Below, piece by piece: positions 1-64,000 of a stretch of DNA of 64,000 nt. A program made the position numbers and the translations under genes. Under the pieces are notes generated by a model, which searched no databases, was not told where the DNA came from, and was given only the letters and a program-made list of their open reading frames with translations. Position 1 is the stretch's first letter. Each line of letters starts with the position of its first letter. The DNA comes from Bradyrhizobium sp. AZCC 1693 (lineage in GTDB: Bacteria > Pseudomonadota > Alphaproteobacteria > Rhizobiales > Xanthobacteraceae): the NCBI RefSeq assembly GCF_036924745.1, contig NZ_JAZHSD010000001.1, forward strand, positions 248,001 through 312,000, read 5' to 3'.

Positions 1-1
1 G

Positions 2-1903
2 GAGCGTGGCATCACGATCACCTCCGCTGCGACCACCGCGTTCTGGAACGGCAAGCGCCTGAACATCATCGACACCCCCGGCCACGTCGACTTCACCATT
101 GAAGTCGAGCGTTCGCTGCGCGTGCTCGACGGCGCCGTGTGCGTGCTCGATTCGAACCAGGGCGTTGAGCCGCAGACCGAGACCGTCTGGCGCCAGGGCG
201 ACAAGTACAGGGTTCCGCGTATCGTCTTCGCCAACAAGATGGACAAGACCGGCGCGGATTTCTTCAAGTGTCTCGCCGACATCGTCGACCGCCTCGGCGC
301 CAAGCCGATCGCGATCCAGCTTCCGATCGGCGCCGAGAACAACTTCAAGGGTCTCGTCGACCTCGTGAAGATGCAGGGCATTATCTGGAACGACGAATCG
401 CTCGGCGCGAAGTTCGACTATGTCGATATCCCGGCCGACCTCGTCGACCAGGCCAAGGAATACCGCGAAAAGATGATCGAAGCCGCCGTCGAGCTCGACG
501 ACGACGCGATGGCCGCCTATCTCGATGGCAAGGAGCCGGATGAGGCGACGCTGAAGCGGCTGATCCGTAAAGCCGTGCTGACCGGCGCCTTCTATCCGGT
601 GCTGTGCGGCTCGGCCTTCAAGAACAAGGGCGTGCAGCCGCTGCTCGACGCCGTCGTCGACTACCTGCCGTCGCCGGTCGACGTGCCCGCGATCAAGGGC
701 ACCGACGATGACGGCAATGAAGTGGTGCGCAAGGCCGACGACAAGGAGCCGCTGGCTCTGCTCGCGTTCAAGATCATGGACGATCCGTTCGTCGGCACTA
801 TCACCTTCTGCCGCATCTATTCGGGCGTCCTGCAGAGCGGTACCGGCGTCGTGAACTCGACCCGCGAAAAGAAAGAGCGTATCGGCCGCATGCTGCTGAT
901 GCATGCGAACAACCGCGAAGACATCAAGGAAGCCTATGCCGGCGACATCGTGGCACTGGCGGGCCTGAAGGAAGCGCGGACCGGTGACACGCTGTGCGAT
1001 CCCGACAAGCAGGTCATCCTCGAAAAGATGGAATTCCCGGAGCCGGTGATCGAGATCGCGATCGAGCCGAAGTCGAAGGCCGACCAGGAAAAGCTCGGCG
1101 TCGCGCTGGCGAAGCTTGCCGCGGAAGATCCGTCGTTCCGCGTGTCGACCGACCAGGAGTCCGGCCAGACCATTCTCAAGGGCATGGGCGAACTCCATCT
1201 CGACATCAAGGTCGACATCCTCCGCCGTACCTACAAGGTCGACGCCAACATCGGCGCGCCGCAGGTGGCGTTCCGCGAGCGGGTTACCAAGCGCGCTGAA
1301 GTCAAGTACACGCACAAGAAGCAGACCGGCGGTACCGGTCAGTTCGCCGAAGTGTCGATCATCGTCGAGCCGAACGAGCCCGGCAAGGGCTACGAGTTCG
1401 AGTCGAAGATCGTCGGCGGCGCGGTGCCGAAGGAATACATCCCCGGCGTCGAAAAGGGCCTCAACAGCGTGATGGGCTCGGGCGTCGTTGCCGGCTTCCC
1501 GGTGGTGGACGTCAAGGTCCAGCTGGTCGACGGCAAGTATCACGACGTCGACTCCTCGGCGCTGGCCTTCGAAATCGCATCGCGCGCGGCATTCCGCGAA
1601 GCGCTGCAGAAGGGCAAGTCCGTTCTGCTCGAGCCGATCATGAAGGTCGAGGTGGTGACCCCGGAAGACTACACCGGTTCGGTCATCGGCGACCTGAATT
1701 CGCGGCGCGGCCAGATCCAGGGCCAGGACATGCGCGGCAACGCCAACGTCATCAACGCGATGGTGCCGCTCATGAACATGTTCGGGTACGTGAATAACCT
1801 GCGCTCGATGAGCCAGGGACGCGCGACCTTTACGATGCAATTCGATCACTACGCTGAAGCGCCGGCGAACGTGTCGGCAGAAGTCCAGAAGAAGTTTGCC
1901 TGA
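2..1903 (+). CDS. fusA: Elongation factor G, 5' end cut by the window edge
   Basis: Translocation GTPase that moves tRNA-mRNA through the ribosome and helps recycle it with RRF. The frame is open from base 2 and enters in switch I (ERGITI), so about 57 N-terminal residues with the P-loop lie outside. DTPGH (switch II) falls near base 71 and NKMD (guanine specificity) near base 235. Domains II-V follow to the C-terminal FDHYAEAP region. It lies 40 bp before tuf, as in the classical str operon. The truncation is only an edge effect. Confidence 0.97.
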
Positions 1904-1943
1904 TTGTCGTTGGTTCAAAGCTAACGACTGAACGGAGAGTCAA

Positions 1944-3134
<1,191 letters not shown>

Positions 3135-3137
3135 GCA

Positions 3138-3197
3138 GCGAACAGGGAATGGCGAATAGCGGGTGAATTCACTCGCTGTTCGCTCCCCACCATTCGC
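3138..3197. repeat. GCGAATAG-type imperfect hairpin, copy 1
   Basis: The tuf-rpsJ spacer contains GCGAACAG and GCGAATAG on the left. An imperfect reverse complement (CTGTTCGC, CCATTCGC) lies on the right around GAATTC. Two relatives sit at 15939-16005 and 17621-17695. It starts three bases after the tuf stop codon and could fold in the transcript. Function is unknown. Confidence 0.75.
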
Positions 3198-3228
3198 AAG
3201 AAGCGACGACAAAGAAAGACAAACGGCA

Positions 3229-3537
3229 ATGAACGGCCAAAATATTCGCATCCGTCTCAAGGCGTTCGACCATCGTATCCTCGATACGTCGACCCGCGAG
3301 ATCGTGAACACGGCGAAACGTACCGGTGCCCAGGTTCGCGGACCCATTCCGCTGCCCACCCGCATCGAGAAGTTCACCGTCAACCGTTCACCGCACGTCG
3401 ACAAGAAGAGCCGCGAGCAATTCGAGATGCGCACCCACAAGCGCCTTCTCGACATCGTCGATCCGACCCCGCAGACCGTCGATGCTCTCATGAAGCTCGA
3501 TCTGGCCGCCGGTGTCGACGTCGAGATCAAGCTCTAA
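3229..3537 (+). CDS. rpsJ: 30S ribosomal protein S10
   Basis: Small-subunit head protein, also known as the Nus factor NusE in antitermination. The 102-residue product beginning [15 protein letters not shown] matches the family from its first residue. An in-frame start 22 codons upstream lies inside the hairpin repeat and would add non-homologous sequence, so it was rejected. It heads the S10 block. Confidence 0.97.
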
Positions 3538-3589
3538 GATTTTCAGGATCGTCCGAAGTTAGCGGACAGAAAGAACAGGAAGCACGCCG

Positions 3590-4309
3590 ATGCGCTCCGG
3601 AGTGATCGCACAAAAGGTCGGGATGACGCGGGTCTTTACGGAGACCGGCGAACATATCCCTGTGACCGTGCTGAAGCTGGGCAATTGCCAGGTGCTGGGC
3701 CACCGCACGACCGAGAAGAACGGTTATGTCGCGTTGCAGCTCGGTTCGGGTACCCGCAGGACCGTCTATCTGCCGAAGGCAGAGCGCGGCCAGTTTGCGG
3801 TCGCCAAGGTCGAGCCCAAGCGGAAGGTCACCGAGTTCCGCGTGTCGGAAGACGCGCTGATCCCGGTTGGCGCCGAAATTCAGGCGGACCATTTCGTGGT
3901 TGGCCAGTTCGTCGACGTTACCGGCACCTCGGTCGGTAAGGGTTTTGCTGGCGGCATGAAGCGCTGGAATTTCGGCGGTCTGCGCGCCACCCACGGCGTG
4001 TCGGTTTCGCATCGTTCGATCGGTTCGACCGGCGGACGTCAGGACCCCGGCAAGACCTTCAAGAACAAGAAGATGCCCGGTCACATGGGTGTCGATCGCA
4101 TCACCACGCTCAATCTGCGTGTGGTGCAGACCGACGTCGAGCGCGGCCTGATCCTCGTCGAAGGCGCCGTTCCCGGCTCCAAGGGCGGCTGGATCTCGGT
4201 GCGCGACGCCGTCAAGAAGCCGCTGCCGAAGGATGCTCCGAAGCCCGGCAAGTTCAAGGTCGCCGGCGGCGAGCAGGCTCAGGCTCCGGCCGAGCAGGAG
4301 GGCGCGTGA
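3590..4309 (+). CDS. rplC: 50S ribosomal protein L3
   Basis: Early-assembly 23S rRNA-binding protein close to the peptidyl-transferase centre. It has 239 residues with the conserved GGQ-containing segment (TGGRQDPGK) near residue 145 and an Ala/Glu/Gln-rich C-terminal tail, a common alphaproteobacterial extension. The stop codon is one base before the rplD start, so the two are probably translationally coupled. Confidence 0.97.
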
Positions 4310-4310
4310 G

Positions 4311-4931
4311 ATGGAACTGAAAGTCACGACCCTTGAAGGCAAGGAAGCTGGTTCGGTCCAGCTCTCGGACGCGATCTTCGGTCTCGAGCCGCGCGCCGAC
4401 ATTATCCAGCGTTGCGTGCAATGGCAGCTCAACAAGCGCCAGGCCGGAACGCACAAGACGCAGGGCCGCGCCGATGTCTGGCGCACCGGCAAGAAGATGT
4501 ACAAGCAGAAGGGCACCGGCGGCGCCCGTCACGGCTCGGCCCGCGTGCCGCAGTTCCGCGGCGGTGGCCGTGCGTTCGGTCCGGTGGTTCGCTCGCACGC
4601 GACCGACCTGCCGAAGAAAGTGCGCGCGCTGGCGCTCAAGCATGCCCTGTCGGCGAAGGCCAAGGACGGCGGCCTGATCGTGATCGACAATGCGCAAGTC
4701 AAGGACGCCAAGACCAAGGCGCTGGTCGGTCATTTCTCAGGGTTGGGCCTAACCAATGCGCTGATCATCGACGGCGCCGAGCTGCACACCGGTTTCGCCA
4801 CCGCTGCGCGCAACATTCCGAATATCGACGTGCTGCCGATCCAGGGCATCAACGTCTATGACATTCTGCGTCGTCAGAAGCTCGTGCTGACGAAGGCGGC
4901 AGTCGATGCGCTGGAGGCGCGCTTCAAATGA
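4311..4931 (+). CDS. rplD: 50S ribosomal protein L4
   Basis: Binds 23S rRNA and lines the nascent-peptide tunnel with an extended loop ([16 protein letters not shown]). The ATG at 4311 gives 206 residues starting [14 protein letters not shown]. The longer in-frame extension upstream overlaps rplC and has ribosomal-shadow composition. The stop overlaps the rplW start by 4 bp (ATGA). In E. coli L4 autoregulates this operon; no such leader is recognisable here. Confidence 0.97.
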
Positions 4932-5227
4932 AGAATATCGATCCGCGCCATTACGACGTGATCGTCGCGCCCGTCGTCACCGAAAAGGCGACGGTGGCGT
5001 CCGAGCACAACAAGGTGGTGTTCAAGGTCGCCAGCAAGGCGACCAAGCCGCAAATCAAGGAAGCCGTCGAAAAGCTGTTCGACGTCAAGGTGAAGCGCGT
5101 GAACACGCTGGTCCGCAAGGGCAAGACCAAGGTGTTCCGCGGCAATTTCGGTTCGCAGTCGGACGTGAAGCGGGCGGTCGTGACCCTCGAAGAGGGCCAC
5201 CGCATCGACGTCACTACCGGACTATAA
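4928..5227 (+). CDS. rplW: 50S ribosomal protein L23
   Basis: Tunnel-exit protein that docks trigger factor and SRP. It has 99 residues beginning [21 protein letters not shown]; the VTEKA motif is the family hallmark. The start is coupled to rplD by a 4-bp overlap, and rplB follows after 12 bp. Confidence 0.97.
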
Positions 5228-5239
5228 GGCGACACAGCG

Positions 5240-6073
5240 ATGGCATTGAAAACATACAATCCGACGACGCCGGGCCAGCGCCAGCTGGTGATGGTCGACC
5301 GTTCGGCGCTCTACAAGGGCAAGCCGGTGAAGGCGCTGACCGAGGGCAAGCTCGGCAATGGCGGCCGCAACAACACCGGCCGCATCACCGTGCGTTTCCG
5401 CGGCGGCGGCCACAAGAAGGCCTACCGCCTGGTGGACTTCAAGCGGAACAAGGTCGACGTTCCCGCCGTCGTCGAGCGGCTGGAGTATGATCCGAACCGC
5501 ACCGCGTTCATCGCGCTGATCAAGTATCAGGACGGCGAGCAGGCCTATATCTTGGCGCCGCAGCGTCTGGCTGCCGGCGACACCGTGGTTGCCGGCAACT
5601 ATGTCGACGTGAAGCCCGGCAATGTCATGCCGATGGGCAACATGCCGGTCGGCACCATCATCCACAATATCGAGATGAAGATCGGGAAGGGCGGCCAGAT
5701 CGCGCGTTCGGCCGGCACTTACGCCCAGATCGTCGGCCGCGACCAGGACTACGTCATTCTGCGCCTGAACTCGGGCGAGCAGCGCCTGGTGCACGGCCGT
5801 TGCCGCGGCACCATCGGTGCGGTGTCGAACCCCGATCACATGAACATCTCGATCGGCAAGGCCGGCCGTACCCGCTGGCTCGGCTGGCGTCCGCATAACC
5901 GCGGCGTCGTCATGAACCCGATCGACCATCCGCACGGCGGCGGCGAAGGCCGCACCTCGGGCGGCCGCCACCCGGTTACGCCGTGGGGCAAGCCGACCAA
6001 GGGCAAGAAGACCCGTTCGAACAAGTCGACCAATCGATTCATCCTCCTAAGCCGCCACAAGCGGAAGAAGTAA
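5240..6073 (+). CDS. rplB: 50S ribosomal protein L2
   Basis: Essential for subunit association and the peptidyl-transferase centre. It has 277 residues with GGGHKKAYR in the N-terminal OB part, and the conserved [10 protein letters not shown] segment carrying the near-active-site His. It ends with the basic tail (SRHKRKK). GCGACACAG precedes the ATG, so the Shine-Dalgarno is weak and coupling to rplW is likely. Confidence 0.97.
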
Positions 6074-6085
6074 GGAACGCCGGAC

Positions 6086-6364
6086 ATGGTACGTTCAGTC
6101 TGGAAAGGCCCGTTCGTCGAAGCGTCTCTGCTCAAGAAGGCAGATGCTGCGCGCGCGTCCGGCCGTCACGACGTCATCAAGATCTGGAGCCGCCGCTCGA
6201 CCATCCTGCCGCAGTTCGTCGGCCTGACGTTCGGCGTCTACAACGGCCAGAAGCATGTGCCGGTATCGATCAACGAGGAAATGGTGGGTCACAAGTTCGG
6301 CGAATTCTCGCCGACCCGTACCTTCCATGGCCATTCTGGCGACAAGAAAGCCAAGAAGGCTTGA
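6086..6364 (+). CDS. rpsS: 30S ribosomal protein S19
   Basis: Small-subunit head protein that contacts the A-site finger. It has 92 residues starting [11 protein letters not shown], with the conserved [13 protein letters not shown] and [10 protein letters not shown] blocks. It sits between rplB (12 bp gap) and rplV (10 bp gap), the standard order. Confidence 0.97.
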
Positions 6365-6374
6365 GGAATAGACG

Positions 6375-6761
6375 ATGAGCAAACCAAAGCGCGAACGTGT
6401 CCTCGCGGACAACGAGGCCAAGGCAGTTGCCCGGATGCTGCGCGTCAGCCCGCAGAAGCTCAATCTTGTCGCGCAGCTGATCCGCGGCCGGAAGGCGTCT
6501 GCTGCGCTCGCCGACCTGCAGTTCTCGCGCAAGCGGATCGCGGTCGACGTCAAGAAGTGCCTGGAATCGGCGATCGCGAACGCCGAGAACAACCACGACC
6601 TCGAAGTCGACGATCTCGTCGTCGCCGAGGCGCATGTTGGCAACGGCATTGTCATGAAGCGTTTTTCACCGCGCGGCCGTGGCCGTTCGGGGCGTGTATA
6701 TAAACCGTTCTCGCACCTGACCATCGTGGTTCGTCAGGTCGAGGCCGAGGCAAGCGCTTAA
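6375..6761 (+). CDS. rplV: 50S ribosomal protein L22
   Basis: Lines the exit tunnel opposite L4 with a long beta hairpin. It has 128 residues. The hairpin loop is readable as [16 protein letters not shown] near residues 99-114, the site of macrolide-resistance changes in other species. No deviation is seen there. Confidence 0.97.
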
Positions 6762-6780
6762 AGCGGCGCGGGAGAAAACG

Positions 6781-7479
6781 ATGGGTCAAAAGATCAATCC
6801 AATCGGACTGCGTCTCGGCATCAACCGCACGTGGGATTCCCGTTGGTTCGCCGGCAAGAACGAGTACGGCAAGCTGTTGCATGAAGACGTCAAGATCCGC
6901 GAGATCCTGCACAAGGAGCTCAAGCAGGCGGCCGTCGCCCGCATCGTGATCGAGCGTCCGCACAAGAAGTGCCGCGTGACGATCCATTCGGCGCGTCCGG
7001 GCGTGGTGATCGGCAAGAAGGGCGCCGACATCGACAAGCTGCGCAAGCGGGTTGCCGACATCACCGCTTCCGACGTCGTCATCAACATCGTCGAAATCCG
7101 CAAGCCGGAACTCGACGCCACCCTGGTCGCCGAATCGATCGCCCAGCAGCTCGAGCGCCGCGTCGCTTTCCGCCGCGCCATGAAGCGGGCGGTGCAGTCG
7201 GCGATGCGTCTCGGCGCCGAAGGCATCCGTATCAACTGCTCGGGCCGTCTCGGCGGCGCCGAAATCGCGCGCATGGAGTGGTACCGCGAGGGCCGCGTGC
7301 CGTTGCACACGCTGCGCGCCGACGTCGATTACGGCGTGGCGACCGCGTTCACCACGTTCGGCACCTGCGGCGTCAAGGTCTGGATCTTCAAGGGTGAGAT
7401 CCTCGAGCACGATCCGATGGCCCAGGACAAGAAGATGGCCGAAGGCGACACCGCACGTCCGCGCCGCGACGCAGCGTGA
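6781..7479 (+). CDS. rpsC: 30S ribosomal protein S3
   Basis: Forms part of the mRNA entry channel and has helicase activity with S4 and S5. It has 232 residues with a type II KH domain ([14 protein letters not shown] near residues 74-87), then the S3 C-terminal domain ([11 protein letters not shown]) and a charged tail. A GGGAGAAA Shine-Dalgarno precedes the ATG. Confidence 0.97.
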
Positions 7480-7511
7480 GACATCAGAAGAAGGTTTGAG
7501 GGCTTAAAGCC

Positions 7512-7925
7512 ATGATGCAACCAAAGAAAACGAAGTTCCGGAAGGCGCATAAGGGCCGTATCCACGGCGTTGCGACTTCGGGTGCGACGTTGTCGTTCGG
7601 TCAATTCGGCCTGAAGGCGATGGCGCCCGAGCGCATCACCGCCCGCCAGATCGAAGCCGCGCGCCGCGCGCTGACCCGTCACATGAAGCGCGCCGGCCGC
7701 GTCTGGATCCGCGTGTTTCCGGACCTGCCGGTGTCGAAGAAGCCTGCCGAAGTCCGCATGGGCTCCGGCAAGGGTACGCCGGAATTGTGGGTGGCGCGGG
7801 TCAAGCCGGGCCGCGTGATTTTCGAGATCGACGGCGTCACGGTGCAGACCGCCAAGGAGGCGCTCTCGCTCGCCGCCGCCAAGCTGCCGATCAAGACGCG
7901 CTTCGTCGCGCGCATTGCGGAGTAA
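7512..7925 (+). CDS. rplP: 50S ribosomal protein L16
   Basis: Organises the A-site region of the large subunit. It has 137 residues starting [11 protein letters not shown]; two adjacent ATG codons at 7512 and 7515 are both usable. The [14 protein letters not shown] block near residue 80 is diagnostic. The stop lies 4 bp before the rpmC start. Confidence 0.97.
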
Positions 7926-7929
7926 CGTC

Positions 7930-8136
7930 ATGGCCCCGATGAAAGTTGAAGACATCCGCGCGATGAGCGACGACCAGAGGGAGGATGCCGTCCTCAATCT
8001 GAAGAAGGAGCGTTTCAACCTGCGTTTCCAGCGCGCCACCGGGCAGCTGGAGAACACCTCGCGGCTGCGCGAAGCCCGCCGCGATATCGCCCGCATCAAG
8101 ACCATCGCCGCGCAAACGCGCGCGAAGAAGAAGTAA
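7930..8136 (+). CDS. rpmC: 50S ribosomal protein L29
   Basis: Small helical-hairpin protein at the tunnel exit. The ATG at 7930 gives 68 residues beginning [16 protein letters not shown], the usual length. A longer in-frame start inside rplP was rejected. The C-terminus is basic (TRAKKK). Confidence 0.96.
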
Positions 8137-8147
8137 GAGGCCGTATT

Positions 8148-8396
8148 ATGCCGAAACGTACCCTTCAGGGCGTGGTCGTGAGCGACAAGCAAGCCAAGAC
8201 GGTGGTGGTGCGCGTCGATCGCCGCTTCACCCATCCGATCTACAAGAAGACGATCCGCCGCTCCAAGAACTACCATGCGCATGACGAGAACAACGAGTTC
8301 AAGCCGGGCGACATGGTGTGGATCGAGGAGAGCAAGCCGATCTCCAAGTTGAAGCGCTGGACCGTGGTCCGGGGCGAGCAGAAGAAAACCGCCTGA
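8148..8396 (+). CDS. rpsQ: 30S ribosomal protein S17
   Basis: OB-fold 16S rRNA-binding primary assembly protein. It has 82 residues with [22 protein letters not shown] and GDMVWIEE. An 85-bp gap, wide for this cluster, separates it from rplN. Confidence 0.96.
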
Positions 8397-8481
8397 GGTT
8401 CGTTCGGCCAGGCCGGACGGGTAATCAGGAAAAATTTTAGGCGCTAATTCGAGCGCATCAGAAAGAGGACGAGGTGCATCA

Positions 8482-8850
8482 ATGATTCAGATGCAGACCA
8501 ACCTCGACGTGGCCGACAATTCAGGCGCACGCCGTGTCATGTGCATCAAGGTGCTCGGGGGCTCCAAGCGCCGCTATGCCACCGTGGGCGACGTTATCGT
8601 TGTGTCGATCAAGGAAGCGATTCCGCGCGGCAAGGTGAAGAAGGGCGATGTGATGAAGGCCGTCGTGGTACGGGTCCGCAAGGACATCCGCCGCGCCGAC
8701 GGCTCGGTCATCCGCTTCGACCGCAACGCCGCCGTCTTGATCAACAACCAGTCGGAGCCGGTCGGCACCCGTATCTTCGGGCCCGTGCCGCGCGAGCTGC
8801 GCGCCAAGAACCACATGAAAATCATCTCGCTTGCGCCGGAGGTGCTGTGA
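8482..8850 (+). CDS. rplN: 50S ribosomal protein L14
   Basis: Interface protein contacting 16S rRNA (bridge B8) and the target of the silencing factor RsfS. The standard 122-residue product starts [17 protein letters not shown], with the conserved [12 protein letters not shown]. The stop (TGA) shares its last base with the rplX start. Confidence 0.97.
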
Positions 8851-9164
8851 TGGCTGCCAAGATCCGGAAAGGTGACAAGGTCATCGTGCTGAACGGCCGC
8901 GACAAGGGCCGCACCGGCGAAGTATTCGAGGTCCGCCCCGCCGAGAACAAGGCGCTGGTGCGCGGCATCAACATGGTGAAGCGTCACCAGAAGCAGACCC
9001 AGAACCAGGAAGGCGGCATCATCTCCAAGGAGTCGCCGATCCACCTGTCCAACATCGCCTATGTCGGCAAGGACGGAAAGCCGACCCGCGTGGGCTTCAA
9101 GATTCAGGCTGATGGCAAGAAGGTACGCATTGCCAAGAGCTCGGGAGCAGAGATCGATGGCTGA
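8850..9164 (+). CDS. rplX: 50S ribosomal protein L24
   Basis: Assembly-initiator protein with a KOW domain ([17 protein letters not shown] at residues 7-23). The ATG at 8850 overlaps the rplN stop by one base and gives 104 residues. A longer open frame running back into rplN is a shadow. The end overlaps rplE by 8 bp. Confidence 0.97.
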
Positions 9165-9714
9165 TACCGCTTACACACCGCGCCTGCGCGCGGAGTATGA
9201 CAAGAGCATTCGTGGCCAGCTGACTGAAAAGTTCGGCTATGCCAACGTCATGCAGGTACCGCGGCTGGACAAGGTCGTGCTCAATATGGGCGTCGGCGAT
9301 GCCGTCAACGACCGCAAGAAGGCCGAGACCGCGGCTGGCGAACTGACGCTGATCGCCGGCCAGAAGGCGGTCGTGACCTATTCGCGGATCGCGATCGCGA
9401 CCTTCAAGCTGCGTGAAAACCAGCCGATCGGCTGCAAGGTCACGTTGCGGAAAGCGCGGATGTACGAGTTCATCGATCGCCTGGTGAACGTGGCGCTGCC
9501 GCGCGTGCGCGACTTCCGTGGCCTCAATCCGAAGAGCTTCGATGGCCGCGGGAACTACTCGCTCGGCCTCAAGGAGCACATCATTTTCCCCGAAATCGAT
9601 TTCGACAAGGTTTCGGAAGCCCGCGGCATGGACATCACGGTCTGCACCACGGCCAAGACCGACGACGAGGCGCGTGCCTTGTTGACCGCATTCAATTTCC
9701 CGTTCCGGCAGTGA
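9157..9714 (+). CDS. rplE: 50S ribosomal protein L5
   Basis: Binds 5S rRNA and contacts P-site tRNA. The ATG at 9157 gives 185 residues, with [12 protein letters not shown] and the [17 protein letters not shown] block typical of L5. The start overlaps the rplX end by 8 bp, so translational coupling is likely. Confidence 0.97.
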
Positions 9715-9758
9715 GAAGCCACTAAAGCCTCTCAAACGCGGAAACCCAGGAGCCAAGC

Positions 9759-10064
9759 ATGGCAAAGAAGAGTTCGATCGAGAAGAACAACCGGCGCAAG
9801 CGGATGACGAAGAACGCCGCCCCGCAGCGTGCGAAGCTGAAGGCGATCATCGCCGACAAGACCCGGCCGATGGAAGAGCGGTTCGCGGCGACGCTGAAGC
9901 TCGCCCAGATGCCGCGCAATTCGTCGGCGACGCGGATCCGCAACCGCTGCGAACTGACCGGTCGTCCGCGCTCGAACTACCGCAAGAACAAGCTCTCCCG
10001 CATCGCGCTGCGTGAACTCGGCTCCAAGGGCCTGGTTCCCGGGCTCGTGAAGTCGAGCTGGTAA
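9759..10064 (+). CDS. rpsN: 30S ribosomal protein S14, zinc-free type
   Basis: Small-subunit head protein. The 101-residue length and a single Cys ([10 protein letters not shown]) mark the longer zinc-independent (C-minus) form rather than the 61-residue CxxC form. CCCAGGAG precedes the ATG. Confidence 0.96.
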
Positions 10065-10078
10065 GGAGGGTCGTCAAG

Positions 10079-10477
10079 ATGTCAACGCACGATCCGATCT
10101 CCGATCTCATCACCCGCATCCGCAATGCGCAGATGCGTTCGAAGTCCAAGGTCTCGACCCCGGGCTCGAAGATGCGCGCCAGCGTGCTCGAAGTGCTGAA
10201 GTCCGAGGGCTACATCCGCGGCTACGCCAGCGTCGAACATGCTTCGGGCCGCAGCGAGCTCGAGATTGAGCTGAAATATTTCGACGGCGAGCCCGTCATT
10301 CGCGAGATCGAGCGGGTCTCGAAGCCGGGCCGCCGGGTTTACGCCTCGGTGAAGAACCTGCCGCGGGTGAACAACGGTCTCGGCATTTCGGTGTTGTCGA
10401 CGCCGAAGGGAATCATGGCTGACCACGAAGCGCGCGACGCGAATGTGGGCGGCGAAGTTCTCTTCACGGTGTTCTAG
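10079..10477 (+). CDS. rpsH: 30S ribosomal protein S8
   Basis: Primary 16S rRNA-binding protein. It has 132 residues starting [18 protein letters not shown], with the C-terminal [12 protein letters not shown] block that contacts helix 21. In E. coli S8 represses the spc operon by binding near L5; no equivalent site was recognised. A palindromic repeat starts at the base after the stop. Confidence 0.97.
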
Positions 10478-10524
10478 TGCGCATTCCGCAAAAGTGGGAA
10501 CCGGTTTTGCGACAAGAATGCGCA
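10478..10524. repeat. 47-bp palindromic element, AACCGGTTTT core, copy 1
   Basis: Perfect outer arms TGCGCATT and AATGCGCA enclose an imperfect inner stem, CCGCAAAAGTGGGAACC against GGTTTTGCG. It begins directly after the rpsH stop and would form a hairpin in the spc mRNA. A relative with the same inner core lies at 12388-12432. I recall such elements as abundant in Bradyrhizobium and Rhodopseudomonas genomes. Confidence 0.8.
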
Positions 10525-10604
10525 CAAGCTTTTAATTTGACGCGTTTTCTACGGCGAACCGCTACACACTTCGCCGGAAAACGCTAAGGAGAAGGATTGA
10601 AGCC

Positions 10605-11138
10605 ATGTCACGTGTTGGCAAACGGCCCGTTCCGGTCCCGTCCGGTGTGACGGCGACCGTCGAGGGACAGACCGTCAAGATGAAGGGGCCGAAGGGCCAG
10701 CTTCAGTTCGTCGTGCATGACGACGTCGAAGTGAAGTTCGAGGGCGGCGAGGTCAAGGTCGCGCCGAAGTTCAAGACCAACCGGGCGCAGGCCATGTACG
10801 GCACCGCGCGCGCGCAGGTCGCGAACCTGGTCGAGGGCGTCACCAAGGGTTTCGAGAAGAAGCTCGAGATCACCGGCGTCGGCTACCGCGCCGCGATGCA
10901 GGGCAAGAACCTGCAGCTCGCGCTCGGCTACAGCCACGACGTCGTCTACGCGATCCCGGAAGGCATCACCATCGCGGTGCCGAAGCCGACCGAGATCACG
11001 ATCACGGGCACCGATTCCCAGCGCGTCGGCCAGGTCGCCGCGGAAATCCGCGCCTACCGCCCGCCGGAGCCCTACAAGGGCAAGGGCGTGAAGTACGCCA
11101 ACGAATTCATCTTCCGCAAGGAAGGCAAGAAGAAGTAA
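10605..11138 (+). CDS. rplF: 50S ribosomal protein L6
   Basis: Two-domain 23S rRNA-binding protein near the GTPase-associated centre. It has 177 residues starting [15 protein letters not shown]. The second repeat ends with the [14 protein letters not shown] signature. AAGGAGAAGG lies upstream of the ATG. Confidence 0.97.
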
Positions 11139-11149
11139 CGGAGCCGGTC

Positions 11150-11509
11150 ATGTCACTCAAGGTCACGAATGCCCGGCGCAAGCAGCGCGTGCGCAACTCG
11201 CTGCGCCGGTCCGCCAATGGACGTCCGCGTCTGTCGGTGTTCCGTTCGTCGAAGCACATCTACGCCCAGGTCATCGACGACCTGAAAGGCGAAACGCTGG
11301 CTTCCGCCTCGTCGCTGGAAAAGACCATGCGCGAGGGCGGCAATACCGGCGCCAACATCGATGCGGCCAAGGCCGTCGGCAAGCTGCTGGCGGAACGCGC
11401 CGTGCAGAACGGCGTCAAGGAAGTGGTGTTCGATCGCGGTCAGTATCTCTATCACGGGCGCGTCAAGGCGCTCGCGGATGCGGCCCGCGAAAGCGGACTG
11501 AGCTTCTAA
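11150..11509 (+). CDS. rplR: 50S ribosomal protein L18
   Basis: 5S rRNA-binding protein. It has 119 residues, with [18 protein letters not shown] near residue 24 and [16 protein letters not shown] near the C-terminus, both family-diagnostic. It lies 11 bp after rplF. Confidence 0.97.
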
Positions 11510-11571
11510 CGAACCGGTTTTGGAAATTTACGAGGACAGGGGCTTTCTTCCCCTAAAGATTGGAAAACACC

Positions 11572-12147
11572 ATGGCAGGTGAACGCGAACGCGGCGGACG
11601 CGAACGGAGCAGGGATCGCGAGGAGCGCGACAGCGAGTTCGTCGACAAGCTCGTCCACATCAATCGCGTGGCGAAGGTCGTCAAGGGCGGCAAGCGCTTC
11701 GGCTTTGCGGCGCTGGTCGTGATCGGCGACCAGAAGGGCCGGGTCGGTTTCGGCCACGGCAAGGCGCGCGAAGTGCCCGAGGCGATCCGCAAGGCGACCG
11801 AGTCGGCCAAGCGCAACCTGACGCGCGTCGCACTGCGCGAAGGCCGCACGCTGCATCACGACATCGCCGGCCGCCACGGCGCCGGCCGCGTCTACCTGCG
11901 CGCGGCTCCGGCCGGTACCGGCATCATCGCCGGCGGCCCGATGCGCGCGGTGTTCGAAACGCTCGGCATCCAGGACGTGGTGGCGAAGTCGATCGGCTCG
12001 TCGAATCCCTACAACATGGTTCGCGCCACCTTCGACGCGCTGAAACATCAGGATTCGCCGCGTTCGGTGGCGGCACGCCGCAACATCAAGGTGTCCACGC
12101 TGCAGTCGCGCCGCGTCGGTGGCGACGCCGAAGTGGTGGCTGAATAA
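11572..12147 (+). CDS. rpsE: 30S ribosomal protein S5
   Basis: Part of the mRNA entry site and important for fidelity. The ATG at 11572 gives 191 residues beginning [12 protein letters not shown], an Arg/Glu-rich N-terminal extension common in alphaproteobacteria. An in-frame TTG at 11560 would add only four residues and is less likely. The double-stranded-RNA-binding-like domain ([16 protein letters not shown]) is intact. Confidence 0.96.
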
Positions 12148-12185
12148 CCGGCGCGATTTTTTAAGCGCTCTTTGGAGTTAAGACG

Positions 12186-12380
12186 ATGGCCAAGGCCGCA
12201 AAGATGATCAAGGTCGAGCAGACCGGCAGCGCGATCCGCCGCCACCACTCGCAGCGTGCGACGCTGATCGGCCTCAAGCTCAACAAGATCGGTCGTGTCA
12301 CCGAGCTGCAGGACACGCCTGCGGTTCGCGGCATGATCGCCAAGGTTCAACATCTCGTCCGCATCGTCGGCGAGAAGTAA
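12186..12380 (+). CDS. rpmD: 50S ribosomal protein L30
   Basis: Small 64-residue ferredoxin-like protein. [23 protein letters not shown] matches the family, as does [10 protein letters not shown] near the C-terminus. It is preceded by TTTGGAG. A palindromic repeat lies between it and rplO. Confidence 0.95.
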
Positions 12381-12387
12381 GATCGGA

Positions 12388-12432
12388 GCATGATCCCGAA
12401 AAGCGGGTACCGGTTTTCGGTCAAGATCATGC
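12388..12432. repeat. 45-bp palindromic element, TACCGGTTTT core, copy 2
   Basis: Outer arms GCATGATC and GATCATGC enclose CCGAAAAGCGGGTACCGGTTTTCGG, mostly self-complementary. It has the same architecture and inner core as 10478-10524 but different outer arms. It lies in the rpmD-rplO gap of an actively co-transcribed operon. Confidence 0.8.
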
Positions 12433-12455
12433 GCCAAGGATAAAGGAAACTAACG

Positions 12456-12944
12456 ATGAAGCTCAGCGATATCGCCGACAACGCCGGCTCGCGCAAGAAG
12501 CGCATGCGCGTCGGCCGTGGCATCGGTTCGGGCAAGGGCAAGACTTCGGGCCGCGGCGGCAAGGGCCAGACTGCGCGTTCGGGCGTGCGCATCAAGGGCT
12601 TTGAGGGCGGCCAGATGCCGTTGCATCGCCGCCTGCCGAAGCGCGGCTTCAACAACATCTTCCGGCTCGACTTCGCCGAGATCAATCTTGACCGGCTGCA
12701 GCAGGCGATCGATGCCAAGCTGGTCGACGCCAAGGAACCCGTCACCGTGGAATCGCTGGTCAAGGCCGGCGTGATCCGTCGCGCCAAGGACGGCCTGCGG
12801 CTGCTCGGCCGCGGCGAACTCAAGGCGAAGCTCGCGATCGAGGTGCACGGCGCCTCCAAGTCCGCGGTCGCGGCGGTCGAGAAGGCCGGCGGCACCGTGA
12901 AGATCCTGGCCCCGGCCAAGAAGGAAGAAGGCGAGGCGGCGTAA
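12456..12944 (+). CDS. rplO: 50S ribosomal protein L15
   Basis: Late-assembly 23S rRNA-binding protein. It has 162 residues. The Gly-rich N-terminus ([19 protein letters not shown]) and the [15 protein letters not shown] block are the L15 signature. AAAGGAAA precedes the ATG. It directly precedes secY, as in most bacteria. Confidence 0.97.
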
Positions 12945-13090
12945 CATCTGCGTCATCGCCCGCCTAATCGCGGGCGATCCGCACGATAGGACAATGGACT
13001 TATCGAAGCCGAGCACCAAATAATGTCCGGCGTCTGCCGATGGCCCCGACCGGGGCATCGGCCTGGGGGGCGGCGGGAGAAAGCCTGATC

Positions 13091-14422
13091 ATGGTCTCAG
13101 CAGCAGAACAACTTGCGGCAAACCTCAATTTCGGCGCCTTGGCGAAAGCCGACGAACTGAAGAAGCGCATCTGGTTCACGCTGGGTGCGCTGCTTGTTTA
13201 TCGGCTCGGCACCTATATCCCGCTGCCCGGCATCGACCCCGCGATCTGGGAGCAGGTGTTCAAGTCGCAGGCCGGCGGCATTCTCGGCATGTTCAACATG
13301 TTCGCCGGCGGCGGCATCCACCGCATGGCGATTTTTGCGCTGAACATCATGCCGTACATCTCGGCATCGATCATCATCCAGCTCCTGACCACGGTGTCTC
13401 CGCAGCTCGAGGCGCTGAAGAAGGAAGGCGAGGCCGGCCGCAAGACGCTGAACCAGTACACCCGCTATCTGACGGTGATCCTGGCCGCGTTCCAGTCCTA
13501 CGGTATCGCCGTCGGCCTGCAGGGCGCCGGCAACGTCGTCAGCGACCCCGGCGTCTTCTTCCTGCTCTCCACGACGATTACGCTGACCGGCGGCACCATG
13601 TTCCTGATGTGGCTCGGCGAGCAGATCACCTCGCGCGGCATCGGCAATGGCATTTCGCTGATCATTCTGGCCGGCATCGTCGCCGAGCTGCCGTCGGCGC
13701 TTGCCAACATGCTGGAACTGGGACGCCAGGGCGCGCTGTCGACCGGCCTGATCCTGATCGTGATCGTGATGGCGGTCGCCGTGATCGCCTTCATCGTGTT
13801 CATGGAGCGCGCGCAGCGCAGGCTGCTGATCCAGTATCCGAAGCGCCAGGTCGGCAACAAGATGTTCGAGGGCCAGTCCTCGCATCTGCCGCTGAAGCTC
13901 AACACCTCGGGCGTGATCCCGCCGATCTTCGCCTCGTCGCTGCTGCTGCTGCCGGCCACTGTTGCGAACTTCAACGCCGGCAAGGGCCCGGAATGGTTCC
14001 AGTGGCTCAACACCCAACTCAGCCACGGCCGTCCGCTGTTCCTGTTCCTCTATCTGGCGCTGATCGTGTTCTTCGCCTTCTTCTACACCGCGATCGTGTT
14101 CAACCCGACCGAAACCGCCGACAATCTGAAGAAGCATGGTGGCTTCATTCCCGGTATCCGTCCGGGCGAGCGCACCGCCGAATATATCGACTACGTGCTG
14201 TCGCGCGTTACCGTGCTGGGCGCGATCTATCTGGCGATCGTGTGTCTGATTCCCGAAATCCTGATTTCCTACGCTTCGGTGCCGTTCTATTTCGGCGGCA
14301 CCTCGCTCCTGATCGTCGTCAGCGTGACGATGGATACGGTGGCACAGGTGCAGGGCTATTTGCTGGCCCATCAGTATGAAGGACTGATCAGGAAATCGAA
14401 GCTGAGGGGCCGCCGCCGCTGA
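13091..14422 (+). CDS. secY: Protein translocase subunit SecY
   Basis: Channel-forming core of the SecYEG inner-membrane translocon. It has 443 residues with ten predicted membrane segments. Plug-region sequence (GILGMFNMFAGGG) is near residue 60, and the C-terminal cytoplasmic loops carry the conserved IRPGERTAEYI. The ATG at 13091 fits the family start (MVSAAEQLAANLNFG). A longer open frame to 13040 was rejected for lack of similarity. Confidence 0.97.
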   Translation: MVSAAEQLAANLNFGALAKADELKKRIWFTLGALLVYRLGTYIPLPGIDPAIWEQVFKSQAGGILGMFNMFAGGGIHRMAIFALNIMPYISASIIIQLLTTVSPQLEALKKEGEAGRKTLNQYTRYLTVILAAFQSYGIAVGLQGAGNVVSDPGVFFLLSTTITLTGGTMFLMWLGEQITSRGIGNGISLIILAGIVAELPSALANMLELGRQGALSTGLILIVIVMAVAVIAFIVFMERAQRRLLIQYPKRQVGNKMFEGQSSHLPLKLNTSGVIPPIFASSLLLLPATVANFNAGKGPEWFQWLNTQLSHGRPLFLFLYLALIVFFAFFYTAIVFNPTETADNLKKHGGFIPGIRPGERTAEYIDYVLSRVTVLGAIYLAIVCLIPEILISYASVPFYFGGTSLLIVVSVTMDTVAQVQGYLLAHQYEGLIRKSKLRGRRR

Positions 14423-14500
14423 TCTCGCGGAAACGCTGCGGTCTGAATTTCAATAAGAGGGTGTGCGGTGTTCGCTCACCAAGCCGGGGGGCGAAAAGTC

Positions 14501-15379
14501 ATGAGATTGATCCTTTTGGGTCCGCCGGGCGCGGGCAAGGGGACCCAGGCGCAGCGGCTGGTCCAGAAGCACGGCATTATCCAGCTCTCGACCGGCGAGA
14601 TGCTGCGGGCGGCGGTGGCCGCGCAGACGCCGGTCGGCCTGCAGGCCAAGGACATCATGGCGAGCGGCGCGCTGGTGCCGGATGAAATCGTGATCGGGAT
14701 CATCTCCGACCGTCTCGACCAGCCCGACATGAAGAACGGTTTCATCCTCGACGGCTTCCCCCGCACGGTGCCGCAGGCGGCAGCCCTCGACGAACTGCTG
14801 AAGAAGAAGCACATCAAGCTCGACGCCGTGGTCGAACTGCGCGTCAACGAGAGCGCGCTTCTGAACCGCGTCGAGACCCGCGTCGCCGAGATGCAGGCCC
14901 GCGGTGAGGAAGTGCGAATCGACGATACCCCGGAGGTGCTGTCGAAGCGGCTGGCCAACTACCGTGCGCAGACCGAGCCGCTGATTCACTATTATTCGGA
15001 GCGGCGGAAGCTTCTGACGGTCGACGGCATGATGACCATCGAGCACGTCACCCGGGAGATTAACCGGATCCTGTCGGCGATCGGGGCGGTGGAACCTAAG
15101 GTGGCCAAGCCCGCGGTCTCGGCCAAAAAGGCCGGGGGAGCCGCCAGGAAGACGGCGAAGCCGGCGGGCAAAAAGGCTGCCAAAACCGCTAAGAAGGCCG
15201 CCAAAGCGGCTCCAAAGGGCAAGAAAGCCACCTCCAGAAAGGCCGGAAGGGCGACGGGGGCCGCACGGAACGCCGCGGCGGCGGCCAAGGGTAGGGCTGC
15301 CGCCAAGGTCAAAAGGGCGACAAAAAAGACCGTTCGCAAGGTCGCCAAAAAGGTCACGAAAAAGCGAGCTAAGCGATAG
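14501..15379 (+). CDS. adk: Adenylate kinase with Lys/Ala-rich H1-like C-terminal extension
   Basis: Interconverts ATP + AMP and 2 ADP. The core (residues 1-195) has the P-loop GPPGAGKGT at 7-15, the NMP-binding region (STGEMLR), DGFPRT at 84-89 and a short zinc-free LID. From about residue 200 to 292 the protein is almost only K, A, R, G, T and P, with repeated AKKA and KKAAK units. Typical bacterial Adk is about 190-220 residues, so about 90 are extra. The ATG at 14501 matches the conserved MRLILLG start. It follows secY, as usual. Confidence 0.95.
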
Positions 15380-15385
15380 AGGCGG

Positions 15386-15415
15386 TTGACGAAACCGAGT
15401 TGAATCCTTTAATAA
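15386..15415 (+). promoter_or_regulatory. Candidate sigma-70 promoter before rpsM
   Basis: TTGACG at 15386-15391 and TAATAA at 15410-15415 are separated by 18 bp in the 186-bp adk-rpsM gap, the widest gap in the translation cluster. An internal promoter could let the rpsM-rpsK-rpoA-rplQ part be expressed independently. This is sequence match only. Confidence 0.45.
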
Positions 15416-15565
15416 GCCCCGCATCCAAGTCGGATAGTTTTTGACGATGCCGGGCCCCGAAGCAGATGAGGGGAAGGGCGTCGTGTTCGCGTTTGCGGAA
15501 ACCTGCCCGAGATAGCAAGAACTTAAAAGCCGGCCCATGAGGGATCGGCGACAGGAGAGAAGTCC

Positions 15566-15934
<369 letters not shown>

Positions 15935-15938
15935 GCGG

Positions 15939-16005
15939 GCGAATAGCGAATAGGGGATGGCGAATAGTTATCTATTCGCCACTCGCCACTCGCCATTCGC
16001 CACTC
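15939..16005. repeat. GCGAATAG-type hairpin, copy 2
   Basis: Three GCGAATAG/GCGAATAGT units face CTATTCGCC, CACTCGCC and CCATTCGCC units around a TTATCTA centre. It forms a long imperfect stem between rpsM and rpsK, beginning four bases after the rpsM stop. Confidence 0.8.
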
Positions 16006-16068
16006 ACGTTTTTAGGTGTAGCCGCTGGCAATACGGCGGCGTTTGAGATCACAGGAAGGTTTTAGGTA

Positions 16069-16458
16069 ATGGGCAAGGAAGCCACCCGCGTACGCCGTCG
16101 CGAACGCAAGAACATCGCCTCCGGCATCGCGCACGTCAATTCGTCGTTCAACAACACGACCATCACCATCACCGACGCGCAGGGCAACACCATTGCCTGG
16201 TCGTCGGCCGGCACGATGGGCTTCAAGGGCTCGCGCAAGTCGACCCCCTACGCCGCGCAGGTCGCGGCCGAAGACGTTTCCAAGAAGGCGCAGGAACACG
16301 GCATGCGCACGCTGGAAGTGGAAGTTGCGGGCCCCGGTTCGGGCCGTGAATCGGCGCTTCGTGCGCTGCAGGCGGCGGGCTTCACTGTGACGTCGATCCG
16401 CGACGTGACGACGATCCCGCACAATGGTTGCCGTCCGCGCAAGCGCCGGCGGGTCTGA
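16069..16458 (+). CDS. rpsK: 30S ribosomal protein S11
   Basis: Platform protein near the mRNA exit and Shine-Dalgarno helix. It has 129 residues with [19 protein letters not shown] at the N-terminus and the C-terminal [13 protein letters not shown] signature. AGGAAGGTTTTAGGTA precedes the ATG. Confidence 0.97.
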
Positions 16459-16600
16459 CGTTTGGTCGCGGGCGCTCGATTCGCGCGTCTCGCGATTGTT
16501 TTTGGAATTTTGACTGCCGCGGGCTGATCCGCGGATCTCCAACGCCGGTGATTTGAAGGCAAATCGACCGGCCGGTCTATTGACCCGAAGGGGTGACAAA

Positions 16601-17620
16601 GTGACGATCCAGAAAAATTGGCAAGAACTCATTCGACCGAACAAGCTGCAGGTAACGCCGGGCACCGATGCGACCCGGTTTGCGACCGTGGTCGCCGAGC
16701 CGCTCGAGCGCGGCTTCGGTCAGACGCTCGGTAACGCGCTGCGCCGCATCCTGCTGTCGTCGCTGCAGGGCGCCGCCGTGCAGTCGGTGCACATCGACGG
16801 CGTGCTGCACGAGTTCTCCTCGATCGCGGGCGTTCGCGAGGACGTCACCGACATCGTGCTCAACATCAAGGACATCTCGATCAAGATGCAGGGCGAAGGC
16901 CCGAAGCGCATGGTCGTGAAGAAGTCGGGCCCGGGCGTCGTCACGGCCGGCGACATCCAGACCGTCGGCGACGTCGTGGTGCTCAATCCCGACCTGCAGA
17001 TCTGCACGCTGGACGAGGGCGCGGAAATCCGCATGGAGTTCACGGTTGCCGCCGGCAAGGGCTATGTCGCCGCCGAGCGTAACCGGCCCGAGGACGCGCC
17101 GATCGGCCTGATCCCGGTCGACAGCCTGTTCTCGCCCGTGCGCAAGGTCTCCTACAAGGTCGAGAACACCCGCGAGGGCCAGATCCTCGACTACGACAAG
17201 CTGACCATGACGATCGAGACCAACGGCGCGATCTCGCCGGAAGACGCGGTGGCCTATGCCGCCCGCATCCTGCAGGATCAGCTCAACGTGTTCGTGAACT
17301 TCGAAGAGCCGCGCAAGGAAGTGACGCAGGAGATCATCCCCGATCTCGCCTTCAACCCGGCGTTCCTCAAGAAGGTCGACGAGCTCGAACTGTCGGTGCG
17401 TTCGGCAAACTGCCTGAAGAACGACAACATCGTCTACATCGGCGACCTCGTGCAGAAGTCGGAAGCGGAAATGCTCCGCACCCCGAACTTCGGCCGCAAG
17501 TCGCTGAACGAGATCAAGGAAGTGCTGGCCCAGATGGGTCTGCATCTCGGCATGGAAGTGCCGGGCTGGCCGCCGGAGAACATCGACGAGCTCGCCAAGC
17601 GCTTCGAGGATCACTACTAA
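16601..17620 (+). CDS. rpoA: RNA polymerase alpha subunit
   Basis: Scaffold for RNA polymerase assembly and target of activators and UP elements. A GTG start at 16601 gives 339 residues beginning [14 protein letters not shown]. The N-terminal domain includes [17 protein letters not shown]. The linker and C-terminal domain ([27 protein letters not shown]) are complete. An upstream in-frame extension of 16 codons has no family similarity. Confidence 0.97.
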
Positions 17621-17695
17621 GCGAATAGGAAGTGGCGAATAGCGAATAGCGAATTGAGAAGAAGCTACTCGCTACTCACCATTCGCTACTCGCCA
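17621..17695. repeat. GCGAATAG-type hairpin, copy 3
   Basis: It starts at the base after the rpoA stop. GCGAATAGGAAGTGGCGAAT and two more GCGAATAG units on the left oppose CTACTCGC, CTACTCACC, ATTCGC and CTACTCGCC on the right. Same family as 3138-3197 and 15939-16005. Confidence 0.8.
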
Positions 17696-17775
17696 CCCCG
17701 GGCGAACGCAGGCAGCCCACCTGAGCAACATGTCCGACGAACCGTCGCGACGAAGACAAATCAAGGAATAGTTCA

Positions 17776-18192
17776 ATGCGTCACGGCAAGGTTCATCGTA
17801 AGCTCAACCGCACCGCCGAGCATCGCCGCGCGATGTTCGCCAACATGTGCGCGGCGCTGATCAAGCACGAGCAGATCGTCACCACGCTGCCGAAGGCGAA
17901 GGAATTGCGCCCGATCGTGGAGAAGCTGGTTACCCTCGGCAAGAAGGGCGGGCTCGCCATGCGCCGCCAGGCGATCTCCGAGATGCGCGACAAGGATCAG
18001 GTCAGGAAGCTGTTCGACGTACTGGCGACCCGCTACAAGGACCGCCAGGGCGGCTACACCCGCATCATCAAGGCCGGCTTCCGCTACGGCGACAACGCGC
18101 CGATGGCCGTGATCGAGTTCGTCGACCGCGACGTCGATGCCAAGGGCCTGGATTCCGGCCCGGTGCAGGAAAAGTCCGCCGAAGCGGCGTAA
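17776..18192 (+). CDS. rplQ: 50S ribosomal protein L17
   Basis: Tunnel-exit region protein. It has 138 residues. [21 protein letters not shown] is the conserved N-terminus. It is the last gene of the translation cluster and is followed 22 bp later by an intrinsic terminator. Confidence 0.97.
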
Positions 18193-18214
18193 GGCTTCCA
18201 AGATCGCAAGTTTT

Positions 18215-18244
18215 AAAAGCGGCGCTTTCGGCGCCGCTTTTTTG
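18215..18244 (+). terminator. Intrinsic terminator of the ribosomal cluster
   Basis: An 11-bp perfect stem (AAAAGCGGCGC / GCGCCGCTTTT) with a 5-base TTTCG loop is followed by more T residues. It lies right after rplQ and closes the fusA-rplQ transcription unit. Confidence 0.92.
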
Positions 18245-18327
18245 TTGGGCGACGCGCCTGGCCATCCCGTCACCATGTGGGGAGCGGGTTCACAGGAACC
18301 CTCCGGGACCGCCGACGTTTAACATGC

Positions 18328-18786
18328 ATGAGCCGGGCGTTCGTCAAGGATACAGAGGACGTCGAAGATCTGCCTGACCGGCCGATCTCCGATCTTCCGA
18401 ATGACGTGACGGCTGAAGGTCTTCGCCGGATCGAGGAAGCATTGGCCGCAGCCCAGGCCGCGCAAGCTGCAGCGCAATCCGCAGGAGATCGGACCGCCCT
18501 GGCCAGCGCCCGCCGCGATGTCCGTTACTGGAGTGCGCGCCGCGCCACGGCGGCGGTGATCCCGGAACCCACGGACAATTCGGTCGTGCGGCTCGGCCAC
18601 ACCGTCACCATCGTGCGCGAAGATGACCGCCGGCAGACCTTCCGCATCGTTGGCGAAGACGAGGCCGACCCCGCACGCGGGACGATCTCGCATGCGTCGC
18701 CGCTGGCGCGCGCGCTGTTCGGCAAGGGTGTCGGCGATGTCATTGTTGTCGCCGGAGCGGAAGCGGAGATCGTCGAAATTCGGTGA
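18328..18786 (+). CDS. GreA/GreB-family transcript-cleavage-type factor
   Basis: It has 152 residues. The N-terminal half (about residues 28-75) is an Ala/Arg/Glu-rich helical region matching the Gre coiled coil. The C-terminal half (about 85-152) is FKBP-like, with RIVGEDEADPARGTIS and SPLARALFGKGVGD, typical of GreB/Rnk-type C-terminal domains. Family members rescue backtracked RNA polymerase. The coiled-coil tip acidic pair cannot be placed with certainty, so an Rnk-like regulator is possible. The ATG at 18328 fits MSRAFVK; an upstream extension was rejected. Confidence 0.8.
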   Translation: MSRAFVKDTEDVEDLPDRPISDLPNDVTAEGLRRIEEALAAAQAAQAAAQSAGDRTALASARRDVRYWSARRATAAVIPEPTDNSVVRLGHTVTIVREDDRRQTFRIVGEDEADPARGTISHASPLARALFGKGVGDVIVVAGAEAEIVEIR

Positions 18787-18809
18787 TCAATTGTAGTCTG
18801 AGGTTCGCG

Positions 18810-19106
18810 ATGTCGGCCTATGTTATTTCCGAAGTCGAGATGCGCGATGCGGCGAGCTTCGAGGCTTATCGCATCATCGCCGCGAAGACGATCGCGCAAT
18901 ATGGCGGGCGCTATTTAGTCCGCCGCGGCGTCGCAAATTTGATCGAAGGCGGCCCACCGCCGAAAACTATCATTGTCGTTGAATTTCCAACGATAGAACG
19001 TTTGCGCGAATGGTACGCTTCGCCGGAATACGCGGAGGCCTTGAAGGTGCGGCAGACGGCGCTGGATCGACGGCTGATCTTCGTTGAGGGCGTCGCGCCG
19101 CTTTGA
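18810..19106 (+). CDS. DUF1330-family small protein
   Basis: It has 98 residues beginning MSAYVISEVEMRDAASFEAYR, with GGRYLVRRG, VVEFPTIERLREWYASPEY and ALKVRQTALDRRLI, the usual DUF1330 pattern of a small ferredoxin-like alpha/beta domain. The family has no established activity. It lies 23 bp after the Gre-type gene, probably co-transcribed. Confidence 0.85.
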   Translation: MSAYVISEVEMRDAASFEAYRIIAAKTIAQYGGRYLVRRGVANLIEGGPPPKTIIVVEFPTIERLREWYASPEYAEALKVRQTALDRRLIFVEGVAPL

Positions 19107-19256
19107 GCTTGCAACGGAATGTCGCGCTAAATAGCGGCGCGTCAAGGCGATATCTTTGCCTATTCAACGCGTTGCGATGGTAATTCTTCCCGGAACAAGA
19201 GGATGAAAAATCTGTTTTTCCCGCAGCCGCGCTTATGCGGTTTGAGGAGGAACGAG

Positions 19257-19601
19257 ATGAAGAAACTGTTCATACTTGCGGCGGCGGCGTCGCTGGTTGC
19301 GACGATGGCCAACGCTCAGAGCACCACCGTCGAGACGACGACCGGCGCCGCTGGCGCGACAATCCGTATCGAGCCGGAGTATCGCACCCGCATCAAGAGT
19401 TACGTCATCGAGCACAAGATCCGCCCGGTGGAAACACAGGAAAGAATCATCGTCGGCGCCAAGGTACCGACCGATGTCGAACTCGTGCCGGTACCTTCGG
19501 ATTGGGGCCCGTCAGTGACGAAGTATCGCTATGTCTACTCGAACGACCGCGTGATGCTGGTTGATCCCGCCACCCGCACCGTGGTGCATGAAATCGACTG
19601 A
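19257..19601 (+). CDS. Secreted DUF1236-like protein
   Basis: It has 114 residues. The Sec signal peptide is residues 1-20 (MKKLFILAAAASLVATMANA). The mature part has EYRTRIKSYVIEH, IIVGAKVPTDVELVPVP and YRYVYSNDRVMLVDPATRTVV, a pattern I recall from short periplasmic proteins common in Bradyrhizobium. A TTGAGGAGGA Shine-Dalgarno decides the ATG at 19257. Function is unknown. Confidence 0.8.
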   Translation: MKKLFILAAAASLVATMANAQSTTVETTTGAAGATIRIEPEYRTRIKSYVIEHKIRPVETQERIIVGAKVPTDVELVPVPSDWGPSVTKYRYVYSNDRVMLVDPATRTVVHEID

Positions 19602-19625
19602 TTGACTGACGCGTTGTTCATCAAA

Positions 19626-19652
19626 AAAGGGCCGCCCTGTTGGCGGCCCTTT
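19626..19652. terminator. Bidirectional terminator between convergent genes
   Basis: The stem AAAGGGCCGCC / GGCGGCCCTTT (11 bp) has a CTGTT loop. A-rich and T-rich flanks let it serve the plus-strand gene ending at 19601 and the minus-strand gene ending at 19665. Confidence 0.85.
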
Positions 19653-19664
19653 CGATTCGATGCA

Positions 19665-20051
19665 TCACCAATGATGCCAGTGGCGGCGATGGTAGAACCG
19701 CGGGCCATAGAACCGCGGACCACCATAGTAGGCGTATGCCGGGCGTATGACGCGACGGTAGCGAACGACGGGATAATAAGGCTCGTCGTAATATCCGCCA
19801 TAGTAGGCCGGCGCATAGCCGCCGTAATATCCGCCGTAATAGCCGGGGTAGCCGCCATAATAGCCGTAACCTGGACCATAGGCATAGGCGCTCGACGCGA
19901 TGCCGCCGATTAGCGCTCCCGCCAGAAGTCCGCCGGCCAGGCCTGGCCCCCATCCCCCGTGCCCCCACCGTGCTTCCGCAGGCGCCGGTGCCGCGATGGT
20001 GGCGAGGCCGAGGGTCGCTGCGGCGGCCAAGGCCAAAGGTGCTTTCCTCAT
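19665..20051 (-). CDS. Secreted Gly/Tyr-rich protein
   Basis: It has 128 residues. The signal peptide ends near AEA (residues 25-27). It is followed by a Gly-rich hydrophobic stretch (LAGGLLAGALIGGIA), a GGYYGG/YYGGY low-complexity run (about residues 59-88) and a His/Arg/Trp-rich end. Similar short periplasmic or surface proteins are frequent in Bradyrhizobium. The composition suggests a structural rather than enzymatic role; no function can be assigned. Confidence 0.75.
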   Translation of the reverse strand: MRKAPLALAAAATLGLATIAAPAPAEARWGHGGWGPGLAGGLLAGALIGGIASSAYAYGPGYGYYGGYPGYYGGYYGGYAPAYYGGYYDEPYYPVVRYRRVIRPAYAYYGGPRFYGPRFYHRRHWHHW

Positions 20052-20305
20052 GGAACGTACTCCTTTTCCCTAAAGACATTCGCTAAACACATTCGAGTGA
20101 AGTTCGTTGCGTAAGTATCGGCTTCCAAGCGGCTTTTGCGGCTGATTTAATTTTGATGAACGTGCGTTCAGGAGGCGATTTCGCGCGGGAGTCCATAATT
20201 GCAATGTTCCGCTTGGAACTTTGCGGCAGGAAAGGTATTCCGCACGGCTTCTCGCGCTGGTCAGCAAGAAGCCCTCCCAGCCGATGACCGCAGATGAATA
20301 CCGCC

Positions 20306-21799
20306 TCAGTCGAAATCCAGAAAACCCGGCCGGCCGGACATCGGTGGCTGACGGCCCAGCCAGGCGAGATCGGGGACGGGACGGGCCGTCTCCGAACTGG
20401 CTGCAAGCAGGGCCTCGATCTCTCGGGCAACCGAAAGCGTTGCGACATCGCCGCCGCGCGGGCCGATGATCTGGATGCCGAACGGCAATCCGGCGCCGTC
20501 GCGGCCGGCCGGGATCGCCACCGCCGGGTGCCCGGCATTGGTGACGGCATAGGCCAGCGCCAGCCAATGGAAATAGCTTTTGGTCGGCGCGCCGTCGATC
20601 GCGGCCGGGTAGAGCTCCGACCACGGCCGTGGGCTGATCGTGACCGTGGGCGCAATGACAAAATCGTGCTCGCCGAAGAATTTCTGCCAGCTCCGATAAA
20701 GCGCAGTCTGCAGCGAGAGCGCACGCGCCACGTCGAGCGCGGAATATCCGAGCCCCTCGGCCACGTTGTCGCGAATATTGGGCCCCACCTTGTCCGGATA
20801 CTTCTCGGCCAGTTCACGGTGACGCCCCAGAAATGCGACGGCGCGCAATATGCGAAACACCTCGTCGGCATGGCTGCAATCCGGATGGGTCCATTCGAGA
20901 CTGCGGAAGGCCGATCCGAATGTGGCGAGCTTCTTCTTGAATGTCTCGGCGATGGCGCGCTCCGTCGGCGCAAACCCGAAATCGCAGGTCGCCGCGATCC
21001 GCAAGCCGGCGAGATCGGTCCTTGGCGGATCGCGGTAGGTCGCACGCTCGGGCGCTCCGCCGGCGTGCAGGATCGCCGACAGCGGATCGCGCGCGTCGCG
21101 ATCCAGCATGCAGGAAAGCATCAGGCAGGCGTCGGATACATTTCTGGCCATCGGCCCGAGCTGCGAGATCTGCAGCCAGGCCATGTTGCGGCTGTTGCTG
21201 GCGATCAGCCCGGGCGAGGGGCGGAAACCGACGACCCCGCAGAACGCTGCGGGGTTCCTGACCGAGCCTCCCGTGTCCGAACCGGTCGCCAGCGGCACCA
21301 TGCCGGTGGCAAGCGCTACCGCCGATCCGCCGGATGAGCCGGCGGCGGAGCGTTCGGGATTGAACGGGTTGCCGGTGGCGCCGTGAAGCGCATTGCGGGT
21401 GTTGCCGCCCGCGCCCCATTCGGGGACGTTGGTCTTGCCGACGACGATGGCGCCGGCGCGCTTCAGCATTGCAACGATGGCTTCGTCGTCTTTCGCGATA
21501 TTGTCGGCGAACAGCACGCTGCCGAAGCTCGTCGGCAACCCCTTGGCGTCGATCAGGTCCTTGACCCCGAGCGGAAGTCCGTGCAGCGCGCCGAGGTCAT
21601 CGGCGCGCATCACGGCGGCCTCGCTCTCCTGCGCCGTTGCGCGCGCGGTCTCGAACGAGCGCGCAATGACCGCATTGACGGCCGGATCGATCGCCTCGAT
21701 GCGCCGGATGCAACTGTCCATGAGTTCGACCGGCGAAAACTTGCGCTCGCCGATCAGCGCCCGGGCTGCTACCGCGGGCAGATCGCACGGCTCGGTCAT
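20306..21799 (-). CDS. Amidase-signature family hydrolase
   Basis: It has 497 residues. The Ser-cisSer-Lys triad is visible: K80 in LGVKDLID, S155/S156 in AGSSGGSA and S179 in DTGGSVRNPA. The family hydrolyses amides (indoleacetamide, acylamides, Glu-tRNA amidotransferase GatA homologues). No gatB/gatC neighbours exist, so this is a free-standing amidase. It starts 7 bp downstream of the Bug-type binding protein gene, suggesting that protein may capture the amide or its product. Substrate is unknown. Confidence 0.9.
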   Translation of the reverse strand: MTEPCDLPAVAARALIGERKFSPVELMDSCIRRIEAIDPAVNAVIARSFETARATAQESEAAVMRADDLGALHGLPLGVKDLIDAKGLPTSFGSVLFADNIAKDDEAIVAMLKRAGAIVVGKTNVPEWGAGGNTRNALHGATGNPFNPERSAAGSSGGSAVALATGMVPLATGSDTGGSVRNPAAFCGVVGFRPSPGLIASNSRNMAWLQISQLGPMARNVSDACLMLSCMLDRDARDPLSAILHAGGAPERATYRDPPRTDLAGLRIAATCDFGFAPTERAIAETFKKKLATFGSAFRSLEWTHPDCSHADEVFRILRAVAFLGRHRELAEKYPDKVGPNIRDNVAEGLGYSALDVARALSLQTALYRSWQKFFGEHDFVIAPTVTISPRPWSELYPAAIDGAPTKSYFHWLALAYAVTNAGHPAVAIPAGRDGAGLPFGIQIIGPRGGDVATLSVAREIEALLAASSETARPVPDLAWLGRQPPMSGRPGFLDFD

Positions 21800-21806
21800 G
21801 TCAGGA

Positions 21807-22784
21807 CTACTCTTCCTTGATCCCGCCCTCGCGGGCCAGTTCCTTCATCGCAGCCGTTTCCTTGGCGATGAAACCCGGCCAGTCCGCATAGCGCTTGAAA
21901 GCGGGTTCATACCCGACCTTCAGGAAACGCTCGATCACCGAAGGGCTGGCGATCGCCTCTTCCAGCGTCGAGGCCAGCCGGTCGCGAATGGCCGGCGGGA
22001 CACCCTTGGGCACCACGATGGTACCCCATGAGACAAGATCGATATTGGGATAACCGAGTTCGGCGAGCGTCGGAACGTCGGGAAGGAACTGCGAGCGTTT
22101 GGCGGAAAACACCGCGAGCGGGCGAACCGTGCCGGCTTCGATTTGCGGCCTGATCGCGATCACGGTGTCGACGTGGTACTCGATGTGCTTGCCCATCAGG
22201 TCGTTCATCGCCGGCGCACTGCCCCTGTAGGGCAGGTGCACCATCTTGATGCCGGCACTCGATTTGAAGAGCTCGCCGGCAAAATGCGAAATGGTGGCCA
22301 CGCCAAAGGAGGCCAGCGACAGCTTGTCGGGATTGGCCTTTGCCGCCGCGACCAGCGCAGCAACGTCCTTGATCGGATTGTCGCGATGGGTGACCAGCAC
22401 CATCGTGATGGTGCCGGTCTGGGCGATCGGCTCGAAATCCTTGGCGCTGTCGTACGGCACGTTCTCCTTCACCGCATTCTGCAAGGTGAACGTCGAATTC
22501 GAGCTGGAGAACAGGGTGTATCCATCGGGAGCCGCGTTGGCGACCTCCTTGGCTGCGATCGTGGTGCCGCCACCGGGGCGGTTGAGCACGATCACGGGCT
22601 TGCCCAGGCGTGCCTCGAGTTCGCCGGCAACGATGCGCCCCACGACGTCGGAGGCGCCGCCGGCCGGAAAGGGCACGATCAACTGGAGCGGTTTTTCGGG
22701 GTAGCTGCCTTGCGCCGTTGCGGTCGACGCACAACCCATCACCCAGGCCGACGCGATCGCGGCCGCCAGAAACATCCTTATCAT
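21807..22784 (-). CDS. Bug/TctC-type tripartite tricarboxylate transporter binding protein
   Basis: Periplasmic solute receptor. It has 325 residues with a signal peptide (residues 1-24, ending ATAQG). The family blocks YPEKPLQLIVPFPAGGASDVVGR, GGGTTIAAKEVA and HLPYRGSAPAMNDLMG are present. No TctA/TctB membrane genes are adjacent, typical for Bug orphans. First gene of a two-gene minus-strand operon with the amidase. Confidence 0.92.
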   Translation of the reverse strand: MIRMFLAAAIASAWVMGCASTATAQGSYPEKPLQLIVPFPAGGASDVVGRIVAGELEARLGKPVIVLNRPGGGTTIAAKEVANAAPDGYTLFSSSNSTFTLQNAVKENVPYDSAKDFEPIAQTGTITMVLVTHRDNPIKDVAALVAAAKANPDKLSLASFGVATISHFAGELFKSSAGIKMVHLPYRGSAPAMNDLMGKHIEYHVDTVIAIRPQIEAGTVRPLAVFSAKRSQFLPDVPTLAELGYPNIDLVSWGTIVVPKGVPPAIRDRLASTLEEAIASPSVIERFLKVGYEPAFKRYADWPGFIAKETAAMKELAREGGIKEE

Positions 22785-22894
22785 TCGAAACAGGCCTCCT
22801 GTCTTCCTTAACCCCCGGCAATTCGCGCCGGGGTTCTAGGCGACAGCCATCCCGGATCGATGGAGCAGGCTCCCCTGAATCGACCTCCCGATCA

Positions 22895-22926
22895 ACCCTG
22901 TTGTTTGGTCACCCTGTTGTTTGGTC
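22895..22926. repeat. Exact 16-bp tandem duplication
   Basis: ACCCTGTTGTTTGGTC occurs twice head to tail (22895-22910 and 22911-22926), ending two bases before the stop end of the minus-strand oxidoreductase gene. It is probably replication slippage. Confidence 0.85.
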
Positions 22927-22927
22927 G

Positions 22928-23941
22928 CTACCAGCCCTCCAGCACGATCTTGCCGCGCGACTTGCCGCTTTCCAAAAGCGCATGCGCGCGCTTGAGGCTA
23001 GCCGCGTTGATGGTGCCGAAGGTCTGGTCGAGCGTGGTGCGCAGCACGCCCTTGTCGATCAGGTCTGCCACATCGTTGAGCAGATGGTGCTGCGCAATCA
23101 TGTCCGGCGTCTGGAACGACGAACGCGTGAACATCGATTCCCAGTGGATCGAGACCGCCTTGCCCTTGAAGGCAGAGACGGTGAATTCCGGGGGATCGTC
23201 GATCAGGCCGAACTTGCCTTGCGGCGCCATGAAATCGGCGATCGCCTTGTAGTGCTGGTCGGTAAAGGTGAGGCTCGCAACCAGCGCCACCGGCGGCACT
23301 TTCAGCTTCTCGATCTGCTCCTTCATAGGTTTGGAGTGATCGATCACGGCATGCGCGCCGAGGTCGAGGCACCATTTCTGCGATTCCGGACGCGTCGCGG
23401 TCGCGACCACCGTCAGCCCGGTGAGGCGGCGCGCAAGCTGAATCAGGATCGAGCCGACGCCACCGGCGCCGCCGGTGATCAAGAGCGTGCGCGGATCGAC
23501 GCTCTTGCCCGGCACGGCGCTGAGCCGGTCGAACAGCAATTCCCAGGCGGTGATCGAGGTGAGCGGCAGCGCTGCGGCCTGCGCGAACGATAGCGACTTT
23601 GGCTTCTTGCCGACGATCCGTTCGTCGACCAGATGATATTCCGCATTGGTGCCCTGGCGCAGGATCGAGCCGGCGTAGAACACTTCGTCGCCCGCCTTGA
23701 ACAGGGTCACGTCGGGGCCGACTGCATCGACGATGCCGGCGGCATCATAACCCAGGATCTTTGTCTCGCCCTCGGGCGGAGCGGCGCGCTTGCGGACCTT
23801 GTAATCGACCGGGTTGGCCGAGATCGCCTTGACGGCAACCCTGATGTCGCGGCCCTTCGGTTCCGGCTTGGCGGTTTCGAAATCGATCAGCGAATCCGCG
23901 TGCTCGATGGGGAGTGATTTTCGGTATCCGACGGCCTTCAT
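22928..23941 (-). CDS. Zinc-type alcohol dehydrogenase/quinone oxidoreductase family protein
   Basis: It has 337 residues. The N-terminal GroES-like domain has VDYKVRKR and GYDAAGIVDAVG. The Rossmann part has LLITGGAGGVGSILIQLARR (about residues 150-170), the NADPH-binding GGAGGVGS of the quinone reductase branch. Cys zinc ligands are lacking, so a zinc-free NAD(P)H-dependent reductase of quinones or enals is likely. It is divergent from an HxlR regulator, a common pairing for electrophile-responsive reductases. Confidence 0.88.
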   Translation of the reverse strand: MKAVGYRKSLPIEHADSLIDFETAKPEPKGRDIRVAVKAISANPVDYKVRKRAAPPEGETKILGYDAAGIVDAVGPDVTLFKAGDEVFYAGSILRQGTNAEYHLVDERIVGKKPKSLSFAQAAALPLTSITAWELLFDRLSAVPGKSVDPRTLLITGGAGGVGSILIQLARRLTGLTVVATATRPESQKWCLDLGAHAVIDHSKPMKEQIEKLKVPPVALVASLTFTDQHYKAIADFMAPQGKFGLIDDPPEFTVSAFKGKAVSIHWESMFTRSSFQTPDMIAQHHLLNDVADLIDKGVLRTTLDQTFGTINAASLKRAHALLESGKSRGKIVLEGW

Positions 23942-24009
23942 GTCCGTGCCCTCCTGGTTTGCTTGATTGAGCGGTTGAGCCTAACTGTCGCGCTGGCATC
24001 CACTTGGCA

Positions 24010-24051
24010 AGTACTGTAAATTCGGGGAACTAGTCCCTGTTTGGATACTAT
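24010..24051. promoter_or_regulatory. Possible HxlR operator/promoter region
   Basis: The 123-bp divergent gap holds AGTACT at 24010-24015, an imperfect dyad around ACTAGT near 24030 and TACTATT near 24046. HxlR-family regulators such as YodB bind TACT/AGTA half-sites, so these are candidates. They are not perfect repeats. Confidence 0.3.
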
Positions 24052-24064
24052 TGGAAAATTGTCT

Positions 24065-24442
24065 ATGAAACGGCGGAATTTTGCCCATCGGCCGGGTTGC
24101 GCGGTCGAGGCTACGCTCGATCTGATCGACGGCAAGTGGAAAGGCGTGATCCTGTTTCACCTGCAGGCCGGCACCCAGCGCTTTGGGGAGTTGCGGCGGC
24201 GGATGCCAGGGATTACCCAGCGCATGCTGACCAAGCAGCTTCGGGCGCTCGAGGACGACAAGCTCGTGATCCGCAAGGTCTATGCCGAGGTGCCGCCGCG
24301 GGTCGAATACACGCTGTCTGAGATCGGCGTGAGCCTGCGGCCGGTGATCGAGACGCTGCGGGCGTGGGGCGAGGGCCATCAGGAACGGCTATCCTGTGCG
24401 CCGGCGCCAGACGTCGTCAAAACGCCCGATCGCGCGGCGTAG
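24065..24442 (+). CDS. HxlR-family winged-helix regulator
   Basis: It has 125 residues from the ATG at 24065; a TTG eight codons upstream is less likely. GCAVEATLDLIDGKWKGVIL carries the near-N-terminal Cys that senses electrophiles in YodB/HypR-type members. RFGELRRRMPGITQRMLTKQLRALE is the recognition-helix block. It probably controls the divergent reductase gene. Confidence 0.9.
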   Translation: MKRRNFAHRPGCAVEATLDLIDGKWKGVILFHLQAGTQRFGELRRRMPGITQRMLTKQLRALEDDKLVIRKVYAEVPPRVEYTLSEIGVSLRPVIETLRAWGEGHQERLSCAPAPDVVKTPDRAA

Positions 24443-24523
24443 CTGCCGGTATTGGGTCCATATAATCTTCTCTCGTTGCCGCCGCGCGACTATATGTGTG
24501 GCGCCAAATTCCAGGATTTTCGC

Positions 24524-25914
<1,391 letters not shown>

Positions 25915-25918
<4 letters not shown>

Positions 25919-27249
25919 GCCCCAAGCAACCGCGCGAGGCAACCAACCTCTTTGCCGCGGCAGGGATGGAGCAGGACGCGCCGCGTCCGCTGCCCGACCG
26001 GCTGCGGCCGCGCACGCTCGCCGAGGTCGTTGGACAGGACCACATCCTTGGTCCCGACGGCGCGCTGACGCGCATGCTGGAGACGCGCACGCTGGGCTCG
26101 CTGGTGTTCTGGGGGCCGCCCGGCACCGGCAAGACCACCGTGGCGCGGCTGTTGGCGGATGCCACCGAGCTGCATTTCGAGCAGATTTCCGCGGTGTTTT
26201 CCGGCGTCGCCGACCTCAAGAAGGTGTTCGACGCTGCCCGCGCCCGGCGCGAGATGGGCAAGGGCACGCTGCTGTTCGTCGACGAGGTGCACCGTTTCAA
26301 CCGCGCCCAGCAGGATTCATTTCTGCCCGTGATGGAAGACGGCACCGTGGTGCTGGTCGGCGCCACCACGGAAAATCCGTCGTTCGAGCTCAACGCCGCG
26401 CTGCTATCGCGGGCGCGGGTGCTGGTGTTCCATTCGCTCGATGTCGCCGCGATCGAAAAACTGTTTGCGCATGCCGAGAAGATCGAGGGGAGGAGGCTGC
26501 CGCTCGATGCGGAGGCGCGCGCCGTGCTGGTGCGGATGGCTGATGGCGACGGCCGCGCCGCGCTGACCCTGGCCGAAGAGGTCTGGCGCGCCGCGCGCAA
26601 GGACGAAATCTTCAATGCTGCGCAGTTGCAGGAAATTTTGCAGCGCCGCGCGCCGATCTACGACAAGTCCGCCGACGGCCATTACAATTTGATCTCGGCG
26701 CTGCATAAATCGGTGCGCGGCTCCGATCCTGATGCGGCGCTGTATTACCTCGCGCGCATGCTGGACGCCGGCGAGGACCCCTTGTTTTTGGCACGGCGCG
26801 TGGTGCGGATGGCGGTCGAGGATATCGGTCTCGCCGACCCGCAGGCACTGGTGATCTGCAACGCCGCCAAGGATGCGTTCGACTTCCTTGGGTCTCCCGA
26901 AGGCGAGCTCGCGATCGCGCAGGCGGTGATCTATCTGGCCACCGCGCCGAAATCGAACGCCGCCTACAAGGCGTTCGGCGCTGCGATGCGCGCGGCGAAA
27001 GAGGGCGGTTCGCTGCTGCCGCCAAAGCATATTCTGAATTCGCCAACCAAGCTGATGAAGTCGGAAGGCTATGGTACCGGCTACGAATACGACCACGACG
27101 CGCCGGACGCCTTCTCCGGGCAGGACTACTTTCCGGAAGCGCTGGGGCGGCAAACCTTCTACGATCCGCCCGATCGCGGGTTTGAGCGTGAAATCCGCAA
27201 GCGGCTGGATTATTGGGCGAAGTTGCGAAAGGAACGTGAGCGCGAATGA
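25915..27249 (+). CDS. rarA: Replication-associated recombination protein RarA (MgsA), AAA+ ATPase
   Basis: It acts at stalled replication forks; homologue of eukaryotic WRNIP1. It has 444 residues. Walker A GPPGTGKTT is at 67-75, Walker B LLFVDEVH at 119-126, and sensor 1 is GATTENPSF. The C-terminal tetramerisation domain includes DPDAALYYLARML and GSLLPPKHILNSPTK. ATGA coupling with the protease upstream and with the TPR gene downstream makes a tight operon. Confidence 0.95.
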
Positions 27250-27962
27250 ACAGTTTCGGGAACTATCTTGCACAGACCATTCGCGCTGTCGCCTTTGTGG
27301 CGACGCTGGCGCCTACGGTTGCGGCTACCGCTGAGACCGTCGAAGTGGTGCCGGGCGTACAAGTGACGAAGCGGACGTATTCCGCGCCGATCAACGAGCA
27401 GCCATTTTTCGGATTTGCGGCCAAGAATTCCGAGGAGAAGGCCGCCGACGATAAATTTGTAGACGCCATCGTTGGAGCCACCGGCTCGCGTGAAAAGGCT
27501 TTCGAGGAAGCAACCAAGCGGGCCTGGATAGCGATAAATGCCGGCAGGATACGGGAAGCCGCGCTGCGATTTAATCAGGCCTTTCTCGTTTCACCTGAAC
27601 AGAGCAGCGTCTATCATGGCTTCGCGGTGATAGCCCAAGCTCGCTTCAATGATTTGGATGCTGCGGACGAGCTCTTCAGGATCGCGCTCAAGCAGCCTCA
27701 TCCGGTGAAGGCGCTCCATGCCGATTATGGCCGCTTCCTGCTGATCGCCAAGCGGCCGCGCGATGCGCTGTCGGTGCTGGAACAGGCGGTCAAGGAGGCG
27801 CCGGATTTCGGCGACGCCTGGACCAATCTCGCCTGGGCGCGCTTCCAGAACGGTGACCCGGTTGCGGCCTGCACGGCGGCGGAGGAGGCTGCCAAGCACC
27901 GCCCATCCAACAATTCCATGGGCGACCTGACGGCGGTGAGAAACGTCGCGCAGTGCAAATAG
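27246..27962 (+). CDS. Exported TPR-like protein
   Basis: It has 238 residues. A hydrophobic N-terminus (residues 12-29, AVAFVATLAPTVAATA) suggests a signal peptide. Helical TPR-like pairs cover about residues 90-225 (AWIAINAGRIREAALRFNQA, ALSVLEQAVKEAPDFGDA). The start overlaps rarA by 4 bp, so it is probably translated with it. The specific role is not recognised. Confidence 0.75.
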   Translation: MNSFGNYLAQTIRAVAFVATLAPTVAATAETVEVVPGVQVTKRTYSAPINEQPFFGFAAKNSEEKAADDKFVDAIVGATGSREKAFEEATKRAWIAINAGRIREAALRFNQAFLVSPEQSSVYHGFAVIAQARFNDLDAADELFRIALKQPHPVKALHADYGRFLLIAKRPRDALSVLEQAVKEAPDFGDAWTNLAWARFQNGDPVAACTAAEEAAKHRPSNNSMGDLTAVRNVAQCK

Positions 27963-28064
27963 CTCGGGCGGCTTAGACTACCGGGCGACGCGGTTGTGAT
28001 GCAGCAGCGAAACGGCGCGTGGCCAAGTCGCTGAACCGCGCCATTCGCCGCAACGTCTTTCGTG

Positions 28065-28352
28065 TCAAGCGGACCTTACTTCGTAGACACGAATGCTCGA
28101 AATGTGGGGATTGCCCTGGGCCATCTTCTCGGCGTCGTCGAGATTTGCCGCGTTGACGATCGTGAAGCCGGTGATGGAGTCGGGCCCGAGCGGAAGGTCC
28201 CTCGTTCCGCCCTTCGAGATCTCGCGACCATTGCCGAAGCCGCCCATGTCAACGGTATGCGGCTTGGTCGCTTCGAACCATTTGCCCCAGGCGGCCATGA
28301 TTTCCGGGGTGGGCTTCTCAAATCCGTAATGCAACAGCACAAACTTCTTCAT
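28065..28352 (-). CDS. YCII-related domain protein
   Basis: It has 95 residues starting MKKFVLLHYGFEKPTPEIMAAWGKWFE, with GPDSITGFTIVNAANLDDAEKMAQGNPHI, the YciI/DGPF-type ferredoxin-like dimeric fold. The activity of such stand-alone members is mostly unknown. Its start overlaps the TfoX-like gene by 4 bp; it is the last gene of the HxlR operon. Confidence 0.85.
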   Translation of the reverse strand: MKKFVLLHYGFEKPTPEIMAAWGKWFEATKPHTVDMGGFGNGREISKGGTRDLPLGPDSITGFTIVNAANLDDAEKMAQGNPHISSIRVYEVRSA

Positions 28353-28744
28353 GGGCTACTCCTTTTCACCGGTCGGGGCATTTGCTTTCCCTTGGGGGAC
28401 TTCGCTTTCGGTGCGATTGCCTCGGCATACCGCAGCGAAAGATCGATCCAGGATGCGCGGCTGCGCGGGTCGGCCAGCAGTTCGTCGGGCAATCGCACAT
28501 ATTCACGCATCGGCCGGCCCGGCATGGGCTCGAAGGGCCGTTCGCCGAATTCGGCGCTGAACCGGGCGCGATCCTTGTCCGATAGCCGTATGATGAAATC
28601 GTTCTGATGCAGCCCGATAAAGAGGTTTCCGTTGGCGAAGGCCGCCGGGTAGCCGAACATCTTGCGGCGGGAAACACTTGTGCCTGACGGAACCGACGTC
28701 TCGAACAGATCGATCAGCGACTGCGGTGATTTCGTCCAGGCCAC
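28349..28744 (-). CDS. TfoX N-terminal domain protein
   Basis: It has 131 residues. SRRKMFGYPAAFANGNLFIGLHQNDFIIRL is the TfoX/Sxy N-terminal fold. The C-terminus is a basic tail (KAKSPKGKQ). The competence function known for gammaproteobacterial Sxy should not be transferred: members of this short form are stand-alone proteins of unknown role. It lies 12 bp after the HxlR regulator. Confidence 0.85.
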   Translation of the reverse strand: MAWTKSPQSLIDLFETSVPSGTSVSRRKMFGYPAAFANGNLFIGLHQNDFIIRLSDKDRARFSAEFGERPFEPMPGRPMREYVRLPDELLADPRSRASWIDLSLRYAEAIAPKAKSPKGKQMPRPVKRSSP

Positions 28745-28756
28745 CGGTCCCTCCCG

Positions 28757-29437
28757 TCAGTTTGCAGCGGGCGTGATGCGCCGGCGATCCGCGGGGTCGA
28801 ACAGAAGGGGAAGCTTGCGGACGAGCGCCATGGCGCCGGTTACCCTGGCGCGCTTCGCCTCAATCGCATCCTGAAGCGATACGCTCATTCCGACAATCTG
28901 CAGCACCGCGTCGAACGGGGCTTCCAGCGTCCCCTTGCAATCGGTGAGGCCTCTCTGAATCGTCGTCCCGACGCTGCTGCCCGCGACGGTGAAGCCGGCC
29001 GATTTCTTGCCATGGGTGACCACGAGGCCGACGTTGATTTCCGGCACGGGCGAGCGCTTCGCAATAGCGTCAAGGCCGAGCAGCACCCAGTCAGGCTCGA
29101 ACGTGTCGCCCGGTACCGGCGGGAACAGGAAGCGGCCGCCCCAGCGGATCAACTCCCGGATCGCGGGCTGAATCTCCCGGCCGATCTCCGTCAGCTCGTA
29201 CACCTGCGCATTGACCGGAGGCGGCAAGGCCGTCCGCCTTACGACGTTGCATTCGGTCAGGGCGGTGAGGCGCGTTGTCAGCAAGGTGGGGCTCATGCCG
29301 TCAAGATGATCCAGGAGATCGCCAAATCGCTTCGGCCCGAGAAGAAGCTCCCGAATGATCAGGAGAGTCCATCGCTCGCCGATGATTTCCGCCGCGCGGG
29401 CAAGTGCGCAGAATTGCGGGTAGTGCAGGTTGCTCAT
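28757..29437 (-). CDS. HxlR-family regulator with C-terminal extra domain
   Basis: It has 226 residues. The HxlR winged helix is at 1-100 (FCALARAAEIIGERWTLLIIRELLLG, RFGDLLDHLDGMSPTLLTTRL). About 110 further residues (DAIAKRSPVPEINVGL to RKLPLLFDPAD) resemble the SCP2-like domain found in long HxlR proteins. Second gene of a minus-strand operon; probably autoregulatory through the operator at 29912-29930. Confidence 0.87.
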   Translation of the reverse strand: MSNLHYPQFCALARAAEIIGERWTLLIIRELLLGPKRFGDLLDHLDGMSPTLLTTRLTALTECNVVRRTALPPPVNAQVYELTEIGREIQPAIRELIRWGGRFLFPPVPGDTFEPDWVLLGLDAIAKRSPVPEINVGLVVTHGKKSAGFTVAGSSVGTTIQRGLTDCKGTLEAPFDAVLQIVGMSVSLQDAIEAKRARVTGAMALVRKLPLLFDPADRRRITPAAN

Positions 29438-29461
29438 GCCTTTAGGTCGGTTTCCTCCGCA

Positions 29462-29896
29462 TCATCTTCGGTAGGCGAGCGCAATCAATGGCCCCACGAC
29501 GGCGAATTGCAGGATCGTGAAGGCGGTTTCGAGCAGCACATAATCCGGCACGGAAGCCATCACATTCTTGGCTCCGACCGCGAGCGTGGTGAATGACCAC
29601 GACAGCAGGCCCGCGCCAAGACCGTACAACAGCCCGTCCTTCACGAAGGAGCCGCTGCCTTGGATGAATACACGTGGGAACAGCCACGAGAAGATCGCAC
29701 CCTGGATGATCATCGAAGCCAGTCCGAAGGCGATTACCGGCTCGTCGCGATAGATTTGGAGCGCGTGGTACTTCTGCTCGAACAGGACGAGATGCCAGAC
29801 GTAGGCGATCGGAAAGGACGGAAGCAGATAGGCGGCAAATCCAAGCCAAAAGCTGCGGACGCCGGTTGGGCGGGCAACGTCAGATGTCGCTGACAT
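29462..29896 (-). CDS. Small multi-pass membrane protein
   Basis: It has 144 residues from the ATG at 29896. About four hydrophobic segments are visible: SFWLGFAAYLLPSFPIAYVW, PVIAFGLASMIIQGAIFSWL, KDGLLYGLGAGLLSW and LLETAFTILQFAVVGPLIAL. The family is not recognised with confidence. It heads the operon with the HxlR regulator. A longer reading from 30025 crosses the promoter and was rejected. Confidence 0.75.
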   Translation of the reverse strand: MSATSDVARPTGVRSFWLGFAAYLLPSFPIAYVWHLVLFEQKYHALQIYRDEPVIAFGLASMIIQGAIFSWLFPRVFIQGSGSFVKDGLLYGLGAGLLSWSFTTLAVGAKNVMASVPDYVLLETAFTILQFAVVGPLIALAYRR

Positions 29897-29911
29897 CGGA
29901 AAGCTCCAGCT

Positions 29912-29930
29912 TACTACATTTTTTATAGTA
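29912..29930. promoter_or_regulatory. Candidate HxlR operator TACTA-N9-TAGTA
   Basis: A perfect 5-bp inverted repeat with a 9-bp spacer sits over the -10 box of the minus-strand promoter, 15 bp upstream of the first ATG. The half-sites resemble the TACT/AGTA sites reported for YodB-type HxlR regulators. The position fits repression. Confidence 0.55.
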
Positions 29931-29953
29931 TGCAGTACAAAATCTGGAGTCAA
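29925..29953 (-). promoter_or_regulatory. Sigma-70 promoter of the membrane protein/HxlR operon
   Basis: On the minus strand TTGACT (29953-29948) and TACTAT (29930-29925) are separated by exactly 17 bp, close to consensus. The first ATG lies about 28 bp after the -10 box. Confidence 0.7.
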
Positions 29954-30032
29954 CTGTTCATGGGTGACGGAGCCCTCAGGCGCAACGGCGGTTCCGGGTG
30001 TGGGGCGCGCAATGCGCGCCCTCATTCGAAAG

Positions 30033-30980
30033 CTATTTCCCCGTCTTCACGAAATCGAGGATCTCATCGACAAGGCGCGTATCCACCGCGTTGATCGCAT
30101 ACACTTCCGACATATGGCTGTGCTGCGGCACCATCGTCGCCCGCGCGCACCCGTTCGGCCCCTTGCAGGCGGCCTGCTTCAGCAGATTGAACTGCTCGAC
30201 GAAGCGCGGCGGGTCGAGTTCGGCGGCGGCGATCATCAGCGGGGCCTTCGTTGTCAGCAAACCCTGAAGCGAGGAGCGCTCGGCATAGCGCGATGGGTCG
30301 GAGCCGAAATAGGCAATCTCGGGATCGCCGAGCGGCGAAGCGTTCAGGTCGTAGATGCCTGACACCATCACCGCGCCGGCAAGGCCGCCGTCTTTCACCT
30401 TGTAGAACTCCGGATGCGACACGTAGTTGGCGACATGAATCGCGCCGGCCGAATGCCCCATCAGGTAGATGCGCGCGGGGTCCCCGCCACGCTCGCCGAT
30501 CTTGCCGGCGACCCATGCCACGACGGCGGCGAGATCTTCGGCGCCCGCCGGGTAGGGCGATTGCGGCGCCAGCCGATAGGTGGCGTTGACGCCGACAAAG
30601 CCGTTTTGGACGGCCCACAGCATGACATTGTCGTAGAACGGGCTGGTCGGCGTTGTCCGCTTGTTGCCGCCGACGAAGGCGCCGCCGTGAACGAAGATCA
30701 GCACCGGTCGGGCTGATGCCGCCGTCTCCGGCGTGAAGACATCGAGCAGATGGCGATCGGCCGGCCCGTATTTGACCTCGCGCTCGGTCTTGACGCCCTG
30801 GTACGGTTCCTTCTGCTGCATCGGCGCGAACAGCGCAGCGGTCTTGGGCGGATCGACGACGCGGCCGATTTCCAGGAGCTTCCAGACGAGATCCTCCGAC
30901 ATCGGGGCTTGCTGCGCGGCGGCGGCCGTGCTGGCGAGGACAGCCGCAAGCGCAGCCAGCGCCAATCTCGAGAATGCCAT
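30033..30980 (-). CDS. Secreted HSL-type alpha/beta hydrolase (esterase)
   Basis: It has 315 residues with a Sec signal peptide (residues 1-22, ending STAAAA). The oxyanion-hole motif HGG (FVHGGAFVGG) is near residue 97 and the nucleophile elbow GHSAG near residue 175. The LD segment (AAELDPPR) and a late His (PQHSHMSE) complete the likely triad. The hormone-sensitive-lipase family hydrolyses short acyl esters. Substrate is unknown. Confidence 0.88.
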   Translation of the reverse strand: MAFSRLALAALAAVLASTAAAAQQAPMSEDLVWKLLEIGRVVDPPKTAALFAPMQQKEPYQGVKTEREVKYGPADRHLLDVFTPETAASARPVLIFVHGGAFVGGNKRTTPTSPFYDNVMLWAVQNGFVGVNATYRLAPQSPYPAGAEDLAAVVAWVAGKIGERGGDPARIYLMGHSAGAIHVANYVSHPEFYKVKDGGLAGAVMVSGIYDLNASPLGDPEIAYFGSDPSRYAERSSLQGLLTTKAPLMIAAAELDPPRFVEQFNLLKQAACKGPNGCARATMVPQHSHMSEVYAINAVDTRLVDEILDFVKTGK

Positions 30981-31111
30981 CCGCGATACTCCTTCGTTTC
31001 TTCTGGGTTCGGCCTAACATGGCCGATCCCGTCGCCAATTTGTACCGATTTCACCGTGACGATTCGCTGCATTTGCGCTACCGAAAGGCTCACCTTTGGA
31101 GCCGGAACCAG

Positions 31112-32317
31112 ATGAGCCGCCGCGACCGAAAACCGCTAGCCAAGTCGCGTTCGCCGGGCGATCGCCCCAAAGGGGCTACTCCCTTTCGCAACAAGAAGTC
31201 CGGTGACGGGCCGCAGGGCAATCGCCCCGGCGGCAAGTCCGCACGGTTTGCCGAGCCGCGCCGGACGAAGCCGGCGCCGTTCGTTCCCGAGCCCGAGAAG
31301 ATCGCCCCCGAGCCGCCGCCGCTGCCGACCAAGGTTCAGACCGTCGTCGTGACCGCCGACGAGAACAACATGCGCGTCGACCGCTTCCTCGAGGCGCGCT
31401 TTCCGGGGCTTTCGTTCTCCCACATCCAGCGCATCGTTCGCAAAGGCGAGTTGCGCGTCAACGGCAAGCGCGCCGACAGCAAGGACAGGCTTGAGGAAGG
31501 CCAGAGTATCCGCATTCCGCCACTGAAGCTCGACACGCCGAAAGGCGCGGGTCAGCTCTCGGAAGCTGCAACCAAGACGCTGCAAGCCGTCAAGGACATG
31601 ATCCTCTTCGAGGACGCCGACGTCATGGTACTGAACAAGCCCGCTGGGCTCGCCGTGCAGGGCGGCTCCGGCATCACGCGAAACGTCGACGACATGCTGG
31701 AAGTGATGCGCGACGCCAAGGGGCAGAAGCCGCGGCTGGTGCACCGGCTGGACCGGGAAACGTCGGGCTGTCTATTGATTGCAAAAACCCGCTTTGCCGC
31801 CACCGCCTTGACCGGCTCGTTCCGCCATCGCTCGGCGCGCAAGATTTACTGGGCGCTGGTTGCCGGCGTGCCGAAGCCGAAGCAGGGCCGCATCTCGACC
31901 TACCTTGCCAAGGAAGAGAGCGAGGACGACAGCATCATGCGGGTTGCAAAACACGGCGACGAGGGCGCCAGCCACGCGGTGACCTACTATGCCGTGGTCG
32001 AGACCTCCGCCCAAAAACTCGCCTGGGTATCGCTGAAGCCGGTCACCGGGCGAACCCATCAATTGCGCGCCCATATGGCCCATATCGACCACGCCATTGT
32101 CGGCGATCCCAAATATTTCAACAAGGAGAACTGGGCGCTGCCGGGTGGCCTGCAGAACCGGCTGCATCTGTTGGCGCGGCGGATCGTGATCCCGCATCCG
32201 CGTGGCGGCGTGATCGATGTCAGCGCGCCGCTGCCGCCGCACATGCTGCAGTCCTGGAATCTGCTGGGGCTTGAGCATGACCGGTTCGATCCGATCGAGA
32301 ACGCGCCGGAGGAATGA
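31112..32317 (+). CDS. RluA/RluC-family 23S rRNA pseudouridine synthase
   Basis: It has 401 residues from the ATG at 31112. The Lys/Pro/Arg-rich low-complexity N-terminus (about 80 residues) precedes an S4 RNA-binding domain (MRVDRFLEARFPGLSFSHIQ). The catalytic domain has HRLDRETSG, whose Asp is the nucleophile. GRTHQLRAHMAHI is the second conserved block. RluC (955/2504/2580) is the most likely specificity, but RluD-type cannot be excluded. Confidence 0.92.
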   Translation: MSRRDRKPLAKSRSPGDRPKGATPFRNKKSGDGPQGNRPGGKSARFAEPRRTKPAPFVPEPEKIAPEPPPLPTKVQTVVVTADENNMRVDRFLEARFPGLSFSHIQRIVRKGELRVNGKRADSKDRLEEGQSIRIPPLKLDTPKGAGQLSEAATKTLQAVKDMILFEDADVMVLNKPAGLAVQGGSGITRNVDDMLEVMRDAKGQKPRLVHRLDRETSGCLLIAKTRFAATALTGSFRHRSARKIYWALVAGVPKPKQGRISTYLAKEESEDDSIMRVAKHGDEGASHAVTYYAVVETSAQKLAWVSLKPVTGRTHQLRAHMAHIDHAIVGDPKYFNKENWALPGGLQNRLHLLARRIVIPHPRGGVIDVSAPLPPHMLQSWNLLGLEHDRFDPIENAPEE

Positions 32318-32425
32318 CGCGGGGCGCGCAACAACGATCAAACGGCAAACACGCTGATTTGATATTGCGCGGTCCAGGCGGTCTCTAACATCAGGCCGCC
32401 CGGAGCAACCTTGGGAATGCCGCGC

Positions 32426-33649
32426 ATGAACGGAAATCTGGTCCGCCTCGCGTTTTGCTTTTTCGTTCTGATCGGGGCCGCCGGTGCGAGTGCGCCGGCC
32501 AACGCGCAGACCCTCGCTCTCGTCGGCGGCAAGGTCTACGCCTTGCCCGACGCCGCGCCGCTTCCCGATGCGGTCATTATCGCCTCCGACGGCGTCATTG
32601 CCGCGATCGGCAGCCGCAGCGACGTGCAGATTCCGTCCGATGCGCGCGTCATTGATTGCACCGGCAAGACGGTGGTGGCCGGCTTCTGGAACAGCCATGT
32701 CCATTTCACGGAAGCCGTCTGGAAGAACGCAGGCTCTGCTCCCGCCGCGCCGCTACAAGAGCATATGCGGGAGATGCTGACGCGGTGGGGTTTTACGACC
32801 GTCTGGGATCTTGGCTCAGACGGGCAAGATACCCTGGCATTGCGCCGCAGGGTCAACGCCGGCGAGGTGCCGGGCCCGAATATCTATTCGACACTCGACA
32901 TCTTCCCCAAGGATGGCCATCCCGTCTATCTCCCGGCCGAAATGCAACTGCCGGAGGCTGCGACGCCCGACGAGGCCGCTCAGTTGGCGCGCAGGTATAT
33001 CGGCGTGCTCGATGGCGTGAAGCTGTTCACCGGCTCCTTCAAGGGCTCCGGCAAGCCGGTCGTGAACATGGATCCGGCCGTCGCCAAGGCAGCCGTCGAC
33101 GTGGCGCATGCCGCGGGCAAGCCGGTGTTCGCCCATCCGCAAAACATGGCGGGCGTAGACACGGTCATCGCGGCTGGCGTCGACATCATGGCTCACACGG
33201 TGGCCGGCGAACCGGTCTATTCGCCCGGGCAACTCGCGCGTTTCAAGCAGCAGGGCATTGCCCTGGTTCCAACATTGTCGCTGTTTGCAAAACTGCCGGT
33301 CGGACCTGATATCGCGGCCCGCCTCGTCGCTACGACCGTCAATCAGGTCAAGGCGTTCTCCGACAATGGCGGTCCGGTCCTGTTCGGCACTGACATCGGC
33401 TTCACGACGTATTACGACACCACGCTCGAATATGAACTGATGCACCGCGCGCTGTCCGAACGCCAGATCCTGGCGTCGCTGACGACCAACCCCGCGCAGT
33501 ATTTCAAGGCCGCGACGAAGGGGCGGGTCGAGAAGGGGTTTGACGCCGACGTCGTGGTGCTCGACGGCGATCCCACCGCCGATGTCACCAATCTCGCCAA
33601 GGTTGCCTACACCATCCGCGCCGGCAAGGTGATCTATCAAAAACCCTGA
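32426..33649 (+). CDS. Secreted amidohydrolase-family protein
   Basis: It has 407 residues. The signal peptide is residues 1-28 (ASAPANAQ). Metal-site elements in order are HVHF (in FWNSHVHFTEA), HPQN near residue 234, H in IMAHTVAG, and FGTD (D in LFGTDIGF) near residue 330. The imidazolonepropionase-like branch acts on cyclic amides or peptides. An ATG three codons upstream (32417) is also possible; the chosen start gives a good signal peptide and a GGGA Shine-Dalgarno. Substrate is unknown. Confidence 0.85.
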   Translation: MNGNLVRLAFCFFVLIGAAGASAPANAQTLALVGGKVYALPDAAPLPDAVIIASDGVIAAIGSRSDVQIPSDARVIDCTGKTVVAGFWNSHVHFTEAVWKNAGSAPAAPLQEHMREMLTRWGFTTVWDLGSDGQDTLALRRRVNAGEVPGPNIYSTLDIFPKDGHPVYLPAEMQLPEAATPDEAAQLARRYIGVLDGVKLFTGSFKGSGKPVVNMDPAVAKAAVDVAHAAGKPVFAHPQNMAGVDTVIAAGVDIMAHTVAGEPVYSPGQLARFKQQGIALVPTLSLFAKLPVGPDIAARLVATTVNQVKAFSDNGGPVLFGTDIGFTTYYDTTLEYELMHRALSERQILASLTTNPAQYFKAATKGRVEKGFDADVVVLDGDPTADVTNLAKVAYTIRAGKVIYQKP

Positions 33650-33771
33650 CGCCGGCGGAACCAGCAGCATCGCAACCATCGCCGCAAGTTCCTCATCGGC
33701 TTTATTTGCATCCACCGTTATCGTATTGTCAGACCTGAATTTATCGCCGCCCGCGGGAAGCTGAACACGAG

Positions 33772-34563
33772 ATGCGTGAACTATTCGATGAAGTCGCCGG
33801 ACATTCTCCGCTCGATCCGGAGGAGGCGGTGCGACGCGCCACGCGCACGCCCCAGCGCAAGCGGTTCTACAAGGAGGCCGGCACGGCCGTGGCGGATGGC
33901 GGGTTTTCCGTCACGCTGGACGGCAAGCCGATCCGCACGCCTTCCGGCCGCCAGGTGGTGGCGCCGACCGGCGCCATTGCGGAAGCGATCGCCGCCGAAT
34001 GGAATGCGCAAGGCGAGACCATCGATCCCCTGACCATGCCGCTGACGCGTTTTGCCAACAGCGTCGCCGAGGTCACCGACCGCGTCGATGCCGTGGCCGA
34101 CGATGTCGCAAAATATCTCGGCACGGATCTGCTGTTCTACCGCGCCGACCATCCCGAGGCGCTGGTCGCGCGCGAAGCCGCGCATTGGGACCCGGTGCTG
34201 TCCTGGGCCGCGAACGAACTAGGCGCCCATTTCATCCTGTCCGAGGGCATCGTGCATGCCGCCCAGCCGGCGCAGGCGATCAAGGCCGCCCGCGGCGTGT
34301 TTCCGGCCGACCCCTGGTCGGTGGCCGCCCTGCATGTGGTGACGACGCTCACGGGCTCCGCGCTGCTGGCGTTGGCATTGCTGCACGGCGTCCGCGATCC
34401 CGATCAGGTCTGGACCGCCGCCCATGTCGATGAGGACTGGAACGCCGAAAAATGGGGCGTGGACGAGGAGGTGGCGGCCCGCCGGGCCGCCCGGCTGGTC
34501 GATTTCCGGGCAGCGGTGACCATTCTCAGGGAATTGAATCCCGGCGGGCCTTCCTCGCGCTGA
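33772..34563 (+). CDS. ATP12-type F1-ATPase assembly chaperone
   Basis: It has 263 residues. KRFYKEAGTAVADGGFSVTLDGKPIRTPSG and EWNAQGETIDPLTMPLTRFANSV are the ATP12 signature, with LSWAANELGAHF and HVDEDWNAEKWG in the C-terminal half. In mitochondria and alphaproteobacteria ATP12 protects the F1 alpha subunit before assembly. No atp genes are nearby, as is usual. Confidence 0.93.
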   Translation: MRELFDEVAGHSPLDPEEAVRRATRTPQRKRFYKEAGTAVADGGFSVTLDGKPIRTPSGRQVVAPTGAIAEAIAAEWNAQGETIDPLTMPLTRFANSVAEVTDRVDAVADDVAKYLGTDLLFYRADHPEALVAREAAHWDPVLSWAANELGAHFILSEGIVHAAQPAQAIKAARGVFPADPWSVAALHVVTTLTGSALLALALLHGVRDPDQVWTAAHVDEDWNAEKWGVDEEVAARRAARLVDFRAAVTILRELNPGGPSSR

Positions 34564-34786
34564 GATTGGCTTCCGCCCACCGCGACGGAACACGCTTGGC
34601 ATCGAAGCCTTCGTGGGCAGCGCAAGCCGGTCGCCTGCCGCGAATCGGGGCGATGTGCTAGCATAAGTTGCACGTATCGACATGGTGACGGCGCATTGTC
34701 TGGACGATCGCGCGTCGGCAACTTCCAGACGAAACGATTATCGCCGCGAGTTGCGCTCATCAAAACTGTTGACCGCGGATATACGA

Positions 34787-35182
34787 ATGACCGTTTTCAA
34801 ACCGGGAAATCTCGTGGTGCTGAAATCCGGCGGTCCGATCATGACCGTGGATGCGGTGAACACCGACATTTTCGATGACAACAAAGTCACGGGCATCGTC
34901 TGCGTCTGGTTCGTCGGCGAGAAGCTTCAGCGCGTACGGTTCGGACAGGATGCGATCGAACCCGCACGGTTGCAAAAGACCTCTTCAAGAAAACGAAAGG
35001 CGCGTTTGGAGGAGGTCGCCGGTGAGTACAAGATGGTTCTTGATGAGATGGTCGGCGCCATGAACGCCCCGGCGGATACCGAGAGCGATGTTTCAAGGGA
35101 GGTTGCGGGACAACCGGAGTCCGCAAAGACCGTTGCTGAACAATCGGACACGGCGCCGGCTCCCAACGATGTCGCTGCCTGA
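34787..35182 (+). CDS. YodC-like (DUF2158) small protein with extended tail
   Basis: It has 131 residues. The N-terminal 65 (FKPGNLVVLKSGGPIMTVD, VCVWFVGEKLQRVRFGQDAIEP) match the YodC/DUF2158 beta-barrel. The rest is a charged, Ala/Glu-rich extension. The ATG at 34787 is chosen for this N-terminus. Function is unknown. Confidence 0.8.
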   Translation: MTVFKPGNLVVLKSGGPIMTVDAVNTDIFDDNKVTGIVCVWFVGEKLQRVRFGQDAIEPARLQKTSSRKRKARLEEVAGEYKMVLDEMVGAMNAPADTESDVSREVAGQPESAKTVAEQSDTAPAPNDVAA

Positions 35183-35288
35183 CGGATCGAAGGTGGAATT
35201 GCCGGTACTAAGAGGCCCGAAAGGGCAGAGTATTAACGAGAGGTTTACGACGCCGGGTTAGTCTCTAGTCTGGCCGAGACCTCTTGAT

Positions 35289-36890
35289 ATGGCGATATCA
35301 ATCAATCCCGTTCTCCCGGTGCTATCAGCCCAAGAGGCTGGCGGCATTGCGCCCGAGCTCGTGCTGCAGCCGGGAAGTGTCGTCAACGCCCAGGTTCTGA
35401 AAGTGCTGTCCGCCGATCTGGTGCGGATTGCCATCGCCAGCCTCTCGATCGATGTGGCCTCGGAAATCCCGTTGCAGCAGGGCCAGAACCTGCAGCTTGC
35501 GGTCATGCAGACCAGGGACGGCATCCGCCTCGCCGTGGTCGGGCAGGGCGGCGATGCCGCGGGCACCGCAGCCGACGCCGTCACCTTGTCGCCCGATGCG
35601 CTGGCCGATGCGGCCGTCACTCGGCCGGCCATCGTGTCACCGAAGAACGTGCTGACGCCGCTGGAGCGCGTAGCCGTCTCAGCAGCCGCGCAAGCCGCGG
35701 TCACCGAACAGGACAGCCTGGCGCCGTTGTTTGCCAATCTGGGTGCGGCGGTTTCCTCCAGCAATCTGCCGCCGAAATTGCAGGCGGCGATCGCGCAGGT
35801 GCTGGCGCAACAGACGAGCCTCGACCAAAACCTCGACGGCGGTGACATCAAGACGGCGTTCCAGAAATCCGGAATTTTTCTCGAGGCGTCGCTGGCGGCT
35901 GGCTCGGTCCCCGCGAGCGGCGTTCCCGATCTCAAGGCCGCGCTGATCGTGCTTCGCCAGACGCTGCAGTCGGCGCTTGGCAGCAACGCAACAGCCGCGA
36001 CGCCCGTTACGCCCCCCGCGGCGGATGCAGCGGCGCCACACGTCGCTGCGGCAAGCCTTGCGCCGTCTTCGTCGCCCAATCTCGATGTCCAGGAAATCCT
36101 GCTGCCGCAGGCACGGTTGGTGGTCGCCGAAAACCTCGCGCTGGCCGGCCAGGCCGCGCGCAGTCCGCTTGCGGCTGCGCTTGACGCAGGACCTTCGGCC
36201 GGTGCGACCTTGAACCTGCTGCAGGAAGCGCTGCAGGAGCTTGGCACCCCGGCGCGGGCAGCCGCCCCGTCGAAAGAGGTTCGTGGCGCGGACGTGGCCT
36301 TTCACACCAACACGCCGCCGCCGCCGCCCGTCCGCGGCGCGCTTCCGGCCGCCCAGCCCATCGCACAGCCCACCATCGCGCCGCATGCGCCGCTCGAGGC
36401 GACCGCGCATCATCTGCTCGATGACACCGATGCCGCCATCGCGCGGCAAACCCTGCTGCAGGTGGCCTCCCTGCCGGATCGTATCGACAATTCGGCGCCG
36501 AAGGCCGACATGACCGTGCCACGCTGGAATTTCGAAATTCCGTTCGCAACGCCGCAGGGCACGGCGATGGCGCAGTTCGAGATTTCCCGCGATGGCGGCG
36601 GCGAGGGCGTCGAGGCGGCCAAGCGGGTATGGCGCGCGCGATTTTCCCTCGACGTCGAGCCGGCCGGTCCGGTTCATGCGCTGATATCGCTGACCGGCGA
36701 AAAGACCTCGGTGCGGATCTGGGCCGAACGGCCTGCTACGGCAGAGCAACTACGCGCCGAAACCTCGCAGCTCAGCCAGGCGCTCAGCCGCGCCGAGTTG
36801 CAGCCAGGCGATATCGTGATCCGCGACGGCGCGCCGCCACAGCCCGCACCTACCGCCCGTGCCGGCCATTTTCTGGACCGCGCGCTATGA
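35289..36890 (+). CDS. FliK-like flagellar hook-length control protein
   Basis: It has 533 residues: an N-terminal beta-rich part, a long Ala/Pro-rich low-complexity middle (about residues 90-400) and a compact C-terminal domain. The C-terminal block (WRARFSLDVEPAGPVHALISL, SVRIWAERPATAEQLRAE) fits the Flg_hook domain that contacts FlhB. The ATGA overlap with an FlhB C-terminal-like gene supports this reading. No other flagellar genes are in the window. Confidence 0.75.
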   Translation: MAISINPVLPVLSAQEAGGIAPELVLQPGSVVNAQVLKVLSADLVRIAIASLSIDVASEIPLQQGQNLQLAVMQTRDGIRLAVVGQGGDAAGTAADAVTLSPDALADAAVTRPAIVSPKNVLTPLERVAVSAAAQAAVTEQDSLAPLFANLGAAVSSSNLPPKLQAAIAQVLAQQTSLDQNLDGGDIKTAFQKSGIFLEASLAAGSVPASGVPDLKAALIVLRQTLQSALGSNATAATPVTPPAADAAAPHVAAASLAPSSSPNLDVQEILLPQARLVVAENLALAGQAARSPLAAALDAGPSAGATLNLLQEALQELGTPARAAAPSKEVRGADVAFHTNTPPPPPVRGALPAAQPIAQPTIAPHAPLEATAHHLLDDTDAAIARQTLLQVASLPDRIDNSAPKADMTVPRWNFEIPFATPQGTAMAQFEISRDGGGEGVEAAKRVWRARFSLDVEPAGPVHALISLTGEKTSVRIWAERPATAEQLRAETSQLSQALSRAELQPGDIVIRDGAPPQPAPTARAGHFLDRAL

Positions 36891-37153
36891 GCGTCGAGAT
36901 CAGGAACAAGCTTGCGGTCGCGCTGCACTACGACAAGACCGGCGCCCCACGGGTCGTGGCGAAGGGCAAGGGCGTCATCGGTGCCAGGATCATCGCCGTC
37001 GCCCGGGAACATGACATCCCGATCGAGGAGAACGAGGTTCTGGCGGGCGCCTTGTCCCATGTCGAGATCGGCGACGAAATTCCGCCGGACCTCTACAAGG
37101 CGGTCGCCGAAGTGCTGATCTTCGTGCTGCGGCTGTCGGGGCGGATCCGGTGA
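36887..37153 (+). CDS. FlhB C-terminal-domain-like protein (FlhX type)
   Basis: It has 88 residues. ALHYDKTGAPRVVAKGKGVIGARIIAVAREHDIPI matches the cytoplasmic C-terminal half of FlhB/YscU after its autocleavage site. The NPTH cleavage motif and the membrane part are absent. Such stand-alone proteins can substitute for the cleaved FlhB C-terminus in export switching. It overlaps the FliK-like gene by 4 bp. Confidence 0.88.
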   Translation: MSVEIRNKLAVALHYDKTGAPRVVAKGKGVIGARIIAVAREHDIPIEENEVLAGALSHVEIGDEIPPDLYKAVAEVLIFVLRLSGRIR

Positions 37154-37175
37154 TTGAGAATGGTTGCCCGCGTCG

Positions 37176-38417
37176 CTACTCGATTCCCCACACATGAGGA
37201 TCGAGAAGTCCTGCCGACGGCTTGATCTCATCAATGTTGACCGGACGCCGCGTCATGCGGACCGCGATCCATTCCTTCACCACCTCCGGCCCCTCCACGG
37301 CACGCCACCGCCAATGATCCTTCAGCGTAACGCCGTCGCTCGTCAGGCACCTTGATCGGCTGACGTCCCAAAATGTGAACAAGTAGAACCAACGGCAGGT
37401 CTCGCCAAGGATCGTCTCCGAGCGGTTTGTTTCGTGCCACATTGCGGGCGTTGTGGTCGCCGCATCCTCCGGCGCAGATGCCGGCCGGGTGATGGCGAGC
37501 CGCTTGGGTGCGCCTAATTCGTCCCAGACATATTCAAAGCCCATCCGACCAGAATCATGCACGATCTCAAGCTTGCGGCGTACGCCGCTTACAGTTTCCT
37601 CTATTGACTGCCACTGACCGCGCTGGCGCGTTGTTCGAACCGATTTTCCTGCATCGGCGGACTGGCCCGAAAGCTCCATAGTTATTTCATAGCCGAGTAT
37701 TCCCGATGCTCCCAAAGTTGGCGCATCTCGATCCCACCAATCCAGGATCAAGAGCGAGCGCGAGGGCTTCACCTCGTCCGCTGTGACCGTCCGGCGCTCC
37801 ACGCGCGTTGCCTCGGCGAATGTAATTACCTTGTTTCCGAAGGTGGACCTCTGCCACAACTCAATGCCGTCATCCGTGACGCAGCTCAGATGGAAAGAGC
37901 CCGAGTCGCTGGGGGCCCCTTCACTGGGTCTCGATACTTCCCACACCGTGCAGGTCTCGTCGAGATGCGCCTGCCGTTCCCCGGTATTGCGAGGCCGGTA
38001 GCCACGATAAGATAGATCAATGCCACCACGACTGAGAAATGTCGATGACACCCTGCGCTGATCATGGACTGAAACGACGCCATTGACGGAGTAATACGCG
38101 ACGAAACGGTAGGTGCCTTCAATTCGATCTACACGGGTCCAATCTCCGTGATGAGTCACACTTCGTTTGGCGACCTCCTTGCCATACATGCTCTCGACCA
38201 TGGTGACGACATAGTCAGGTTGCGGGGAGATCGGCGCAAACGGCAGATTGGCCATCGCAGAGGCGACAGCGGGGACGAAGATCGCCGGTACAAGAAAGAT
38301 CTTTCGCAAAGCAAACTTTCCAAAGGTGTTGGCGGCACGCGCTGTAATAGCGTTGAGTTGTACCGCAATCCTTGGCGCGTCTGGAAGGGAGGTGCATCCT
38401 GGTATTTCGATTGTCAT
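37176..38417 (-). CDS. Unrecognised protein with an internal repeat
   Basis: It has 413 residues from the ATG at 38417. A hydrophobic stretch near residues 40-55 (IFLVPAIFVPAVASAMA) may be a signal or anchor. Two regions resemble each other: about 150-240 (ETCTVWEV, SCVTDDGIELWQRS, TADEVKPSRSLL) and about 325-413 (ETCRWFYLF, CLTSDGVTLKDHW, NIDEIKPSAGLL). Each has a paired Cys, suggesting a duplicated disulfide domain. Base composition looks lower in GC than its neighbours. Function is unknown. Confidence 0.7.
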   Translation of the reverse strand: MTIEIPGCTSLPDAPRIAVQLNAITARAANTFGKFALRKIFLVPAIFVPAVASAMANLPFAPISPQPDYVVTMVESMYGKEVAKRSVTHHGDWTRVDRIEGTYRFVAYYSVNGVVSVHDQRRVSSTFLSRGGIDLSYRGYRPRNTGERQAHLDETCTVWEVSRPSEGAPSDSGSFHLSCVTDDGIELWQRSTFGNKVITFAEATRVERRTVTADEVKPSRSLLILDWWDRDAPTLGASGILGYEITMELSGQSADAGKSVRTTRQRGQWQSIEETVSGVRRKLEIVHDSGRMGFEYVWDELGAPKRLAITRPASAPEDAATTTPAMWHETNRSETILGETCRWFYLFTFWDVSRSRCLTSDGVTLKDHWRWRAVEGPEVVKEWIAVRMTRRPVNIDEIKPSAGLLDPHVWGIE

Positions 38418-38479
38418 TGTTTTACCACGATGCCATCTGCATCGTTTTCTCACGTTCCTCAACCAGCTCGGATACCACC

Positions 38480-39298
38480 GTGATCAATCGCCGCCATGCG
38501 CTCGGCCTACTCACCGCCGCGAGCATTCTTCCCACCCGCAGTTTCGCCAACGTCTCCTACCAGCGCAGCGAGTTTCGCGACGATCTGGCCAAGCGGTTTT
38601 TCGACCTCGGCACGACAGGTACCTTCGTCGCCTACAAGGTAGATGATTACCTGATCATCGCCAGCGACAAGGTGCGCTCGGGCGAGGGCAGGCTGCCGGC
38701 CTCGACCTTCAAGATTCCGAATTCGATCATCGCGCTGGAGACCGGCGTGGTCGAGGACCCCGACAAGGACGTCTTCAAGTGGGACGGCGTGACGCGCAGC
38801 ATCGAGCCCTGGAACAAGGACCACACGCTGCGCTCGGCGATCGCGGTGTCCGCGGTGCCGGTCTATCAGGAGATCGCCCGGCGCATCGGGGCCGAGCGCA
38901 TGCAGAAATATGTCGACCTGTTCGACTATGGCAACCGCGACATCGGCGGCGGCATCGACCAGTTCTGGCTCACGGGAAATCTTCGCATCGATCCCGTCCA
39001 GCAGATCGATTTCGTCGACCGGCTGCGGCGCGGCGTGCTGCCGGTCTCGAAGCGCAGCCAGAAGCTGACGCGTGACATCCTGCCCGTGACGAAAGTCGGC
39101 GACGCCACCATCCGCGCCAAGAGCGGCCTTCTGGGAGCGGAGCAAGGCAAGCCGTCATTGGGCTGGATGGTCGGCTGGGTCGAGAAGGGCTCTTCCACCA
39201 CCGTGTTCGCCATGAACATGGACTGCAAGGAGCAAAGCCACATCGCCGCCCGTATGACGGTGACGCAGCAATGCCTTGCCGATATCGTGGCCTATTGA
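38480..39298 (+). CDS. Class D (OXA-type) beta-lactamase
   Basis: Serine beta-lactamase of the periplasm. A GTG start at 38480 gives 272 residues with a twin-arginine-like leader (INRRHALGLL). Class D motifs are all present: S75-T-F-K78, S124-A-V126, Y150-G-N152 and K214-S-G216. Tyr rather than Phe in YGN is the common OXA form. A longer frame from 38372 overlaps the divergent gene start and was rejected. It is followed by a class C-like enzyme gene. Confidence 0.9.
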   Translation: MINRRHALGLLTAASILPTRSFANVSYQRSEFRDDLAKRFFDLGTTGTFVAYKVDDYLIIASDKVRSGEGRLPASTFKIPNSIIALETGVVEDPDKDVFKWDGVTRSIEPWNKDHTLRSAIAVSAVPVYQEIARRIGAERMQKYVDLFDYGNRDIGGGIDQFWLTGNLRIDPVQQIDFVDRLRRGVLPVSKRSQKLTRDILPVTKVGDATIRAKSGLLGAEQGKPSLGWMVGWVEKGSSTTVFAMNMDCKEQSHIAARMTVTQQCLADIVAY

Positions 39299-39376
39299 CG
39301 GGCTGATCTGCGCGGTCTCGGCTGGTGCGCGGGGGCGAGTTGAACTAGCATGCCCTGACTACCAGAGGGGGTGTGC

Positions 39377-40750
39377 ATGCCGGATCGTCGCTCGGTATTG
39401 CTGGGAGGCTTGGCGCTTGCGCTTCGGCCAGCCTGGGGCTGGGCGCAGACCCCAGCGGACCAGGATATTGCTGCCATCCTCAAGGAGAGGGTGGATGTTG
39501 GGCGTGACACGCTGGGCCTTGTTGCCGCCTTCCTCGACGGGGATCGGCGCAGCGTCACCGTGTACGGGCAATCCGATCCGGCAAACAATCGCGCGCTCGA
39601 CGCTGACACGGTTTTCGAGATCGGCTCGATCACCAAGGTGTTCACCGCGCTGTTGTTTGCCGACATGGTCTTGCGCGGGGAGGTCGCACCAGATGACCCC
39701 GCGGCCAAATATCTGCCTGATAGCGTCAAGGTGCCGGATTTCGAGGGTGCGCCGATCACGCTCCTTGACCTTGCGACCTACACATCGGGCCTGCCGCGGA
39801 TGCCCTCCAATTTCGCGCCGAAAGATCCGAACAATCCCTACATCGATTACACGGCCGATCGGCTCTACGATTATCTCTCGAACCACAAGCTCGGCTTCAA
39901 GCCGGGCAAGCACTACGAATACGCCAATCTCGGTTTCGGCCTGCTGGGTCACATTCTGGAGCGGTGCGCTGGCAGGAGTTATGAGGAACTGGTCGTCTCT
40001 CGCATTTGCGCGCCGCTTGGCATGGACGATACACGCATCACGCTTTCGAGTTCGATGCAGCAACGTCTGGCGCGCGGCCATAACGCCGGTTTGACGCCCG
40101 TCGCGAACTGGGATTTTTCGGCGCTCGCCGGTGCGGGCGCGCTGCGTTCGACGGCGAACGACCTGATGAAATTTCTCCGGACGTGCATGAATCCCGCTGA
40201 CGAGCCGATTGCCGCCGCGCTGAAGATGACGCTTTCCGAACGTCGTCCAAGGGCGAAGGAGCGTGACGTGGCGCTGGGTTGGTTCGTCGCGTCGCGGTTC
40301 GGCGATGAGTTGGTCTGGAAGGACGGCGGCACCGGTGGCTATGCCACCTTCATCGGCTACTCGACCAAAACCCGGCGAAACTGTATCCTTCTCTCCAATG
40401 CGGCCGCATACGGCGCTAATACCGCGCTAGCCACGCATCTCATCAACACGGCGTACCCGCTGCCGAAACTTCGCCGTGAGGTGCCAATCGATCCGCAAAT
40501 TCTCGCAACCTATGTCGGGCGTTACGAATTGACGCCGGATTTTGTGCTGACCGTGCGCGCCGACGGCGGCCGGCTGTTTATCCAGGCCACGAAGCAGTTG
40601 GAATATGAGGTGTTCGCCGAGAGCGAGCGGAATTTCTTCTATCGCGTGGTCGACGCCCAGATCACTTTTGATCCCAGCGACAACGGCGTGTCCCGTTCGC
40701 TGACATTGCATCAGAACGGCCGCGACCGGCCGGGACGCCGGGTGCCTTAG
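39377..40750 (+). CDS. Class C-like serine hydrolase (beta-lactamase/PBP4b family) with C-terminal extension
   Basis: It has 457 residues from the ATG at 39377, with an RR-containing leader (PDRRSVLLGGLALAL). The catalytic S-x-x-K is SITK in EIGSITKVFTAL (about residue 86) and the Y-x-N is YAN. The third box reads DGGTGGY instead of KTG, as in esterase or peptidase relatives of AmpC. The last 90 residues (YVGRYELTPDFVLTV) match the C-terminal domain of many such hydrolases. True beta-lactamase activity is uncertain. Confidence 0.82.
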   Translation: MPDRRSVLLGGLALALRPAWGWAQTPADQDIAAILKERVDVGRDTLGLVAAFLDGDRRSVTVYGQSDPANNRALDADTVFEIGSITKVFTALLFADMVLRGEVAPDDPAAKYLPDSVKVPDFEGAPITLLDLATYTSGLPRMPSNFAPKDPNNPYIDYTADRLYDYLSNHKLGFKPGKHYEYANLGFGLLGHILERCAGRSYEELVVSRICAPLGMDDTRITLSSSMQQRLARGHNAGLTPVANWDFSALAGAGALRSTANDLMKFLRTCMNPADEPIAAALKMTLSERRPRAKERDVALGWFVASRFGDELVWKDGGTGGYATFIGYSTKTRRNCILLSNAAAYGANTALATHLINTAYPLPKLRREVPIDPQILATYVGRYELTPDFVLTVRADGGRLFIQATKQLEYEVFAESERNFFYRVVDAQITFDPSDNGVSRSLTLHQNGRDRPGRRVP

Positions 40751-40793
40751 CATCAGTTCATCCACGCCAACGTCGTCGCAATTTAGCTCGCGG

Positions 40794-41282
40794 CTAACGC
40801 CGGTTCAGCGCCAGCGAGACGGACGTGATGTTGGCGCCCTGAGGCTGGATGGACACCGTCTGGCGGCCGCCACGCGTCGTCAACGACAGGTTGGCCGAAA
40901 AGCTGTCGCCTCGCGCTGCAACCTCGACGTGATCGCCGGCCGCGCGTCCGGAAAGCGTGCCGGATGCATTGCGGCTTGCTTCGGTCCATGAACCCCTGAT
41001 CGCACCACCGCGGTATTCAACTTCGCTTGCGAGATCGAATTTGTAGCTCTCGCTCGCACAGGTCAGATTGAGCCGAAGCTGATCGCCGGCCCCGTCGACG
41101 TCGTACGATGCGCGGCAACGCAACCGCTCTTGTTGTCCGTCGCTCGTGCTCAGAACGCCGCTGCCTGACCATGTACCTGCCATGGCGACGAAAGGCGAGA
41201 CAGGTGCGGCCAGCGCCGTGCAGCCGGGCAGGCTTAGCACAGCAAGCAGCAACACCCTTTGAGTGAGACTGGATCCAGACAT
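40794..41282 (-). CDS. Putative secreted or lipidated small protein
   Basis: It has 162 residues. The ATG at 41282 is preceded by GGAGG nine bases upstream, so it is preferred to the ATG at 41297. The N-terminus LLLAVLSLPGC ends in a lipobox-like LPGC at residue 16. The rest is beta-rich (GTWSGSGVLSTSDGQQERLRCRASY, VEYRGGAIRGSWTEA), resembling small periplasmic beta-barrels. No function is assigned. Confidence 0.65.
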   Translation of the reverse strand: MSGSSLTQRVLLLAVLSLPGCTALAAPVSPFVAMAGTWSGSGVLSTSDGQQERLRCRASYDVDGAGDQLRLNLTCASESYKFDLASEVEYRGGAIRGSWTEASRNASGTLSGRAAGDHVEVAARGDSFSANLSLTTRGGRQTVSIQPQGANITSVSLALNRR

Positions 41283-41383
41283 GTTGATGGCCTCCATTTC
41301 GGTATGGCCATCAACGCCGGAATCGCAAACAGGTTCATCGGTTCCACCGCCACCCGGCTTGGGCGGCGGGTTCCACCGCGCAG

Positions 41384-42385
41384 CTATCCCAGCTTGAGCA
41401 ACGCCTGCAGGAATTCGCTCACCGCTTTTCGCGCTTCCTGCGCGGTTGCCGGATTGCCGCCGACGTGCGGATTGAGTGAGATGCAGGCGTCCTGGTAGGT
41501 GAAGGGCGCCTTGGTATCGTCGTTCATCAGAACACCGCCTTCGCCCTCCTTGAGCCGGCAGTTGCGCGCCGACTGGGCATTGGCTGACACGACGACCGTG
41601 CTGAGGCCGAGCAGGCCGGCATCGAAGCCGTGTGCGGAATCCGGATATTCCGTCAGCACCGCGTCGCGTTTCGCTTCCTGCAAGCGGGCGAGATAGGCCT
41701 TGCAGCTTGCGACCGGGTTATAGTCGTCGGGCGTGCCGTGAAAAATCCGGACCGGACGCGCCACGGTCTCGGTATCGGTGGCATAGCTGGTCGAGCAGTC
41801 CGGATAGAACGGAATATAGGCGGCGAACTGCGCGCCTGACTTGTTCCAGAGCTTGTGGAAGCGCTCGAGGCTGGCGTAGAGCGTGGCCTGTCCGCCGCGC
41901 GAAAATCCCATCAGCACGATCCGGTCAGGATCGACGCGCGGATGTTTGGCGAGGATTTCCAGCGAACGGTAGATATCGACGATGAAATTGAGCCGGCCGA
42001 GCAGCGCCTGGTTGGGACCGACCGCCGTCAGCCCGCGGCCGCTGAAGCCGTCGATCACGAAGGTCGAAATCCCCATCGTATTGAGATGGCGCACCCACGG
42101 GTCCATGCCGGCGCCGACGCCGCTCGATCCATGCATCAGCACTACGACCGGAAGTTTTCCGCTTCCTTGCGCGATGCGGAATTCGCCGGCAACCGTGACC
42201 TGCTTGCCGTTGGCGTCGCCGGTAAGGAATTGCTGGTCGGAAATCGTCAGCGACGGGATCGCGTAGATTTCGGTCCGCGCCGCGACGTCCTTTGGCATCG
42301 ATTGCGCTGAGGTTTCGATGCAGGTGAACAATAGCCCCGTGCAGAAAATCGTGGCCGCAGCCGCGACGCGCCAATCCGTCAGCAT
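41384..42385 (-). CDS. Secreted dienelactone-hydrolase-type alpha/beta hydrolase
   Basis: It has 333 residues. The signal peptide ends near SAQS (residues 27-30). VVVLMHGSSGVG is the oxyanion region, MGFSRGG the nucleophile elbow (about residue 175), and the later DDYNP and SAHGFD supply the acid and His. The closest class is DLH-like hydrolase. The ATG at 42385 has a GGGGGG Shine-Dalgarno. Substrate is unknown. Confidence 0.83.
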   Translation of the reverse strand: MLTDWRVAAAATIFCTGLLFTCIETSAQSMPKDVAARTEIYAIPSLTISDQQFLTGDANGKQVTVAGEFRIAQGSGKLPVVVLMHGSSGVGAGMDPWVRHLNTMGISTFVIDGFSGRGLTAVGPNQALLGRLNFIVDIYRSLEILAKHPRVDPDRIVLMGFSRGGQATLYASLERFHKLWNKSGAQFAAYIPFYPDCSTSYATDTETVARPVRIFHGTPDDYNPVASCKAYLARLQEAKRDAVLTEYPDSAHGFDAGLLGLSTVVVSANAQSARNCRLKEGEGGVLMNDDTKAPFTYQDACISLNPHVGGNPATAQEARKAVSEFLQALLKLG

Positions 42386-42451
42386 TGATCCCCCCAAATT
42401 TTATTGCTGTGGCAGCTTTGGGTGGGACTACATCAAGCGGCCAATCGCCTG

Positions 42452-42859
42452 TCAATTCGGAAGCTTGCCGATCCGTCCCATATGGGTGAAGCCAAACCCG
42501 CTGGCATATTTCAGGCCGTAGCCGAGCGCGCGGTCGAAGCCGATATGGGCTAGCCAGATCATGGCGATCGAGAGGATGAGCGGCGAGGCGGTGCCAAAGC
42601 CGGTCGTCATCATCGCCATCGGCGCGAGATAGCTGTGGGCTGCGTTGTAGATGAGGGCGCCGAAGCGGGGTCCCGACAGGTAGGCCGCAAAGCTCAGATC
42701 GGGCACGAAGAACAGCAGGGCGTAAACCCACCAGTCGCCATCCCAGATATAATAAAGCAGCGTCATACCGATAAAGAGCGCTAATCCTTCCAGCCGGAGC
42801 ACCATGCGCACGCCCCCGGTAACGGCGCCTGAGGTGTCGGCGCTTGCAGTATCGGTCAT
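42452..42859 (-). CDS. DUF4260-type membrane protein
   Basis: It has 135 residues with three to four hydrophobic segments (LALFIGMTLLYYIW, WWVYALLFFVPDLSF, PLILSIAMIWLAHIGFD). RALGYGLKYASGFGFTHMGRIG at the C-terminus is the family hallmark. Role is unknown. It is separated from the divergent pccB by 136 bp. Confidence 0.82.
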   Translation of the reverse strand: MTDTASADTSGAVTGGVRMVLRLEGLALFIGMTLLYYIWDGDWWVYALLFFVPDLSFAAYLSGPRFGALIYNAAHSYLAPMAMMTTGFGTASPLILSIAMIWLAHIGFDRALGYGLKYASGFGFTHMGRIGKLPN

Positions 42860-42995
42860 TCCATTCCCCTGATCAGGATGGGCATATAGGGCGTGCCGGA
42901 TGGCGGTACCAGAGGCCGGAAGGGGTGTTTCCGCTTCCGAAAAGGCCGTGTTAGAACCCCCTCAAATCGTTACCCAAAAGGCGGGCGGGAGCAGC

Positions 42996-44528
42996 ATGAA
43001 GGATATCCTGGACACCCTCGAAGAACGGCGCGCCGGCGCCAAGCTCGGCGGCGGCGAGAAGCGCATCGAGGCGCAGCACGCCCGCGGAAAATTGACCGCG
43101 CGGGAGCGCATCGAACTGCTGCTCGACAAGGGCTCGTTCGAGGAATTCGACATGTTCGTCGAGCACCGCTCGACCGAATTCGGCATGGAGAAGTCAAAAG
43201 TGCCGGGCGACGGTGTCGTCACCGGCTGGGGCACGGTAAACGGCCGCAAGACCTTTGTGTTCGCCAAGGATTTTACCGTGTTCGGCGGCTCGCTGTCCGA
43301 GACCCACGCGCTGAAAATCACAAAACTGCAGGACATGGCGATGAAGGCGAGGGCGCCGATCATCGGCCTCTATGACGCCGGCGGCGCGCGCATCCAGGAA
43401 GGCGTCGCGGCGCTCGCGGGCTATTCCTACGTGTTCCGCCGCAACGTCATCGCCTCGGGCGTGATCCCGCAGATATCTGTCATCATGGGCCCCTGCGCCG
43501 GCGGCGACGTCTACTCGCCCGCGATGACCGACTTCATCTTCATGGTGAAGAACACCTCTTACATGTTCGTCACCGGCCCCGACGTGGTGAAGACCGTCAC
43601 CAACGAGGTGGTGACGGCCGAAGAGCTCGGCGGCGCCTCGGTGCACGCCACGCGCTCCTCGATCGCCGACGGCGCGTTCGAGAATGACGTCGAGACCCTG
43701 TTGCAGATGCGCCGGCTGATCGACTTCCTGCCGTCCAACAACACCGACGGCGTGCCGGAATGGCCGAGCTTTGACGACATCGAGCGCGTGGACATGTCGC
43801 TCGATACGCTGATCCCCGACAATCCGAACAAGCCCTACGACATGAAGGAGCTGATCCAGAAGGTCGTGGACGAGGGCGACTTTTTCGAAATCTCGGAAAC
43901 CTTTGCCCGGAACATCGTCACCGGCTTCGGCCGCATCGCCGGCCGCACCGTGGGCATCGTCGCCAACCAGCCGATGGTGCTGGCGGGCGTGCTCGACTCC
44001 GACGCCTCCCGCAAGGCCGCGCGCTTTGTTCGTTTTTGTGACGCCTTCAACATCCCGATCGTGACGTTTGTGGACGTGCCAGGCTTCCTGCCGGGCACGG
44101 CGCAAGAGTATGGCGGCCTGATCAAGCACGGCGCGAAACTGCTGTTCGCCTATTCGCAATGCACCGTGCCGCTCGTCACCATCATCACCAGAAAGGCCTA
44201 TGGCGGCGCCTTCGACGTCATGGCGTCGAAGGAAATCGGCGCCGACATGAATTACGCCTGGCCGACCGCCCAGATCGCGGTGATGGGCGCCAAGGGCGCG
44301 GTCGAAATCATCTTCCGCAGCGACATGAACGATCCCGACGCGATCGCCAAGCGAACCAAGGAATACGAAGACCGCTTCCTGTCACCGTTCATCGCCGCCG
44401 AGCGCGGCTACATCGACGACGTCATCATGCCGCATTCGACACGGAGGCGGATCGCGCGGGCGCTGGCGATGTTGAAGGACAAGAAGGTCGAGATGCCGGC
44501 GAAGAAGCACGACAATTTGCCGTTGTGA
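42996..44528 (+). CDS. pccB: Acyl-CoA (propionyl-CoA) carboxylase beta subunit
   Basis: Carboxyltransferase subunit that moves CO2 from biotin to propionyl-CoA. It has 510 residues from the ATG at 42996, matching alphaproteobacterial PccB. Crotonase-like blocks [14 protein letters not shown] (N-terminal half) and [16 protein letters not shown] (C-terminal half) are present, with [13 protein letters not shown]. The biotin-carrying alpha subunit is not in the window, so acetyl- or methylcrotonyl-type specificity is not excluded. Confidence 0.9.
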
Positions 44529-44540
44529 TGGGAATGCGTA

Positions 44541-44630
44541 TGGTGGGTTAGCCGAAGGCGTAACCCACCGGCCGAACCGACCGCGCATCGAGACTTCGGT
44601 GGGTTACGCTACGATAACCCACCCTGCGAA
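44541..44630. repeat. GTGGGTTA repeat with two hairpins
   Basis: GGTGGGTTA-N10-TAACCCACC (44543-44570) is followed about 30 bp later by GGTGGGTTA-N8-TAACCCACC. Same family as 45869-45947 plus 47640-47664 and as 52258-52290. It lies just after pccB. Confidence 0.8.
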
Positions 44631-44660
44631 GCTTAGGCCTACTTCGCCGTAAACGCAGTT

Positions 44661-44727
44661 TGCAGGGTGGGCCACGCTTCCGCCTTCGCTCTTCCGAGCT
44701 TCGGCAGACAAGCTAACCCGCCCCACA
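44661..44727. repeat. Partial GTGGGC-type repeat
   Basis: CAGGGTGGGCCACGCTTCC followed by GCCTTCGCTCTTC and CAGACAAGC closely follows the right half of the unit at 57496-57630, but it is shortened. No open reading frame of note occupies it. Confidence 0.6.
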
Positions 44728-44747
44728 TTATTCTCCCGCGAGCGGCG

Positions 44748-45209
44748 CTACGCCGCCCTGTTTTGCTGCTTCATAAATTCCGTTGCGCGCTTCTTGAGCT
44801 CGGCAGGCGAAACGTCCTCGACGTGGGTGCCGATGTGCCAGTGATTGCCGGCCGGGTCCGCCACGCCGCCGCTGCGGTCGCCATAGAACATGTCCGAAGG
44901 CTCCATCACCGACGTGCCGCCGGCCTTCAGCGCCTTCTGGTAAACCGCATCCACATTGGGCACGTAGAGGTGCAGCATGGCCGAAGTGGCCTTTGCGCGC
45001 TCGGAAGCATCGGAAATCATCACCACGGAATCACCGATCTTGAGCTCCGCGTGCATGATCTTGCCGTCGGGTCGCATCATCGGCTCGAACACGAATTGCG
45101 CGCCGAATGCGTTCTTCATGAACTGGACGATCCTTTCCGCGCCGTCGACGACGAGATAAGGCGTGAGAGTGTGATATCCTTCGGGAACGGGCTTTACTTT
45201 GCTTGCCAT
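44748..45209 (-). CDS. VOC-superfamily (PhnB/glyoxalase-like) protein
   Basis: It has 153 residues. LTPYLVVDGAERIVQFMKNAFGAQ and DPAGNHWHIGTHVEDV (C-terminal conserved His) fit the PhnB-like branch of vicinal-oxygen-chelate proteins. Catalytic function is unknown. It is the only gene of its strand here apart from the cupin gene 219 bp away. Confidence 0.85.
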   Translation of the reverse strand: MASKVKPVPEGYHTLTPYLVVDGAERIVQFMKNAFGAQFVFEPMMRPDGKIMHAELKIGDSVVMISDASERAKATSAMLHLYVPNVDAVYQKALKAGGTSVMEPSDMFYGDRSGGVADPAGNHWHIGTHVEDVSPAELKKRATEFMKQQNRAA

Positions 45210-45428
45210 CGCTGTCTCCTCTGGTTTGGATGACGCCTGCAGCAGAATGACCCAACATCCCCCTTTGTCTTTTAGATTTTCACGCGGTTGTTTGTAGAAA
45301 GTGTGACGGTCTCATTGCCGCGACGGCGGGTCCGCGGGCAGCTCGCGTTGCGGTGGTTCCGCGTTATATTCATGCTCCGAGCAATAGGAACTCGCGCCGA
45401 GCACTCCTCGACATCATTAAAGCTCGGC

Positions 45429-45779
45429 CTAACGCGACACCAGCGGAACAAAATCGTATTCGCCGACCCCTTGCAGAACCAGGAAGGTGAGCGATGTCGC
45501 GCCGCCGTTGGTCACCAGATGCGGTCGCGCGGGTTTGACGACATAGACTTCGCCGGGCTTCAGATTCACTTCCTCTTTCGGATCCTGCAGGAACAGCCGC
45601 ATCTGGCCTTCCAGAACGTAAAACGTATCGGACACATTGGTGTGGGTGTGCCACGGCACCTTCTGGGTTGCGGAGAGCTGCAACTCCGTAATGCGAAAGC
45701 CGGGGCGCGCGGCGTGCTGGGCGCGGCGCTCGACTTCGTAAAGCTGACTGGCATCCTTGACTGGCTGCGGCTGGCTCAT
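45429..45779 (-). CDS. Small cupin-domain protein
   Basis: It has 116 residues from the ATG at 45779. Cupin motif 1 is WHTHTNVSDTFYVLEG with the H-x-H metal ligands, and motif 2 is KPGEVYVVKPARPHLV with the second His. Such single-domain cupins often bind Fe or Mn. No specific role is recognised. Confidence 0.82.
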   Translation of the reverse strand: MSQPQPVKDASQLYEVERRAQHAARPGFRITELQLSATQKVPWHTHTNVSDTFYVLEGQMRLFLQDPKEEVNLKPGEVYVVKPARPHLVTNGGATSLTFLVLQGVGEYDFVPLVSR

Positions 45780-45868
45780 GACGGCCTCCCTCGGATCATC
45801 GGCCCCGATCGCGTGGTGATGCCGTGCCATGATAGCTTGCCCCCGCCATTCACGAAACGGTCAGCTTC

Positions 45869-45947
45869 GTAGGAGTGGGTCAGGCGAAGCCGTAACCCAC
45901 CAACGTGTCGATACGCGGTTGGTGCAGCGGTGGGTTACGCTTCGAGG
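45869..45947. repeat. GTGGGTTA repeat, left part, interrupted by the IS1182-type element
   Basis: GTAGGAGTGGGTCAGGCGAAG, CCGTAACCCACC and CGGTGGGTTACGCTTCG match the 44541 repeat. The expected final AACCCACC-TACGAAG arm is found on the other side of the insertion element at 47640-47664. Confidence 0.8.
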
Positions 45948-47639
45948 CTGGGCAAGAATTTTTCTCACCCGAATCCGGATGCTGTACGATTCGGTTTATG
46001 ACGAATCGCAGCTACAAGACCGGTCCGTGCCGGGAGCAATTGAGCCTTCTGCCGCCTCGCGTCGAGGATTATGTTGGGCGAGATAACCCGGTTCGGGCGA
46101 TCGAGGCCTATGTCTGCGCGCTCGATCTTGAGAAGCTCGGGTTCCGGCATGCCGGAGGTGGTATTGGGGCGGGACAGCCCAGCTACGATCCGGCGGATCT
46201 GTTGAAGGCCTATCTTTACGGCTACCTTCATCGGGTCCGCTCCTCGCGTCGCCTCGAACAGGAGGCGCAGCGCAATCTGGAACTGATGTGGCTGCTCAAG
46301 GGGCTGACGCCCGGCTACCGGACCATCGCCAACTTCCGCCGGGACAACTGGGCGGCGCTCAAGGCGGCGAACCGGGAATTTGTACTTCTGCTGCGCGAAC
46401 TCAACCTTCTGGGCGGGGAGCTCGTGGCGATCGACGGCGCCTTTTTCCACGGCGATGCCAGCAAGGCGAGCATCAAGACGAAGAAGCGGCTGGCTGAGCA
46501 GCTTGCTCGTCTCGACCGCGACATCGAGGAGTATGGCAAGGCGCTGGCATCGAACGACGCCACCGAAGAGGTGCATTCGTCCAGCAACGAAGAAGGCGGG
46601 AGGGGGAATGGCGGCGCGGTTGCGGACAAGCTCGCGGCATTGATGGAGCGGCGGGCGAAGGCCGAGGCTGATCTTGATCGACTGAAGGAGAGCGGCGAGA
46701 CCCAGTTGTCGACCACCGATGCGGACGCCCGGCTGTTGTCGAAGAGAGGCCATGTCGTCGCCGGCTACAATGTTCAGATCGCGGTCGATGCCAAGCACAA
46801 GCTCATCGCCACGAGCGAGGTCGTCAACGACGGCAACGATACGGGCCAGCTATACGAGGTGGCCGAGGCGGCAAAAGAGGCGCTGGGAGTGGAGGCGCTG
46901 GAGGCGGTCGCCGACACCGGCTATTACAATGGCGCGACCCTGAAAGAATGCGAGGAAGGCGGCATTGTTGCCTACGTCCCGCCGCCCAAACGAACGGGGG
47001 GCCTGGAAGAGCAAGGCCGCTTCACCCATGAAGCGTTCAGCTATGACGCCGAAGCCGACGTTTATCGCTGTCCTGCGGGCGCGCTGTTGAAACCGATGAA
47101 CGGCGTCAAAATCAGCCCGGCTGGTCGGCAAGACGTCCGCTATGTGAGCCTGAAATCCGTCTGCAAGGCTTGTCACCTGCGCGAGCGATGCCTTGGTCAA
47201 AAGGCGGACAAGCGCACGATCTACCGCTGGGTGCACGAAGCGGTGATCGATCGTCACCGGGAGCGGATGAAAGAGGCCGGGGCCATGATGCGCCAGCGGG
47301 CCTGCCTGGTCGAACATCCCTTCGGCACGCTCAAATGCCGCGCCGGCTATCGCCACTTCCTGGTCCGCGGCTTCGACAAGGTGCGCGGCGAATGGAGTCT
47401 GATGGCGCTCTGCTACAATCTCGCCCGCGTGCTGAACATCCTCGGCTTCGACGAATTTGTCGCATTCTTTGCCCGTCGGGCGGCCGAGCGGGCGATTTTG
47501 CGCGTCTTGCGCGCCATCACGTCCGCGATAGGCCTTGCCAACGCCTCCATCAAAGCCTTCTCAGCCAAATTGGTCCGAAACTCGGCGATCATCTGCTTCC
47601 GCTTCAGCACTGCCGCGTAACTGTGCGATTCTTGCCCAG
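45948..47639 (+). mobile_element. IS1182-family insertion sequence, 1,692 bp
   Basis: Perfect 12-bp terminal inverted repeats CTGGGCAAGAAT (45948-45959) and ATTCTTGCCCAG (47628-47639) bracket a single intact transposase gene. The size fits the family. No target-site duplication is evident from the immediate flanks (AGG / TCT). It looks complete and potentially active. Confidence 0.9.
45998..47620 (+). CDS. IS1182-family transposase
   Basis: It has 540 residues from the ATG at 45998. The N-terminal DUF772-type domain (SYDPADLLKAYLYGYLHRVRSSRRLEQE) is followed by a DDE domain. LVAIDGAFFHGDASK supplies the first Asp, AVADTGYYNG the second and CLVEHPFGTLK the Glu. A charged insertion lies between (about residues 155-245). 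A CxxC-type zinc region (KSVCKACHLRERC) is near residue 390. The 31-codon open extension upstream runs into the terminal inverted repeat and was rejected. Confidence 0.93.
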   Translation: MTNRSYKTGPCREQLSLLPPRVEDYVGRDNPVRAIEAYVCALDLEKLGFRHAGGGIGAGQPSYDPADLLKAYLYGYLHRVRSSRRLEQEAQRNLELMWLLKGLTPGYRTIANFRRDNWAALKAANREFVLLLRELNLLGGELVAIDGAFFHGDASKASIKTKKRLAEQLARLDRDIEEYGKALASNDATEEVHSSSNEEGGRGNGGAVADKLAALMERRAKAEADLDRLKESGETQLSTTDADARLLSKRGHVVAGYNVQIAVDAKHKLIATSEVVNDGNDTGQLYEVAEAAKEALGVEALEAVADTGYYNGATLKECEEGGIVAYVPPPKRTGGLEEQGRFTHEAFSYDAEADVYRCPAGALLKPMNGVKISPAGRQDVRYVSLKSVCKACHLRERCLGQKADKRTIYRWVHEAVIDRHRERMKEAGAMMRQRACLVEHPFGTLKCRAGYRHFLVRGFDKVRGEWSLMALCYNLARVLNILGFDEFVAFFARRAAERAILRVLRAITSAIGLANASIKAFSAKLVRNSAIICFRFSTAA

Positions 47640-47664
47640 TCTGTTCGCCAACCCACCTTACGAA
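47640..47664. repeat. GTGGGTTA repeat, right part, after the IS
   Basis: TTCGCCAACCCACCTTACGAAG directly follows the right terminal repeat. It supplies the arm missing from the repeat at 45869-45947. Confidence 0.75.
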
Positions 47665-47693
47665 GCTGCCAAGCCGAGACGGTCGCGGCCTTA

Positions 47694-47903
47694 TCACTCC
47701 TCTTCGTCCCTTATGCGTTGCTCGCCTTCGCGCAGGCGCTGCGCAATTGCCGTTCGTCTTGGTATCAGCGCGGCCTCATCCGCGAGCCGCTGCGCGAGAT
47801 CGGAGTGATATTGCTGCACGACGTCGAGCACCGCTTCCTTGGCGAGCCTGCGATGGTACTCGGCAAGAAATCTGTGCAGGTCAGCGAGCTGTTCGTCATC
47901 CAT
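47694..47903 (-). CDS. Small charged helical protein
   Basis: It has 69 residues (MDDEQLADLHRFLAEYHRRLA, LREGEQRIRDEEE), highly charged and probably all helical. GAGGTGCG precedes the ATG. No family is recognised. It may be real because of its start signals and composition, but it could be spurious. Confidence 0.45.
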   Translation of the reverse strand: MDDEQLADLHRFLAEYHRRLAKEAVLDVVQQYHSDLAQRLADEAALIPRRTAIAQRLREGEQRIRDEEE

Positions 47904-48136
47904 GGCGATCGCACCTCAGCCGCAATGCCAAATATATGGCGACCGGTTGATTCCGGCCAGCTTGCGGCGCTCCCAATCCCGGCAAACCGGGCGGCCGCAG
48001 AGCGGGGCAGCCGCGGTACCTCAAATGGGCCGCTCCCGCCGCTCGTTAACCATCTATTAACCATACCGACCTAGCCTGTGGTTATTGCCAGTCATCACTA
48101 GCGGATTACCGCCGGTTCGTTCGAGGAGAACAGCCG

Positions 48137-48634
48137 ATGTCCGTTGAAATTCTTACCTATGGCGCACTCGGCGCCCGCCTGAACATCTCGCCAGTGGCCG
48201 CCCGTTCGCTGGCCAGGCGGCTTCGCTTGCCGCGCTCGCTTTCGGAGGATGGCAAGGCCCTGGTGAGCGTTGATCTCGCTGAAATAAGGCACACGCCGCA
48301 GCCTGTGGGCCGCCGCCAGGCGGGCGAAGTCGCGCAGTGGACGGCAAAACTGGCGGCGTTGGAGGCGGAAATCGCGCAGCTCGAAGCGAGGGCCGCCGGT
48401 CATCGCGCAGATTTCGAGCACGAACGCGCACGCGCCGACCGCCTGATGGACGAGCTGCTGCAGGCGAGGGCCGAGATCACTGCCGCCAGGGAAGCGGCGG
48501 CGCGGCTTGAGGGGGAGGTGGCCGTCCTGCGGACCCGTGCCCGAACTGATAGCTCGATCGACAAGACGGAACGCCGGCTGGGGCAGCTCGCGGCGACCCT
48601 GGTGGAATCAGACCGCAAGGCGGCACGTGGGTAG
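48137..48634 (+). CDS. N-terminal HTH/coiled-coil protein upstream of the ftsZ paralogue
   Basis: It has 165 residues with a GAGGAGA Shine-Dalgarno. Residues 5-45 (LTYGALGARLNISPVAARSLARRLRLPR) look like a helix-turn-helix with GKALVSVDLAEI after it. Residues 65-150 are a continuous Ala/Glu/Arg-rich heptad-like coiled coil. The combination suggests a DNA-binding, self-associating protein. It is followed by the ftsZ paralogue after 81 bp. Function is unknown. Confidence 0.7.
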   Translation: MSVEILTYGALGARLNISPVAARSLARRLRLPRSLSEDGKALVSVDLAEIRHTPQPVGRRQAGEVAQWTAKLAALEAEIAQLEARAAGHRADFEHERARADRLMDELLQARAEITAAREAAARLEGEVAVLRTRARTDSSIDKTERRLGQLAATLVESDRKAARG

Positions 48635-48638
48635 TAAT

Positions 48639-48683
48639 CCAGGTCTTTTCATTCCAGGTCTTTTCATTCCAGGTCTTTTCATT
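48639..48683. repeat. Three exact 15-bp tandem repeats
   Basis: CCAGGTCTTTTCATT is present three times without spacers, between the coiled-coil gene and the ftsZ paralogue, in the region where a promoter or leader would be expected. Confidence 0.9.
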
Positions 48684-48715
48684 CCGCGGCTTGGCGGAGC
48701 AACCGTGGGGCAACA

Positions 48716-49972
48716 ATGACTGACGTCACAGATATTCACGAGCTGAGGGCGCGCATCATCGTGTTCGGGGTCGGCGGCGCCGGCGGCAATGCCGTCAACA
48801 ACATGATCGAGGCGGGGCTCGAAGGCGTCGACTTCATCGTCGCCAATACTGATGCACAGGCGCTCACCAGTTCGAAGGCCGGGCGTGTCATCCAGATGGG
48901 CACGCAGGCGACCGGCGGCCTTGGCGCCGGCGCGCAGCCCGAATTAGGGCGCGCGGCGGCGGAAGAGGCCATCGATGAGATCCGCGATCATTTGACCGGC
49001 GCACATATGGTGTTCATCACCGCCGGCATGGGCGGCGGCACCGGCACTGGCGCAGCCCCGATCATTGCCAGGACCGCGCGCGAGCTCGGCATTCTCACCA
49101 TCGGGGTCGTCACCAAGCCATTCCAGTTCGAGGGCCAGCGCCGCATGCGTTATGCCGAAGCCGGCATCGCGGAACTCCTGAAGGCGGTCGACACCCTCCT
49201 GATCATCCCGAACCAGAACCTGTTCCGGGTCGCCAACGAGAAGACCACCTTCGCCGATGCCTTCGCCATGGCCGATCAGGTGCTTTATTCGGGCGTGGCC
49301 TGCATCAGCGACCTCATCGTCAAGGAAGGTCTGATCAATCTCGATTTTGCCGACGTTCTCTCGGTCATGCGCGAGAAGGGCAAGGCCATGATGGGCAGGG
49401 GCGAGGCCTCCGGGCCGAAGCGGGTGCTCAACGCCGCGATCGCTGCGATTTCCAATCCATTGATCGAGGATCCCTCGATCAAGCGCGCCAGCGGCCTGAT
49501 CGTCTCCATCACCGGCGGCAGGGACCTGACGCTGTTCGAGGTCGACGAGGCGGCGACCCGCATCCGCGACGAGGCCGATCCGGATGCCAACATCATCGTC
49601 GGCGCGACCTTCGATGCAAGCCTCGAAGGCGTCGTCCGCGTCTCGGTCGTGGCGACCGGCATCGATAATCTCGCCGCGGCGCGTCCGGCGCAGCCGGCGG
49701 ATAACTCCCTCGCAGACCTCGCCGGCCGGCTGAGCAACGACAGGCGCCGCATCACTGAGCGGATCGAGCGCGCTGTACCGCCACCGAGTCCGCCGTCGAT
49801 GCTCCCGGCGGCCCGCCACCCCGAAGCGCGACCGGCAAGGCCGCTCGCGGAGCAGGCGCGGCAGGCGGCGCCGCAGCGCCTCGATCCGTTCGGCCGCGCC
49901 TCACCTGCACGCAATCCGGCCGAGGAAAAGGTTCTCGATATCCCGGCCTTCCTGGGCCGCAAGGCGAACTGA
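48716..49972 (+). CDS. ftsZ: FtsZ paralogue (tubulin-like GTPase)
   Basis: It has 418 residues. The tubulin signature GGGTGTG is at 106-112, and the T7 loop N208-LD-x-x-D213 retains the GTP-hydrolysing Asp. The globular domain ends near 320. The linker is only about 85 residues. The C-terminal peptide [12 protein letters not shown] is close to the FtsA/ZipA-binding peptide consensus. No ftsA, ftsQ or mur genes adjoin it, so it is probably a second copy rather than the dcw-cluster ftsZ, which in Bradyrhizobium is, as I recall, much longer. Confidence 0.9.
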
Positions 49973-50205
49973 GCCGTCGTTGGAACCAGGTCAACTCGCT
50001 TCCAGCCGCCGGACGTAGAGCGCCGCGATGCGACTTCAGGAAGATTACCGTCAACGCCGCGTGCGGACGCAACAGTCCGCATTGCCCAAAATCAGCCCTA
50101 TACTTTCCATCCTCCAGCCTTGCTTTGGTCAAAACGGCGGTAGGGAGTGTCTACAATCCGACGATCGCCCGTTCAGTTGACGGCAAAACTGGGAGGAGGC
50201 GCCCC

Positions 50206-51036
50206 ATGGATTCCTCTGTTAACACCAAGCAAGCCGATCCACGCGATGTTAGTCCGGGACTTTCAGCGCAAGACGTCGAACTGGTCGCTCGCGCCGATCA
50301 ACGGCTCGCGCACGCTTATGAACAGATCGCCAACGCCGATGAGCAGCTGGCGCGCATCAATGAACAGATTTCCAGGATGGAGTACGATGCCGCACGGAAG
50401 AAGGCCGTGAACAAGCTTAGCCGGCCGTCGCGTGGCAGGCCGGCGCTGCGCGGCTTCATAGGCCTGCTGCTGGCTGCCGGCATTTGTATTGCTGCATTCG
50501 CGTCGCAGTCCTATGGCGAGACGGCCAGGCTGATGATCTCCCGGTGGGCACCGCAACTGGCTTCGTCGTTGCCGTCGGCAACACCGAAGCTTGATGCCCA
50601 GCAGAGCCTGCCTGTTGTTCAGGTGGCTGCGGCGGACGCAGCAATTTCGCAATTGTCAGCTCCGGCTCAGACCGCGCCGCAAGACGCGGCACCCGGTCCG
50701 ATCCCACCTGAGGTGACACAATCGCTCCAAACGATGGCGCGTGATCTCGCAAGCGTGCAGCAGGAGATCGGGCAGCTCAAGGCCAGCCAGGAAGAATTGG
50801 CGCGCGAAAATGCCAGGACCGCCGAACAGCTCAAGGCGAGCCAGGAACAAATGGCGCGCGCGATCGCCAGCGCCTCGGAGCAGAACCTGCGGCCCAAGGC
50901 GTCAGGAGCGGCGACATCAGCCAATCCGCCACGGTCGGTTGCCAACCCCGCGCGCAAGCCCGTGTCGACGCCTCCGCAGAAGCAAGCCAGAGCGCAAGCG
51001 CGGGCGCCAGTGCAGTTGCAGTCCCGGCAACAGTAG
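50206..51036 (+). CDS. Single-pass membrane protein with coiled coils
   Basis: It has 276 residues from the ATG at 50206 behind a strong GGGAGGAGG site. Residues 22-65 form a coiled coil (DQRLAHAYEQIANADEQLAR). One membrane segment lies near 86-106 (FIGLLLAAGICIAAFASQ). A second coiled coil is at 165-225 (QQEIGQLKASQEELARE, with an imperfect LKASQEE/LKASQEQ repeat) and the tail is Pro/Ala/Gln/Arg-rich. It follows the ftsZ paralogue on the same strand after 233 bp. The family is frequent in Bradyrhizobium; function is unknown. Confidence 0.75.
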   Translation: MDSSVNTKQADPRDVSPGLSAQDVELVARADQRLAHAYEQIANADEQLARINEQISRMEYDAARKKAVNKLSRPSRGRPALRGFIGLLLAAGICIAAFASQSYGETARLMISRWAPQLASSLPSATPKLDAQQSLPVVQVAAADAAISQLSAPAQTAPQDAAPGPIPPEVTQSLQTMARDLASVQQEIGQLKASQEELARENARTAEQLKASQEQMARAIASASEQNLRPKASGAATSANPPRSVANPARKPVSTPPQKQARAQARAPVQLQSRQQ

Positions 51037-51247
51037 TTTTGATAGGCGCCGCCGTCCGCCAAGGGCGGTGTCGCCTCTCTCGCCAGTCGCGTTATTTTCC
51101 AGCGCTCGGAATATGGCAGTCGCAAATGCCATTCATTGCGCTGGTGCGCTTGCGCGAATTTCGTTGAGTGCGCCAATCTGTCCCGGCCTTCGCATGTGGC
51201 GGCAGCCGGGCGATGCGCTAGGCTCCCTGAAAATTCAGGGAGGGATC

Positions 51248-52237
51248 ATGTTAGCGAAAATCAATCGGCGTCACTTCATCGCTGCCGGCACGGCAACTGC
51301 CGCGATGCCTTTCCTGTCGCGCGGGGCCTCGGCGCAGGCGGTGTGGCCGTCGCGGAATATCCGGATGGTCTGCAGCTACCCGGCGGGCGGGCAGACCGAC
51401 CTGCTCGCGCGCGCCTTCGGCGATTTCATTACCAGGCAGGTGGGGAAGACCGTCGTCATCGAGAACAAGGCAGGCGCCTCCGGCTCGATCGGCGCAGCGG
51501 ACGTCGCGCGCGCGGAGCCGGATGGCCACACCATCCTGTGCTCCATCTCGACCACCTATGTGATGAACCGGGTCATGATGAAGAACCCCGGTTACGACAT
51601 GGATAGAGACCTGACGCTCGTCAGTATCATTCCGGGCGCCGGGCTGCTGCTGGTCGCGAGCCTGGCGTCCGGCGTCAAGACGCTGGCCGATTTCGTAGCC
51701 TTCGCGCGCAAGAAAGGCCAGGTGAACTTCGGCACCTATAGCGCGGGATCGGCGCCGCACATGACGATCAACGAACTCAACAAGCAGTATGGTCTCAAAA
51801 TCGAACCTATCCACTACCGGGGCGAAGCGCCGATGTGGACGGGGCTGCTGGACGGCACGCTCGATGTCGCGATGGGCAGCTACACGGCAGCCCAAACCGT
51901 CCTGCAAGGCGATAAGGGCGTTGTGTTCGCGGTGCATTCGAAGAAGGTCGACGCGATCCCTGATATCAAGACCCTGCCCGAACAAGGCGCGACATCAAAA
52001 TTCTTCACCGTGAGCGGCTTCACCGGCTGGGCGTTGCCGAAGGCTGTGCCGCAGCCGATCGTCGATCGGCTGGCCGAACTTTGCGTGGCGGCCAATGGCG
52101 ATCCCAAGGTGAAGGAAGTTCTCCGGACTTTCGTGCTGGATCCGGCGCTCGGCTTCAAGGAGAGCAACGCCCTGTATCAGCGCGAATTGCCGACCTGGAT
52201 CGAGAGCGCGCAGGCGCTCGGCCTGGAGCCGGTCTAG
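51248..52237 (+). CDS. Bug/TctC-type substrate-binding protein, Tat leader
   Basis: It has 329 residues. INRRHFIAAGTATAAMPF is a twin-arginine leader ending near ASAQA. WPSRNIRMVCSYPAGGQTDLLAR, VIENKAGASGSIGAADVA and HYRGEAPMWTGLLDG are the Bug family blocks. A GGGAGGG Shine-Dalgarno supports the ATG at 51248. No partner membrane genes are nearby. Ligand is unknown. Confidence 0.9.
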   Translation: MLAKINRRHFIAAGTATAAMPFLSRGASAQAVWPSRNIRMVCSYPAGGQTDLLARAFGDFITRQVGKTVVIENKAGASGSIGAADVARAEPDGHTILCSISTTYVMNRVMMKNPGYDMDRDLTLVSIIPGAGLLLVASLASGVKTLADFVAFARKKGQVNFGTYSAGSAPHMTINELNKQYGLKIEPIHYRGEAPMWTGLLDGTLDVAMGSYTAAQTVLQGDKGVVFAVHSKKVDAIPDIKTLPEQGATSKFFTVSGFTGWALPKAVPQPIVDRLAELCVAANGDPKVKEVLRTFVLDPALGFKESNALYQRELPTWIESAQALGLEPV

Positions 52238-52257
52238 CGCGAAAGGGGGATCAGCGT

Positions 52258-52290
52258 GTAGGGTGGGTTGGGCGAAGCCGTAACCCACCG
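52258..52290. repeat. GTGGGTTG-type short repeat
   Basis: GTAGGGTGGGTTGGGCGAAG then CCGTAACCCACC forms one hairpin immediately upstream of the small membrane protein gene. It is related to the 44541 and 45869 repeats. Confidence 0.7.
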
Positions 52291-52316
52291 CACATTGGTG
52301 CTCGATCTTGAATCTG

Positions 52317-52664
52317 ATGGCCGAGGACGACCCGACCGACGAGATTTCCCTCATCGAGGAGCGGCTCGAGGAGCTTGCCGAAGTCTCGGAGCGATGCCGG
52401 AAGATCATTCTGGTTTCCAAGGCGGCCATCGCCGGCGGCTTCGCATTGCTGCTCGTGATGATGCTCGGCCTGTTCGGGTCCAGTCAGGTCGCCGCCCTCG
52501 GCTCGATCGCCGCGGTACTCGGCGGAATCGTATCGCTCGGATCGAATGTCAGCACGTTGCGGCAGACGAGCGACGCCATCAGCGCCGCCGAGGCGCTCCG
52601 TTCGGATCTGATCGGCAGGATCGATCTCCGGGTGGTCGGCGATAGCCCCATGAAACTGAGTTGA
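52317..52664 (+). CDS. Small membrane protein with two TM segments
   Basis: It has 115 residues from the ATG at 52317 (a TTG at 52308 is an alternative). An acidic N-terminal helix (ISLIEERLEELAEVSERCRK) precedes AAIAGGFALLLVMMLGLFG and VAALGSIAAVLGGIVSLGS, then an amphipathic end. No family is assigned. Confidence 0.65.
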   Translation: MAEDDPTDEISLIEERLEELAEVSERCRKIILVSKAAIAGGFALLLVMMLGLFGSSQVAALGSIAAVLGGIVSLGSNVSTLRQTSDAISAAEALRSDLIGRIDLRVVGDSPMKLS

Positions 52665-52685
52665 CGCGCCTCGCACAGGCAGTGC

Positions 52686-52811
52686 TAGGGTGGGCAAAGC
52701 GACTTGTCCGCCGTAGCTCGAAGAGCGGAGGCGGAAGCGTGCCCACCATTCTTGCCCTCGCACAAAATGGTGGGCACGGCGCTGAGAGCGCCTTTGCCCA
52801 CCCAACGAAGC
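52686..52811. repeat. GTGGGCAAAG hairpin repeat, island left flank
   Basis: TAGGGTGGGCAAAGCGACTT and CGTGCCCACCATTC are mirrored by ATGGTGGGCACG and CTTTGCCCACCCAACG. This long inverted structure is about 126 bp. Its left half reappears in reverse orientation at 57551-57630. Confidence 0.85.
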
Positions 52812-52837
52812 TTTTGTCACCCTCGCAATCGTGTCGG

Positions 52838-53479
52838 TCACGCCACGAGCGTCGCCGGCGCAGATTTCTTGCGACGATAGGCGCCGTAGCCGATCCCGGC
52901 GAAGCCGAGCAGCATCATCGCCCAGGTCGACGGCTCGGGAACGGCTGAAACCGCATCAAAGGAAACAGTTCCTTCGAAGAACACCGCTGCATGGTTGTTG
53001 GGAGTCGGTCCGCCAAAAATTCCACTCAGCGTGTTGTTGACGATGAAATGAAGCGTATTGGTCCCCACGACAAAGGGTCCCGTAATCGGATCGAATGTCG
53101 AGGTGCTGTTCCCGTAGCGAAAATTGTATGCAGCATTGTCGCTGCCATCAGGCAGGAAATAAAACGAACCCGATCCGGGTCCAAAAATGCCGGTCTCGCT
53201 CACATTCGTGCCATTCAGTTGAAGCACGGCGCGATCGTCGGCCGCGAACAACGAGGTATTGAGAACCGCGTTCGAAAAACCCACCGGAAGCACGAATGTC
53301 GCGTCTACCGTGTAGTAGGAGTTGGCGAAGTCTCCAAAGTCCTGGCCGACGCTTACATTGATTGTCGTGGCTGAAGCAGTTCCCACTGCTGCGAAGAGCA
53401 TAGCGGCGGCACAGGTTATGCCGGCGATTGATTTTGACTTCACTATCGAGGCGAACAAGTAATTCTTGAGCATTTTCAT
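52838..53479 (-). CDS. PEP-CTERM (PEPxxWA type) sorted exoprotein 1
   Basis: It has 213 residues. The signal peptide ends near ASA-T (about residue 37). The C-terminal sorting signal is VPEPSTWAMMLLGF, a hydrophobic helix, then YRRKK. Such proteins are processed by an exosortase, usually in exopolysaccharide-producing strains. The middle (TINVSVGQDFGDFANSYYTVDATF) is a beta-rich secreted domain without a recognised function. It is divergent from the chimeric LuxR-type gene. Confidence 0.92.
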   Translation of the reverse strand: MKMLKNYLFASIVKSKSIAGITCAAAMLFAAVGTASATTINVSVGQDFGDFANSYYTVDATFVLPVGFSNAVLNTSLFAADDRAVLQLNGTNVSETGIFGPGSGSFYFLPDGSDNAAYNFRYGNSTSTFDPITGPFVVGTNTLHFIVNNTLSGIFGGPTPNNHAAVFFEGTVSFDAVSAVPEPSTWAMMLLGFAGIGYGAYRRKKSAPATLVA

Positions 53480-53579
53480 TTACCGAAATCTCCTACTTTC
53501 AAAATACGCCGATGCGAAAAGGCTAGAAGATCGACGTGACGCGATCCATAGGCCCGCGCTTTGCGCGGCGTTCGGTCGC

Positions 53580-53595
53580 TACATCAAATGATGTA
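53580..53595. promoter_or_regulatory. Conserved palindrome TACATCA-AA-TGATGTA, copy A
   Basis: A perfect 7-bp inverted repeat with a 2-bp spacer, identical in both module copies while surrounding bases differ in places. It lies about 15 bp upstream of a promoter-like -35 box, between divergent genes. Candidate operator for the LuxR-type regulator. Confidence 0.55.
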
Positions 53596-53610
53596 CGGCA
53601 GGGCCGGCTG

Positions 53611-53638
53611 TTGCAGTTATTTGGCCCGGCGATACACT
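53611..53638 (+). promoter_or_regulatory. Candidate promoter of LuxR copy A
   Basis: TTGCAG (53611-53616) and TACACT (53633-53638) with a 16-bp spacer, about 60 bp before the ATG. The same boxes are kept in copy B. Confidence 0.4.
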
Positions 53639-53700
53639 GTCTTGATTACGGTGCTGCAAGTAGTTTCAATTCTGCCATTTTACCGCGGGGGCGGGGCTTG

Positions 53701-54291
53701 ATGAATCAGGACGATTTGCTCGTCATCATCGAGAAGATCTATGAAGCCGCGACCGACACGAGCCTCTGGCCCGTCGTCCTCCAGACCATCGCCGACGCCT
53801 TTGGCGCCCAGGATGCGTCGCTGAGCGCGGTCTCGCCGGTGGCCGTGCCCTGGCTGGTCGCGCCGCGCACCGATCCTTCGTTCCTGCAAAGCTATGGGCA
53901 GCATTATCATCCGTTGAATCTGTTCTGGGACCGCATGACGCGCGTGCCGGTCGGTACCGCGGTCACCGACCGCATGGTGCTTCGCCAGGAAACCCTCCGC
54001 GCCAGTCAATTCTACAACGAGTGGTCGCGGCCGCGGAACTACCTTTCGGTGATGGGGGCGACGCTTCTCGTCGAGGATCAATGGCGCTTCGAGTTCGTCG
54101 TTCCCGGCAAGAACGTCATGCTGACCAAGCCGCTCAAGGGCTGTTCGCAATTGAAGAGCTGGGCCATGCGGATCAAAAAGCGCGCCGGCATGAGCAAAGC
54201 CAAGGTGGCGTTGGCGCGCCGGCTCGCGGTGATCATGCACCGCATGCTCGCCGACGGAACACCCTTCAACGCCGCTGCGGCGGCAGCCTAA
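53701..54291 (+). pseudogene. LuxR-type regulator 5' half fused in frame to IS110 transposase 3' end
   Basis: The 196-codon frame encodes residues 1-137 of the LuxR-type protein (nearly the same as the gene at 56395). From codon 138 it continues as the last 59 residues of the IS110 transposase (NVMLTKPLKGCSQLKSWAM...). The junction is an AACG microhomology at 54112-54115. The HTH is lost, and the transposase part lacks the DEDD and Ser residues. Whether the chimera is expressed is unknown; it keeps promoter and start signals. Confidence 0.9.
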
Positions 54292-54543
54292 CAGGGAGAA
54301 ACAGCAGTTTTCGGGCGGGTCACGACACCAGGCCTTCTCGAAGCGAAGTCCCTTCGCCGGGACGATGGATCAGGTCAGGCCGTTGCCCACCAGGTCGCCT
54401 CGTGAGCACGCTCAACGTAGATTGGTCGACCTATCCTCTTCCAACCCCATCAGGTGGCGGCCCTGCGCCGACCCCGTACAGAAGCGAGACCCCGGCGGGC
54501 GGACAACGCAAAGGGATTGACTAATCGAGGCCCGTTACAGAAG
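54112..54543 (+). mobile_element. Truncated IS110-family element, right end only
   Basis: 432 bp reading the same as 59983-60414: the final transposase codons, stop and about 252 bp of right noncoding end. Identity stops at a GAAG followed by GGTGGGCAAAG here and CGTGGGCAAAAG in the full copy. It covers most of the gap after the chimeric frame. Confidence 0.88.
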
Positions 54544-54630
54544 GGTGGGCAAAGCGCAGCGTGCCCACCATCTCTCCAGTGCGACGCTGCATGGTGGGCA
54601 CGCTTTCGCTTTGATTTGCACACCCTACGA
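54544..54630. repeat. GTGGGCAAAG hairpin repeat beside the truncated IS110
   Basis: GGTGGGCAAAGCGCAGCGTG and CCCACCATC pair with ATGGTGGGCACGC and a CACCCTACG end. It starts exactly where identity with the second IS110 copy ends. Confidence 0.8.
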
Positions 54631-54655
54631 GGCTTCGTCCTCGCGTTCATGACGG

Positions 54656-55366
54656 TCAGGCCGCGACGGCCGCCGGCTTCCTGCGGCGATAGACACCGTA
54701 GCCGATGCCGGCGAAGCCGAGGATCATCATGGCCCAGGTTGAAGGTTCGGGAACGCCGCTGCTGATCGTGACGTTCGTCGGCGTGAGTCTCGCATGAACG
54801 TACGCGCTGTACATCCCCGTGACGAAATTGCGATACTCGATATCGACGATTGCAAAAATGCCGTCCTTGGAGTCGACCGTGTGGCTGAAGGGACCGTCGA
54901 GCGATGACGGAAAAAGCGAGTCAAGCCGATCCAATCGGTGAATGAGGTTCACGGTCTCCGTGGTTGGTCCAAGCTGGGCGAGGCGCTTGATGTCGTGCTG
55001 GATCAGGCTGCCCGTGTCGTGAATGCCCTGAATGAACCCGAGTTTGTTGGGGACGAAATCGAGACTCACATTGTTGATCGTGAAGGTCGCGCTGAGCGCC
55101 GGCGACGGCGAGCCGAAGAAACTCCCTCCAAGCGCATAGTTCCATCCCGGCGAGTTCAAAGTTTCGCCGAGGCTGGTGTCGAAAACGTAGACGGCCTTAT
55201 AGGCGGCGCCATCAAGATGGTCGCCGGCATGGAAGAACCCGATGGGGTCATCTCCGCTTGCAACGGTGCCGTTATAGGTCACCGTGACGATCGTGGCGCC
55301 GGCAGGGGCAATGCCTGCAAGGCAGACAGTCAGGCCGGACAAGACGATCAATGCAAATTTTCGCAT
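54656..55366 (-). CDS. PEP-CTERM (PEPxxWA type) exoprotein 2
   Basis: It has 236 residues from the ATG at 55366. The signal peptide is about residues 1-24 (ending APAGA). The C-terminal VPEPSTWAMMILGF, hydrophobic helix and YRRRK form the sorting signal. The core (VTYNGTVASGDDPIGFF, YKAVYVFDTSLGETL) is a secreted beta-rich domain common among PEP-CTERM proteins. It differs from its two neighbours except at the sorting tail. An upstream extension crossing the terminator was rejected. Confidence 0.92.
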   Translation of the reverse strand: MRKFALIVLSGLTVCLAGIAPAGATIVTVTYNGTVASGDDPIGFFHAGDHLDGAAYKAVYVFDTSLGETLNSPGWNYALGGSFFGSPSPALSATFTINNVSLDFVPNKLGFIQGIHDTGSLIQHDIKRLAQLGPTTETVNLIHRLDRLDSLFPSSLDGPFSHTVDSKDGIFAIVDIEYRNFVTGMYSAYVHARLTPTNVTISSGVPEPSTWAMMILGFAGIGYGVYRRRKPAAVAA

Positions 55367-55444
55367 TTTGAATTCCGAATACCGGGGGTTGCTCGTTGTC
55401 GACGTATAATTTTGCGCAATGTCCCGTGGTCGGACGTCGCAAAT

Positions 55445-55473
55445 AAAAAGGCCGCCACGAAGGCGGTCTTTTT
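55445..55473 (-). terminator. Intrinsic terminator after PEP-CTERM gene 3
   Basis: A 12-bp stem with one G-T pair (AAAAAGGCCGCC / GGCGGTCTTTTT) and an ACGAA loop lies 14 bp past the end of the minus-strand gene at 55487. A-rich and T-rich flanks suit termination in either direction. Confidence 0.85.
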
Positions 55474-55486
55474 GCATTCATCTCGG

Positions 55487-56173
55487 TCAGGCCGCGAGGG
55501 TGGCCATCTTCTTGCGACGATAGGCTCCGTAGCCGACGCCGGCGAAGCCGAGCAGCATCATGGCCCAGGTCGAGGGCTCGGGCACGGCGCCCGTCACAAA
55601 ATTCGGGCTGAAACTGTCGGCATTCAGGCTCAGGTCTCTGAAGGTGATCGTGTTCGCGCTGGTGCCGCCATATTCCTCGAGGAGAAACACATCGAGCGTG
55701 AGCTGCTGGTTGGTGAAGCCCGAAATCGTAAACGTACCGCCGCCTGCCCCGGGCGTGTAGGTCAATGAGTTGATGCTCAGGAAATTGTTGACGTGAACGT
55801 CGCCGGAACTGGCGAAATGAAACACGTCGGAAAAACTGTTCGCCTGATTATGGACTTCCAGTCCGGCTTCACCATCCAGAGCAAGTATCGACGGATAGAG
55901 GTCGAAGACCGAAAGCGTGAAGTTGCCGGAGAACGTAAAGTTGCTCTGGAGATCGGCGCGCCCTTTGTTGGTGCCGCTATCATGGTTGAATACAATTCCA
56001 CTACTGGTCAGCGCGGCGCCGAAGCCCTGGGTGGTGGTGATCGAAAGATTTGGATTGAGCGTGCCGCTGGTGAGGCTGTCGAAAAATGTCACCGCCTGCG
56101 CTTGACCTATCGAGCTGACAGCAAGCCCGGACAGGAGAGCGAATGCAAACACATTAGTCCCGGACAATTTCAT
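55487..56173 (-). CDS. PEP-CTERM (PEPxxWA type) exoprotein 3
   Basis: It has 228 residues from the ATG at 56173. The signal peptide ends near AQAVT (about residue 29). VPEPSTWAMMLLGF, a hydrophobic helix and YRRKK close the protein. The core is Ser/Thr/Asn-rich and beta-rich. It is divergent from the intact LuxR-type gene, the same layout as copy A, but its core sequence is not similar to exoprotein 1, so only its flank is duplicated. Confidence 0.92.
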   Translation of the reverse strand: MKLSGTNVFAFALLSGLAVSSIGQAQAVTFFDSLTSGTLNPNLSITTTQGFGAALTSSGIVFNHDSGTNKGRADLQSNFTFSGNFTLSVFDLYPSILALDGEAGLEVHNQANSFSDVFHFASSGDVHVNNFLSINSLTYTPGAGGGTFTISGFTNQQLTLDVFLLEEYGGTSANTITFRDLSLNADSFSPNFVTGAVPEPSTWAMMLLGFAGVGYGAYRRKKMATLAA

Positions 56174-56272
56174 TTGCGAAAATCTCCTACACTGAAAATT
56201 CACTGATGCGAAAGGCTAGAAGATGGATGTGACGCTAGCCAGCCGTTCGGGCTTGGCGCGGCGTTCGGTCGC

Positions 56273-56288
56273 TACATCAAATGATGTA
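56273..56288. promoter_or_regulatory. Conserved palindrome TACATCA-AA-TGATGTA, copy B
   Basis: Identical to 53580-53595 and in the same position relative to the regulator promoter. Confidence 0.55.
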
Positions 56289-56303
56289 CGGCAGGGCCGG
56301 CTG

Positions 56304-56331
56304 TTGCAGTTATTGGGCCCGGCGCTACACT
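56304..56331 (+). promoter_or_regulatory. Candidate promoter of LuxR copy B
   Basis: TTGCAG (56304-56309), 16-bp spacer, TACACT (56326-56331), starting 16 bp after the palindrome. The spacing matches copy A. Confidence 0.4.
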
Positions 56332-56394
56332 GTCTTGATTACGGTGCTGCAAGTAGTTTCAATTCTGCCATTTTACCGCGGGGGCGGGGGCTTG

Positions 56395-57498
56395 ATGAAC
56401 CAGGACGATTTGCTCGTCATCATCGAAAAGATCTATGAGGCCGCGACCGACACGAGCCGGTGGCCCACCGTCCTTCAGACCATCGCCGACGCATTTGGCG
56501 CGCAGGATGCATCGCTGAGCGCGGTCTCGCCGGTGGCTGTGCCCTGGCTGGTCGCGCCGCGCACCGATCCGTCGTTCCTGCAAAGCTACGGGCAGCATTA
56601 TCACCCGCTAAACCTGTTCTGGGACCGGATGACGCGCGTGCCGGTCGGTACCGCGGTCACCGACCGCATGGTGCTTCGCCAGGAAACCCTCCGCGCCAGT
56701 CAATTCTACAACGAGTGGTCGCGGCCGCAGAACTACCTTTCGGTGATGGGGGCGACGCTTCTCGTCGAGGATCAATGGCGCTTCGAGTTCGTCGTTCCCG
56801 GCAAGAACGCGTTCGGGCCGGAGCAGATCAAGCTCTACGATGCGCTGGCGCCGCACCTCAAACGCGCGGTGCAGCTCACACACCGCCTGCAATCCGCAGA
56901 GCTCGATCGTGCCTATTCGCACGGCGCACTCGACAGCCTCGACCGCGGCATGCTGATGGTCGACTCCAGGGCGCGCGTGTTGTTCGCAAACCAGGCGGCA
57001 AAGAGATCGTTCAACGCCGGCCTGAAAATGGTGGATGGCGTGCTGTGCGGGACAAAGCCGTCGGAAACCGCGTGGCTTCATCTGGCAATCGCCGATCCCT
57101 TCAACAATGGCGGGCGCAATGAGATCGCGATTTCGCGAGATGCGGATCGCGCGCCGCTGTCGTTAACGGTGATACCGCTGCGGCATCACGTCGAATGGAT
57201 CGCGCGGCATGAGCAGGCGGCGATCGTCTTCGTCAGTGATCCCGAGGACGCCGCGTGCCAGCGGCATCAAGCCTTGCAGCAGCAGTTTCGCCTGACGCGC
57301 GCCGAAGCCGCCCTGGTCGAGGAAATGCTGAAAGGCGGGGACATGCCTGATGTCGCAGCCCGGCTTGGAATCGCGCCGGCGACCGCGCGAACGCACCTGC
57401 ATCGCATCTTCCGGAAGACGGGCACGACACGCCAGTCCGAGCTGGTGCATCTGGCGTTGTCGCCGGGCGAGGGCGTTCGACGAAACGGCGGCGCGTAG
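56395..57498 (+). CDS. LuxR-type HTH regulator, intact copy
   Basis: It has 367 residues from the ATG at 56395. A long N-terminal sensor-like region (about 1-200, IEKIYEAATDTSRWPTVLQTIADAFGA) is followed by a PAS-like stretch (LDRGMLMVDSRARVLFANQAAK). The C-terminal LuxR HTH is at about 297-350: FRLTRAEAALVEEMLKGG, DVAARLGIAPATARTHL and IFRKTGTTRQSELV. The divergent PEP-CTERM gene is a likely target. The upstream in-frame extension crosses the promoter and was rejected. Confidence 0.9.
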   Translation: MNQDDLLVIIEKIYEAATDTSRWPTVLQTIADAFGAQDASLSAVSPVAVPWLVAPRTDPSFLQSYGQHYHPLNLFWDRMTRVPVGTAVTDRMVLRQETLRASQFYNEWSRPQNYLSVMGATLLVEDQWRFEFVVPGKNAFGPEQIKLYDALAPHLKRAVQLTHRLQSAELDRAYSHGALDSLDRGMLMVDSRARVLFANQAAKRSFNAGLKMVDGVLCGTKPSETAWLHLAIADPFNNGGRNEIAISRDADRAPLSLTVIPLRHHVEWIARHEQAAIVFVSDPEDAACQRHQALQQQFRLTRAEAALVEEMLKGGDMPDVAARLGIAPATARTHLHRIFRKTGTTRQSELVHLALSPGEGVRRNGGA

Positions 57499-57630
57499 GG
57501 TGGGTTAGCGCGCAGGGTGGGCAAAGGCGCACTGCGCCGTGCCCACCATTCTCGTGCGAGTCAAAGTTGGTGGGCACGCTTCCGCCTTCGCTCTTCGCTA
57601 CGGCGGACAAGTCGCTTTGCCCACCCTACG
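57496..57630. repeat. GTGGGTTA/GTGGGCAAAG composite repeat, island right flank
   Basis: TAGGGTGGGTTAGCGCG then CAGGGTGGGCAAAGGCG starts at the LuxR stop. CGTGCCCACCATTC pairs with TTGGTGGGCACGC and the unit ends CTTTGCCCACCCTACG. The right half is the reverse complement of the left half of 52686-52811, with few differences. Confidence 0.85.
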
Positions 57631-57635
57631 AAACA

Positions 57636-58883
57636 TCACTTCATCGCCGTACAACTCGCATAGAACGTCGTCGTCGCCGGCCAGTCCGAGAACATGCCGC
57701 GCACGCCGACCTGTTTGGCGAGCACGTCCAGCACGGTCAGCGAATCGCCGTCGCGATCGACCGCTGATTTGATCGATTTGTGATAGAAGCCGCCGCCCTT
57801 GTGCAGCGGGCCGTCGCGCTCCAGCGACCAGCCGATCAGGTCGAGGCCGGCGGCCTTCGCGGCCTTGGCGTATTCGGACGGGACGATCTCGCGCTTGTCG
57901 TTCAGCGTCAGCATGGTCCAGATCGGAGGGCCGAGGATGGCTATGCCTTGCGCCTTCAATTCTGCCATCGAAGGTTTCCAGGTCTCTGGCTTGCTGGGAT
58001 CGAGACCCTGCTTCTCGTAGCGCTCCTCGAGATAGACCGCCTGCTTTGCGAATTCCGGCTCGGTCTTCACCCAGTAGAGCACGTCGGCGAGATTAAAACT
58101 TTGCGCAAACACATCGCCCGGGGCAATGCCGGCTTTCTTGTAGGCGTCCAGCATTTGCGAAGCGTATTTCTCCTGGCTGTAATCGCCGTCGAATGGCATC
58201 GGCACTTCCGGCGCCTTCAGCTCCGGCGTGAATTTGGCGCCCAGGCTCTTGATCAGCGCGATGCTCTCGTCATGCGTCATCAGCGTGCCGGAATTGGCGT
58301 AAAGATCCGTGCGCCAGCGCGGCGTGCCGTTCTGGTATTCCTCCGCCGTCTTCGCATCCGGATTGAAGCCGTCCATCTTCGCGCTCAGCCGGCGGAATTC
58401 GGCAAGCGTGATGTCGCTGGTGCAGCACTTTGCCGACGCCTTCTTGCCGCTTGCCGGGTCGGCCGGGCTGAACGCCTGCGAGCATTTGGCGGCAAGCTCC
58501 GGCACCGTCAAAATGTTGGTCGTGGTGTGCAGGTCGCACTGCGAATGGCGGCAGACCAGTTCGCGGTCCTTGGTAAAGGTCACGTCGCATTCGATGATGC
58601 CGGCGCCCATGCGGGCGGCCGCGACATAAGATTCTTTCGTATGCTCGGGAAACTCCAGCGCTGCGCCGCGGTGGCCGATGGAAAAGTCGGTCTTGCGAAA
58701 CGGCCCGGTGCACTGGCTGAGCTGTTGCTTCAGCGGCCCGTCCTTCATCTTGTCGACCAGATAAAACGGCCGCGGCCCGATCTGCGGCTCGTGGGGTAGC
58801 AAGATGTCGTCGGCAAGGGCGGGAACGGCCGCCGCCAGCAGCCAGAGGGCTGCGGCAAGGGCGGAGCGATGGCGGATGGGCAT
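57636..58883 (-). CDS. Glycerophosphodiester phosphodiesterase, secreted
   Basis: It has 415 residues from the ATG at 58883, with GAGGTG upstream and a signal peptide (ending ALAD, about residue 23). The GDPD motif [18 protein letters not shown] supplies catalytic His and Glu. [19 protein letters not shown] supplies the E-x-D metal site and second His. Additional Cys residues (CCTSD) may form disulfides. It hydrolyses glycerophosphodiesters to glycerol-3-phosphate. A longer frame to 59072 passes through a hairpin repeat and was rejected. Confidence 0.9.
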
Positions 58884-58981
58884 GGGTGGCACCTCGGATA
58901 ACGCGTTGCGCGCGGCCTTGATATCACGGAGCATGTGACAGTTGCGTGTGGAAGGATACGTAGATGGGGTAACGGGCCCCG

Positions 58982-59059
58982 GCCCGCCTTCCAAGCAAGC
59001 CGCGCTTGCTACGGCGCTGTTGGGTAGCGCGCTTCGCGCGGCTTGCTTGGAAGGCGGGC
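58982..59059. repeat. Long hairpin with a perfect 24-bp stem
   Basis: The 24 bases at 58982-59005 (beginning GCCCGCCTTCC) are the exact reverse complement of 59036-59059 (ending GGAAGGCGGGC), with a 30-base loop. It lies between the glycerophosphodiesterase gene and the IS110 transposase gene. Confidence 0.9.
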
Positions 59060-59081
59060 GGTCGTCCCTCACATTGATGGT

Positions 59082-60414
59082 GTTACGGAGTCAGAGGGAT
59101 GAGCCTCGCTCCAAGCATCGAGGAGAGACGACCATGAACCACTATGCCGGAATCGACGTGTCATTGGAATGCTCGAGCGTGTGTGTTGTTGACGCAAGCG
59201 GCAAGATTTTGCGCGAGGCCAGGGTGGCCAGCGAGCCGGAGGCGCTGATCGCCTGGTTCCGGCAGTCTGGCTTTGAGTTTGAGCGGATCGGGCTGGAAGC
59301 CGGGCCCTTGTCGCAATGGCTGTTTGCGGGGATGAAGGCGGCCGGCCTCGCCGTTGAGCTGCTCGAGACGCGGCACGTGCGGAAGGCGTTCGAGGCGATG
59401 CCGGTCAAGTCGGATCGCAACGATGCACGCGGGATTGCGCAACTGATGCGGCTGGGCTGGTTCCGGCCGGTGCACTGCAAATCGATCAGTGCGCAAGAGA
59501 CCCGATCGCTGTTGACCGCCCGCAAGCTGGTGCAATCGAAGCTTCTCGACGTCGAGAACAGCCTGCGCGGGATCCTGCGCGGTTTTGGCCTCAAGGTTGG
59601 CAAGACGACCGGGCAGACTTTCGCGGGACGGATCGAGGAACTCGTGGACGGCCATCCGCACCTGCAAATGATCGCCAAGGCGCTGCTGGCGGTGCGAGCG
59701 GTGCTGCGGACCGAGTTCGCAGCTTTCGAGAAGCAAACCCGCAGGATGGTGCGGTCCGATACGCAGGCACGGCTGCTGACGTCAGTCCCGGCGGTCGGCC
59801 CGATCGTGGCGCTGACCTATGCCAGCGCAATCGACGATCCGACCCGGTTCAAATCGTCGAAGCAGGCAGGAGCCCATTTCGGGTTGACCCCGAAGAAGCA
59901 TCAATCCGGTGAGACCGACTACACCGGCCGGATCAGCAAGATCGGTGACGCCTCGGTGCGCACGGCGCTCTATGAGGCTGCCAACGTCATGCTGACCAAG
60001 CCGCTCAAGGGCTGTTCGCAATTGAAGAGCTGGGCCATGCGGATCAAAAAGCGCGCCGGCATGAGCAAAGCCAAGGTGGCGTTGGCGCGCCGGCTCGCGG
60101 TGATCATGCACCGCATGCTCGCCGACGGAACACCCTTCAACGCCGCTGCGGCGGCAGCCTAACAGGGAGAAACAGCAGTTTTCGGGCGGGTCACGACACC
60201 AGGCCTTCTCGAAGCGAAGTCCCTTCGCCGGGACGATGGATCAGGTCAGGCCGTTGCCCACCAGGTCGCCTCGTGAGCACGCTCAACGTAGATTGGTCGA
60301 CCTATCCTCTTCCAACCCCATCAGGTGGCGGCCCTGCGCCGACCCCGTACAGAAGCGAGACCCCGGCGGGCGGACAACGCAAAGGGATTGACTAATCGAG
60401 GCCCGTTACAGAAG
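59082..60414 (+). mobile_element. IS110-family insertion sequence, full copy
   Basis: It contains one intact DEDD transposase gene, a short left noncoding end and about 252 bp of right noncoding end. The right boundary (60414) is set by loss of identity with the second copy. The left boundary is a guess at a GTTACGGAG resembling the GTTACAGAAG at the right end. The layout with a long right noncoding end suits the IS1111 subgroup, whose right end is reported to encode the bridge RNA. Confidence 0.7.
59134..60162 (+). CDS. IS110-family transposase (DEDD recombinase)
   Basis: It has 342 residues from the ATG at 59134. The RuvC-like N-terminal domain has D8 (AGIDVS), E55 (GLEAGP), D94 and D97 (SDRNDARG). 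The C-terminal Tnp_20 domain has SAIDDPTRFKSSKQAGAHFGLTP; S241 or S242 matches the catalytic Ser region. GAGGAGAGAC precedes the ATG. The gene looks intact. Its last 59 codons are duplicated at 54112-54291. Confidence 0.93.
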   Translation: MNHYAGIDVSLECSSVCVVDASGKILREARVASEPEALIAWFRQSGFEFERIGLEAGPLSQWLFAGMKAAGLAVELLETRHVRKAFEAMPVKSDRNDARGIAQLMRLGWFRPVHCKSISAQETRSLLTARKLVQSKLLDVENSLRGILRGFGLKVGKTTGQTFAGRIEELVDGHPHLQMIAKALLAVRAVLRTEFAAFEKQTRRMVRSDTQARLLTSVPAVGPIVALTYASAIDDPTRFKSSKQAGAHFGLTPKKHQSGETDYTGRISKIGDASVRTALYEAANVMLTKPLKGCSQLKSWAMRIKKRAGMSKAKVALARRLAVIMHRMLADGTPFNAAAAAA

Positions 60415-60494
60415 CGTGGGCAAAAGCGCAACGTGCTCACCGTGCAACAACGGTGCAAGAAATGGTTTGCACGCTACGCTTTGCCTACCCTACA
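60415..60494. repeat. GTGGGCAAAAG repeat beside the IS110 right end
   Basis: CGTGGGCAAAAGCGCAACGTG, GGTTTGCACGC and CTTTGCCTACCCTAC form a degenerate version of the GTGGGCAAAG unit. It directly adjoins the element, as in the truncated copy. Confidence 0.75.
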
Positions 60495-60517
60495 AGAACA
60501 ATTCCTGGGAGAGAAAC

Positions 60518-60832
60518 ATGCCCGCAGCCTTTTTCGTCGTCCGCGCCACCGTATCAGACCCCGCCAAGCGTGAGGCCTTCGGCACCTGGTATTCGCGCGA
60601 GCACCTGCCGGATGCGATGAAGTCGTTCGGCGCTGTGAAGGCATGGCGCTACTGGAGCGATACCGATCCATCGCTGCACCAGGCGATGTACCAATTCCCC
60701 GATAAGGCGGCGCTCGACCGCGCGATCGAGGGGCCGGAGATGAAGCGCCTGGTCGCCGATTTCAACCGCGACTGGCCCGACGTGACGCGGACGCGGGAGG
60801 TGCTGGTGCTGGCCGAGGAGCGCGTGGCGTAA
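60518..60832 (+). CDS. Small protein of probable dimeric alpha/beta-barrel type
   Basis: It has 104 residues from the ATG at 60518 (TGGGAGAG site). FFVVRATVSDPAKREAFGTWYSREHLPDAMKSFGAVKAWRYWS has the pattern of EthD/DUF4286-like ferredoxin folds. No catalytic role is established. A longer frame from 60416 lies in the repeat and was rejected. Confidence 0.75.
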   Translation: MPAAFFVVRATVSDPAKREAFGTWYSREHLPDAMKSFGAVKAWRYWSDTDPSLHQAMYQFPDKAALDRAIEGPEMKRLVADFNRDWPDVTRTREVLVLAEERVA

Positions 60833-61070
60833 GACAGTCGTCAGGCAAGGCGACTTGTCCGCTGAGGCTTATGAAGGCGGTGCGTCACACGCGCGCGCGA
60901 TGCAGAAATGCCGCAACGGCGACAAATGTTCCGCAGCGAAGAGCCGTGCGCGAAAATAAATCTTGATCGGCTTCGTTCGCGGCAAAGCTGAATGCGCAGT
61001 TCACCGCGCGTTCATCTAGGCAGCTTGAAACTCTCTTCTTTCGCACCCAGCAGACGGAGGAGGAGATGTG

Positions 61071-61427
61071 ATGGAACGCCGCCACTTTCTGAAACTCGCC
61101 TTTGGATTTGCCGCGGGCGGCATCGCGCTTGCAGCGAGCGCGCAGGCCGCGCCGCTGATGCCGGCGCCGCTCGCCGACGACGCCAAACTGCCCGTCAATC
61201 CTGATGCCCAACCCGCCGTCACTTCAGGCGAGGAGGTCGATCGCCTCACGCCGGAAGAAGTGCGCTGGGGCCGCGGCCGCCATCGCGGCTGGGGCCGCCG
61301 CCATTGGGGCTGGCGTCGCCGGCACTGGGGTTGGCGCCGCCGCCGTTGGCGCCGCAGGTATTGGGGCTGGCATCGCCGCCGTCGCTGGCGCCGCCGCTAC
61401 TGGCGTCGTCGTCGTTACTACTGGTAA
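61071..61427 (+). CDS. Tat-exported Arg/Trp-rich protein
   Basis: It has 118 residues from the ATG at 61071, with GGAGGAGGAG just upstream. ERRHFLKLAFGFAAGG is a good twin-arginine signal, cleaved near AQAAP. After a short acidic stretch (LTPEEVRWG) the last 55 residues are almost only R, W, H, G and Y in repeats such as RRHWGWRRRHWGW. The upstream 60833-61070 gap shows only repeat debris (GCGACTTGTCCGC). Function is unknown. Confidence 0.8.
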   Translation: MERRHFLKLAFGFAAGGIALAASAQAAPLMPAPLADDAKLPVNPDAQPAVTSGEEVDRLTPEEVRWGRGRHRGWGRRHWGWRRRHWGWRRRRWRRRYWGWHRRRRWRRRYWRRRRYYW

Positions 61428-61461
61428 GTCGCCGCCGGGGATTGCTTAGATAAGGAATAAA

Positions 61462-61487
61462 AAAAGCCCCGCGCGAGCGGGGCTTTT
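61462..61487. terminator. Bidirectional terminator between convergent small genes
   Basis: An 11-bp perfect stem (AAAAGCCCCGC / GCGGGGCTTTT) with a GCGA loop and A/T flanks. It lies between the gene ending at 61427 and the minus-strand gene ending at 61501. Confidence 0.9.
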
Positions 61488-61500
61488 GTCGTGCTCTGGA

Positions 61501-61746
61501 TCAGTAAGCGCGGCAGCGTCCGTAGCGCCACACGGTGCCGTAAGGGCACCCGCGACCGGGCCGCACCACCACGACCGGAGGCGCCACAACGACCGGGCCT
61601 GGACGAACCACAACGGCCCGGCGATTGGGCTGGCAGCCGCCATAGGGGCCACGATGCCAACCGGGGCCGCATCCGCCTGCGGCTTCCGCCGCGCTGAAGC
61701 TGGCAACGGTGCCCAGGGCCAAAACTGCTGCGAAAAGGTATTTCAT
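61501..61746 (-). CDS. Small secreted Gly/Pro/Val-rich protein
   Basis: It has 81 residues from the ATG at 61746. The signal peptide ends near AEAAG (about residue 23). GCGPGWHRGPYGGCQPN is a four-residue-spaced Cys/Gly motif seen, as I recall, in many short Bradyrhizobium secreted proteins. A VVVRPGPVVVAPP run and CPYGTVWRYGRC close it; four Cys could form two disulfides. Function is unknown. Confidence 0.78.
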   Translation of the reverse strand: MKYLFAAVLALGTVASFSAAEAAGGCGPGWHRGPYGGCQPNRRAVVVRPGPVVVAPPVVVVRPGRGCPYGTVWRYGRCRAY

Positions 61747-61831
61747 GTTTTCTCCCGTTTTCGGCCGCAAGGACGGCACGATTCGGAACCTATTCACGAA
61801 CAGCTGAATGGAATATGAATGTCGTGATTTG

Positions 61832-62857
61832 TCATGGGGCTACGGCCAGAAATCCGAGCACCAGTTCGTTGTATTTGGTCGGTGCCTCCAGGAAGACCAG
61901 ATGTCCGGTGTTCGGGATCACCTCGGCGCGGCCGTTGGTCATCATTGCCGCGAGCGCCTTTGCGCGTTCGGCGTTCTGCCCCATTTTCGCGCGCAGCGCC
62001 TCCGGCGCATTGGCTCTGCCCGGCGCGTTGTGATCGTCGGCGCCCATCACGAACAGCGTCGGCTGCGTGATCAGCGGAATCTCGTGCACGACAGGCTCGC
62101 GGTAGATCATCTGCGCCGAGCTGACGAAGGCGCGCAGCCAGCGCTGATATTCGGCGCTGCCCTTGATGTTGAAACGCGCGTCGATGAACGGCGTAACCTG
62201 TTCGGGCGGCAGTTTTAGCGCGTAATTGGTCTCCAACTGCTTGCGATAGCCGTCTGCCGTGAGCTTGTCCTCGTTCTCCAAGATCTTCTCGGTCGGCGTC
62301 GGCGGCACGTAAAGCCGATAATCCTCCAGCCCGATCGGCGCGGTCAGCACCAGATGCGCGATCCGGTCCGGCCAGGCGCGCGCGATCCGGACGCCGAGCA
62401 TGCCGCCGAGCGAATGCGCCACGATGTCGGCCCTGGCGATCTGCAGATGATCGAGGAGTGCGATCGTGTTGCGCGCCAGCGTATCGAAATGCAGGTCGCC
62501 TTGCGGCTTGGAGGATTTGCCGAAGCCGATCTGGTCCGGCACCACCACGCGATAACCGGCCTCGCTCAGCGTCTTGATCACCGGCGCCCAGTAGCTCGAT
62601 GGGAAATTGCGGCCATGCAGCAGCACCGCGGTGCGCCCGTTCGGCTGTGCCGGAGCTACGTCCATATAGGCCATCCGCACCTGTTCGCCGTCGTTCACGA
62701 GCGGCAGCAGATGGACGGGGTAGGGATAGGCAAAGCCCTCGAGCGCAATGCCGTAGGGCTCGCGTTGAGCGGGCCGTTCAGTTTCCGCCGCGGCCGCAGA
62801 CAACAACGGCGTCGCCGCCAAGGCGACTGCTATCGCACCGACGCACATCCGTCGCAT
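61832..62857 (-). CDS. Secreted alpha/beta hydrolase
   Basis: It has 341 residues from the ATG at 62857, with a signal peptide (SAAAAE, about residue 24). LLHGRNFPSSYW is the oxyanion region, VAHSLGG the nucleophile elbow (about residue 150), VMGADDHNAPG the acid region and NTGHLVFLEAP the His. It resembles epoxide-hydrolase or haloperoxidase-type enzymes; substrate is unknown. The longer open frame to 63070 has no signal and passes through repeat debris. Confidence 0.85.
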   Translation of the reverse strand: MRRMCVGAIAVALAATPLLSAAAAETERPAQREPYGIALEGFAYPYPVHLLPLVNDGEQVRMAYMDVAPAQPNGRTAVLLHGRNFPSSYWAPVIKTLSEAGYRVVVPDQIGFGKSSKPQGDLHFDTLARNTIALLDHLQIARADIVAHSLGGMLGVRIARAWPDRIAHLVLTAPIGLEDYRLYVPPTPTEKILENEDKLTADGYRKQLETNYALKLPPEQVTPFIDARFNIKGSAEYQRWLRAFVSSAQMIYREPVVHEIPLITQPTLFVMGADDHNAPGRANAPEALRAKMGQNAERAKALAAMMTNGRAEVIPNTGHLVFLEAPTKYNELVLGFLAVAP

Positions 62858-62937
62858 CCCAAAACTCCTGTTCGCAAGGGGCGTATTGATGCCGACATCG
62901 CGCGGTGTAAAGACTTTGCATTTCACGTTTTGGCGAG

Positions 62938-63065
62938 AGCGCCAGTTCGTCCTCATGTGAGGGGGCGCCAACGGGTCCGCGCGTAGCGCGGCCCCGACGA
63001 CAGGCTCCGCGCCGTCTCCGGACGATGCTTCTTCGAGAGAGCACATCATGCCCGGCACAAGCCCG
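62938..63065. repeat. Degenerate repeat debris
   Basis: The spacer holds GGTCCGCGCGTAGCGCGGCCC (self-complementary centre), GACGATGCTTCTTCGAGAG and CCCGGCACAAGCCCGGCCATGACG, fragments I recall as common intergenic sequence in Bradyrhizobium. No convincing gene is seen here. Confidence 0.45.
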
Positions 63066-63083
63066 GCCATGACGAAAAATGAG

Positions 63084-63782
63084 TCACTCCTGCATGCTTC
63101 CGAACAGCGCCGCGAACCGCTTTTCGCCGGTGCGGGTGAAGTTGACGACGCGGCTGCCCGGCGCAGGATCCCGCGCCGCCCAGTTGAGTTCGGTGAACCG
63201 GTTCATCACGGCGGCACCCAGCGTGCCGGCGAGGTGATGGCGGCGTTCGCTCCAGTCGAGACAGGCCTTGCAGACGGGACGGCGCGGGTGCGCCAGCGCC
63301 TCCGTGTCGATCTGCAGGGCCTCGGCCATGAAGCGCTTGCCTTCGCCGGTGAGTTCGATGTCCTGTTTTGTTTGCCGGACCAGCCGCTGCTTGCGCAGGC
63401 TGTCGAGCATCTGCACGCCGAGATCGCCGGCGAGGTGATCGTAGCAGATCCGCGCCCGCCGCAGCGCCGGCTCCTTCGGTCCCGTGCGCACGCGGGTGTG
63501 GCCGGCACGCTCGGCCAGGCCCGCAAGCCCTTCGAGCACATGGGCGACGTCGGGGCCGGTGAGGCGGTAGTAGCGGTGACGCCCCTGTTTTTCCGGCTCG
63601 ATCAGGCCGCCTGCCTCGAGTTTCGCCAAGTGCGAACTCGCGGTCTGCGGCGTGATGCCGGCCTGATGCGCCAGCTCGCTCGCGGTCAGCGCGCGGCCGG
63701 TCATCAGCGCGGTCAACATATTGGAGCGCGCGGGATCGCCGACCAGAGAGGCGATCATGGCGATATCGGGGCCTGCTTTCAT
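63084..63782 (-). CDS. ArsR-type winged-helix regulator, long form
   Basis: It has 232 residues. IASLVGDPARSNMLTALMTGRALTASELAHQAGITPQTASSHLAKLEAGGLI and GRHRYYRLTGPDVAHVLEGL form the ArsR HTH with wing. The C-terminal half includes VCKACLDWSERRHHLAG, a conserved Cys/His-bearing segment of this long subfamily. It is divergent from the NIPSNAP-like gene, which it may control. Confidence 0.88.
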   Translation of the reverse strand: MKAGPDIAMIASLVGDPARSNMLTALMTGRALTASELAHQAGITPQTASSHLAKLEAGGLIEPEKQGRHRYYRLTGPDVAHVLEGLAGLAERAGHTRVRTGPKEPALRRARICYDHLAGDLGVQMLDSLRKQRLVRQTKQDIELTGEGKRFMAEALQIDTEALAHPRRPVCKACLDWSERRHHLAGTLGAAVMNRFTELNWAARDPAPGSRVVNFTRTGEKRFAALFGSMQE

Positions 63783-63847
63783 AGTTCGATGATAGCCGAA
63801 GCATCATCGACAATCAAGCGGGTATGCTCCGAACTGCGACACAGGCT

Positions 63848-63933
63848 CCGTCATTGCGAGGAGCGAAGCGACGAAGCAATCCATTCCTCCGCTCGTGGAG
63901 GCATGGATTGCTTCGCTTCGCTCGCAATGACGG
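63848..63933. repeat. Palindromic repeat CCGTCATTGCGAG...CTCGCAATGACGG
   Basis: The outer arms CCGTCATTGCGAG / CTCGCAATGACGG are perfect. The inner arms AAGCGACGAAGCAATCCAT / ATGGATTGCTTCGCTT are nearly perfect, around CTCCGCTCGTGGAG. It lies in the regulator/NIPSNAP gap. I recall this sequence as a very common Bradyrhizobium intergenic element. Confidence 0.88.
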
Positions 63934-63955
63934 CCAAGGAAGCACAGGAGCCCCC

Positions 63956-64000
63956 ATGACCATCACCGTTTTCATCCGCTACCAGCTCGATCCGTTCAAG
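63956..64000 (+). CDS. NIPSNAP-like protein, 3' end outside the window
   Basis: The ATG at 63956, preceded by ACAGGAG, opens 15 codons (MTITVFIRYQLDPFK) that run off the window. This N-terminus is, as I recall, that of NIPSNAP-family proteins that lie next to ArsR regulators. With only 15 residues the call is tentative. Confidence 0.5.
   Translation, partial: MTITVFIRYQLDPFK

Follow-up and report, generated by a model that had tools for sequence, protein, structure and literature searches.

A candidate locally regulated surface-protein slot in Bradyrhizobium in which PEPxxWA-CTERM protein bodies are probably exchanged between a conserved control region and the sorting tail

A slot with PEPxxWA-CTERM exoprotein genes and a GerE-type regulator spans positions 52665-57635 of the window, the whole 64,000-nucleotide stretch of DNA analysed here (C1:248001-312000 of the genome). 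Its features are listed in Table 1. As the preliminary description reported, two divergent units, each with a PEP-CTERM gene on the minus strand and a LuxR-type gene on the plus strand, lie about 2.7 kb apart (measured spacing 2.69 kb), and a third PEP-CTERM gene, cargo B (ORF 54656-55477), is found between them.

Table 1. Features of the slot and its neighbours (window positions)
Feature	Position	Strand	Remarks
g118, 118-aa gene, left neighbour of slot	52308..52664	+	flanks slot also in G192, G004 and G144
Dispersed palindromic repeat, left border	52686..52803	.	inverted match to 57515-57628, 89%
Cargo A, PEPxxWA-CTERM protein, 213 aa	52838..53479	-	
Control region 1	53480..53700	.	palindrome TACATCAAATGATGTA at 53580-53595
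LuxR copy 1, 5' part only, ~138 codons, without HTH	53701..54115	+	
IS110-family 3' remnant, in-frame fusion to LuxR copy 1	54112..54569	+	fused ORF ends at 54291
Cargo B, PEPxxWA-CTERM protein	54656..55366	-	longest ORF to 55477; probable start 55366 (chosen)
Cargo C, PEPxxWA-CTERM protein	55487..56173	-	longest ORF to 56203
Control region 2	56174..56394	.	palindrome TACATCAAATGATGTA at 56273-56288
LuxR copy 2 (P0001), intact, 367 aa	56395..57498	+	GerE HTH at 300-354
Dispersed palindromic repeat, right border	57515..57628	.	
GDPD-family gene, right neighbour of slot	57636..59072	-	PF03009; same neighbour in relatives
IS110-family transposase ORF, intact	58942..60162	+	NF033542, 247 bits (cut-off 140)

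The intergenic DNA and the 5' half of the LuxR gene are indeed repeated (53471-54115 and 56165-56809, 93.0% identity over 646 columns). Their earlier description as nearly identical was overstated, as identity reaches 99% only in the last 135 bp. The two LuxR copies differ at a dS of 0.185 (137 codons), against a between-species range of 0.147-0.199, and this value rules out a recent duplication of the unit. Nor do the copies diverge in their 3' halves. Copy 1 has nothing past about codon 138, from where its reading frame runs on through the final ~58 codons of an IS110 transposase. The adjoining sequence (54112-54569) shares 99.1% identity with the 3' part (59983-60441) of the intact IS110 downstream. 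A Pfam profile search gave no HTH match in copy 1, while copy 2 carries a C-terminal GerE HTH (27.5 bits, cut-off 23.5). Copy 1 is not a working regulator; copy 2 is intact. No autoinducer-binding domain was matched in P0001 in Pfam or NCBIfam, so the protein does not classify with the AHL quorum-sensing LuxR proteins. A search of solved structures returned a single weak response-regulator match (E 0.0065). PAS matches occur in a few P0001 homologues.

Both control regions contain the 7-2-7 palindrome, which occurs nowhere else in 7.6 Mb at one mismatch or fewer. With just these two sites in the genome, a genome-wide regulon acting through the palindrome is rejected. The pattern was not seen upstream of 13 more distant P0001 homologues. 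The palindrome is the single candidate operator of the local regulator. A scan for sigma-54 -24/-12 sites matches 9 of 12 positions in both control regions, but 33 sites in the window reach the same level. A sigma-70 scan of the region gave no promoter-like site against a chance expectation of 1.7, and terminator-like sites number 5 against 5.1 expected.

All three exoproteins of the window exceed the PEPxxWA-CTERM cut-off (NF035944: 40.5, 41.4 and 41.9 bits; cut-off 35). The divergent ones were described as sharing only the sorting tail, and with the tails taken off no pair among the three gives a match at E 0.01. The bodies are under constraint (dN/dS 0.15-0.45). Tail codons are more alike within the module than among the other PEP genes of the genome, a comparison that uses 8 of the 12 other tails and whose between-genome figure includes pairs of the same cargo. 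The window was also correctly said to lack an exosortase: the sole match in the genome at E 0.001 lies outside it, at C1:7039440-7040207. This single exosortase (one PF09721 match) is of the XrtV type (318.1 bits, cut-off 313) and sits in a polysaccharide-type cluster. Among the other module genomes an exosortase is present in G192 and G004 and was not detected in G144 (87% complete); it is also undetected in some genomes without the module.

Close homologues of P0001 (at least 91% identity) occur in 4 of 265 Bradyrhizobium genomes, this one included, and always at one chromosomal site. The survey was drawn from a larger group, and at most seven candidates were scored per genome. Within that scope a second close copy is found only here. 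The doubling is thus private to this strain, an outcome named beforehand as counting against the idea; the module and the change of cargo are not.

A PEPxxWA gene faces the close regulator in all four genomes, which accords with the earlier suggestion that this family of regulators may be a marker of scattered PEP-CTERM cargo loci. That suggestion is now very improbable. The close homologues are confined to the one site, and the 12 further PEP-CTERM genes that score above the cut-off in this genome lie at least ~139 kb from any other P0001 homologue (E 1e-10). Two homologues at 64-67% identity face an AraC-type gene. At 31-41% identity, a YadA-like adhesin gene faces the regulator at 15 of 24 loci in the genus, and none of the 24 has a PEPxxWA gene within 1.5-kb flanks. 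No relatives of the regulator were confirmed in viral contigs.

The claim that regulator and control region are kept while the cargo changes is borne out. The LuxR gene and promoter are conserved at one syntenic site in four genomes, and the gene that faces them is cargo A, C or D. Between B. algeriense and G192 the flanks are 85.8% and 91.4% identical, and the 534/564-bp bodies between them do not align. Alignment of the flanks runs through the promoter and the start codons at one end and through sorting-tail DNA at the opposite end. Judged from these alignments, the body has been replaced by unrelated bodies between a kept control and first-codon side and a kept tail side. Homologous ends around a body that varies, at orthologous positions, are the pattern of recombinational cassette exchange, and this pattern is seen here. 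The comparison rests on four module genomes and three genomes with a second slot (below), one genome per species.

In three relatives (G235, G257, G072) g118 adjoins an empty site; GDPD-bearing genomes numbered 25, and 14 of their neighbourhoods were taken besides the module loci, 13 of which were judged (one stops short of the slot). The empty sites, and the 115-bp inverted repeats (89%) that bracket the whole insert, could suggest a mobile element with these repeats as its ends. This is hardly credible, as the border repeat is dispersed (at least 41 matches genome-wide), the borders of the other three module loci differ in sequence, a palindrome is present at an empty site too, and no transposase belongs to the unit. 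The repeats are accordingly ruled out as mobile-element ends. A plasmid origin was likewise rejected: none of the plasmid records reaches 80% coverage of the module, and among the 96 that match, each of the best 20 does so in the IS110 stretch.

Compared between two genomes, the tract of cargo A', one of the cargo bodies, has 22 mismatches in 759 columns, with both ends at or in tail DNA (p = 1.9e-6, which is optimistic because the ends were picked by best score). The dS of A' is 0.025, against 0.158 for LuxR, 0.221 for TTT and 0.261 for dn63084, genes that lie nearby in the same genome pair. For cargo C it is 0.099 against 0.211 and 0.238. Near-identical A' bodies carry different tails. Cargo A of the window opens with ~12 codons that match those of cargo D from B. 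algeriense, and its body matches cargo A of G144. Relatives of cargo B, C and D are also found at one second slot, beside a BTAD regulator, in G053, G065 and G234 (257 genomes were searched for each cargo, from a larger group; G004 is absent among the matches listed, perhaps not drawn). There the body is likewise replaced between aligned flanks. In G192 the 3' end of A' shows 91% identity across 130 nt with a 3' end at the second slot.

Birth and death of old duplicates could explain part of this. An old tandem duplication would have produced two complete units whose cargo already differed, and lineages would have kept one or the other, with bodies diverging or disappearing and no body exchanged. 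The LuxR copies are as different as those of separate species. In the stretch beside the cargo, the partner of copy 1 is B. algeriense (95%) and that of copy 2 is G192 (88%), at 16 of 22 informative sites. PEP-CTERM genes are, in the account of Haft 2006 (PMC1569441), often duplicated and lost. We consider this history rather unlikely, since it leaves unexplained the low dS of the A' tract, the different tails on near-identical A' bodies, the D-like start of cargo A and the same cargo families at the second slot.

The locus is probably a locally regulated surface-protein slot, where homologous recombination by way of the control DNA and the sorting tails exchanges one body for another. Incoming or sister-locus DNA would pair via the control region and the repeated tail DNA and then recombine. 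LuxR copy 2 may bind the palindrome of the shared control region and set expression of the divergent exoprotein. The exoprotein would leave the cell by its signal peptide, be processed by the XrtV-type exosortase and join the envelope or exopolysaccharide layer. The genome holds two slot versions in tandem, of which version 1 has lost part of an IS110 along with most of its regulator. Version 1 kept the palindrome, and therefore copy 2 could serve both units.

Several observations weigh against this reading. Conservation of tail DNA also follows from conservation of the protein motif, and the low divergence of A' between two genomes is possibly a chance transfer of that stretch. The LuxR gene has a frame change at the G144 locus, where the exosortase is also undetected, as it is in some genomes without the module. 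The missing palindrome in distant homologues and the lack of sigma-70-like promoters point the same way.

A broader view is put forward more tentatively, at slightly under even chances. The PEPxxWA-CTERM tail and the regulator-linked control DNA would be standard adaptors, with tail DNA as the recombination joint. In Bradyrhizobium, bodies would circulate as interchangeable cassettes from one species to another and among regulator-linked slots of two kinds or more, including GerE-type and BTAD-type. The wider family of the regulator would be devoted to surface proteins encoded divergently from it, whether PEP-CTERM or YadA-like. With both ends at or in tail DNA, the tract suggests a concrete route of exchange in which the sorting signal itself is the source of homology. 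If true, this ties protein sorting to surface diversification. A constant control end and sorting tail around a differing middle suggest how such bacteria could change their surface by ordinary recombination.

Surface proteins of the pilin, M-protein and internalin kinds vary by recombination between constant ends. The slot shares with them conserved ends around a variable body; here, however, one end is a control region and the other an exosortase sorting tail. The YadA-like trimeric autotransporter loci have a homologous regulator and a divergent surface protein (15 of 24 loci in the genus), but the protein is a type V adhesin and no exosortase substrate, and the regulator is just 31-41% identical. 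In the literature that could be searched, no account was found of how PEP-CTERM bodies change. The PEP-CTERM/EpsH (exosortase) system is described with PrsK/PrsR sigma-54 control and with protein sets of fast turnover that have only the tail in common (Haft 2006, PMC1569441). As far as that description goes, the present system agrees in its unrelated bodies with a common tail, its fast-evolving sets and its single exosortase in a polysaccharide-type cluster. It differs in the GerE-type regulator that lies divergently beside the cargo and has a palindrome of its own, where sigma-54/PrsR control is described for that system. The pepA gene of Aquincola is reported to encode an RpoN-dependent PEP-CTERM exoprotein (PMC9850573). 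Here too a PEP-CTERM exoprotein is probably under regulation; control in Aquincola is by sigma-54, and the candidate regulator here is a GerE-type neighbour. This putative local regulator, with its one candidate operator, differs from the sigma-54 control described for other Proteobacteria.

The genome holding the window is assembled as one contig of 7.61 Mb, and the module lies in the slot between g118 and GDPD (see the table). All three exoproteins carry PEPxxWA-CTERM tails scoring above the curated cut-off, and the tail-less proteins A, B and C show no mutual match when compared with each other. The preliminary description reported a duplicated divergent unit, and the repeat is real (93.0% identity), running from the first codons of the exoproteins to the junction of LuxR copy 1 with an IS110 remnant. 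The account of the first unit needs correction, however. The open reading frame of LuxR copy 1 joins approximately 138 regulator residues in frame to the last 58 or so residues of an IS110 transposase, and a domain profile search found no HTH match in it. LuxR copy 2 is full length with a GerE domain.

Coordinates and gene order of the features (positions in the window unless a genome or locus is named)
Feature	Position	Strand	Remark
g118			118 aa; first from left
Cargo A		-	
LuxR copy 1		+	
Cargo B		-	
Cargo C		-	
LuxR copy 2		+	
GDPD		-	
IS110 element			last in order
Slot	52665-57635		between g118 and GDPD
Repeat, first copy	53471-54115		
Repeat, second copy	56165-56809		
Dispersed palindromic repeats	52686-52803; 57515-57628; 44666-44712		first two border the module
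GTGGGCA-type repeats, IS110 remnant	54541-54600		seen by eye
GTGGGCA-type repeats, intact IS110	60412-60490		seen by eye
Regulator paralogue L011	G000:C1:1412512-1413627		this genome
Low-divergence tract	L016 6464-7222		B. algeriense
Cargo B relative L069	G192:C1:4747935		genome G192

The dispersed palindromic family at the module borders has at least 41 matches in the genome. Two IS110 copies, the remnant and the intact one, end beside GTGGGCA-type palindromic repeats, as if IS110 inserts into such repeats.

Among the matches listed from 265 Bradyrhizobium genomes, regulator homologues of more than 60% identity occur in six. Those of at least 91% are confined to four, namely this genome, G192, B. 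algeriense (G004, locus L016) and the metagenome-assembled G144 (locus L017), where a frame change splits LuxR. Each of the four has a PEPxxWA gene facing the regulator, in the interval flanked by g118 and GDPD. Next to LuxR, this genome (copy 2) and G192 carry cargo C (92% identity), B. algeriense carries D and G144 carries A; copy 1 stands beside an A body with the first 12 or so codons D-like. In the distal position B. algeriense and G192 share A' (97.6%), G144 has E and this genome has B. The earlier suggestion of a cassette, in which regulator and control region are kept while the cargo changes, is upheld in a stronger form, with proximal cargo A, C or D at one site in four genomes.

The best case of cargo change is B. 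algeriense against G192. One flank is 85.8% identical through g118, A' and the proximal-gene tail, the proximal bodies (534 and 564 bp) give no alignment, and the other flank is 91.4% identical over the start codons, promoter, LuxR and GDPD. The tract at L016 6464-7222 differs at 22 of 759 columns, compared with 248 of 3673 for TTT, g118, LuxR and GDPD pooled (p 1.9e-6, which is optimistic because the tract ends were picked by score). It ends within the A' tail on one side and at the C/D body/tail junction on the other. For this pair dS is 0.025 for A' and 0.158, 0.221 and 0.261 for LuxR, TTT and dn63084; the comparison of this genome with G192 gives 0.099 for cargo C, 0.211 for LuxR and 0.238 for TTT. 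Cargo A has a dN/dS of 0.15, cargo C values of 0.19 and 0.32, and A' one of 0.45. In this small sample, sequence comparison shows exchange of cargo bodies.

Either an old event or an import accounts for the doubling of the unit. Between the two LuxR copies dS is 0.185 over 137 codons; against B. algeriense it is 0.199 for copy 1 and 0.147 for copy 2. The 85 bp bordering the cargo agree at 95% between copy 1 and B. algeriense, at 88% between copy 2 and G192 and at 75% between the two copies; further from the cargo the copies agree at 96% over the next 150 bp and 99% over the last 135 bp. Sixteen of 22 informative sites support the pairs copy 1/B. algeriense and copy 2/G192, four unite the two copies and two support the third grouping. 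An older split overlaid by local gene conversion would fit.

Fourteen further GDPD neighbourhoods were compared, and the module is absent from all 13 that could be judged. GDPD directly follows g118 in three (G235, G257 and G072), a TTT-receptor gene immediately precedes GDPD in five, and other DNA occupies the gap in another five. The gap in G160, the nearest genome by GDPD (96.7%), is about 1.5 kb and matches no module locus. By eye this gap (L102) holds two open frames, so different kinds of insert may be tolerated at this position. On the GDPD tree, well supported on only 2 of 15 inner branches, the module genomes are not grouped beyond chance (4 changes, a value that none of 500 label shuffles exceeded).

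Tail-less cargo searches, covering 257 genomes for each query, identified relatives outside the module of B in G053 (72%), of C as a fragment in G065 (88%) and of D in G234 (53%). These share one orthologous place, a second slot (L099, L100 and L101) adjoining a DAO-type oxidoreductase. A BTAD-AAA-TPR regulator faces the cargo in G053 and G234 and is mostly absent in G065. G053 and G234 are 92% identical as far as the tail and 85% from the promoter on, with different cargo between. Weaker matches to cargo B (32-44%) occur in G192, G207, G155 and G026; the G192 relative L069 (32%) has an internal stop and is possibly a decayed PEP-CTERM gene. The main sign of what may be traffic between slots is that G192 A' matches, at its 3' end, the 3' end of cargo F in the second slot of G053 (91% over 130 nt); the A' tail of G192 is 94% like that cargo F tail and 83% like the A' tail of B. 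algeriense. Codons agree at identical tail residues in 39/55 cases among the three window tails and 416/551 between module genomes (same-cargo pairs included). Agreement is lower between the window tails and other PEP-CTERM tails (210/380) and among those others (215/450), which are 8 of the 12 in this genome.

A perfect TACATCA-AA-TGATGTA stands in control regions 1 and 2 and in those of B. algeriense and G192, and with one mismatch in that of G144. Genome-wide, at up to one mismatch, it occurs only in control regions 1 and 2; a perfect 7-2-7 palindrome arises in 1% of control region 2 shuffles. The geometry is reminiscent of NarL/GerE-type sites. LuxR is the putative regulator of the cargo. 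The upstream DNA of 13 remoter regulator homologues showed no such motif, and for five of them it has other short palindromes.

The sole exosortase found in this genome is of the XrtV type. It lies 0.87 Mb from the module, if the contig is circular, in a stretch that also holds polysaccharide-type genes and further PEP-CTERM genes. An exosortase was found in 6 of 12 further genomes (G192, G004, G062, G065, G053 and G234) and not in G160, G235, G257, G158, G161 or G144. Three of the four module genomes have one, the exception being G144 (87% complete); of five module-free slot genomes checked, G062 and G065 have one and none was found in three. We infer that the cargo is exported.

The proposal that the regulator family marks scattered PEP-CTERM loci fails in the genomes searched, as close homologues occupy one site and more distant ones often face YadA-like or AraC-type genes. 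Both homologues of 64-67% identity face an AraC-type gene. Among 30 homologues less similar than these, the nearest upstream neighbour matches YadA-head repeats in 15 cases. These YadA-like trimeric autotransporter genes, all divergent, lie at 15 of the 24 genus loci with 31-41% regulators (L023, L031-L033, L035-L044 and L046; the L023 match is below the curated cut-off). Because 14 of the 15 YadA-facing regulators fall in one clade of 17, with L023 in another, this is mainly one inherited pairing. The paralogue L011 in this genome (36%) has an internal TGA, and its neighbour resembles by eye the end of a YadA-like gene, with no Pfam match.

Neither the module nor such exchange was found in the listed titles and abstract openings of the PEP-CTERM, exosortase and trimeric autotransporter literature, mostly without subscription papers. 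The words 'LuxR', 'recombination' and 'Bradyrhizobium' are absent from the main text of Haft 2006 (PMC1569441). That paper reports sigma-54 sites and PrsK/PrsR for PEP-CTERM genes, which are often duplicated and lost and form sets that evolve fast; PMC9850573 shows that RpoN controls one PEP-CTERM gene.
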